NCBI GenBank assembly: GCA_029261965.1
Contig: JAJDAH010000319.1
Span: forward strand, 1-36,419
Source of the DNA: Polyangiaceae bacterium
GTDB lineage: Bacteria; Myxococcota_A; Polyangia; Polyangiales; Polyangiaceae
Direction: 5' to 3'
Length of the DNA: 36,419 nucleotides
In this document: positions 1-36,419 of the stretch, piece by piece
Numbering within the stretch: position 1 is the first letter of the stretch
Layout: each line of letters starts with the position of its first letter
Program-made: the position numbers and the translations under genes
The notes under the pieces: model-generated
The model's database searches: none
Told to the model about the DNA's origin: nothing
The model's input: only the letters and a program-made list of their open reading frames with translations

Positions 1-2
1 AT

Positions 3-440
3 GGGCGAGGTATCGGGCTCATCGAGTTTTCGGTGCCGATTGCGGGTTTCGTAGACGGGGCGCGCCACGGACTGACACAGGTCGTTCTCGTCCCGCAGAG
101 CCAGGGAGGCAGTTTTTCTGATTCGCTGGCCCTCTTCGAAAGCGCGTCGATCACCGCGAACGTGCGCGTCTCAGGCGATACATCGAACGGGGAAGTGGTG
201 GCGTCTCAGACGTTCACGTTTCCGATCGAGATCTGCAAAGGGTGCCTCGTACGCTTGATACCGGAGGTGGATAACCCGGCGACCCCTGGGTATGAATGCA
301 ACGCGACGGGATCTGTGGGAGCGCCCCCCGTCGAGAATGTGTGCGCCTTAGGTCAGAACGACCCCGTCGATTGCCGCGTTTGCTGTGCATCGTTCGCGGG
401 GAACCCGGACTACGACGCGGCTTGCGCCTGTCCGGGCTGA
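3..440 (+). CDS. C-terminal part of a secreted Cys-rich protein (5' end outside window)
   Basis: The frame is open from base 3 with no stop, so the gene begins upstream of the window; the GTG at 33 is only an internal candidate. The visible 145 residues have an N-terminal stretch that looks like a beta-rich extracellular domain (alternating hydrophobic residues, AGFVDGARHG, then SITANVRVSGD). A Cys-rich tail follows, containing CKGC, CRVCC and a final CACPG. Such disulfide-rich ends are common in exported myxobacterial proteins. I recognise no catalytic motif and no named domain. The two genes downstream (794-2781) are on the same strand but separated by about 350 bases, so a shared operon is not supported. 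I am sure it is coding; its function is unknown. Confidence 0.6.
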   Translation, partial: GRGIGLIEFSVPIAGFVDGARHGLTQVVLVPQSQGGSFSDSLALFESASITANVRVSGDTSNGEVVASQTFTFPIEICKGCLVRLIPEVDNPATPGYECNATGSVGAPPVENVCALGQNDPVDCRVCCASFAGNPDYDAACACPG

Positions 441-793
441 TCGCCTGCCCGCCGCGCCGGCACTCGTCATCCCACGCTACGACGCCCGGCCCGCCGCGTG
501 GGCAAGCCCGTCCGGTTCGAGGCTTCCGCCCAATCCGCTCGACGAGGTCGAGAAACGCGCCCTGGAAGGTCGCCGCTATCCCTTGGTGCGTGCCAGCAAC
601 GAGCGCGCCGGTACCAAGGCGCACTGGTCCTACGACACGGCGACCGCTTGATGGCCACCTCGTCGATGGCGACTCGCGGCACGTCGTTTCGAGCGGCGGA
701 AAAATCGGGCCCCCGCTGGAGTGAACGTAGCGGAACTCGAGTTCTCCGCCGTACCGCCACCAGCGTATTTTGCATGAGATTTGTAACGTCAAC
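441..793. other. Intergenic stretch, no convincing gene
   Basis: 353 bases between the Cys-rich gene and the LDLa lipoprotein gene. Open frames exist on both strands, but they overlap one another and none has a signal peptide or ribosome binding site. The plus-strand frame ending at 651 gives a plausible-looking tail (around LDEVEKRALEGRRYPLV). The minus-strand frame over 580-700 contains VAIDEVAIK, which recalls the start of an ISL3-type transposase core. Neither continues as a recognisable protein. It may hold a decayed gene; I cannot support more. Confidence 0.3.
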
Positions 794-1378
794 ATGAGTC
801 AGGGTCAAAGGCTGCTATATTCCTCGCCCGCCGTGCGAACCCGCATTCCATGGGCCTTTGCACTCTCGCTGACCGTCGCCACGTCGCTGCTGCAGTGCAA
901 CCAGAGCGACCGGCAGCGCTGCCGCAACGAGGTGAAACGCATCGAGAAGTGCGGCGGGCAAGTGCAGGGTGTCTGCATGTCCGAGGCCGACTTCTGTGAA
1001 GCGGACTGCCACGCCGGCCTGTCCTGTGACGAGCTGTCGGCGAGTGAGCGGCCGACCGAGGTGCAGCAGTGCCTCAGGACCTGCCTCGACTCGTTCACCT
1101 GCGAAGACGACGGCAGCCGCATCGACGAGCGCTGGGTCTGCGATGGGGTCAACGACTGCGTGGACGGCTCGGACGAGCACGGCTGCGAGTACTTCCGCTG
1201 CGACGACGGAACGAAGATCGCGGCATGGCGCGAGTGCACCGGCACCGCGACCTGTGCAGACGAGTCCGACGAGATCGGGTGTGCGGAATGCAACGACGGG
1301 GAGGTGATCCCTCCCGACTGGCGCTGCGACGGGTACGCGGACTGCGCCGGTGGGGAGGACGAGCTGTCATGCAACTGA
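794..1378 (+). CDS. Lipoprotein with three LDL-receptor class A-like repeats
   Basis: 194 residues from the ATG at 794; the upstream ATG at 770 would put eight extra polar residues before the signal. The N-terminus has basic residues, a hydrophobic stretch and a lipobox-like SLLQC (Cys35), so it is probably an outer-surface lipoprotein, although Gln at -1 is unusual. Three LDLa-like repeats fill the C-terminal half: residues about 103-131, 136-163 and 166-193. Each ends in the calcium-binding signature (DCVDGSDEHGC, TCADESDEIGC, DCAGGEDELSC). All lack the first and third Cys of the animal domain, leaving a four-Cys variant. LDLa modules bind calcium and protein ligands, so a binding or adhesion role is inferred. 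The stop overlaps the start of the next gene by 10 bp, which implies translational coupling with the metallopeptidase. Confidence 0.88.
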   Translation: MSQGQRLLYSSPAVRTRIPWAFALSLTVATSLLQCNQSDRQRCRNEVKRIEKCGGQVQGVCMSEADFCEADCHAGLSCDELSASERPTEVQQCLRTCLDSFTCEDDGSRIDERWVCDGVNDCVDGSDEHGCEYFRCDDGTKIAAWRECTGTATCADESDEIGCAECNDGEVIPPDWRCDGYADCAGGEDELSCN

Positions 1379-2781
1379 GCCGGAGCCACGGGCTGCGACT
1401 GACCCAGCTGCTTGCCGCGTTGCTCTGCGCTTGCGCCGACGACGACCCGACAGTGGCGCCGGCCGCATGCGGACAGACGCCGTGCAGTGCCATGTGTGAC
1501 GCGTTGCAGACCGACTGCGACATCCTGGATGACGCCTGCCGTGCGCGCGTTTTCGCCGCAGTGGTCTGTGTCCGCGGCACTCCGGGCGAGCCGCCGGAGG
1601 TACGAGTCATCACGGAAGACGAGTACCGATCGCAACTCGAGGAGAACTTGCTCGGGGATGCTGGCTCGGCGATGGACGCTTCGAGCGACGTCGGCGCAGA
1701 TGGCGGCGCGGCGCTGGACGCTTCGAGCGACGCCAGCGCAGACGCCGGCGGGGCCGAGCCCGACCCGACCACCACCTGGTCCGACGGCCTGCGTCTGCTC
1801 CGCCTGCTGGCCCCGGATACCTCGGTGCTCGAGGCGGCGATCGACGATCGAGTCACGACTACGGCTGGCTTCTACAGCGGTGCGGAACGGGCCATCACGC
1901 TGATAGACCGCGGCGCCGCGCAGGACAGCGCCAGCGCGCGCAATCTGCTCGCCCACGAGTTCGTCCACGCGTTGCAGGATCAGCAGTTCGGGCTCGAGGA
2001 ACTGCGCCGCAGCACCGGCGGCACGATCGATGGAAGCACCGCGGTGCGCTGCCTCACCGAGGGGGAAGCCGACCACTACGCCGATCTGGCGTCGGGCCTG
2101 CTGGAGGGCTTCTCGGTCAATCCCGAGCTCATCATGATCTCAGCCAAGGCCGCGCTGAAGTTTTACCGAGACAGGGTGGCGCTCGACGAGAACCCCTACT
2201 ACGGCGCCGACCGACTGGTCTATCCGGTGGGTCACGCCTTCGTCGCCGACGCGTGGCTGCTCGACGGCAACGCAGGCGTCCAGCGGCTGCTCGGCGCCCC
2301 GCCCGTATCCACCGTGCAGTTCATCCGAGGCTACGGCGAGTTCCGGGACGCGACCATCGCTCCTATCCAGCCGCTTTCCTGTGGCGATGCGCAAGGGCCG
2401 GGCGATGGCTACGAGCTCTACAGTAGCGCGACGCTGGGAGCCTTTCAGGTATTTGGCCTGCTCACCAAGGCGATGGTCGACGATGGAATACGGCCGAGCG
2501 AAGAGGCATGGCGGCACGCCAGCCGATGGAGCCAGGACCGGCTGGCCCTCTTCTCACACGAGAGCGGCGAGGTCGCGGTCTCCTGGCGCATGCGCTTCGT
2601 GCGCGAAGAGGTGGCGGGCCAGGTGGCCGACGCCTTCGAGCGGCGGATCGCCGATGACTGGTCCGACCTGCGCATTCGCCGGCGGGCCGCGGAGATCGAG
2701 CTGCTCGGCAGTACCGACCCGGAGCTGCGAGAGGCCTGGCAGGGCACGGACCCTGAGGCGTGCCCGTCCGACCAGCCCTGA
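1369..2781 (+). CDS. Zinc-dependent gluzincin-type peptidase lipoprotein
   Basis: 470 residues from the ATG at 1369, inside the previous gene; the open frame runs further upstream, but only this start gives a signal peptide (LAALLCAC, lipid Cys22). A Cys-rich segment follows (about 35-65). An Asp/Ser/Ala linker (about 97-135) then repeats the unit DASSDxxADxGG twice. The catalytic motif is HEFVH at 196-200, within a helix reading LLAHEFVHALQDQ, and TEGEADHY follows with acidic residues at 231, 233 and 235. HExxH plus a downstream Glu is the gluzincin arrangement, so a surface zinc endopeptidase is likely. The HEFVHALQDQ wording resembles uncharacterised surface proteins rather than thermolysin, so the substrate is unknown. 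Coupling to the LDLa lipoprotein suggests the two act together outside the cell. Confidence 0.85.
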   Translation: MQLSRSHGLRLTQLLAALLCACADDDPTVAPAACGQTPCSAMCDALQTDCDILDDACRARVFAAVVCVRGTPGEPPEVRVITEDEYRSQLEENLLGDAGSAMDASSDVGADGGAALDASSDASADAGGAEPDPTTTWSDGLRLLRLLAPDTSVLEAAIDDRVTTTAGFYSGAERAITLIDRGAAQDSASARNLLAHEFVHALQDQQFGLEELRRSTGGTIDGSTAVRCLTEGEADHYADLASGLLEGFSVNPELIMISAKAALKFYRDRVALDENPYYGADRLVYPVGHAFVADAWLLDGNAGVQRLLGAPPVSTVQFIRGYGEFRDATIAPIQPLSCGDAQGPGDGYELYSSATLGAFQVFGLLTKAMVDDGIRPSEEAWRHASRWSQDRLALFSHESGEVAVSWRMRFVREEVAGQVADAFERRIADDWSDLRIRRRAAEIELLGSTDPELREAWQGTDPEACPSDQP

Positions 2782-2813
2782 CGCCACCCGACTCGAAACT
2801 TGCCTCGAGTCCC

Positions 2814-4094
2814 CTACTGATACTCGTTCGGTGCGAGGGTGAGGCAGCCGCCATCCTCGTTGACCATGATGCCCACGCGCTGCGCTTCGGGCGGGCTCGT
2901 GTAGCCGAAGAGGAAACACATTTCGTTTTCACCGACGCCGAACCGCATCGAGTGGTCGGTGGTGTTGTTGAAATGGCATTGGAACTGGACGGCATCCATC
3001 CCGGGCGTCTCGATGACCGGAGAGTAGACTTCCACATCGCTGTCGGTGAGACCGGTACCCGCGCGGTCGTACGGTGTGAGCATGGTCTCGAACATGTCGA
3101 TCTCGGGGGCGATGGTGCCGGGCATCGGGCCCGGGGCGGTCCCGAAGTTGGTCGTGAACTGCGTCGCCCATTGATGCGTGTGCGGCATGATCGCGAGCAC
3201 GTCGCCTCCACCCCAGCCACAGTTGCCGTGCACGACCTTGGACGATCGCGCTGGGATCATGAATCCGAAGTGGATGTAGACGAACATCGCTGCGGGGTCG
3301 GTCACCTGATCCACGGGCATGGTGAAGAAGTCCCAGGCCGCCTCGGTGTGTAGCGTGTCCGGCGTCGTGTTCTGGAGATGTGTGCTGGTGGCTACTTCGA
3401 GGCCGACGGGTAGCTCGTAAGCGTAGCCGTTCGCGAGTGCGTAGCGCTCCGCGTCCACTCCAATGACCTGCGTCGAGCTGGCGAAAAGCACGGCAGGCGT
3501 GAACAGCTCGCTCGGGTCGGCGCCCGTGAGCAACCTGGAGATCTGTCCGAACACGAGAGCGTCGGCGCTCTGGCGGCATCGCGGATAGGGCTGAGCGCCC
3601 GCCTCGGCATCGATTTCCATCCCGTACAGGTTGGCGTGATGAAGACCCGGGGTCGTATGGATCTTGGCGGTGTAGACCCAGCGGTTCTCGACGTCGGGGA
3701 TCGGCCAAGAGTTGCAAGGACTGACGTCGGCGAATCCCGAAGTGTCTCCAGACTCGGAGTCGTAGCCCGGCGGAATGTCCTGGGGCTCCATCACGAGTCG
3801 AAAACCACTCTTCGGCGGCGGCGGAAGATCGGTGAGCAACTCGAGCGGAAGCTCGGCGTCGTGGGCTAACATCTCACCATTGAAAACGACATTGAACTGG
3901 TCGGCCTGTTCTTCCGGCTCGAAGCGAAACGGGTCGAGCACGCACTCTCCATCCGTGTCGACCACGTCGCCCGCGGGGCAGACGATTTCGTTTTCGGGAT
4001 CCGGCGATTGCTCGTCAGAACCGCTACAGGCTACGGCGAGCCCAACGCAAAAGAGACCGACTGAACTCGAGGCGACAGAGCGAATACGGTGCAT
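2814..4094 (-). CDS. Copper type II ascorbate-dependent monooxygenase-like lipoprotein (PHM/DBM superfamily)
   Basis: 426 residues with a good ribosome binding site (GGAGG, 8 bases before the ATG) and a lipoprotein signal (GLAVAC, Cys23). The two-copper architecture of peptidylglycine alpha-hydroxylating monooxygenase is visible. His152-His153 (LHHANLYG) and His239 fit the CuH site. The HTH at 305-307 and Met392 in an NEMCFLFGY segment fit the CuM site; in PHM the CuM methionine also lies in an EMC motif. It should hydroxylate an activated C-H bond using O2 and a reductant, outside the cytoplasm. Animal PHM acts on peptide C-termini and DBM on catechols; the substrate here is unknown. The gene stands alone, downstream of an operator-like repeat. 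The superfamily assignment is firm; activity is inferred. Confidence 0.85.
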   Translation of the reverse strand: MHRIRSVASSSVGLFCVGLAVACSGSDEQSPDPENEIVCPAGDVVDTDGECVLDPFRFEPEEQADQFNVVFNGEMLAHDAELPLELLTDLPPPPKSGFRLVMEPQDIPPGYDSESGDTSGFADVSPCNSWPIPDVENRWVYTAKIHTTPGLHHANLYGMEIDAEAGAQPYPRCRQSADALVFGQISRLLTGADPSELFTPAVLFASSTQVIGVDAERYALANGYAYELPVGLEVATSTHLQNTTPDTLHTEAAWDFFTMPVDQVTDPAAMFVYIHFGFMIPARSSKVVHGNCGWGGGDVLAIMPHTHQWATQFTTNFGTAPGPMPGTIAPEIDMFETMLTPYDRAGTGLTDSDVEVYSPVIETPGMDAVQFQCHFNNTTDHSMRFGVGENEMCFLFGYTSPPEAQRVGIMVNEDGGCLTLAPNEYQ

Positions 4095-4185
4095 GAGACG
4101 ACCTCCGGGAAGCGACGAAAACGGACTGACCAGCTGGCCACTTTTGAGAATGTAGCTGGCGTTGCCTCGCCTCGCTAGGGGAAAA

Positions 4186-4225
4186 ATTCTAACATATCAG
4201 TGTCTTATGAAATATCGACACTGAT
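4186..4225 (-). promoter_or_regulatory. Promoter with a perfect inverted repeat (putative operator) for the copper monooxygenase gene
   Basis: In an AT-rich island, ATCAGTGTC (4196-4204) is repeated perfectly and inverted as GACACTGAT (4217-4225) with a 12-base spacer, so the half-sites are 21 bp apart, two helical turns. On the minus strand a -10-like TAGAAT lies at 4191-4186, so the repeat covers the expected -35 and spacer region. That is where a dimeric repressor would bind. The start codon is about 90 bases downstream. It could also be a weak terminator for the GST gene, but the stem is AT-rich and no U-run follows it directly. Confidence 0.55.
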
Positions 4226-4375
4226 CGCTGCATGGATTTTCTCCCCCCGTCAGCCACGATGGTGCTCATTTCGGTGAGCAAAATTGAGGGGATGCCCACC
4301 ATTTCCGCGAGCCCGACGGGAGTGACTTGGAGCGGCCGGATCACGCGGAACGAACGCCAGCGTCCGCTTTTCGGT

Positions 4376-5005
4376 TCAGCCTCCCGGTTGTTCGATGCCG
4401 CGTTCCTTGCAGATCGCTGCGCCTCGCTCGTCAGCTCGCTGGAGCGCCGGTCGCTTTTCGAGGCGCTCGACGTAGGCCGTGAATGCTGGTCGTTTTTCGA
4501 GCATGCCGAAACCGAGCATGAAGCGCACCGTGGCGCCGAAAATGATGTCGGCCATCGAGAAGCGGTCGCCGAGGATGAAGCCGTGAGAGACAGCGCTCTC
4601 CATGGCGATGAGCATCGAGTCGTGATCCCCCCAACCCGCCTGCGCTGCGCCGTACTCCCAGCCGCGCATCTTCGCCATCAAGCCAGGCTCGATCACCGCG
4701 GGCGCGAACATCGACCAGCGGAGGTAGGTGCCACGCCCCGGATCGTCCGGCGCGGGGGCGAGCTTGCCCGAAGAGTAGCGATCGGCGAGGTAGAGACCGA
4801 TCGCGGCGGTCTCGGTCACGACGACGTCGCCGTCTTTCAGAATCGGGAGCTTGCCCATGGGGTTGAGCGAAATCATGTCGGGCTTCTTGTGCTCGCCGGC
4901 CATGAGGTCGACGAAGCGAAGCTCGTGTTCGACGCCGACTTCTTCGAGCATCCAGACGCAGGTGGCGGCTCGAGACAACGGGTGGTGGTAGAGAACGACA
5001 GCCAT
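4376..5005 (-). CDS. Glutathione S-transferase family protein
   Basis: 209 residues starting MAVVLYHHPLSR; the open frame extends upstream, but only this ATG begins at the conserved beta1 strand. The N-terminal thioredoxin-fold domain (1-80) carries the candidate catalytic Ser11 after the first strand. It also has the cis-proline segment (NPMGKLPIL) and the glutathione-binding ETAAIGLYL. The helical C-terminal domain contains the ILGDRFSMADI motif (N-capping box and hydrophobic staple) typical of cytosolic GSTs. Length matches the family. It would conjugate or reduce electrophiles with glutathione in the cytoplasm; the specific substrate is not readable. A glutathione synthetase gene lies about 9.4 kb away on the same strand. 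Confidence 0.9.
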   Translation of the reverse strand: MAVVLYHHPLSRAATCVWMLEEVGVEHELRFVDLMAGEHKKPDMISLNPMGKLPILKDGDVVVTETAAIGLYLADRYSSGKLAPAPDDPGRGTYLRWSMFAPAVIEPGLMAKMRGWEYGAAQAGWGDHDSMLIAMESAVSHGFILGDRFSMADIIFGATVRFMLGFGMLEKRPAFTAYVERLEKRPALQRADERGAAICKERGIEQPGG

Positions 5006-5079
5006 AGGCGGCACAATAGCACTCAAACGAGCGCCGGCGACGTTGGGGCTCTCGCCCGTGGGCCCGGGGGTCCAGCGCG

Positions 5080-5864
5080 ATTCTCTTGTTGGCTTCGGCC
5101 ATCGCCGCAGCCCCTGGTCGGGCGGAGGCCTGCTCGGTCCCTTGCAATCCAACCTATGCCACTCCGAGCTCAGGCACGGTGCCCCTGAATCGGACCTCGG
5201 CGAGATCGAAGTCGTCGACGACGAACGCGTCGAAGTCTCCTCGTTCGGGCTCTCGCCGTGCACACAAGTATTCTCAGCGGACGTGAAGGCAGTGAGCGTT
5301 GCGCTTTCCGAAGGCGCTGCGCCTTGGGCCGATGCGTTGCAGTTTTGGGTCACGGTGGACGGAAATATTTGGGCGGATCATAGGCGACAGCAGCCGTTCA
5401 TGGCTCCCGTTCCGCCCGGGTACGGCGGCACCAATGTGTACAGGAACTGCGACCAGGATGTGTCGCTGAACCTGGAAGCAGGGTCGCACGAAGTCGTCAT
5501 CCACGCATCGCTTCCCGGCACCGACCTGGAGCTATCGACACCGCCGGTCGAAATCGAGCTCGCCTGCGAACACGACGTGCGGAACGCGAACGGCGAGCCG
5601 GACCTGCCGGCCCCGAGTGAGACAGAGCCGGCGGGTCCGCTCATGGCGGGCTCCGGTTGCAGCACGAGCGGTCGACGCTCCGGCTTCTGTTGGCTGACCC
5701 TTCTATCTATCGCGGCCTCGGGACGATGGATGCGACGGGGCCGGTCGCATCGCTCGACCACGAGTGCGAAAGCTTCGCGGAGCGCGCCGTCTGGACAGGT
5801 TAGGCCGGCTGCGGCGCCAGACACTTGGGACATCGGGCCGAGCGTGAAGACCTTGGACCGCTAG
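5080..5864 (+). pseudogene. Frameshifted exported protein with a MYXO-CTERM-like tail
   Basis: Two frames must be joined to make a sensible protein. The first, around 5080-5190, encodes a signal-peptide-like stretch (ILLLASAIAAAPGRAEAC) followed by CSVPCNPTYATP and GTVPLN. The second takes over near 5170-5200 and runs to 5864, encoding a globular part (EIEVVDDERVEVSSFG, then a beta-rich region with VTVDGNIW). It ends in a glycine/cysteine, hydrophobic, arginine tail (GSGC, then FCWLTLLSIAASG, then RWMRRGR) resembling the MYXO-CTERM sorting signal. About 38 further residues follow that tail, which is atypical and suggests a lost stop. There is no ATG start in the first frame. Either a decayed gene or a sequencing error. 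Confidence 0.5.
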
Positions 5865-5922
5865 TCCGAGCGCGCCAGATCGCGCCGGACGGCGGTGATG
5901 ACAGCCGTCGGGTGTCGTAGCC

Positions 5923-7173
5923 TCAAGGTGGCCCGAATCGCATGAGCTCCCCGGCTGCTGTGAAGTAGTAGACGGCGTCCGCGTCGGTGGCGACCAGGGA
6001 CGGTTTCGCCAGAGTGGCGAGCTCGGTCATCGAGCCGTCGGCGAGGCACATCGCGACGAGTTGTGATTCTTCGACGACGTAGACGTGCGTCGCGTCGACG
6101 GCCACGTTGCGAATCAGCCGGTCCGTGGCGTGAAGGGTCGTGGCGCCTCCGCCACCCCGCGGTACTTTGACGAGCCTCGATCCGAATTGCGGTGCGCCCC
6201 GACCGATGTAGACGTTGCTCGCGTCGATGGCGAGATGCTGGATCGCACCCAACCTGACCAATTCGACAGGTGTCTGGCTTCCCTCCGGGAGCGTCAAGAC
6301 GGTGTTGCCGTCACTCCAGTATGGGCATCCGTCCGACCGGAGGGCGCGCCACGCCGTCAAGGCATCTCTCGGCGTCGACCGCGAGGCGACGCGAGTCAGG
6401 TCTCGAAGGTTGCCTTCCAGATCGACTCGCGATGCGTAAATCGTGTCCGTCAGCGGCGTGCCATCTATGACCAGGAAGTAGAGCGTCGAAGCGTCGCCTT
6501 CGACGCTCGCGGCCCGAACGCCTGTTGACTCGGACCTCCCCTCGGGTGGACCTCCCATTCGAAAGCGCTTGGAGCCTCCCGACCAAAAAAACAGATCCCC
6601 GATGAACAGATAGTCTCCGATCGCGCCTCCGTTGGCAGTTCCCAACTGGACCGGCGTGGCCACGACCTCGACCGTCCCGCCCGCGAGGGCCACGCGATGT
6701 AGACCGCTCGCGAGGCGGTTGGCGCTCGGGAAGCTCACGAACTCTCCGGCGGCCCAATGCACAAAACCGTTTCGAATCTGTAGGCGGGCGGAACCAAAGG
6801 TCAGATCAGGCATCGGCATGACGGTGGGTATCGTCGTGACGATGCGAGTCGTGCACTTTCTCGGATCCCGCGTGGGCTCGGCTTCGATGGGGAAGCGGCG
6901 TGTGCACGGGGTGAGTGGAAGCGTCCCATCGATTGGATCAGAACCAGAACCATCGCCCTCAGCGGTGGCGTCGTGGGGCACATCCGGTATCGATTCGCCC
7001 GCGGCATCGCGAGACATGGCGTCCGGGCCGCGGCTGTCCGACGTGGCGTCTTGATCGCTGATCCCGCATGCCGATACGGTCGCCATCGTGAGCGAAATCC
7101 AGAAGCACCGCCGGCCGTGCTTCCTTCGGCCGCCGCGCCACCAGCGGGTTGGCTCGCTCCGCGCGTCTACCAC
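5923..7173 (-). CDS. Beta-propeller-like lipoprotein
   Basis: About 416 residues if translation starts at the GTG at 7173; other upstream starts are possible and no clear ribosome binding site decides. The N-terminus carries a basic run, a hydrophobic segment and MATVSAC, a lipobox. An Asp/Ser/Gly-rich linker follows. The body consists of repeated blade-like units: IDASNVYIGRG, VDATHVYVVEE and TDADAVYYFTA, each followed by a short turn and strands such as LVKVPRGGG. This pattern (xDATHVYV...VP.GGG) is a known style of uncharacterised myxobacterial propeller lipoproteins. The gene at 27275-28438 carries the same repeats, so the two are paralogues. No catalytic residue is apparent; a ligand-binding or scaffold role at the surface is inferred. 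Confidence 0.75.
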   Translation of the reverse strand: MVDARSEPTRWWRGGRRKHGRRCFWISLTMATVSACGISDQDATSDSRGPDAMSRDAAGESIPDVPHDATAEGDGSGSDPIDGTLPLTPCTRRFPIEAEPTRDPRKCTTRIVTTIPTVMPMPDLTFGSARLQIRNGFVHWAAGEFVSFPSANRLASGLHRVALAGGTVEVVATPVQLGTANGGAIGDYLFIGDLFFWSGGSKRFRMGGPPEGRSESTGVRAASVEGDASTLYFLVIDGTPLTDTIYASRVDLEGNLRDLTRVASRSTPRDALTAWRALRSDGCPYWSDGNTVLTLPEGSQTPVELVRLGAIQHLAIDASNVYIGRGAPQFGSRLVKVPRGGGGATTLHATDRLIRNVAVDATHVYVVEESQLVAMCLADGSMTELATLAKPSLVATDADAVYYFTAAGELMRFGPP

Positions 7174-7267
7174 GCCCAACAAGCTACACGGCGCCGGTGG
7201 GTAGCGCACTCGCCCTCGTACGGGCCTAGCGGAAACGGGGCGAGGGGTATCTAGAGTGAGACTGCTT

Positions 7268-8383
7268 TCACGGCAGCCGGCAGTAGCCCAGCTCGCCGAG
7301 ACCGCCGAGCGAGACGTCGAGGGACTCGCAGGTTCCTGCGGTGCAGTCGCTCGGCGAAGCGCCGATGATGCAGGGCTTCTGGCAGCGCGACGCGTCGGCT
7401 GCGTCGGGCAGACACATGAGCCCCGGGGCGCAGAACACGGTGCAAACATCGCCCTCCACCAAGCCCGGGTCCGCGACGGTGCAGTCGGTGATGCCCGGAC
7501 CGCCTTCGACCGACCGCGTCTTGCACCCGACGCCCGCGGGACAACCGACGAAGGGAGCCGTCGTGTCGCTCGGGTCGAAAGGGTTGCACGGCGTCGAGCA
7601 CACGGCGGCGCCAGGGACAGCCGGCGCCGGTGGCGCGTCGACGCGGATCGGACGACACTGGCCGCCTCCACAATCCGCGTGCACCGAGCAGAACGCTCGG
7701 CACAAACCCGTCGGTTGACCTACGCAAGTGTGACCCGAGCCGCAGTCCAGCGCCGCCGGATCACACCCACCGAGACTCGGGACGCTTCCCGCCGCGCGGC
7801 AGATGGTGCCGCCGGCCGCTAGCGACAGCGGATTGAGATCGCACGTCTCATCCGTCCCGCAGCCCGGGCAATCGGCGGGATGCACCGCGCAGGGGCCATC
7901 CCCAGGCACCAAACACCTCGCGGGCCACCCGCAGACATTGCCAGCGAAGGGGGAGCTGTCGGCGGCGAAGCAAAGCATGCCGTCCGGGCACTCCGCTTGC
8001 TCCATGGGCGACGTACACTGAAGCGCACAGATCCCGTTGGGATGCCCTCCCGGCGCTGGGGTCGGATCGCAGATCGGCTGGGCCGTGCCGGAAGGCGGAG
8101 GCGGGCAGGAGCCATCCGCCGAGCAACCGGGCACGCACGACAAGCCGTTGCCGCCGAGGAGAAAGCACCCCATCGGATCGCAGCTCTCGCAGTCGGAGTA
8201 TGCCGCGCCGGCGTCCATCGCGGGTGGGGCCCCTCCCGAGCCTGCGACTCCACCGCCGCCGCCCACAGCTCCGGTTCCGCCGGACGCGTCCGCGCCAGCG
8301 TCGGCGCCCATCGCTCCGCCAGACCCGCCGCTCGAGCACGCAACGATGAACGACACGCCGGTCACGAGCACGAGATTGCGCAT
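7268..8383 (-). CDS. Cys-rich lipoprotein
   Basis: 371 residues, with an excellent AGGAGG five bases before the ATG. The signal sequence ends in SFIVAC (lipid Cys16) and is followed by a Gly/Ser/Ala low-complexity linker (about 17-55). The rest is a chain of short disulfide-type units with more than thirty cysteines (for example CESCDPMGC, CPDGMLCF, CGTDETC, CSVHADCGGGQC). The spacing recalls EGF-like or Dickkopf-like Cys-rich modules seen in secreted myxobacterial proteins, but I cannot assign a single named domain. It is probably anchored to the outer membrane. It is followed by the Metal_hydrol-type gene on its other flank with only 60 bases between them; whether they are related is unknown. 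Confidence 0.8.
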   Translation of the reverse strand: MRNLVLVTGVSFIVACSSGGSGGAMGADAGADASGGTGAVGGGGGVAGSGGAPPAMDAGAAYSDCESCDPMGCFLLGGNGLSCVPGCSADGSCPPPPSGTAQPICDPTPAPGGHPNGICALQCTSPMEQAECPDGMLCFAADSSPFAGNVCGWPARCLVPGDGPCAVHPADCPGCGTDETCDLNPLSLAAGGTICRAAGSVPSLGGCDPAALDCGSGHTCVGQPTGLCRAFCSVHADCGGGQCRPIRVDAPPAPAVPGAAVCSTPCNPFDPSDTTAPFVGCPAGVGCKTRSVEGGPGITDCTVADPGLVEGDVCTVFCAPGLMCLPDAADASRCQKPCIIGASPSDCTAGTCESLDVSLGGLGELGYCRLP

Positions 8384-8444
8384 GTCAGCCTCCTAGCACT
8401 CGACAGATTTCAGCGGAAGAGGGTGAGCGTCATCTCTCTCCGCT

Positions 8445-9305
8445 TCAGCGGGAGCGCCGCTCGGGAACGAAAGCGTTCGTCTCCGCGATCCAGTCGTTGA
8501 TCCTGTCGGCGACCCACGGGTCCTTGATCTCGGGATCGAAGCCCTTCCTGAAGTACTTTGCGACCGACTCGCGGTCGACGCCCCACTCGGTGTCGCCGAG
8601 CCCTTTCAGGAACATCCAGAGATGGGGCCAGAACCGCTTCCCATGGGCCCGGGCGTCCTTCCAGACAATCTCGGGGATCAGTGTGGTCACGAACAGGTGG
8701 GACATGATCTGTCCCTCCAGGAAGCCCCCGGCCTTCACCCAGTACGAGTCGTCGATGTGGTTGATGACCTTGAGCTTGATGAAGGAGTGCTCGAGCTCCT
8801 CTGCGATGTGCCACTTCCACAGCTTTGCCATTTCCTGCTGCATGCCGGAGGTGTCGAGCACCTGCCGATCGATGTGGCTCTTGAAGAAGCCGAAACCGAC
8901 GAACTCGATGAAGCCGGCGGCCGCGACCGAAACGTAGACCGGCGTCCGCCGCTGGAGGAAGCGGGTGATCCGCTCCGTGACCTTGATCGTGGCGATCTCG
9001 TTCATCCCGATCCTGCGATTGGTGCGAACGTGTTGCCGAGTGTGCTCGGCTTCCTGGTGGACGAAGACGTCGATCAGCTCCCGCAGCCTCGGCTCGTCCG
9101 CCAGGCGCGGATCGTCGCGCACCGCCCGCAAGGCGCGGATCACGTAGCGCTCGAAGGTCGGGATGGCGGCGTTGAGGATGTTGTAGAAGATCCGATAGAA
9201 GTCGTCGTCGCACCATTCCGGCTCGATGCTCTCGACGTCGATTTCGATCCGCTTCGATTGGATGCCCGCTTCGTTCGAAGCCTTCGCGTGTGGCCGAGCG
9301 CTCAT
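8445..9305 (-). CDS. Metal-dependent hydrolase-like protein (PF10118 / ferritin-like helical fold)
   Basis: 286 residues starting MSARPHAK; the ATG overlaps the stop of the upstream membrane gene as ATGA, so the start is well fixed and the two are translationally coupled. The protein is mainly helical. Two paired metal motifs stand out: HQEAEHTRQH (residues 83-92) and WHIAEELEHSFIKLKV (165-180), each with an ExxH. This is the signature of the family annotated as predicted metal-dependent hydrolases (Metal_hydrol), whose layout resembles diiron ferritin-like proteins. A dinuclear metal centre acting as an oxygenase, desaturase-like enzyme or hydrolase is therefore plausible, but the reaction is not established. 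Pairing with a polytopic membrane protein suggests a membrane or lipid substrate. Confidence 0.8.
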   Translation of the reverse strand: MSARPHAKASNEAGIQSKRIEIDVESIEPEWCDDDFYRIFYNILNAAIPTFERYVIRALRAVRDDPRLADEPRLRELIDVFVHQEAEHTRQHVRTNRRIGMNEIATIKVTERITRFLQRRTPVYVSVAAAGFIEFVGFGFFKSHIDRQVLDTSGMQQEMAKLWKWHIAEELEHSFIKLKVINHIDDSYWVKAGGFLEGQIMSHLFVTTLIPEIVWKDARAHGKRFWPHLWMFLKGLGDTEWGVDRESVAKYFRKGFDPEIKDPWVADRINDWIAETNAFVPERRSR

Positions 9306-10330
9306 CGGCTCTCCTGCCCGTTCGCCCGCTCTCCAACAGTCGGATGGGAGACCAGGGTGATCGCCGCGGAGGCGATGATCGCGACGACGGCGACGATCGG
9401 ATTGCCCACGGCCAGTCCCTCCGCCGAGAGCCCGTCCGGATCGACCGAGAAGTAGATGTCGAGCTTCGCCGCGTAGATGTAGACGTGGCCCATGAGCCAC
9501 ACGACCGGAAAGACCATCAGCAGTCGATCGCGTGGGGCACGGGGCCATCGAAAGTGCAGGACGAAAGCCAACCCGGCCAGCCCGAACGAGAACGCATGGA
9601 GCGTGGCGGCCTGGGCGAGCAAGCCGTTGTACGCCAGCACGTTGTAGGGGATGAACACCACGATCCCGACGACGCAGGTCACGAGCGGGAAGAGTACGAC
9701 GCCGGCGGCGATCTGCTTGGGGCTCTTATGTTGCTCGACCCAATCCCAGCAGACGATTCGATTGATGTACGCGAAAATGGCCGTCCAGGAGAAAAACCAG
9801 AAATAGCTGGTGACCGGGACGGCGTTCAAGAAGGGCCAATTGGTCGGGTCGCTCCGATCCCAGATCCACCAGTTGAGCATGGGGCCGAGGTTGTCGAAGA
9901 TCATGTACATCAGTCCACCGTAGAAGCCAGTGCTCAGGGCTTCGACGCCGCGCGGGAACTCGTACCGCCGGATCGTCATGCAGAAGTGGTAGATGAGGGT
10001 CGCGGCGAGAACGACGATGTAGAGCGGCAGCCGGTTGTAGACCAGCATGACCGAGAACTCACCGTGCCAGAAGCTCTCCACCGTGTAGTAGGAGACGATG
10101 TCGTTCAGCAGTCCGAAGATGAGGGCGCCGACGAAGGTCAGCAGCGCGGAGGCGTGGCCGTTCTCCTTGTAGTGCCGCCACGCGTGGAGCACCGCGCACA
10201 CCACGCCCACGGCCAGGATGAACTCGATCGCGAGAAAGCTCCAATCCTTCAGCTCGCTGGGGGCGTTGAAGTTGAGCCAGCGGCCCACGGCGTCCGTGTT
10301 CCGCATCGCATACGAGATCGGCTCATCCAT
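9302..10330 (-). CDS. Polytopic inner-membrane protein of unknown function
   Basis: 342 residues from the ATG at 10330 (MDEPISYAMRN); a TTG at 10393 would add 21 residues with no clear gain. At least seven or eight hydrophobic helices are visible, for example FLAIEFILAVGVVCAVLHAW, ALLTFVGALIFGLLNDIV, LYIVVLAATLIYHFC, WFFSWTAIFAYI and GVVLFPLVTCVVGIVVFIPY. Loops contain conserved-looking aromatic and charged residues (RRYEFPRG, NWWIWDRSDPTNWPF). Similar proteins are annotated only as hypothetical or DUF. The four-base overlap with the Metal_hydrol-type gene argues for a functional pair, perhaps a membrane anchor or transporter working with a diiron-like enzyme. No known transporter signature was seen. 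Confidence 0.75.
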   Translation of the reverse strand: MDEPISYAMRNTDAVGRWLNFNAPSELKDWSFLAIEFILAVGVVCAVLHAWRHYKENGHASALLTFVGALIFGLLNDIVSYYTVESFWHGEFSVMLVYNRLPLYIVVLAATLIYHFCMTIRRYEFPRGVEALSTGFYGGLMYMIFDNLGPMLNWWIWDRSDPTNWPFLNAVPVTSYFWFFSWTAIFAYINRIVCWDWVEQHKSPKQIAAGVVLFPLVTCVVGIVVFIPYNVLAYNGLLAQAATLHAFSFGLAGLAFVLHFRWPRAPRDRLLMVFPVVWLMGHVYIYAAKLDIYFSVDPDGLSAEGLAVGNPIVAVVAIIASAAITLVSHPTVGERANGQESR

Positions 10331-10380
10331 CGGGGTGGGGTCGCCGGGTGTTGTCTGCAAGAAAAGGGCACTCGCCGGCG

Positions 10381-10685
10381 CTACAACGCCCAACGCCCCT
10401 CTTCCACGCAGGCGCCACAGCTACCGTCGATGCAAGTGGCGCCGGGTACCCAGGCGTTGTCACAGCTTCCACAGTGCACGGTGCTCGTCTGCATGTCCAC
10501 GCAGACGCCGCAAACCACCGCATCCCTCGTCGGGCGCAGGCCTCTCGCTCGTAGATTTCTCCACCGATCTGGACGACGTCGCAACCTCTTTCCCATGCGA
10601 CGGCTTCTTCTACGATTGGCACCGAGTCATGCTTCGGTGGGCGACATTTTTTTCGCGGACCGATCTCATGGTGTGCCTTCGTCAC
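10381..10685 (-). pseudogene. Frame-split small Cys-rich protein
   Basis: Two overlapping minus-strand frames each look protein-like over only part of their length. The first part (about 10685-10520) reads ERGCDVVQIGGEIYEREAC. The second (about 10530-10381) reads VCGVCVDMQTSTVHCGSCDN and ends GSCGACVEEGRWAL. The second half has the CxxCx(n)CGxC pattern of the short disulfide repeats common in myxobacterial surface proteins. A single-base indel near 10520 would join them. The start is uncertain: a GTG at 10685 overlaps the end of the preceding lipoprotein gene. A decayed gene or a sequence error; function unknown. Confidence 0.42.
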
Positions 10686-12087
10686 ACAGGTAGCGGCTGA
10701 CCAGCCCGCCGCTCGCGGCGAAGGCCGTTCCGTCTCCGGCAGCGGCGAGCCCGAGAGTCCCCCGTAGTTCAGGAATCACCTCGGGCATTTGCCAACCAGT
10801 GGACGCCTCGTACCGCTGGGCGAGAGTGACGATTCCTCTGTCGTCCCAACCAACGAAGGCATTGCCGTTCGCGGCCATCGAAACGGCGGGGAAGCGCCCG
10901 TCCATGGCGAGCTCTCTCGCTTGTTGCCAGTTGGCACTCGAGCGATCGAGGCGCGCGGCCCAAATGTGACCGCGCTGCGCCACAAAGTCGGGGCTCTCTC
11001 GCCAGACGGCCATCGCTGCACCTTGCTCGGACACGCTCAGGCGGAGCTCCCAAACGGCTTGGCCGTCCTCGGCGTCGGCTACTTGCTCGGGCCCTCGCCA
11101 AGCACTCGCTCTCGCGTCCCAACGATTGCTCCAAACGGTGGACGCGTGATTGGGCTCGAAAGCGTTGGTCTGCTCGTGCCAGACGGCGACGCTGTTGCCG
11201 TTCGCGTCCGCCTCGAGTTGCGCGTTGCCCGAAAATCGCCCGGCGTGGCTGACACGCACCGCACTCCACGACTGTGACGCCGGGTCGAGGTGGTACGCGA
11301 ACATGCCGTTCACTCCTCCAAACAACGCGATGGGCTCACTGGCGAACGCTACCGACGCGCGGCAGAACGGGTCGCCTTCACCACCGCCGTCGAAGAGCTG
11401 CTCGGTGCGCCATTCGCCGCCGACCGTCCAACTGATCCAGTAGTCGCTGCTGAAGATCCCGCTCCCGCTCTCGTCTCGGCGCCAAAGAACGACGGCTCGG
11501 TTTCCCGACACCGCAGCACCGCAAAGCGATTCGTGCCCGCCCACCGTCCGAGGTAGGAGATCCATCGATCCCCAAGTCCTGGTCGACGCCGCCAACTGCC
11601 ACGCGACGAGCGGGGCCGCCACGGACCCGCGGGCGCCGCCGACGACGCCGTTGCCTCGCGAGTCGAAGTCCACGAACGCTCCACTCGTGCTCCCGAGCAT
11701 GACGAAATTGCCCCAAAGCTCGGACCGGGCGTCGAACCGCGCGATGCTGATCGCCTGCACCAACAGGTAAGCGTTGCCTAGCGTATCGGCGAAGATGCGA
11801 TTGCCCGAGGTGTGGACTCGCGTCGGTCGGGTCCACGTCGAGTCCGACGTGCACATTTGGGGCGGAGGTATGGCCCCATCGAAGCGGGGCGGAGGCGCTG
11901 TGGCGTCGACCTGCGGCGGAGGAACCGACGCGTCCAAAGACGGGCCGCCCGACCCGTCGAGCCCAGTTTGGCCGGGATCGGCGCGGCCAACGCCGCGGCT
12001 CTCCAGCAGCTCCGTACGCGTGCCGCACGCCGCCAGGAGGCCTGCCGCTGCAAGACCCACCCAGCGCCAGCCGGGCGCCCTGTGCAT
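10666..12087 (-). CDS. Lipoprotein with repeated beta-propeller-like units
   Basis: 473 residues from the ATG at 12087, preceded by a G-rich ribosome binding site; an upstream start at 12126 would put 13 extra residues before the signal. The signal is basic then hydrophobic and ends LLAAC (lipid Cys21), followed by GTRTELL, a wording common after the lipid Cys in this group. A Pro/Asp-rich linker (about 35-80) leads into a body with recurring units: SGNRAVVLWRRDES, ADANGNSVAVWHEQ, EQGAAMAVWRES and ANGNAFVGWDDRG. The repeated G-N-x-hydrophobic-x-W strand pairs indicate a propeller. No enzyme signature was seen; an outer-surface binding protein is inferred. It is neighboured downstream by the frame-split Cys-rich gene. 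Confidence 0.78.
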   Translation of the reverse strand: MHRAPGWRWVGLAAAGLLAACGTRTELLESRGVGRADPGQTGLDGSGGPSLDASVPPPQVDATAPPPRFDGAIPPPQMCTSDSTWTRPTRVHTSGNRIFADTLGNAYLLVQAISIARFDARSELWGNFVMLGSTSGAFVDFDSRGNGVVGGARGSVAAPLVAWQLAASTRTWGSMDLLPRTVGGHESLCGAAVSGNRAVVLWRRDESGSGIFSSDYWISWTVGGEWRTEQLFDGGGEGDPFCRASVAFASEPIALFGGVNGMFAYHLDPASQSWSAVRVSHAGRFSGNAQLEADANGNSVAVWHEQTNAFEPNHASTVWSNRWDARASAWRGPEQVADAEDGQAVWELRLSVSEQGAAMAVWRESPDFVAQRGHIWAARLDRSSANWQQARELAMDGRFPAVSMAANGNAFVGWDDRGIVTLAQRYEASTGWQMPEVIPELRGTLGLAAAGDGTAFAASGGLVSRYLCDEGTP

Positions 12088-12186
12088 CCCCCCTCTATGT
12101 CCGGAGAGCCGAGAATCGATCACCAAAAAGGTTAGTCGCTCGAACCGGGGAAAGTGAGCGGGCTTGGCGTCTGTCTGCGGCCGGCA

Positions 12187-12822
12187 TCACAGCTCCGGAT
12201 CCACCACGCGCCTCGTATCGCTCACGTCTTGCTTCGCGCTTCGGTAGCCCCGGCCGTCGAACCGCAGCACGTCCGACGAAATCGCTGCTTCCGCTCCGCC
12301 GCAGACCATCCCGTTGCTTCCCATCTGGCAGCTTCGCTGCGTTTTCTCGACCGTCAGCTCGTAGTAGGCGCCCCTACCGCGGCGGGTCTCGATGCGAGTC
12401 AGCGTTTCGGTGGGGCTGCTCGCCGTGGCGTCGCGGTAGGACGTTTCTGTTCCCAAGATCAGCGTGAGCTTGGACTCGTGTAGGCGAAACAGGCTCAGCT
12501 CGCTCCAGCCGGGTCCGGTGCCGATCGCGTTGTTCGTGCGCACGGCGAGCAACGGCTCCTCGTCGGTCAGCTCGAACGACTTCGCGTCCACGCTCAGATC
12601 GTCTTCGCTTCCAATGCCGGCCACCAACGCCGAGTCCGTTTTCGACGTAATCGCGACACGCTCGAGGCGCCCGCCGCGCCGGCGGAGCAGCCCGACGTGC
12701 GCGAATTCTTGGCAGCCACCGCGAACGAACCCGAGCGACACGACCGACCCCGCATAGTGAATCACCACCAACAACTTCTCCCCGGAGGGACTCCAAACAT
12801 GCAGCGCTGCTATCCGCACCAT
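12187..12822 (-). CDS. Hypothetical protein, probably missing its N-terminus
   Basis: 211 residues from an ATG at 12822. It begins directly with strand-rich sequence (MVRIAALHVWSPSGEKLLVV) and has no signal peptide or ribosome binding site, although a neighbouring frame just upstream also looks coding (around VVEFESRTMIHCCVDAH). A frameshift near 12840 that removed the real start is therefore likely. The body has two parts: a beta-rich segment (LVVIHYAGSVVSLGFVRGG) and a C-terminal region with Cys and charged residues (RSCQMGSNGMVCGG). I recognise no family. It lies in the 120-base interval downstream of the glutamate dehydrogenase gene, but the broken 5' end argues against it being a functional operon member. 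Confidence 0.45.
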   Translation of the reverse strand: MVRIAALHVWSPSGEKLLVVIHYAGSVVSLGFVRGGCQEFAHVGLLRRRGGRLERVAITSKTDSALVAGIGSEDDLSVDAKSFELTDEEPLLAVRTNNAIGTGPGWSELSLFRLHESKLTLILGTETSYRDATASSPTETLTRIETRRGRGAYYELTVEKTQRSCQMGSNGMVCGGAEAAISSDVLRFDGRGYRSAKQDVSDTRRVVDPEL

Positions 12823-12944
12823 GCCACCGGCGGTTGCCGAGGTGTGCGTCGACGCAGCAATGGATCATCGTGCGGCTCTCGAACTCGACGACGCGATCCC
12901 GGAGCGCTCCTCTGCATCTCGCGCCGGCGGCCCAGCCAACGGCA

Positions 12945-14375
12945 CTAGGCCAGGCTCATCTCCTCGTATGAAAGCGCCATCTTCTTGAGCGCCACGGCGA
13001 ACGCGGCCGTCCTGAGGTCGGGGATTGCGTCGTTCGTCAGCATGGCTTCACGCATTGCAACGTATCCAGCGCGCATCGTGTCGTCGAGCCCCGATCGAAC
13101 GAGGTGGAGCTCGTCAGTTGCCTCGAGCAGTGGACGAGCGAACTGCTCCGGCGCCGTCTTGCCCGTCATGTGCTCCACGAGGCCCACGATGTCGGCTCCC
13201 CGCTGCTCGTCTAGACGACGATTGAGCCGCCCGAATCTGATGTGAGATACGTTCTTGACCCACTCGAAGTAAGAGACCGCGACCCCGCCAGCATTGACGA
13301 GGATGTCCGGCAGGATGACCTTCCCGGCGCCGAGCAGGATCTCCTCAGCCTCGAACGTCACAGGCCCGTTGGCCGCCTCGACGATCAACGGCGCGGCGAT
13401 GCGCGACGCGTTGTCCGCGTTGATCTGGCCTTCGAGTGCCGCGGGGATCAGTATGTCGCATTCGTTCTCGAGAGCTTTGCGGCCGTCCTGGACGAATTCT
13501 CCTCGCGGGAAGTGCTGAACGCCGCCCGTCTCGCGCAGGTGCGCCGCCAACGGCTCCACGGCCAACCCGCTATCTGACAGCAGGGCACCGTCGCGTTCGA
13601 TGACACCAACGATGAGCGCGCCGTCCTCCTCGGACAAGAACTTGGCAGCGTGATAGCCGACATTACCGAATCCCTGCAGGATGATGCGCTTGCCTTCCAA
13701 ACCTCCCGAGAGACCAGCTCGCGCTGCGTCCTCTGGGTGGCGGAAGAATTCTCGCAGCACGTACTGTACGCCACGGCCGGTCGCCTCGACCCGGCCCCGG
13801 ATGCCTCCCTGCGTAGGAGGCTTGCCCGTGACGCAAGCAATGGCATTCAGGTCGCTGGGATAGAGCTTGCGATACTCGTCCGCCATCCACGCCATCTCGC
13901 GCTGACCGGTCCCCATGTCGGGGGCTGGAACATTGCGGCTCGGGCTGACGAACCCCGTATCCGCGAGCTCTTGCGTGAAGCGACGGGTGATCGCTTCGAG
14001 ATCGCTCACGGAGTAGCGCTTCGGGTCGATGGCGAGCCCGCCTTTGGAACCGCCAAACGGGACGTCGACCAGCGCACATTTGTACGACATCAACGCAGCG
14101 AGGGCCTCGACTTCGTCCTGATCGACGACTGCTGCGTAGCGGATCCCTCCCTTCACAGGCAGCCGATGTTCGCTGTGAATGGCGCGCCAGCCCGAAAAAA
14201 CCTGATACTTGCCGTCGATGCGCACCGGGAAGCGCAGCTGAATCACAGCGTTGCAGTCGCGGATCTGCTTCGCGACGTCGTCGCGCAACCGAACCGTTGC
14301 AGCGGCGCGATCGAACATCTTGTGAACACTCCCGAGAAACGCCCTTCCCTTCTTCGCCGCCACTGGGTCTCCCAC
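12945..14375 (-). CDS. Glutamate dehydrogenase (Glu/Leu/Phe/Val dehydrogenase family)
   Basis: 476 residues starting at a GTG one base after the stop of the ATP-grasp gene, so the two are cotranscribed and probably coupled; a later ATG (residue 20) with a GGGAG is an alternative start. The substrate domain has the glutamate-binding KGGIRY (Lys75) and catalytic Lys111 in PFGGSKGG. Asp153 follows in PAPDMGTG. The Rossmann domain carries GFGNVG (235-240). These match hexameric NAD(P)-dependent glutamate dehydrogenases, which interconvert glutamate and 2-oxoglutarate plus ammonia. Cofactor preference was not judged. It ends the leftward operon below a putative sigma-54 promoter. Confidence 0.92.
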   Translation of the reverse strand: MGDPVAAKKGRAFLGSVHKMFDRAAATVRLRDDVAKQIRDCNAVIQLRFPVRIDGKYQVFSGWRAIHSEHRLPVKGGIRYAAVVDQDEVEALAALMSYKCALVDVPFGGSKGGLAIDPKRYSVSDLEAITRRFTQELADTGFVSPSRNVPAPDMGTGQREMAWMADEYRKLYPSDLNAIACVTGKPPTQGGIRGRVEATGRGVQYVLREFFRHPEDAARAGLSGGLEGKRIILQGFGNVGYHAAKFLSEEDGALIVGVIERDGALLSDSGLAVEPLAAHLRETGGVQHFPRGEFVQDGRKALENECDILIPAALEGQINADNASRIAAPLIVEAANGPVTFEAEEILLGAGKVILPDILVNAGGVAVSYFEWVKNVSHIRFGRLNRRLDEQRGADIVGLVEHMTGKTAPEQFARPLLEATDELHLVRSGLDDTMRAGYVAMREAMLTNDAIPDLRTAAFAVALKKMALSYEEMSLA

Positions 14376-14376
14376 G

Positions 14377-15423
14377 CTAAAGCGTGGCCATCCCGGCGTT
14401 GCTGAAGGATCGATCGTAGTACTTCATGTAGTGGACCTTGCGTTCGAGACTGTCGATGAGCGGATGCGCGAAGTTGACGTCGGTAAACTTCTGAGCGCTA
14501 CCGAGACCTCCGGGGCTGAAGACGTTGATCTCCATCAACTTGTCTCCGACGATGTCCAGACCCACCAAGAACATGCCGTCTTCGACCAGCTTCGGTCGCA
14601 CGATCTCGGCGATCTCGAAGTCCTTCTCCGTGAGCTCCGCCGCTCGCAACTTGCCCCCCGCGTGGATGTTGCTTCGCATGTCGCTTCCCGAGCGAACACG
14701 ACGGAAGGCCGCGACCTTGCCCCGGTGGCGCAGCGGTTGGCCGTTCATCACGAACATTCGGGTGTCTCCCTCACTCGCAGCCGGCAAGTATTCCTGCGCA
14801 ATGACGTAGCCGTCGCGCGTCAAGCTGTCGATCATCTGGTTCAGGTTCGATCCCGCACCCTCGTCCACGAGGAAGACACCTTGGCCGCCCGAACCTTGTA
14901 GGGGCTTGAGGACGATCTTTCCCCCCTGAGCCGCCGCGAACTCCTTGATCTCGTCACGGTCCATCGTGATGAGAGTCTTCGGTCGCACCTCGTCGGGGAA
15001 GAGCTGGAAGTAGGTCTTGTTCATCGCCTTCGCCAGCCCGTTCGGGTCGTTGAGCACGACTACGCCGTGCCGCATCGCGATGCGGCCAAAGTTGATTCCG
15101 ACCGTCTGTGCCCAGGATCGCAGTCCGGTATCCGTCGACGGATCGTTGCGGAGCATCAGTACGTCGAGGTCGTCGACCGTGATGCGCTCGACTTTCGCCT
15201 TCTTGCCCTTGAGGTCCTCGACGTAGGTGTCGGAGGACTTGTACTTGGCGTTTGGTGCGGAGCGTGCTCGGGCGCGAATCTTCTCGTCGGGATCATAGGC
15301 GAAGGACTGGGCGTCCATTATCCAAGCCTCGTGCCCACGATTGATCGCAGCCATGGCAAGGCGGGTTGTCGTGTACCCGGGCTCCTCAGTCTTGATGTCG
15401 TTAACAAAAAATCCGATTCTCAT
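14377..15423 (-). CDS. gshB: Glutathione synthetase-like ATP-grasp ligase
   Basis: 348 residues with AAGAGGAC eight bases before the ATG. The fold follows E. coli GshB from end to end: an N-terminal Rossmann-like domain, a D/NDPSTDTG segment, the ATP-grasp Lys in KIVLKPLQGSGGQGVF, AQEYLPAASEGDTRMFVM, and a C-terminal metal-binding INVFSPGGL. GshB joins gamma-glutamylcysteine and glycine using ATP. The usual end motif is INVTSPTG, so the acceptor pocket may differ, and no gamma-glutamylcysteine synthetase is in view. A glutathione synthetase is the default reading; a RimK-like ligase acting on a peptide or protein is an alternative. Its neighbours are glutamate dehydrogenase and, across the regulator, a QEGLA peptidase. 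Confidence 0.85.
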   Translation of the reverse strand: MRIGFFVNDIKTEEPGYTTTRLAMAAINRGHEAWIMDAQSFAYDPDEKIRARARSAPNAKYKSSDTYVEDLKGKKAKVERITVDDLDVLMLRNDPSTDTGLRSWAQTVGINFGRIAMRHGVVVLNDPNGLAKAMNKTYFQLFPDEVRPKTLITMDRDEIKEFAAAQGGKIVLKPLQGSGGQGVFLVDEGAGSNLNQMIDSLTRDGYVIAQEYLPAASEGDTRMFVMNGQPLRHRGKVAAFRRVRSGSDMRSNIHAGGKLRAAELTEKDFEIAEIVRPKLVEDGMFLVGLDIVGDKLMEINVFSPGGLGSAQKFTDVNFAHPLIDSLERKVHYMKYYDRSFSNAGMATL

Positions 15424-15492
15424 GGCGTTGTCCTCTTCCTGGTTGTTGCGCGATCGATGATCTAGACGCCCGGCGAGTGCGTCCCGAGAGCG

Positions 15493-15657
15493 CTAGCGTT
15501 TCGGGCGGGGGAGCCGCACCGGCGGCGGCGTCCCTTTGGTGGGTTGCTCGGTTGCCGGCGGTGGCTTCGCGGGCACGCCGGGTTTTTCTGGCCGACCTGG
15601 CGGCTTCGGTTCTGGCGAGCTCTTCGGAGGTCGAGCGGGTGGATCCGTGTTGGTCAC
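15493..15657 (-). CDS. Possible 54-residue Pro-rich small protein upstream of gshB
   Basis: A short minus-strand frame from a GTG at 15657 to TAG, ending 69 bases before gshB. About two fifths of the 54 residues are proline, with interspersed Lys/Arg/Glu and a basic end (VRLPRPKR). It has no signal peptide or Cys. An in-frame TAA lies just upstream, so the GTG is the only early start. The evidence against it is that the predicted sigma-54 transcription start (about 15659) leaves only two bases before the GTG, so translation would have to be leaderless. The absence of stops could also be due to high GC. It could be a small regulatory or substrate peptide of the operon, or not a gene. Confidence 0.35.
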   Translation of the reverse strand: MTNTDPPARPPKSSPEPKPPGRPEKPGVPAKPPPATEQPTKGTPPPVRLPRPKR

Positions 15658-15669
15658 GACCTGTACTTA

Positions 15670-15686
15670 GGCAAGTCCCATGCCGA
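15670..15686 (-). promoter_or_regulatory. Putative sigma-54 promoter of the gshB-gdh operon
   Basis: Read leftward, TCGGCATGGGACTTGCC keeps the obligatory GG (15684-15683) and GC (15672-15671) separated by exactly ten bases, with GGCA at -24 and a perfect TTGC at -12. Consensus is TGGCACGRNNNTTGCW. The start would fall near 15659. The paired palindrome site centred at 15790 is then at about -131, a normal enhancer distance. The activator is encoded next door. Confidence 0.6.
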
Positions 15687-15782
15687 CACGACCGCTGTTC
15701 CCACGGCGTAACCACACGCAACGAATCACAGATGGATTCGTCTCGGGCCGGTGTTGTCGGTCGGCGGAGGTGTCGGGTGACC

Positions 15783-15817
15783 GGAGGCGGCGCCTCCGCT
15801 TGACCGGAGAAACCTCC
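15783..15817. promoter_or_regulatory. Paired palindromic sites upstream of gshB (putative activator-binding site)
   Basis: Two GGAG/CTCC palindromes lie side by side. GGAGGC-GGC-GCCTCC at 15783-15797 is a perfect 6-bp inverted repeat. GGAG-AAAC-CTCC at 15806-15817 is a weaker version. Their centres are about 21.5 bp apart, two helical turns, as expected for tandem dimers of a sigma-54 activator. The strong site sits about -131 relative to the predicted start at 15659. The same motif occurs at 17494 and 17768. Confidence 0.55.
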
Positions 15818-15934
15818 TGTCTCGAATGCTGGCCAAACCAGAATTCAGACTGGAGCTATCGCCGGTATCGCACGGCCTGACGGCAGTTTCGGCGCTCGAT
15901 CATGCCAGCGCTGCGAAGCTGACTCGTGGCGCCC

Positions 15935-17350
15935 TCACGGTTTTCGACCCGACGCCGGACGGAATTGCTCTTTCGAAATCCCGTGCTTTCTCATTTTCTC
16001 CGCGAACGAGCGGGGTGCCATGCCGGCTCGTTCTGCCGCCTTGCGGATTTTTCCTCCTGACTCGCCCAGGACCTCTGACAAGTAGCGCCGCTCCGTTTCG
16101 TCGAGCACACGTTGACGAACCGTGCGCCAAGGCAAGCGCGACCACTCCGATGGTAACGAGGAGACCGCGTTCGGATCGGAGTAGCCCTGGACGGCGAGCG
16201 GGAGATCTACGACCTGCACCTCGGCATGCGTGCCCATGATGACTGCGCGTTCAACGACGTTTGCGAGCTCTCGGATGTTGCCCGGCCAGGGGTATGCCGT
16301 GAGACAACGCATGGCTGCCTTCGAAATCGAGGTGACGTCGGAGCGGGCCGCAGCTCGGTAGTGATCGACGTAGCTCTGCGCGATCTCGGGGATGTCTTCC
16401 TGACGCTCCCGGAGAGATGGGATCTGCAGCCTCATGACGGCTACGCGGTAGTACAGGTCCTCTCGAAAACGCCCGTTGGCCACCTCTTTCTCGAGGTCCC
16501 GGTTCGTAGCGGCCATGAATCGAACGTCCACCGTCACGCGTTCCTCCGATCCAAGCGGCTGAACCTCACGTTCCTCTAGAACGGCCAGGAGCTTCGCTTG
16601 CAGGTGGATTGGAAGCTCACCGATCTCGTCGAGGAAAAGCGTGCCCCGATGAGCGAGCTCGAAGTATCCGCGTCGATCACGATTCGCGCCCGTGTACGCC
16701 CCCTTCTCGTGGCCGAACAGCTGGCTCTCGACCAAAGTCGGGGTCAGAGCCGCACAACTGACAGGGACGAACGGGCCCCCGCGAGAGCTTTCGTTGTGAA
16801 GCGAGCGTGCCAGGAGGCCCTTTCCGACGCCGGTTTCGCCGACGACGAGAATGGTCGAGTCGCCCATCGCGGCCCGCCGCGCGCTTCGGAGGAACTTCCT
16901 CATCCGAGGGCTAGCCGTCGCGTATTCGGCTAGGGTGTAGTCGGTATCGGGGACTTCTCGCAGACTCGCGTTCGCCTCGGTCAGGTGCCGTTCTGCCACT
17001 GCGAGAAAGCAGTTGTGGAAGGCCTCTTCATCGACGGAGCTCGGGATAACTGCAAGACAACCCGCGGCGACGAGCGCTACGCGACGTTGATGATCGCTTT
17101 CTAGACCGGTCACGACGACGCTTGGCGGGTCTGCACGGCCGCGAAGCGCTTTGATGACGTCATCGCTGGCGCCGGGCAAGAGCGATTCATCGAGAACGAC
17201 GAGATCGAGAGACCTTCGGTCGAGAAGCTCCAACACGGCATCGACAGAGGGGAGATTCGTCGAGATGCTCTCCACATCGTTGAGGGCAGAGCCGATGCGG
17301 CGGCGAGTCTCTCCAGGTTCAGCGACTACCGCGGTCCGGAGGAACATCAT
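15935..17350 (-). CDS. Sigma-54-dependent transcriptional activator with a degenerate receiver
   Basis: 471 residues in NtrC order. The N-terminal receiver-like domain (about 5-120) keeps Asp54 (DLVVLDES) and a Thr, but the acidic pocket is Ala10-Glu11 instead of two acidic residues. The conserved Lys-Pro is Ile102-Pro103. Ordinary aspartate phosphorylation is therefore doubtful. The AAA+ domain is intact: Walker A GETGVGKG (171-178), the sigma-54-contacting GAYTGA loop (217-222), Walker B LFLDEIGEL (238-246) and the arginine-finger region (REDLYYRVAVM). A Fis-type helix-turn-helix closes the protein (GGKIRKAAERAGM). Two sigma-54 promoters and four palindromes flank it, so it most likely activates both neighbouring operons. 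The input signal is unknown. Confidence 0.92.
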   Translation of the reverse strand: MMFLRTAVVAEPGETRRRIGSALNDVESISTNLPSVDAVLELLDRRSLDLVVLDESLLPGASDDVIKALRGRADPPSVVVTGLESDHQRRVALVAAGCLAVIPSSVDEEAFHNCFLAVAERHLTEANASLREVPDTDYTLAEYATASPRMRKFLRSARRAAMGDSTILVVGETGVGKGLLARSLHNESSRGGPFVPVSCAALTPTLVESQLFGHEKGAYTGANRDRRGYFELAHRGTLFLDEIGELPIHLQAKLLAVLEEREVQPLGSEERVTVDVRFMAATNRDLEKEVANGRFREDLYYRVAVMRLQIPSLRERQEDIPEIAQSYVDHYRAAARSDVTSISKAAMRCLTAYPWPGNIRELANVVERAVIMGTHAEVQVVDLPLAVQGYSDPNAVSSLPSEWSRLPWRTVRQRVLDETERRYLSEVLGESGGKIRKAAERAGMAPRSFAEKMRKHGISKEQFRPASGRKP

Positions 17351-17493
17351 TCACCTGGGGAAAAACCAGCTCGTCGGACGCGCCCGCTCATGGCCCGGGA
17401 CGATCGGCCGTCAGGCCCTGGTGACCATGCTTTCGCTTCACGCTGTAAGCGTCCCCTCGCCCCTCGACGGGGCGGGCATGATGCCAGGAAAGC

Positions 17494-17508
17494 GGAGGCA
17501 ACGCCTCC
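17494..17508. promoter_or_regulatory. Palindrome GGAGGC-AAC-GCCTCC (putative activator site)
   Basis: A perfect 6-bp inverted repeat with a three-base centre, matching the sites at 15783 and 17768 (shared form GGAGGCRRCRCCTCC). It lies about 150 bp upstream of the activator's own start codon and about 400 bp from the predicted start of the rightward operon. It could serve autoregulation or help loop the DNA. Confidence 0.45.
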
Positions 17509-17767
17509 TCTTTCTCGATGGCGCAGGTCCCTCGAGTGGCGGGCGAAACCCGTTGCGAGTCATTGGTTTATGGGTCCTCACCCGCAAGTTGCTGAAGCGG
17601 GCATGTCCGTCCGTCGCCGGACAGGAATGCGGACGTTCCCGATGCCGCCGCCGCGCTGCTCGCCGGAAAAAGCAATGGAAGAACTAGACGGGCGGGAGAG
17701 CGAGCGATCGTGGCTGAGCGCTCGCGCAATCGCGCGGCTCGCGAAACGGAGCCACCGGCGTCACGGT

Positions 17768-17782
17768 GGAGGCAGCACCTCC
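17768..17782. promoter_or_regulatory. Palindrome GGAGGCAGCACCTCC (putative activator site of the rightward operon)
   Basis: Arms GGAGG and CCTCC around CAGCA. Its centre is about 130 bp upstream of the start predicted from the sigma-54 element at 17879, nearly the same distance as the matching site of the leftward operon. Confidence 0.5.
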
Positions 17783-17878
17783 TGTTTCGCGGGTCCGTGC
17801 AGTTTTGAAGTTGCCACCGGAACGCAGTTTCGCGGGCGAGTTCAAGCTGTTCAGCCACTGACTCCCTCCCGAAAGTCG

Positions 17879-17894
17879 CGGCACGATGTTTGCT
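17879..17894 (+). promoter_or_regulatory. Near-consensus sigma-54 promoter
   Basis: CGGCACGATGTTTGCT differs from the consensus TGGCACGRNNNTTGCW only at the first base. GG and GC are separated by exactly ten bases. Transcription would start near 17905 and give a leader of about 120 bases before the amidohydrolase start at 18026. This is the strongest promoter match in the window. Confidence 0.75.
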
Positions 17895-17910
17895 TGAATG
17901 CGGGGCGTCC

Positions 17911-17932
17911 GTCACCAAATCCGAAGGGTGAC
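17911..17932. promoter_or_regulatory. Inverted repeat GTCACC-N10-GGTGAC in the leader
   Basis: Arms at 17911-17916 and 17927-17932 lie just downstream of the predicted sigma-54 start (about +7 to +28). This could be an operator for a repressor or a short RNA hairpin. There is no matching copy at the leftward promoter. Confidence 0.3.
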
Positions 17933-18025
17933 CAGGAGCGTCGTGCCCTCATCTCGAGCGGGCCCGTCTCGTCACAACGTCCCCCGAACAACCGGCGAAT
18001 TCGAAAAGAGTCAGGACTGCTACCG

Positions 18026-18823
18026 ATGATCAACGAGTTTTTTTCCATCGTCCTAGGGGACGATCAGATCGTCGCCACTGCTATTCACGATGGCCATGAG
18101 CTTCGCGACGATGTCGCCGCGCTCACGGCGCTCTCGGATGACGAACGTTTACGAGAGGAAGATCCATACACCGCCGAGTGGGCGAAGGTGGCTTCCACCC
18201 GGCTAGTCGCCCGACACTCCCGCTTCGAGGTGGATCTCAATCGAGCCCGCGACAAGGCCGTTTACATCGAGCCGGCTGACGCCTGGGGTTTGAACCTCTG
18301 GAAGGACCCACCTTCTGCCGCCTTCCGCAGCCGCTCGCTCGAACAGTACGATGCGTTCTACGAGAAGCTCTCTCACGTCCTGAACGAGCGGATCGAGCGT
18401 TTCGGTGCGGTCGTCGTATTGGACCTGCACAGCTACAACCACCGTCGCGAAGGCCCGAGCGGTCCGGAAGCCGACCCCGCCCAGAATCCCGAGGTGAATC
18501 TCGGGACCGGTACTCTCGATCGCGAGCGCTGGGCTCCCGTGATCGACGGGTTCATCTCGGATCTCAGTTCCTACGACTTCCGGGGTCGGTCTCTCGATGT
18601 GCGTGAGAACGTGAAGTTTCGGGGTGGGAACATGTCCCGCTGGATCAACGAGAAGTTCCCGAACAACGCCTGCTCGCTGGCCGTCGAGCTGAAGAAGTTC
18701 TTCATGGACGAGTGGACTGGCCAGGTAGATCAGAAGGTTTACGACGAGATCACGCCTGCGTTGCGCTCTACGCTCCCGGGCATCCGCAGAGAGCTGGAGC
18801 GCATGCGTTCACGGGCATCGTGA
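18026..18823 (+). CDS. N-formylglutamate amidohydrolase family protein
   Basis: 265 residues from the ATG at 18026 (MINEFFSIVLGDD), with AGGA about 11 bases before it. The frame is open further upstream, but that part is not protein-like. The core reads AIHDGHELRDD, then AVVVLDLHSYNHRR with the metal/catalytic His of PF05013, and a VRENVKFRGGNMSRW segment. N-formylglutamate amidohydrolase releases formate and glutamate, usually in histidine breakdown; no other hut gene is present. The context instead links it to the QEGLA peptidase, whose GTG overlaps this stop by four bases (GTGA), and to the glutathione/glutamate operon across the regulator. The true substrate may be another N-acyl amino acid or peptide. 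Confidence 0.88.
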   Translation: MINEFFSIVLGDDQIVATAIHDGHELRDDVAALTALSDDERLREEDPYTAEWAKVASTRLVARHSRFEVDLNRARDKAVYIEPADAWGLNLWKDPPSAAFRSRSLEQYDAFYEKLSHVLNERIERFGAVVVLDLHSYNHRREGPSGPEADPAQNPEVNLGTGTLDRERWAPVIDGFISDLSSYDFRGRSLDVRENVKFRGGNMSRWINEKFPNNACSLAVELKKFFMDEWTGQVDQKVYDEITPALRSTLPGIRRELERMRSRAS

Positions 18824-20721
18824 AGACATCCCGAGGCAAACAGAAGGTGGCGGCGACCTCCGATGTGCTCGGCGTGGATCTCGAGGAGGTTGTCAGCAAA
18901 CTTCGGGTGGGCAAGGGTGTCCGGCGCACTCTGCGCCCCGGCGGCCGGCTGCACATCGACAGACCGCTGCCCTTCTTGTTCGTCTACCGTCAGCCGTCGA
19001 GTTCAGCCCATCCGGGGACCGAAGCGCTCATTACGACACAAGCGTCTTACCTCTGGATATCGGGCGAGCGAGCCGACGAGGCACGCGTCGCGCAACTGAT
19101 CCGCGCGATCGTTTGCGTCATGGTCGACGCCTTCAAAGCGTGCCTGGTCCTGGAGGTCTCGGTCGCAAACGCCGCCGACGCTAGCGCGCCCGACGCGCCG
19201 TTCTTCCGAATCGTGGCCACTCCCGACGGCGAGCCGGCGGAAACAGTTGCAGACCTGGAGGCAGAGCTGAGCCAGGTCTCGCAGGACAACGAGACCCGAG
19301 TCGAAGTCGAGCGTCGTGCTGTGCCATCGGCGGCAGGCGTCGCCCCCCTACTGGATACCAAGAACCGACCAGCGGGCTGCTTTGTCATGGGTCTCGAGAT
19401 CCAGCCACCAACTGCGGACGCCTCCAGCTGGCAGCTCCCACAAGCTCATCGTCAGCTGCGCCGAACCCTCGCGCGTGCGTTGAAGCATGCTGCATTTCAC
19501 TTTTCTACGCGACGCACGACGCAGCGGCCGAGCCATTTCCTCGCACTCGGCCGAGGGCGGTTCTTGAAGGCGGTCTCGGAAGCGGATCGACAGCTTGCCG
19601 AGCTGAGCAATCGCTTCGACTTTCTCTTGCTGTCTACGCCGCGCAACACGAGCGAGGCCTGGGCGGAGTTTCGACGGAGTCGATTCTCGAAAGAGCCATC
19701 GTTCTCCTATCCACCGCTTCCTTTCGACCCAGCGCTCATGAAGAGGAAGTTGTACGAAATCCAGCTCGAGGACATCGAGGACCCAGCGATGGAGGACCTC
19801 TTCCTCGAGCAGCAGGACGGGCTCGACCGTAGGATCACGATGCTCTCGGATCGCAATACGCCTCGCTTTAGGTACGGGAGTCTTCAGGTGTTCGGCACAG
19901 TCGACGACCCGCTTCTGGCTGAAGCGCAGACGTTGCTCGATCGGATCCCGTCACGAAGTCGTGAAGGCTCCAAAGGTGACGCGTTGGATGCACGAGCATT
20001 CGCCAAGCGGGCACGGCAGGAGCTCGACCGGTTGCGTACAAGGTGGGGCCGCCTCCCTGCGGAAGTACGGATCCGCACCGATATTGCCGGGCTGATGGTT
20101 TCACGCGGTCACTTGCTGGTGCCATCGAAAGCGACGATCCCGGCTTCGCGAGTGGATGCACTGCTGCAGCACGAGATCGGTACGCACATCGTCACGTACT
20201 ACAATGGTGCGGCTCAGCCTTTCCGCCAGCTTCGGAATGGCCTGCCCGGTTACGACGAGCTTCAGGAGGGGCTGGCTGTTTTGGCTGAGTACTTGGTCGG
20301 TGGTCTCAGCCGGGCTCGGCTCCGCATCTTGGCAGCGCGCGTCGTGGCCGTTCGCCGCATGATCGATGGCGCGTCCTTTGTCGACGTGTTCCGTGAGCTC
20401 GATCGTGACTACGACTTTGCCCAGCGTACGGCGTACTCCGTCACAGTGCGTGTTTTTCGTGGAGGGGGCCAGGCGAAAGATGCCGTCTACTTGCGCGGGC
20501 TCACGGCGCTGCTCAGCTACTTGGGTGAAGGCGGAAGCCTCGACCCGTTGTTGGTCGGCAAGATCGCGCTGAAACATCTGCCGGTCCTTCACGACCTGCG
20601 GCTGCGAGAGGTGCTCGTGGCGCCACCTTTTCGGCCGAGCTACCTCGATCTCCCGGACGCCGTCGCGCGTCTCGAATCGTTGCGGAAAGGTGCCCAGGTC
20701 ATCGACCTGGCGAAGACATAA
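18820..20721 (+). CDS. QEGLA-motif HExxxH metallopeptidase-like protein (DUF1704, flavohemoglobin expression-modulating family)
   Basis: 633 residues; the GTG start overlaps the preceding stop as GTGA, so the pair is translationally coupled. The C-terminal half holds the family signature: HEIGTH (451-456) followed by QEGLA (482-486, in YDELQEGLAVLAEYL). His, His and Glu are the expected zinc ligands. This family is annotated as modulating flavohemoglobin expression and is related to the animal tyrosine carboxypeptidase MATCAP, which uses the same HExxxH. The N-terminal 300 residues form an extra domain containing PLPFLFVYRQP and RPSHFLALGRGRF, and the protein is longer than the usual 400-residue members. 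A carboxypeptidase trimming a peptide or protein end in the cytoplasm is plausible but not demonstrated for bacteria. Confidence 0.88.
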   Translation: MKTSRGKQKVAATSDVLGVDLEEVVSKLRVGKGVRRTLRPGGRLHIDRPLPFLFVYRQPSSSAHPGTEALITTQASYLWISGERADEARVAQLIRAIVCVMVDAFKACLVLEVSVANAADASAPDAPFFRIVATPDGEPAETVADLEAELSQVSQDNETRVEVERRAVPSAAGVAPLLDTKNRPAGCFVMGLEIQPPTADASSWQLPQAHRQLRRTLARALKHAAFHFSTRRTTQRPSHFLALGRGRFLKAVSEADRQLAELSNRFDFLLLSTPRNTSEAWAEFRRSRFSKEPSFSYPPLPFDPALMKRKLYEIQLEDIEDPAMEDLFLEQQDGLDRRITMLSDRNTPRFRYGSLQVFGTVDDPLLAEAQTLLDRIPSRSREGSKGDALDARAFAKRARQELDRLRTRWGRLPAEVRIRTDIAGLMVSRGHLLVPSKATIPASRVDALLQHEIGTHIVTYYNGAAQPFRQLRNGLPGYDELQEGLAVLAEYLVGGLSRARLRILAARVVAVRRMIDGASFVDVFRELDRDYDFAQRTAYSVTVRVFRGGGQAKDAVYLRGLTALLSYLGEGGSLDPLLVGKIALKHLPVLHDLRLREVLVAPPFRPSYLDLPDAVARLESLRKGAQVIDLAKT

Positions 20722-20908
20722 CTGAGGAGCGGTGTTGTCTTGGTTGTTTCAGTTTCCTGGGGCGGGCGCAACTGATGGTCAGCGCGCCTAGGGGCAGCCC
20801 GGGGAGCTCTCAGGCGATGGAGGCCTCGGAGCACGCGATCGGGATTTCGAACTGGATGCTTCGCCTCGGTGGAATGACCGAGGAGCACAGCCACGAAGCG
20901 GTCCCCAC

Positions 20909-21193
20909 GTGACCGGCGCGAGGCTAACGGACTTGGCTCGACCGCCGCTGTTCATTCCGGTACTTACGTCGCTGGTCGAATTCACCGCCACCCTTCAACG
21001 TGCTGGAGTTCATGTTGCGGTGGTCATCGACGAGCACGGGTCGACCTTGGGGCTCGGGTTTCTAGAGGACGCGATCGAAGAGGTCATGGGGCCGATCGTG
21101 GACGAATTCGACGAGCCCCACCTCCAGGTCGAGAAGCGTCACGATCCCGCCTCCTCTTTGTGGCTTCGGCTGAGCGCTGGAGTCGGGCCGTAG
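20909..21193 (+). pseudogene. Fragment of a CorC/CNNM-type CBS-domain protein
   Basis: 94 residues from a GTG. The segment RPPLFIPVLTSLVEFTATLQ, then GVHVAVVIDEHGSTLGLGFLEDAIEEVMG and IVDEFDE, matches the second CBS domain and linker of CorC/TlyC (CNNM) magnesium or cobalt efflux proteins. There the usual form is AVVVDEYGGTxGLVTLEDxxEEIVGEIxDE. The membrane domain, first CBS domain and C-terminal transporter-associated domain are missing, so this is a remnant rather than a gene. It precedes the POLLUX-type channel gene by 35 bases; 20722-20908 upstream shows no recognisable remainder. Confidence 0.6.
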
Positions 21194-21227
21194 CGACGCC
21201 CCGCAAGATCTCAACTAGGAGGTGCCC

Positions 21228-23147
21228 GTGCGGTTTTTCAACTACATCAAGTCATTGCTGGAGCGATATCTAGTCCGCGGCGCGCACTTTCAGATACTCG
21301 CGGTCGCCGCGCTCATCGGGCTGGTTTCAGTGGTGGGCGGCAGTCTTCTGCGGCTCGGAGGGGACGCCACCGAGTCGTGGGGCGAAGCAGTCTGGTGGGC
21401 ATTTTTGCGCCTATCGGACCCCGGGTACCTCGGCGACGACGTCGGCATCCTGCGCCGTTTGATCTCCACGATTGTCACCGTGCTTGGCTACGTTCTGTTC
21501 ATGGGTTCTTTGGTGGCGATCATGAGCCAGTGGCTCAACGCGACCATTCGCCGTCTCGAAGCCGGGCACACCCCGCTCGTACGCAAGGATCACGTATTGG
21601 TTCTTGGGTGGGTTGCCCGTACGTCGATCGTCATCCGCGATCTGCTGGTGTCGCAAGGACGAGCGCGGCGGTTTCTGGCCCGACGCGGTGCTAGAAAGCT
21701 ACATGTCGTCCTGCTCGCCGAGGAAGTTTCCGCGGAGCTACAGAACGAGCTCGCAACGCGCACGGGTGATGTGTGGGACCCAGCCGCGGTTACGCTCCGC
21801 TCGGGTACACCCCTGCGCGGTGACCACCTCGAGCGCGTCGACTTTCTTCGCGCGGCCGCCATTGTCCTGCCCGCACGTGAGTTCGGCCCCGCGGGGGCAC
21901 GCAGCGCCGATACGCACACGATCAAGACCCTCCTGTCGCTGAGCAACCACCCCATCGTGGACGATCCTCGTGATCTGCCGCTCGTGGTGGCCGAGATCCT
22001 GGATTCTCGCAAGACCGACGTGGCGCAGAGTGCCTACGCCGGACCGATTGAGGTGCTACCAAGCGATGCGATCGTCAGCCGGCTCATCATGCAAGCGATC
22101 CAGCACCCTGGCTTGTCGAGCGTGTACGAAGAGCTGCTCGTGCAGGCCGGAGGTAGCGAGCTATATGTCCGTGAGGTTCCCGAACTCGACGGGCAGCCCT
22201 TCGAGGCACTCGCCCCCCGTTTCGCGAGGGCCGTTTGCATCGGCGTCGTACGCGGTGCCGAGGAGGCCGCCCGCACGCACCTGAACCCCCCGGCCGGTTT
22301 CGAAGTCGAGAGTGGCGACAAGCTCATCTTCATCGCTGGAAGCTACGAAGACGCGGCACCGAGTCCGGGTGCTCCCACCCCTCTCGAACGCCGGCGTGTG
22401 GAAAAACGACAGCCGAAGCCGAAGGCAACGGTGCGCGTGCTCCTGCTCGGGTGGAGCCACAAGATCCCAGCGCTGATATCCGAGCTCAGAACCTACGAGA
22501 CGAGCTACGACGTGACCGTGGCGTCGGCCGTATCGACGGACCAACGCGCCGCGATGCTCCGCCACGTCGCAGACGTACCGAACCTGAGCATCAAGCACAT
22601 TCAAGCGGACTATTCGGTGCCGTCGGAGCTGGAGCGTCTCGAGCCGTCGACGTTCGACCACGTCGTCATGATGGGTGCAGACTGGCTCGGTTCGGGTGAG
22701 GAGTCGGATGCTCGCACCTTGGAAGGATACTTGCTGTTGAGCCGGCACCTCGAGAAGACGTCTGCCGAGCCGGAAGTCGTCGTGGAGTTGCTCGATGCAA
22801 CGAACGTCGGCCTGCTCGGTGAACGGCCAGCTGCCGTACTCGTGAGCCCTGTAGTTCTCAGTCATATGGTCGCGCAGGTTGCACTACGTCGCGAGCTGAA
22901 CGTGGTCTTTCGCGAACTGTTCACGTCTGGAGGTCCGGAGCTCATCTTCTGCGTCGCCTCTGAGCTCGGTCTCGAAGGGACCGTCACGTTCGCGGAAATC
23001 CAGGCGGCCGCACACCTTCGGGGAGAAACCGCCATCGGTCTCCGACTGGGGGGTCGACGAGGTTCGATACGACTCAATCCGCCTCGAGACGAACCCGTGC
23101 GCTTGGAGGCCGACGACGAAGTCATCGTGCTTTCCACCTACGACTAA
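21228..23147 (+). CDS. CASTOR/POLLUX-type ion channel with RCK-like domains
   Basis: 639 residues starting at the GTG at 21228, five bases after an AGGAGG; the GTG at 21222 lies within that ribosome binding site and is unlikely. The first transmembrane helix (about 22-43) is followed by a pore segment (WGEAVWWAFLRLSDPGYLGDD) and a second helix (RRLISTIVTVLGYVLFMGSL). Two Rossmann-like regulatory units then follow (DHVLVLGWVARTSIVIRDLL near 125 and VRVLLLGWSHKIPALISEL near 400), as in the plant nuclear channels CASTOR and POLLUX/DMI1. The potassium filter TVGYG is absent, as in that family. It probably carries cations across the inner membrane under ligand or calcium control. The mechanosensitive channel gene follows 39 bases later. 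Confidence 0.88.
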   Translation: MRFFNYIKSLLERYLVRGAHFQILAVAALIGLVSVVGGSLLRLGGDATESWGEAVWWAFLRLSDPGYLGDDVGILRRLISTIVTVLGYVLFMGSLVAIMSQWLNATIRRLEAGHTPLVRKDHVLVLGWVARTSIVIRDLLVSQGRARRFLARRGARKLHVVLLAEEVSAELQNELATRTGDVWDPAAVTLRSGTPLRGDHLERVDFLRAAAIVLPAREFGPAGARSADTHTIKTLLSLSNHPIVDDPRDLPLVVAEILDSRKTDVAQSAYAGPIEVLPSDAIVSRLIMQAIQHPGLSSVYEELLVQAGGSELYVREVPELDGQPFEALAPRFARAVCIGVVRGAEEAARTHLNPPAGFEVESGDKLIFIAGSYEDAAPSPGAPTPLERRRVEKRQPKPKATVRVLLLGWSHKIPALISELRTYETSYDVTVASAVSTDQRAAMLRHVADVPNLSIKHIQADYSVPSELERLEPSTFDHVVMMGADWLGSGEESDARTLEGYLLLSRHLEKTSAEPEVVVELLDATNVGLLGERPAAVLVSPVVLSHMVAQVALRRELNVVFRELFTSGGPELIFCVASELGLEGTVTFAEIQAAAHLRGETAIGLRLGGRRGSIRLNPPRDEPVRLEADDEVIVLSTYD

Positions 23148-23186
23148 CCAATTCCGCCTTCCACAACCGTTCGAGGAGAACTGAGA

Positions 23187-24074
23187 ATGAACTGGAAAGA
23201 CATCGCAAAAAACGCTGGCCAGGTCCTGGACACGAAGCTCCTCGATATCGGCGGCACAACATTGACCGTCGGCACGCTCCTGACCGCAGTGCTGATCGTC
23301 ATCGCGTCGTTCGTGTTGTCGTGGATGTTGCAACGAGCAATCCAGCGAGGGCTCGATCGGCGCGGCGTAGATACGGAGCGCGGCGCCGGCGTCGTGGGGC
23401 GATTGCTCCACTACTTGCTCGTGGTCGTCGGCCTGGGCGTGGCCCTGCAGACGGCCGGCATTCGTTTGGGCGCGCTCTTCGCTGCGGGTGCGGTGTTTGC
23501 CGTCGGGATCGGCTTCGCAATGCAGAACATCACGCAGAACTTCGTTTCCGGCGTGATTTTGCTTGTCGAGCGTTCAATCAAGCCCGGCGACATCCTCCAG
23601 ATCGAGGGCGAAATGGTGAGAATCGTCGACATGGGGATTCGCTCGACTCTCGTGCGGACCCTCAACGAGGAAAACATGATCGTCCCGAACGCGACCATCG
23701 TGCAAAGCACGGTCAAGAACTACACGGCCCGCGATCCACTTTACCGTCTGCGGGTCGTCGTCGGCGTAACCTACTCGTCCGACATGTCACAGGTCCGTCG
23801 AGTGCTCGAGGCCGTGGCCGCTCAGCTCGAGTGGCGCGAGACGAGCAAGGACCCGAGGATCTTGCTCACCGAGTTCGGTAGCTCGTCGGTCGATTGGGAA
23901 GTCTCAGTGTGGATCATGAACCCATGGGACAACCGCCAGTGTCGCTCGCTGGCTCGCGAAGCGATCTGGAATGCTTTCAAAGCCGAGGGCATCGTGATCG
24001 CGTTCCCGCAGCTCGACGTTCACTTCGATGCGCCGATCGAACAGTCATTCGAGAAACTCGCCAAGGTCGCCTGA
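23187..24074 (+). CDS. MscS-type mechanosensitive channel
   Basis: 295 residues with GAGGAG before the ATG. Hydrophobic helices are at about 25-48, 70-88 and 95-125. The last is the pore-lining helix with the family's Gly/Ala packing pattern (GALFAAGAVFAVGIGFAMQN), and FVSGVILLVERSIKPGDI leads into the cytoplasmic beta domain. The length is that of small-conductance MscS. It opens under membrane tension to release solutes during osmotic downshock. It is probably cotranscribed with the POLLUX-type channel gene, giving a two-channel ion and osmotic unit. Confidence 0.92.
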   Translation: MNWKDIAKNAGQVLDTKLLDIGGTTLTVGTLLTAVLIVIASFVLSWMLQRAIQRGLDRRGVDTERGAGVVGRLLHYLLVVVGLGVALQTAGIRLGALFAAGAVFAVGIGFAMQNITQNFVSGVILLVERSIKPGDILQIEGEMVRIVDMGIRSTLVRTLNEENMIVPNATIVQSTVKNYTARDPLYRLRVVVGVTYSSDMSQVRRVLEAVAAQLEWRETSKDPRILLTEFGSSSVDWEVSVWIMNPWDNRQCRSLAREAIWNAFKAEGIVIAFPQLDVHFDAPIEQSFEKLAKVA

Positions 24075-24081
24075 CCGTTGG

Positions 24082-24519
24082 CTACGTGGTCGACCGTCCG
24101 CTGCAATCCCTGCGCCGTCGACCCGCCGGATGGCCGCGAAGCTCTGGGGCGCGTAAGAAGCGCCGCGCCTCCTCCGCATCGAAAGCGCCATCTTCGGCGA
24201 GCACATCCGCGACCGCCCGCCCTTCGACCCGACTCACCCACCGCATGGATGACCACCACGTTGGCATGCCTCAGCCGCGCCGCCGCGCGGGCTTCCCGCA
24301 CAAGGCGCTCGCGCCGCTCGGCGCTGTCGGTGAGCTCGGCGGGTAGCACCTTGATGGCCACTTCGCGCGACAGCTCGCTGTCGTAGGCGCGGTACACCTC
24401 CCCCATGCCCCCGCCCCGAGCTTTTCTCGGATCTCGAAGTGTTCGAGCTGCTTCGAGGGCCGCCCATGGTGGACGACCATAGTTCCGCTTGGTTCGTCGC
24501 TCAAAAAGTATCTGAGCAC
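24082..24519 (-). pseudogene. Decayed Hanks-type Ser/Thr kinase (N-lobe only)
   Basis: Three minus-strand frames must be joined. The first (from about 24519) ends EHFEIREKLGAGAWG. The second continues GGGMGEVYRAYDSELSREVAIKVL and LRHANVVVIHAVGE. The third holds RVEGRAVADVLAEDGAFDAE. Together they give the glycine loop, the VAIK lysine and the helix C region of a myxobacterial Ser/Thr kinase. The HRD, DFG and the rest are absent and the third frame stops at 24082. The first shift lies in a G-tract (about 24408-24420), where one missing G would restore the GxGGMGEVY motif. That step could be a sequencing artefact, but the truncation is real. Confidence 0.72.
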
Positions 24520-24536
24520 GTAGGCAAGATGAGTAG
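24519..24536. repeat. 18-bp repeat, copy 1 (CGTAGGCAAGATGAGTAG)
   Basis: Matches 17 of 18 bases with 26797-26814. Both copies sit upstream of leftward genes (the decayed kinase and the GspE-like ATPase), and a CGTTG follows each at similar distance. Possibly a shared promoter element or the edge of an old duplication. Confidence 0.5.
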
Positions 24537-24667
24537 CCGTTGATGGATGCGTGTTGCGTGGTTTCCCCGAAACGCAGGCGCACGATCTGTAGCGAACGAC
24601 ACAACCCGCGCCCTAAGTCCTCGAGCCGCTTTTTAGCCCCGTCGGCCGCTCGAATTCGCCCGGCGAC

Positions 24668-26626
24668 TCAAGCGCCGACTTGTTGAAGCAGGTGCAAGAC
24701 CTCGCCCGGCGTCGTGTGGCCCTGACCGACCGCTACGCCGGCGTACCGAGCCAGTGGCAAGAGCGCGCCCGAGCCCGCCGCGCGGGCGATTGTCGGTGCG
24801 TCGGCTCCCGCCGAGATGGCAGCTCGTACCTGGTCGTTGACGCCGAGCAGCTCGTAGAGCGCAAGGCGGCCCTTGTAGCCGGTGCCTCCGCATCTCTCGC
24901 AGCCCTTGCCGTGCTTGAGAACCGGACGGTCCTTCTGGCGGAACGCGCCGACTCGGTAGAGCCGGTCGACGATGGGCTTCGGGTACTCGAACGGTTCGGC
25001 GCAGCTCGGGCACATTCGACGCACGAGCCGCTGGTGCAGAACGCCAAGCAGTGAATTGGCGACGGCGTAGCGTTCGACATCGAGCTCGCCGAGGCGAACC
25101 ACGGCGTCGACGGCGCTGTTGCTGTGCACCGAGGTCATCACGAGATGGCCGGTCATCGACGCCTCGACCGCCATTTTCGCGGTTTCGGCGTCTCGTGTTT
25201 CTCCGACGAGCACGACGTCGGGGTCTTGGCGTAGCAATGCGCGCAGCACGGCGGCGAAGGTCGTTCCGATCTCGGCTTGCACCTGAACTTGCGTGATGCC
25301 GTCGAGGTGGTACTCGATGGGATCTTCGACCGTGACGAGGTTGAGTTCGGGCCGCCGCCTCGCCATGAGCGAGCTGTAGAGTGTCGTCGTCTTCCCCGAG
25401 CCCGTCGGGCCCGTGGCCATCACGAGCCCGTGAGGGCGAAAGACGAGCTCGGCGTAGAGCTGGCGGACGCCATCGACGACAAAAAGGCTCTTGAGATCGG
25501 TGACGTTCGCCTCGGCGTCGAGGATTCGCAGGACGACCTTTTCTCCGAGCTTCGCCGGAATCGTCGAGACGCGTAGATCGATGACGCGCTGGCCGGCTTG
25601 CACGGTCATCCGTCCATCTTGGGGATGGCGTGTGTCGGTGATGTCCATGCCGCTCAGAAGCTTGATTCGGCTGAGGAGCGCGCGGCCCATCTCCGATGGG
25701 ATCGGTTGGGTCCGAGACCGCAGGGAGCCTTCGACTCGGTAGCGCACTCCGATGCCCTGTCGCTCGTGCTCGATGTGGATGTCGCTGGCTCCGAGGGCGA
25801 GGCCAGTGCCGACGATTTCGTCGGCAAGCTCGACGACTTGGGTTCCTGCAACGGCCTGCGCCGAAGGATTTGCTCGAGACTCGGTCGGATCGGCAAACAC
25901 GACGTGGGGTCGTTGGCCCGCTGGCACGTCGGCTTGGGCGGACTGAGTGCTCGCTTGGTGTCGCTGGGCGACGAAGCGCTCGTAGTCGTCGTGGCTCACC
26001 GCCACGACTTCGAGAGTCATGCCCGGAATCGCTTGCCTCAGGGCGTTGAGCGCCGCTCCGTCCCGGGGGTCGACCATTCCGACCGTCAGCGTCCGGCCAT
26101 CGAGCGAAATCGGGGCGAGCCGGTTGCCTCGGAGGATCTGCTCGGGCGCCAGCGCCCACAGTCGCCGGTCGAGCTGTCGCTCGGTCAGGCTCATCCACGG
26201 GATCTCGCGCGCTTTGGTGATTTGGCTCAGCCGGGTCGCGAGGCTTCGGGCGATGCCGAGCGCGAGCCCTGGGGTTTGCTGCACGATGGCGTCGAAAACG
26301 TCTTTGCCGAGACGGTGCACGACGGTCGCTCCGATCGCTTCGCAGCTCGCCGACCGGGCCTCGCCGGTCACGAGCGCCATTTCACCGAACGCCTCGGGTG
26401 CTTCGAGGGTGGCAACCTTGTGCAACATCCCCAGGCGTGCGTCCTCGGTCGAGACACCGACTGTGCCCGACTCGATCAGAAACATCGCGTCCCCAGGCCC
26501 CCCTTGAGCGACGATCGTCGTCCCGGGCTGGTACTCGAGTCGCGTGAAGTGCGGCATCAGCTGTTGCAGATGCTGTTGCGGAAGGCTCCCGAAGGTCGGG
26601 CTTCTCGATATCAGTTCGGCGAGCAT
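24668..26626 (-). CDS. GspE/PilB-family ATPase with N-terminal cyclic-nucleotide-binding-like domain
   Basis: 652 residues. The N-terminus (about 10-130) is a cNMP-binding domain with the phosphate cassette pattern FGEMALVTGEARSASCEA (80-97). A GspE N-terminal-like domain follows (about 145-225). The ATPase core has Walker A GPTGSGKT (406-413), an Asp box (VTVEDPIEYH), Walker B DVVLVGETRD and a His box (MTSVHSNSA). A zinc-finger pair CPSC (539-542) and CERC (576-579) is typical of GspE/PilB. Such ATPases power type II secretion or type IV pilus assembly. No pseudopilin, platform or secretin gene is nearby, so it is an orphan whose partners are elsewhere. The fused domain suggests control by a cyclic nucleotide. 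Confidence 0.92.
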   Translation of the reverse strand: MLAELISRSPTFGSLPQQHLQQLMPHFTRLEYQPGTTIVAQGGPGDAMFLIESGTVGVSTEDARLGMLHKVATLEAPEAFGEMALVTGEARSASCEAIGATVVHRLGKDVFDAIVQQTPGLALGIARSLATRLSQITKAREIPWMSLTERQLDRRLWALAPEQILRGNRLAPISLDGRTLTVGMVDPRDGAALNALRQAIPGMTLEVVAVSHDDYERFVAQRHQASTQSAQADVPAGQRPHVVFADPTESRANPSAQAVAGTQVVELADEIVGTGLALGASDIHIEHERQGIGVRYRVEGSLRSRTQPIPSEMGRALLSRIKLLSGMDITDTRHPQDGRMTVQAGQRVIDLRVSTIPAKLGEKVVLRILDAEANVTDLKSLFVVDGVRQLYAELVFRPHGLVMATGPTGSGKTTTLYSSLMARRRPELNLVTVEDPIEYHLDGITQVQVQAEIGTTFAAVLRALLRQDPDVVLVGETRDAETAKMAVEASMTGHLVMTSVHSNSAVDAVVRLGELDVERYAVANSLLGVLHQRLVRRMCPSCAEPFEYPKPIVDRLYRVGAFRQKDRPVLKHGKGCERCGGTGYKGRLALYELLGVNDQVRAAISAGADAPTIARAAGSGALLPLARYAGVAVGQGHTTPGEVLHLLQQVGA

Positions 26627-26796
26627 GCTCGCCAGATTACGCCACTTGCTCGGCGGGGCGTATCCCCCATTGCCCGCGCGCGGTCGCCCGCGACTCGATC
26701 AGCAGGCCGAGCAGGACGCGATGCTCAGCTAGCGCCACGCTGGCCACGACCGCCAAGCTCTACCTGGGTGACCGAGATCGGAAAGTTCGTCCACCG

Positions 26797-26814
26797 CGTA
26801 GGCAGGATGAGTAG
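26797..26814. repeat. 18-bp repeat, copy 2 (CGTAGGCAGGATGAGTAG)
   Basis: Partner of the copy at 24519-24536, one mismatch. It lies about 170 bases upstream of the GspE-like start codon, in a 274-base gap with no other feature I can support. Confidence 0.5.
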
Positions 26815-26900
26815 ATTCGTTGTGATCACAGACCACCGCCCTCCGCGCCGGGGTTTCCCCGCTGCTCTCCGGGGGCGGGCGCCTGGTATGGTCATTGATT

Positions 26901-27206
26901 ATGAAAAACCTCGGAAAGCTCTCGGTACTCGGTTTGTTGACGCTGGTTCTGGCCGCCGGCTGCGGCAGCGATGACGGTGACGACGGCGGCGGCGGTAGCG
27001 GGTCGTTCAACGCCTGCTTCGCCCAGTGCTCCGTGGGCAACGTCGGGTGCACCTCGTTCCCCGGTCTGACCGAAGCCGAGTGCAATGAGATGGCGCAGCT
27101 CGATTGCGGCGGTCCTGCGATGGAAATCGTCTACGAGCGCGGCTGCGACTGCAGCGACGCCGGCGAGCCGCTCGCCTGTCAGAACATCCCGTCCTGGGCG
27201 CCCTGA
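26901..27206 (+). CDS. Small Cys-rich lipoprotein
   Basis: 101 residues from the ATG at 26901; a TTG at 26895 in the same frame is less likely. A classical signal (MKNLGKLSVLGLLTLVLAAGC) ends at lipid Cys21, followed by an Asp/Gly linker. The mature part carries eight further cysteines (ACFAQC, GCTS, ECNE, DCGG, CDCSD, CQNI), so it is a compact disulfide-bonded domain of about 65 residues. No family is recognised. It is probably exposed at the cell surface. The next gene starts 68 bases later on the same strand. Confidence 0.75.
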   Translation: MKNLGKLSVLGLLTLVLAAGCGSDDGDDGGGGSGSFNACFAQCSVGNVGCTSFPGLTEAECNEMAQLDCGGPAMEIVYERGCDCSDAGEPLACQNIPSWAP

Positions 27207-27274
27207 TCTCCTCACCGTCGCAGCCGACGTGCGCGACCGGCAACTTTTTGTGCGCTCATCCGTATGATGACGCG

Positions 27275-28438
27275 ATGGGTCGGGAACTCGAAGGCTACAC
27301 CGTCGTTCTTTGGGCGTTTCTGACGAGCTGCCAACCCTCGGCGGGTCCGCTGGGGCCGCAGCAGCGCGCGCCGAGCCAACCTCCTCCGTCCCATGATGCC
27401 AACACCCCAGAGGTGGAGACCGACGGCGCGCCAACTCCCAGCGCCGCGATGGACGCCAGCGTCAGCGCCCCGCAGCCTCCGCTCACGCCGACAGTCCTGG
27501 TCACCGGTGTGCACGAGATCTTCGGAATCGCCCTTTCCGACGACTTTGTCTATTTCACGCGCCACGACGACGACACCGTCCAGCGCGTTGCTCTGAACGG
27601 CGGCACGCCTCGAGTTCTCGCGTCCGGCCAGGACAACCCGCACGCGGTCGCTGTTTCCGACGGCACGGTGTTTTGGACCAATGTCGGGAAGTGGCCCGGC
27701 AGCTCGGTGGCTGCGGACGGCTCTCTCATGAAGCTCGAGCCCCGAGCGTCGAGCCCGGTGACGCTGGCGAAGCTTCTCGAGCGGCCTATCGCACTCACAG
27801 TCGATGCCACACACGTCTACGTCGCCCTCACAGCTGGTACGATCGCCAAGGTGCCGCGCTCTGGTGGGCGCCTCGTGGTGCTGGCACGTCGCCAGGCGTC
27901 TCCGGTCGGGATCGCGGTTGACGCGCACCGAGTTTACTGGACCAGCCTCGGCCGCGCCGCGGACCGGGACAAACGTCATCTCCTCCCCCGCAGCGGTAGC
28001 GTGCGTTCCGTCCTCAAGCACGGTGGGACGGTGAGTGTCATCGCTACGAAGCAACCCGAGCCGACCGCCATCGCGCTCGAATCGACGCACGTCTACTGGT
28101 CGGCAGCAGGGACGATTGCGCGCGCGCCGAAAGTGGGAGGTCGTGTGGAGACCATGGGTGGTGGCGCCAGCGACCGCCGGCAGAGCATCGTGCTTCATGA
28201 CGGTCAACTCATCTACACCATTCGTGGCATCATTCGCGCAATGCCCACGGCTACCTCGGTCGTGCAGCTTTCGATGGAGACCCGAACCGCGCGTACCCGA
28301 TTCGCCAACGCGTTCGACCAGGGCGTGGCGGAAGTGCGATTGGAGGGTTGCTTTGATCCAGGGCCGCTTGCCGCTGGATCCGACGCGCTCGTGATCGCTG
28401 ATGTCGGCTGCGGACGGCTTCTTCGAGCCGACCTCTGA
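27275..28438 (+). CDS. Beta-propeller-like lipoprotein (paralogue of 5923-7173)
   Basis: 387 residues from the ATG at 27275, the only start that gives a signal (VVLWAFLTSC, lipid Cys19), although its n-region is unusually acidic. A Pro/Ala-rich linker runs to about residue 70. At least six blades follow, each with an x-V-x-DATHVYV or xVYWT strand and a VPRSGGR-type turn: SDDFVYFTRHDDD, SDGTVFWTNVG, VDATHVYVALTAG, VDAHRVYWTSLG and ESTHVYWSAAG. The VDATHVYV unit recurs in the gene at 5923-7173. No active-site motif was seen. It is probably a surface ligand-binding protein. Confidence 0.8.
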   Translation: MGRELEGYTVVLWAFLTSCQPSAGPLGPQQRAPSQPPPSHDANTPEVETDGAPTPSAAMDASVSAPQPPLTPTVLVTGVHEIFGIALSDDFVYFTRHDDDTVQRVALNGGTPRVLASGQDNPHAVAVSDGTVFWTNVGKWPGSSVAADGSLMKLEPRASSPVTLAKLLERPIALTVDATHVYVALTAGTIAKVPRSGGRLVVLARRQASPVGIAVDAHRVYWTSLGRAADRDKRHLLPRSGSVRSVLKHGGTVSVIATKQPEPTAIALESTHVYWSAAGTIARAPKVGGRVETMGGGASDRRQSIVLHDGQLIYTIRGIIRAMPTATSVVQLSMETRTARTRFANAFDQGVAEVRLEGCFDPGPLAAGSDALVIADVGCGRLLRADL

Positions 28439-28926
28439 ATCTGAGCCCGCGCACACACGAACGTCAGGCGCAGTGAAACTGCCTACGACGACTTGCGCGA
28501 CTTCGACTTACGCGGCGTAGAAGGTCGTGATTGTTCTGCCAACCACGGGCGCCGAGTCCATCGTGCTGAGCCGCGCTGGCTGTTTCTTGTCGAGGTACGC
28601 CGACGTCCGATCCCGCGGCTGAGCTCGGCGATGCCGGGGTGGGCAGCAGCTCGAGGGAGAGCCTTGTCGGCTCGTCGATCTGACCGGCCTACCGACGAAA
28701 CGTGCGCACCCGGGCTTTCTTGCGAAGCTTCGAATCCCACCGCGCCGACGCAACGTCGGTGCGGCGTGGCGCCACCGCCTTGCTCCGAGTGCAACGGCAT
28801 CACATGCCAGACCGAATGTGCGTGGCCGTTCCCCGCGTCACCACAACGCCAAACCACGGTCGTTTCCAAGAGCCGGCAGTGGGTCGTGGCTTAGCGGGTT
28901 GCATACTCTGGGCGATCAAGCTCTGC
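28439..28926. other. Intergenic region with a possible Cys-rich gene remnant
   Basis: 488 bases between two lipoprotein genes of opposite strand. In the plus frame 28493-28894 the middle part reads TDETCAPGLSCEAS, then RRCGVAPPPCSECNGITCQT and ECAWPFPA. It looks like the short Cys-rich modules of secreted myxobacterial proteins, but the frame has no signal peptide and its flanks are not protein-like. I read it as a likely fragment of a decayed gene. Confidence 0.3.
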
Positions 28927-29637
28927 TCAGGAACCGTCGTTCCCATCGCACGGACCAACGTCGAGGGGCACGAAGTGGGCTGCCGTTTGCTCGATCTCGA
29001 CGACAAATTCGACCGTGGGTGGCCCTGCGCAGGTGCTCGGGCCGAGCGATTTGCTGCGACCGGTCAAGGAGAAGCGTCGTAGGTAGTCCTTGCTGACCGT
29101 TCGCGGAAAGGACGCCTCCGTTCCCGTCGTCGCCTCGACCGTGAGCGTCACGTCGACCGGCAGGTCGGAAACGGGGCAGCTGCCGCTCGTGCGGAGCTTC
29201 CCGACCCTGGTCACCCTCTGGCCGGATACCTCGTACTTCCTGGGGTCGTCGAGATTCACAGTAACGTAAATCGACTCGAGCACGTCATTCGGACCAACGA
29301 ACCCACAGCTGAAGTTGAACCAAAGCCCGGGGAACGGATCATCGGGGCCGAAGAGAGTGTACGAGTCGGCGTGCGTGGTGCAGGGGCCCGTCGCGGAATC
29401 GCCGGTCGGACTCCACTCCACGATCTCGTCTGTTCCGGACTCGCCGGACAGGCTCCACGTTGCCTGCCCCGACACGTCGTAGTTGCCCGCGGTGGGTATG
29501 ACACGCGTGCCACACTTCGCAGGGGAACTCGAGCATGCGCTTACGCCGGACGAGAGCAACGCGCAGCCGACAATCAGGGCGTTTTGCAGGCGCCGGCCAC
29601 CGACTCGCACCGTGTCAGTCAGTGTCGCGTTCGTCAT
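28927..29637 (-). CDS. Lipoprotein of unknown function
   Basis: 236 residues. The n-region is long and basic (TVRVGGRRLQN), and a hydrophobic stretch ends LLSSGVSAC (lipid Cys35). The mature protein appears to be a beta-sandwich: NYDVSGQATWSLSGES, ESIYVTVNLDDPRKYEVSG and VDVTLTVEATTG, with a few cysteines that could pair. A DDPFPGLWFNF loop and the final CDGNDGS are unusual but not diagnostic. I recognise no family. It lies alone, with gaps on both sides. Confidence 0.72.
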   Translation of the reverse strand: MTNATLTDTVRVGGRRLQNALIVGCALLSSGVSACSSSPAKCGTRVIPTAGNYDVSGQATWSLSGESGTDEIVEWSPTGDSATGPCTTHADSYTLFGPDDPFPGLWFNFSCGFVGPNDVLESIYVTVNLDDPRKYEVSGQRVTRVGKLRTSGSCPVSDLPVDVTLTVEATTGTEASFPRTVSKDYLRRFSLTGRSKSLGPSTCAGPPTVEFVVEIEQTAAHFVPLDVGPCDGNDGS

Positions 29638-30003
29638 GGGCGTAGCGCCGATGCAGGCGCTGTGCCAAGGCCCTCTCGTCGACGTGACCGAAAGCCCGAG
29701 AGCCCCGCAGCGCTCGTTGCTCAGCGCGACAGGCTCTTTGCAGAAAGAGTCAGGGCGCGCTCCGAGCCGTGTCGAGCGGGTGCAGCTCTGTCACGGCGCT
29801 CCTTCGAGCTCGCATTCGAGTTCGATCTGCACATCGCACGAGCGGGATGCGACCGCGAGCGTCGGCGAAGGTCGCTCCGGGCGTGTTCTGCGACGAGCTC
29901 ACGAATCTGTGAAGATTCGGCCGCTCCTCAGTAGTTGCCCGCGAGCTGGTTCACCCATTTGCGGATCGAAGAAACGAGAAACCTGGCTTCACGTACATCG
30001 AGC
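29638..30003. other. Intergenic stretch
   Basis: 366 bases. Immediately after the zinc-ribbon gene's stop, another minus-strand frame reads SELDVREARFLVSSIRKW and ends LAGNY at 29928. It looks natural and may be the original C-terminus of that gene after a frameshift. The remainder shows nothing I can support. Confidence 0.3.
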
Positions 30004-31365
30004 TCACTTCTTGCGTGTGAGCTCCCATCGTCCTTTGACGGTGCCGGTCGCTGCGTCGAGGTCAACGAGCCGCGCGTCGTAGCGGCCAAAGCCACCGGCG
30101 GAGCTGTAGCCGCCGGAGCTTTCGTAGATATCCCCTTCGACGACCGTGTGAACGGTGTCGCCGGCGATCCACGCCCACGCCACGCGAAACGCCGGCTTCC
30201 CATCGAGCTTCGTTTCTCCGATGAGGGCCTCGGTGTTCGCGGTCCACGCTATTTCGCCCGTGGAGGAAACTCGACTCAGCCGGTGGTTGCCGCCCGTGCC
30301 GACGATGTCGACGCTGAGCGCCAAGAATCCACTCGGCGCCGCGAACATCTGCGCATCGTGTGTCTCGGGGTTGATGACGACTTTCGGGTCGACGAGATCG
30401 AGCTTGTCGAAATCGAAACGCTTCCCGTCGATGTGCGAAACGCTCTTTACTCCGACCGGGTCGTAGTCCAGAAATTGTTTCGAATGATGCGCAAGTGCTG
30501 AGTATTTGGAGTCCTTCGGTAGCTGCTCGATCGGACGCGAGACATCGACGGCGTACAAACGACGGTCTTTCCCCTGGACCACCAGTCGCTTCTCCAGCAT
30601 GCCGACGACGGAATATCCACGCGCCAGCACGCCGTGCTCTTTCGCCGACGCGATGACGGTCACGGCTTGGATATCGCTGGTGTTGCGCACGTGCAGACCG
30701 CGGCTGGAGTTCTCGAGCCACGCTCCCTCGGGTGCACGCCCGTAGTACATCGTGTCTCTCCCGCCCTCGTCGACAACTTCGTCGAGCACGTTGCCTTGCG
30801 GTCCGACGAGCATGACCCTGGACCAGTTTCGCTCGCTCTTCGCGTTCCCCGTTCGCTGGATGAACAGACGGTTCCCGTCGTCGAGCGCGACGACGCGACG
30901 CACCTGGAACGTCTCGTCGCGGTCACTCAACGATTTGACGAACAGGTAGATGGGGAACAAGGACATGACCCCGATGATGGCGAGACCGATCAAAACCTTG
31001 GCGAGCACCGAGCTCGCGCCCTTTTTCGGGCGCGCGGGTTGCGCTGCCTGAGCCGCCGGTGGCTGAGCCTGATGAAAGCCCGGAGCAGCCTGCGGTTGCA
31101 GGGCTTGCGGTGCGGACGGCTGCACCGACGCGCCGCACGAAGTGCAGAACACCACTCCCGGGTGAACAGCAGCACCACATTGCGGGCACCCGTGCGCTCC
31201 AGCTTGCGCGGGCTGCGGCTGTGCCGCTGGTTGATACGCTCCCGTCGGAGCGGCCATTGGCGGTGCCGGAGCGGCCGCGGCCGGCACCGAGGCTCCGCAC
31301 GAAGTGCAAAACGCCATGCCTGCGGGCACCGCCGCTTGGCACTGGGGGCATGCTTGCGCGTTCAC
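30004..31365 (-). CDS. Double zinc-ribbon, single-helix membrane protein
   Basis: 453 residues from a GTG at 31365; the frame is open further upstream, but that belongs to a different, broken gene. Two near-identical zinc ribbons (CPQC...CTSC; Cys 6, 9, 20, 23 and 60, 63, 74, 77) are joined by Pro/Ala/Gln linkers. A transmembrane helix (about 121-146) follows. The C-terminal 300 residues look like repeated beta strands (VVALDDGNRLFIQR, VVQGKDRRLYAVD, GEIAWTANTEALIGETKL), perhaps a propeller outside the membrane. Zinc ribbons followed by a low-complexity linker and one helix are typical of bacterial membrane-associated proteins of unknown role. The ribbons would be cytoplasmic. Confidence 0.8.
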   Translation of the reverse strand: MNAQACPQCQAAVPAGMAFCTSCGASVPAAAAPAPPMAAPTGAYQPAAQPQPAQAGAHGCPQCGAAVHPGVVFCTSCGASVQPSAPQALQPQAAPGFHQAQPPAAQAAQPARPKKGASSVLAKVLIGLAIIGVMSLFPIYLFVKSLSDRDETFQVRRVVALDDGNRLFIQRTGNAKSERNWSRVMLVGPQGNVLDEVVDEGGRDTMYYGRAPEGAWLENSSRGLHVRNTSDIQAVTVIASAKEHGVLARGYSVVGMLEKRLVVQGKDRRLYAVDVSRPIEQLPKDSKYSALAHHSKQFLDYDPVGVKSVSHIDGKRFDFDKLDLVDPKVVINPETHDAQMFAAPSGFLALSVDIVGTGGNHRLSRVSSTGEIAWTANTEALIGETKLDGKPAFRVAWAWIAGDTVHTVVEGDIYESSGGYSSAGGFGRYDARLVDLDAATGTVKGRWELTRKK

Positions 31366-31674
31366 GCTGGGTGCAAGTAGACCCTGCGCTCTAAGAGCAT
31401 GCAAGGGCAGGTCCCCGCCGTTCCGACACCAATCGCCTCGAGGGAGCCGCAACCCGAGACCGTGAGCCGCAGCTCCCTCCGGTAGCGACACCTCGAAATG
31501 TTTTCCACCAGCTCGCGCTAGCGCGCGCTTTCGTGTCGCTCGAGAGTCGGAACGGTTCGCTCGAGCACCTCGGCGGGGCTCGCACTGGGACTCGAAAGAG
31601 AAGTGTCCACATGAAGAATCGGCGACGTGACGAGCACGCTTTCGACCTGAGCACGAGTCGCCCTTGGGCCGAGC

Positions 31675-31954
31675 AAGACGAGTTGCCTGAGGCCACGTGT
31701 TGGGTCGGCTCGCGATGAAGTCGAGCAGTTGCTCGTCCTTCAGCTCGGCGAACACGTCGGTTTCGCTTCTCAGCCGTTTCGCCTGGGCGAAGAGCGGAGC
31801 CGACTGCGATTCGCATCCGACGAACTCGATATCGTCGATCCAAACTTCAGCTTCGTCGCTCCGGAGGCTGAACGAGATGGATACGAGTTGGCGGCGGCGA
31901 GCCCCCGCACGCCGCGATGAAAACAATCAAGATCGGAAGCGACTGTCTCGACAT
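31675..31954 (-). pseudogene. Lipoprotein remnant with a CBM-like fragment
   Basis: An ATG at 31954, 31 bases after the stop of the gene at 31986-33023, opens a clear lipoprotein signal (MSRQSLPILIVFIAAC) and then a frame that closes after about 35 codons. In a second frame, from about 31895, the protein resumes with RQLVSISFSLRSDEAEVWID and DIEFVGC, a strand pattern found at the end of carbohydrate-binding-like jelly-roll domains. A charged helix (ETDVFAELKDEQLLDFI) follows. Signal and domain end are only about 13 residues apart, so most of the protein is missing. An internal deletion with frameshift fits best. Confidence 0.55.
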
Positions 31955-31985
31955 GGCTCGGCAACTCAGCAACTTGGTCCTAGCC

Positions 31986-33023
31986 TCACTCGCGCAAGAC
32001 ACGAATCGCATCGGCGTTCAGATCGAACCCGGCCGCCGTCGCGACGGTCCCAGGACCCGCTCCCTTCGCCTCGGTGATCTTCGTCGCCAACCACATGGTC
32101 GACAGCGCTTCCACCCGGGTCTTGGGAGCGCGCCGCACGGCCCCGTCCTTCAAGTGCGGAGCGAATACCACGCGTCCCTTCACCAAGTCCTTGCGTTCGG
32201 CGATGCGGGTTCGCCAAACGTGGGCCGTCAGAACGATCTCGCCGTCCGTGGTTCGGACGAACCGACCCTCACCGCCCGACAGAGGCTCCCCGGGCTTCGC
32301 CGCGAACGCCGGATGCACGAAGTTGAACCGCTTGTCTGGCAGAGGCCCCGCGCCGACGAACCAATGCTCGTCAGCAAGAAAATGTTTATCCTCGATGCCC
32401 TGCTTGCCCGGGCGCGGCGAATCGTCCCCGTCCAGCAGGCGCAGGCCCGCGGGTGCGGCGCGAGTCCCGGCGGCTAGCAGCACGTGGCCGTCGGCTAGCG
32501 AGCGTGCGTCGACCAACCGCGAAATCCACCAAAGTGATTCGTGTGCTTCGGTCGCAGATGCCGGGCTGCCGTAGCTGCCGTCTCGACCCTTCTTGTTCAC
32601 CGTAGCCACGAGCACCCCGGGCACCAAATCAGCCGGCGCCGCCGCCCGAGTCTTCCAGTAGTGACGCGTCTCGAAGGGCCTCTTTCTGCTGAAGTCCCAC
32701 ACGGTCGCCAAGCGCTCCGCATCGGACGGCGGCGACGTGACCACTCCGACCCGGGCACCGAGGATGCGACGCACATACGGTCCGGTACTGGCGAGCACCA
32801 CGTCGGCGCCGAGAAAATGATTCGACGCGGCCCCGTCGGTCGGCATCGCGGGTGGCTCGCTCGCGTCCGGCGTGACGGACTGGGTCGGTGGCGGCGCCGC
32901 CGTCGGTGAGGTCATGGCGGGCCCCGGGGCTGTCCCGGGCTCCGGCGGCTGGCTCGCTCCGCAGCCGCAAAGACACGAAACGAAGGTCGCGGTTGCCATG
33001 AGCATTTCGAACCGCATCAGCAT
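31986..33023 (-). CDS. Lipoprotein of unknown function
   Basis: 345 residues; ATG codons at 33023, 33017 and 33005 are all possible starts, and no strong ribosome binding site decides. The signal ends FVSCLCGC (lipid Cys17 or Cys21), followed by a Pro/Thr/Ala linker to about residue 68. The rest alternates short beta strands with Gly/Arg loops: GADVVLASTGPYVRRILGAR, VLVATVNKKGRDGSYG and GEIVLTAHVWRTRIAERKD. It contains WWISRLVDARSL and a final NADAIRVLRE. I recognise no domain. The lipoprotein remnant follows 31 bases later on the same strand. Confidence 0.72.
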   Translation of the reverse strand: MLMRFEMLMATATFVSCLCGCGASQPPEPGTAPGPAMTSPTAAPPPTQSVTPDASEPPAMPTDGAASNHFLGADVVLASTGPYVRRILGARVGVVTSPPSDAERLATVWDFSRKRPFETRHYWKTRAAAPADLVPGVLVATVNKKGRDGSYGSPASATEAHESLWWISRLVDARSLADGHVLLAAGTRAAPAGLRLLDGDDSPRPGKQGIEDKHFLADEHWFVGAGPLPDKRFNFVHPAFAAKPGEPLSGGEGRFVRTTDGEIVLTAHVWRTRIAERKDLVKGRVVFAPHLKDGAVRRAPKTRVEALSTMWLATKITEAKGAGPGTVATAAGFDLNADAIRVLRE

Positions 33024-33691
33024 TGGTGAGTCTTGCCGTTTCTCTAGTGATTCGTCAGTGCCGAGCGGCCGCCCCCCCCTTCTTCAACCCGGACGTGAGC
33101 GTACGGCGCTCGGCTGATTCGACGATCCGTCGACGCGCAGCATAACACGAGCCCCGGTGAGTTGCCTCAGCGTCGAGCGCCGGCTTCCAGTGCGGGTGGG
33201 CTCGTCATCCGCGAAAACTCCGTGGACGCGTCTGAACCGCAGCCCTCATGGGGCGGACGACCGAGTCAAGCACGCTGGCAAGGCGAGCTCGAGCACTTCA
33301 CCGGTCACCGATCCGATTGTCTCGAGCACGGAGATGGAACCATGGCGTCTGTCTGGTTCTCCGTTTCGACCTCACGCCGCCAGGCGAGGACCAGGACCAG
33401 GTGCGGTGCCTTGCGTCGATGGGCCGAAGCCCCGTCGCTCGCTGCCGTCGCCACCGCCGCAGCCGACCGCGGTCGCAGCGGCAGGCAGGAGACCAACGAA
33501 GTGGAGAACGGTGGTGCGGATCGAAGAGGCCAAGACCGAAGGCTAGTCCGAATTCCATGGGACTGGCCAGCCGGCCAAATTTGCGGTCCGGCATTTGCCC
33601 GTCATTTCACGATGTTTCGTTGGGTTCGATGCCGACGTCCGGTCCCCGGCGATGCCATCGCCGCGGGCGTGCAGAGGTAGCCCTGTCCGGT
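33024..33691. other. Intergenic stretch, nothing recognisable
   Basis: 668 bases upstream of the 31986-33023 lipoprotein gene and downstream of the 33692-35128 gene. Several long frames overlap here on both strands, but their composition (Arg-rich, mutually exclusive) is what GC-rich non-coding DNA gives. No hairpin, repeat or promoter convincing enough to list. Confidence 0.3.
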
Positions 33692-35128
33692 CTAAGGCAT
33701 CCGCTCGACCATTCGGCTGTATCGAAACTCTTCGGGGGCACTGAGCGAGGAAGACGCCGGCCGATTGCTCCAGTTGGTCAGAGCGTCGGAGTAGCCGGAC
33801 ACCGTTTCACGACCCTCGATATTGACGTCCACTCTGCCGATGGTCGCCGGGGCAACAGCTGCGACTTCCGGGTTGTCGGTGGGCAGTTCGACCGAGGTGA
33901 CGGTCGGCGGCGCCCAGATGGTCCAGAGGACGGAATTGGTCGAGTCCTCGATGATCTGGATGAACACTCGGTCTGCTTCGCTCCCGCCGAGGCCGGTCCA
34001 TGACAGCGTGCGACCTGCGACGGCCACCGCGGACGGAATGGGAAACAGATCCGCGAACGTTGCGGTCTGAGTCAATGACAACGGGTGCCCCATGTTCTCC
34101 ACTCGGCGGGTGACGGCATCGTCTTGTGTCGCCGCGGCTTCCTCCCAAATGTTGATCTCGCGAGTCCAATAAGTGCCCGCATTCGCCAGGAAGGTGAAGA
34201 GCGCTGCGGCCGCACTGCCGTCCATCTGACGCTGGAGCGAAATGAGCCCACCCTGGTTGTTGCGCGCGCCGCGCCAGGACGATGTCGAAAGACTCCCTTG
34301 GAGCCCCATGGGGAACTGGTCGAGGGTGAAGCTTCCGGTCGGGAGGGTGGTCGTCCAAGCCGGGATGGTGACGGTCAGCGGCGGCTGACTCGCGTCGCCG
34401 ACGGCGATGTCAGGAATGTGCAGGCGCGCGTTCTGACTCGTGTTCATCGGATCGTACGCGCTCACGATGACTTCGGCCATGCCGTTTTCAACGCAAGTTT
34501 CGTCGAGCACGAGCGTCTGCGCCACGCCGTAGGTGGCCTCGACGAGCTCGCAACCCGTCCAAATGTCCGCGCGCGTGTTCGGCATCCATTCGGGCACGGT
34601 GATGTTCAACGACTGGAGCTGCTGCGCCGGTGGCGGCCGTGGCTGCTCGAAACGAATGGTCGCGTCCGTTGGCACGTCGAAGAGCGTCGTCGGCACGGTA
34701 TCGATGACGGTCACCATGCCGCCCGAGGGCAGATCGAACTCGTCGGGGCCGGCACGGCGCGCGAGGGTCGCTCCGGTGGCTGACTGGAACAGGATCTCGT
34801 GGTTGACCTCGACGCAGACGACGTCTGCAGCGCCAGTGCAGCCGGGACCTATGCCGGCGACACCGCCGCCCCCGGCCATCCCGCCACCCGAACCGCTCGT
34901 GCCACCGCCACCTGCGGCGCCGCCCGTGCTCGAGGCACCGCTTCCACCGGCAGCTCCGCCAACACCACCGGTCGCTCCGCCCGTCCCCGAACCGCCCGCC
35001 CCGGAAGATCCTCCAGAGCTCGAGCCGCTGGCCCCGGCGGCGCCCCCGTCAGTGGAGGAGCTGTCGCCACAGCCGCCCAGCGTCGCCACGAGCAGCACCA
35101 TCGTCGACGAGATCGAGAATCGAACCAC
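33692..35128 (-). CDS. Lipoprotein with a Gly/Ser linker and beta-rich body
   Basis: 478 residues from the GTG at 35128, five bases after AGGAGG; the GTG at 35134 overlaps that ribosome binding site and is excluded. The signal ends VATLGGC (lipid Cys20). A Gly/Ser/Ala low-complexity linker spans about 27-95. The body is beta-rich (VVCVEVNHEILFQSATG, GMVTVIDTVPTTLFD, LTVTIPAWTTTLPTG) and may contain Ig-like or similar sandwich domains. No catalytic motif was found. Long Gly/Ser tethers of this kind hold a domain away from the outer membrane. Confidence 0.8.
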   Translation of the reverse strand: MVRFSISSTMVLLVATLGGCGDSSSTDGGAAGASGSSSGGSSGAGGSGTGGATGGVGGAAGGSGASSTGGAAGGGGTSGSGGGMAGGGGVAGIGPGCTGAADVVCVEVNHEILFQSATGATLARRAGPDEFDLPSGGMVTVIDTVPTTLFDVPTDATIRFEQPRPPPAQQLQSLNITVPEWMPNTRADIWTGCELVEATYGVAQTLVLDETCVENGMAEVIVSAYDPMNTSQNARLHIPDIAVGDASQPPLTVTIPAWTTTLPTGSFTLDQFPMGLQGSLSTSSWRGARNNQGGLISLQRQMDGSAAAALFTFLANAGTYWTREINIWEEAAATQDDAVTRRVENMGHPLSLTQTATFADLFPIPSAVAVAGRTLSWTGLGGSEADRVFIQIIEDSTNSVLWTIWAPPTVTSVELPTDNPEVAAVAPATIGRVDVNIEGRETVSGYSDALTNWSNRPASSSLSAPEEFRYSRMVERMP

Positions 35129-35360
35129 GAACACCTCCTGCGAGGTGCTTTATCACGCGGTTGCCGGACGCGCCGTAGCGGCTCAGGAAAATCAACCAGT
35201 GTGGTGGTCCAACCATCCGGACGACGCCGCGGCGCTTGCTACCGCCTTGGCTCTCTCGCTCTTCGAGCGATGCTTCGTGTGTGCTGCCAAATAACCCAGA
35301 AACCCGCAGAAAGCGCCGCTCCGCTTGTCGAGGTTTCATGAGCGAGCGACACCCCAGATC

Positions 35361-36419
35361 GTGTCGTCGCTCCTCCTCAGAACGCTCGAGCTGACCTTCT
35401 ACCACCTGGTGATCCGTTTCGTAGATCGACTGAGCCGCCTGCCGCGCAGCAGCGTGCCGCCTGACGTGATGCGGCTCTACCGAGAGAATCTTGCCCTCAA
35501 GGTTCAGGTGGACGCGCTCGCTGCCGAGCTCATCAACAGCGGAGGCAAGAAGGCTCACATGTCGCTACGAACACGAACTGCGCAGGTCTGAGCGTACCTC
35601 GTCACGAACGGCAATAGGCCGTTTCAGAAGTACAACTTGTCCGCTTCGGTCAGGACGATTCGTCGATGGGCAACGAGATTTCGGCAAGGTCCTTGGCGGC
35701 GATCGCAGCCAGAAAACCGTGGAGGGCGCCCGCCGACACCGGCCGAGTTCGTCGAACTGGTGCTCACGTTGAAGCGAGAAAATCCTGGCTGGTGTCAGAA
35801 GAAAATTTCCCAAACTCTCCGTGCGATGGGTACCCCCATCAGCGCGCCAACCGTGCAGAAAATCCTCGAGAACAACGGGTTCGGTCCGCCTGACGGTTCG
35901 ACCAGAACGTGGGCGCGGTACACCTCATCGGCGAAGGATGCGCTGTGGGCCATCGATTTCTTCGTTGTCCGCACGCTCGGTGGCGAGCTACTGCAAGTGC
36001 TGCTCGTCATCGACGTCCACACGCGCGAGCTACTCGAGGTCCGCGCCTACGACGGCTGGGACGTGGATTCCGTTTGGACGATGCGCACGCTGGCGGAAGC
36101 AATGCACCGACTGAGCCGCCAGCCCATCGCGATGCTGCATGACCGCGGGTTCGTGTTTCTCGGCCAAGTCGCGCGTCAGCTCCGCGTGCTCGAGATCGAG
36201 CAAGTGCGCACCCCTCCACGGCTCCCTGCCATCAACGGCATCGCTGAGAGAACCGTGAAGTCCGTGCGCTTCGAGTTACTCAACCATGTGCGAGTCGCCG
36301 ATGTCGATCAACTTCAGTGGTACCTCGATGAATATCGAGCCCATTGGAATGGCGAGCGGTGCCATCAGGGCATCGAGGGTCGAACGCCCGATGAGCGAGC
36401 TGATGATGCGCCCGTTGCC
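35361..36419 (+). pseudogene. IS481-like transposase gene interrupted by an in-frame TGA (3' end outside window)
   Basis: One frame runs from about 35361 to the window end with a single stop, TGA at 35589-35591. Before it are a hydrophobic N-terminus and VMRLYRENLALKVQVDALAA. After it come AYLVTNGNRPFQKYNLS, a helix-turn-helix region (ENPGWCQKKISQTLRAMG) and the rve-type catalytic core. The core has Asp in LWAIDFFVV, Asp in MLHDRGFVFL and Glu in NGIAERTVKSV. Relatives continue RAAQVWAYLL at the stop, so TGG became TGA. The DDE residues are all present, so the stop alone may inactivate a recent copy. Terminal inverted repeats were not identified and the right end lies outside the window. Confidence 0.78.

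Follow-up and report, generated by a model that had tools for sequence, protein, structure and literature searches.

LDLa modules are textbook parts of animal receptors. The standard module contains six cysteines joined in three disulphides (C1–C3, C2–C5 and C4–C6), and such modules bind other proteins through acidic, calcium-loaded surfaces. In corin the LDLa repeats are carried on the protease chain itself (PMC9138375), and the beta subunit of glucosidase II binds the catalytic alpha subunit via acidic, calcium-binding residues (PMC9713302). A described relative on the protease side is Hvo_1808 of Haloferax volcanii, a lipobox protein recovered for the most part from cell-associated fractions (PMC2945643). 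A literature search brought up no paper on LDLa proteins of bacteria.

The stretch of DNA analysed here (the window, 36,419 nucleotides of one contig from a Polyangiaceae bacterium) contains a gene for an LDLa protein followed directly by a gene for a predicted gluzincin (Table 1). The module and the catalytic fold are known, each for itself; new is the combination of the two genes, in an unusual setting in which the protease family swaps its partners. Two start codons are possible for the LDLa gene, and the GTG was picked by codon scoring. An overlap of the protease start with the end of the LDLa gene had been noticed in a sequence-only reading of this DNA and was borne out as an overlap of 10 bp. 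Simple scans for promoters and terminators gave nothing useful.

Table 1 Features of the LDLa–protease locus and of a second partner type (window coordinates unless a locus is named; aa amino acids)
Feature	Position	Strand	Description
LDLa lipoprotein-like gene	833..1378	+	181 aa from GTG 833; 194 aa if the start is ATG 794
N-terminal Cys-rich domain	896..1084	+	opens with a C-x9-C motif; helical in the AF2 model
LDLa repeat 1	1079..1186	+	C2, C4, C5, C6; ligands D D D E; 35.0 bits with PF00057
LDLa repeat 2	1184..1285	+	four Cys; ligands T T D E
LDLa repeat 3	1286..1372	+	four Cys; ligands D D D E; 32.6 bits with PF00057
10-bp overlap ATGCAACTGA	1369..1378	+	protease start and LDLa stop
Protease gene	1369..2781	+	470 aa; gluzincin-type metalloprotease lipoprotein, Hvo_1808-related
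Cys-rich N-terminal segment of the protease	1468..1578	+	consensus CDVRD..C......ACxRG; C50, D51, C57, C67, R69 and G70 conserved (alignment A1)
Asp/Ala/Ser-rich linker	1663..1758	+	disordered in the model; pLDDT <50 at residues 99-125
Catalytic domain	1765..2358	+	HEFVH 1954-1968; third ligand Glu231, codon 2059-2061
C-terminal domain	2368..2772	+	resembles the PknH extracellular sensor domain
Cys-rich lipoprotein without LDLa	L072:11929-12441; L280:1186-1695	-; +	38% identity between the two loci

The three LDLa-like repeats recognised earlier are confirmed by Pfam, as PF00057 matches window:794-1375 in three stretches with an E-value of 1.3e-14 and 54.6 bits at a cut-off of 24.1. A phmmer search against the PDB led to chains of megalin, LDLR and VLDLR. 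The AF2 model (mean pLDDT 86.7, pTM 0.51) consists of a helical N-terminal domain and then three LDLa folds, whose placement relative to each other and to that domain is unsure at this pTM, and a Foldseek search with it matched megalin, LDLR, VLDLR and CD320 with E-values down to 3e-6. The modules of these proteins and of complement factor I match the bacterial protein in sequence and fold and, for the most part, in the calcium-ligand positions. The window protein differs from them in being a four-cysteine form without C1 and C3, in its N-terminal Cys-rich domain and in being a predicted bacterial lipoprotein.

The four-cysteine form of the repeats was likewise found as described before, with C2, C4, C5 and C6 present and C3 absent in all three. 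Measured against the module with six cysteines and three disulphides, C3 is missing in three of three repeats and an own C1 in two of three; repeat 1 has a cysteine near the C1 position, which may be part of the preceding domain. The four-cysteine form probably reflects the loss of the entire C1–C3 disulphide. Repeats 1 and 3 have a full set of calcium-ligand residues. In repeat 2 two of these are lost, which makes it a degenerate repeat with probably weak or no calcium binding.

The N-terminal domain comprises eight invariant cysteines beyond the lipid cysteine (C9, C19, C27, C34, C38, C44, C59 and C63 in alignment A2) and the modelled helices 5-18, 30-38 and 54-64. Together with LDLa repeats it forms a lipoprotein family which is present in many genomes of the order and is class-wide. 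Among the parsed repeats of this family, solo and linked members taken together, C3 before C4 is absent in 72 of 73 and present in one, whereas C3 is present in 69 of 133 repeats of LDLa proteins outside the family that are encoded at these loci. By this count the four-cysteine repeat is a trait of the family which combines the N-terminal domain with LDLa repeats, and not a peculiarity of the window locus; the earlier observation stands as such, but the form is not special to the pair.

Lipoprotein signals had been assigned to both proteins. In the protease the lipobox (ALLCAC, ending in LCAC) is canonical and the lipid Cys22 is invariant in all 28 relatives. The LDLa protein has a signal peptide followed by the mature cysteine at position 896, but its lipobox LLQC is atypical, with an unusual Q at −1. 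The lipobox ends of linked LDLa homologues (LVSC, AAGC, LAAC, AIGC) look canonical, and the lipidation predicted for the window protein therefore leans partly on these homologues.

The second protein had been described as a HExxH...E metallopeptidase, and both its signature and its modelled fold agree with this. Residues H196, E197, H200, E231, G232 and A234 of the gluzincin signature HExxH...EGxA do not vary in any of the 28 relatives aligned, so that the metal ligands, whose conservation had been in question, are invariant; Y285 and G288 are so as well. The protein is predicted to bind zinc and to be proteolytic. Its AF2 model (mean pLDDT 83.6, pTM 0.84) gave no significant match to the PDB with Foldseek. 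In a second look with VIA-align, residues 49-331, with the catalytic region, were superimposed on 3cmn, a putative hydrolase of Chloroflexus aurantiacus (Z 11.6, rmsd 4.6, 215 aligned), with Z 8 to 9 on the peptidase domains of the M9 clostridial collagenases G, H and T, and with Z 6 to 9 on peptidases of M4 (vibriolysin; about 7) and M1. The families M9, M4 and M1 are gluzincins; 3cmn itself is presumably uncharacterised. With these as its best matches, the modelled catalytic domain has a gluzincin fold, the same as in 3cmn, M9, M4 and M1, although identity to them is low and none came up when PDB sequences were searched with a profile: alignment A3 yielded only an IrrE-like protein (E 0.29). 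Residues 334-468 match 4esq, the extracellular domain of PknH (VIA-align; Z 8.3, rmsd 3.2, 118 aligned).

The NCBIfam model of the Hvo_1808 family, NF038145, is matched by residues 147-320 with 66.2 bits (E 3.3e-18), below its cut-off of 200, and all 28 aligned relatives match it too. Homologues of the protease are numerous in haloarchaea and occur in some other bacteria. On these scores the protease is a distant relative, but not a member, of the haloarchaeal Hvo_1808 family. It shares with Hvo_1808 a homologous core and the lipobox, and differs by its score, by the Cys-rich N-terminal segment and by the coupling to an LDLa gene.

The co-occurrence of the two genes was surveyed in 317 genomes of the class, which were profile-searched for LDLa and the protease before the regions were fetched and scanned. 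Adjacent pairs were found in six loci, namely the window, L065 (genome G097), L232 (G161), L233 (G167), L283 (G261) and L284 (G263), which represent five genera from three families within a single class. Start and stop codons overlap or abut in all six, so the coupling seen in the window recurs in five further loci, which supports the functional link that had been suspected. In L232 and L233 candidate ATG starts precede the end of the LDLa stop codon by 10 or 4 bp, in L065 a candidate GTG does so by 10 bp or an ATG by 20 bp, and the junctions of L283 and L284 read TAATG and ATGA. Flanking genes look different among the window, L065 and L232, the three loci inspected, while the two-gene unit is retained; the window and L232 are 43% identical in the LDLa protein and 38% in the protease. 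The copy in L233 is broken or mis-sequenced, as its protease is divided between two reading frames and its LDLa gene has the N-terminal domain out of frame. The protease of L065 (12244-14871, + strand) carries a long extra C-terminal region, absent from the other aligned relatives, and reaches about 880 amino acids in total.

The link is thus conserved in six loci but in some lineages only, and for either gene the majority of relatives occur without the other. Within group B, a clade of 44 rows in the protease tree, only six of the 44 proteases are linked to an LDLa gene, and 20 of the 25 LDLa lipoproteins parsed from this family lack a linked protease. The window genome itself has LDLa matches on three other contigs and at least three other protease relatives elsewhere.

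Upstream of the remaining group-B proteases different genes were encountered. In L072 and L280 a Cys-rich lipoprotein without LDLa precedes the protease with 4-bp overlaps; homology of the LDLa protein to the partner in L072 was considered and is unsupported (hhalign E 0.61). A barrel-like protein is coupled to the protease in L240, L241, L286, L287 and L291; in L243, L246 and L282 the coupled protein belongs to another barrel-like family. Both families are probably outer-membrane barrels, an assignment made by inspection of signal peptide, strand-like pattern and C-terminal end; Pfam gave no match for either. The partner groups track the protease clades, L243 only loosely; for most other group-B proteases such a neighbour is absent or the gene is close to the end of its contig. 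The change of partners argues for a more general role as partner or in docking, over the receptor role which had been ascribed to the LDLa protein in particular. Substrate presentation and a part in predation or development, which had also been proposed for the pair, are conjecture. In a separate conserved neighbourhood, another clade of the protease family adjoins a ribulose-phosphate 3-epimerase-like gene in several genomes (L114, L075, L080 and L115).

In the protease tree (n=53) one clade (95/80) unites all linked proteases but one. This sixth protease, from L065, groups with an unlinked paralogue of its own genome, G097. A clade of exactly the six linked proteases was rejected by the AU test (p 3.5e-4), whereas a clade of the six together with this paralogue was not rejected (p 0.27), which fits one origin of the linked proteases and one loss of the partner. 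The LDLa-side tree, short and poorly resolved, neither showed nor rejected that the linked form arose only once (p 0.53).

The linked LDLa proteins are marked by their cysteines. All 20 parsed unlinked members of the family have an extra cysteine in the N-terminal domain and exactly one cysteine after the last repeat, and both are absent from the intact linked members (0 of 5), a count which ignores shared ancestry. From this pairing we infer that solo members possess a disulphide tying the C-tail to the N-terminal domain, which linked members would lack. An extra pair in all solo and in no linked members amounts to a natural experiment in the disulphide requirements of the module.

The translational coupling, the recurrence of the pair and the change of partner from one protease clade to another suggest that the LDLa protein is an accessory, docking or substrate-binding subunit of the protease, a reading to which we give about an even chance. 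The data suggest that the two genes are one functional unit, a two-subunit, calcium-dependent surface protease with interchangeable, clade-specific partners. A cell-envelope zinc protease of the gluzincin type and a small non-catalytic LDLa lipoprotein would be translated in step. The N-terminal Cys-rich domain of the latter may serve as a folded platform, from which calcium-loaded repeats could bind either the protease or a protein that it cuts, and thereby bring enzyme and substrate together at the membrane. Since this position is taken by other partners in other protease clades, docking or targeting is probably contributed by the partner and cutting by the protease. The two genes, their coupled junction, the recurrence of the pair, the conservation of the catalytic and of most calcium ligands, confidently modelled domain folds and the exchange of partners between clades are observed; physical contact, calcium dependence, proteolytic activity, the location at the cell surface and the substrate are what we infer. 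The beta subunit of glucosidase II is likewise a separate non-catalytic LDLa-like subunit, and its chains structurally match the window repeats; it differs in belonging to the eukaryotic ER, in having a glycosidase as partner and in a demonstrated homology limited to the module. In corin and further type II transmembrane serine proteases with LDLa modules, a surface protease is combined with such repeats too, but in a single polypeptide, with a serine protease and in animals.

Several points count against a subunit. Most relatives are unpaired, repeat 2 is without two calcium ligands and the copy in L233 is broken. Glucosidase II would lead one to expect a basic patch specific to the paired proteases, but inspection of the protease revealed neither such a patch nor any other clear pair-specific surface. 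More tentatively, the protease family may represent class-wide surface gluzincins that receive their specificity or placement from an interchangeable partner coupled upstream, be it the LDLa lipoprotein, the other Cys-rich lipoprotein or a member of either barrel-like family, the LDLa version being a bacterial calcium-dependent two-subunit protease analogous to the LDLa–protease combinations of animals. Such partner-swapping would be a new way to assign a surface protease its task. With a genetically conserved enzyme partner at hand, the function of a bacterial LDLa protein becomes directly testable.

The missing pair-specific surface would also be explained if both proteins were co-expressed for the same cell-envelope process without touching each other, as would the fact that both families mostly stand alone. 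We consider this rather unlikely, as the junction is kept across three families though the flanking genes look different, and the linked LDLa proteins have a common, distinct cysteine pattern. A regulatory role, in which the LDLa lipoprotein acts as inhibitor, folding helper or zymogen guard and holds the protease inactive until released by calcium or a ligand, appears unlikely as well. The upstream position with start and stop overlapping in step with the enzyme and the clade-specific partner type are compatible with it, and the lack of the extra cysteine pair in linked members could free the C-tail to act on the enzyme; yet LDLa modules are known for ligand binding, unlinked family members exist without any protease neighbour, and no prodomain-like feature was seen. 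That the LDLa gene is a chance neighbour in a gene-rich myxobacterial genome is very improbable and was rejected, despite the further LDLa contigs and protease relatives in the window genome, since the same gene order and coupled junction are conserved in six loci of five genera.

Two further observations concern other parts of the window. Two overlapping genes lie at 8445-10330 (− strand), one for a predicted metal-dependent hydrolase (PF10118, E 2.5e-34), the other for a DUF7802 protein. The region 20152-20721 (+ strand) matches the Pfam family MATCAP, microtubule-associated tyrosine carboxypeptidase, with an E-value of 1.1e-59 in a bacterium, the match covering only the C-terminal half of the profile.
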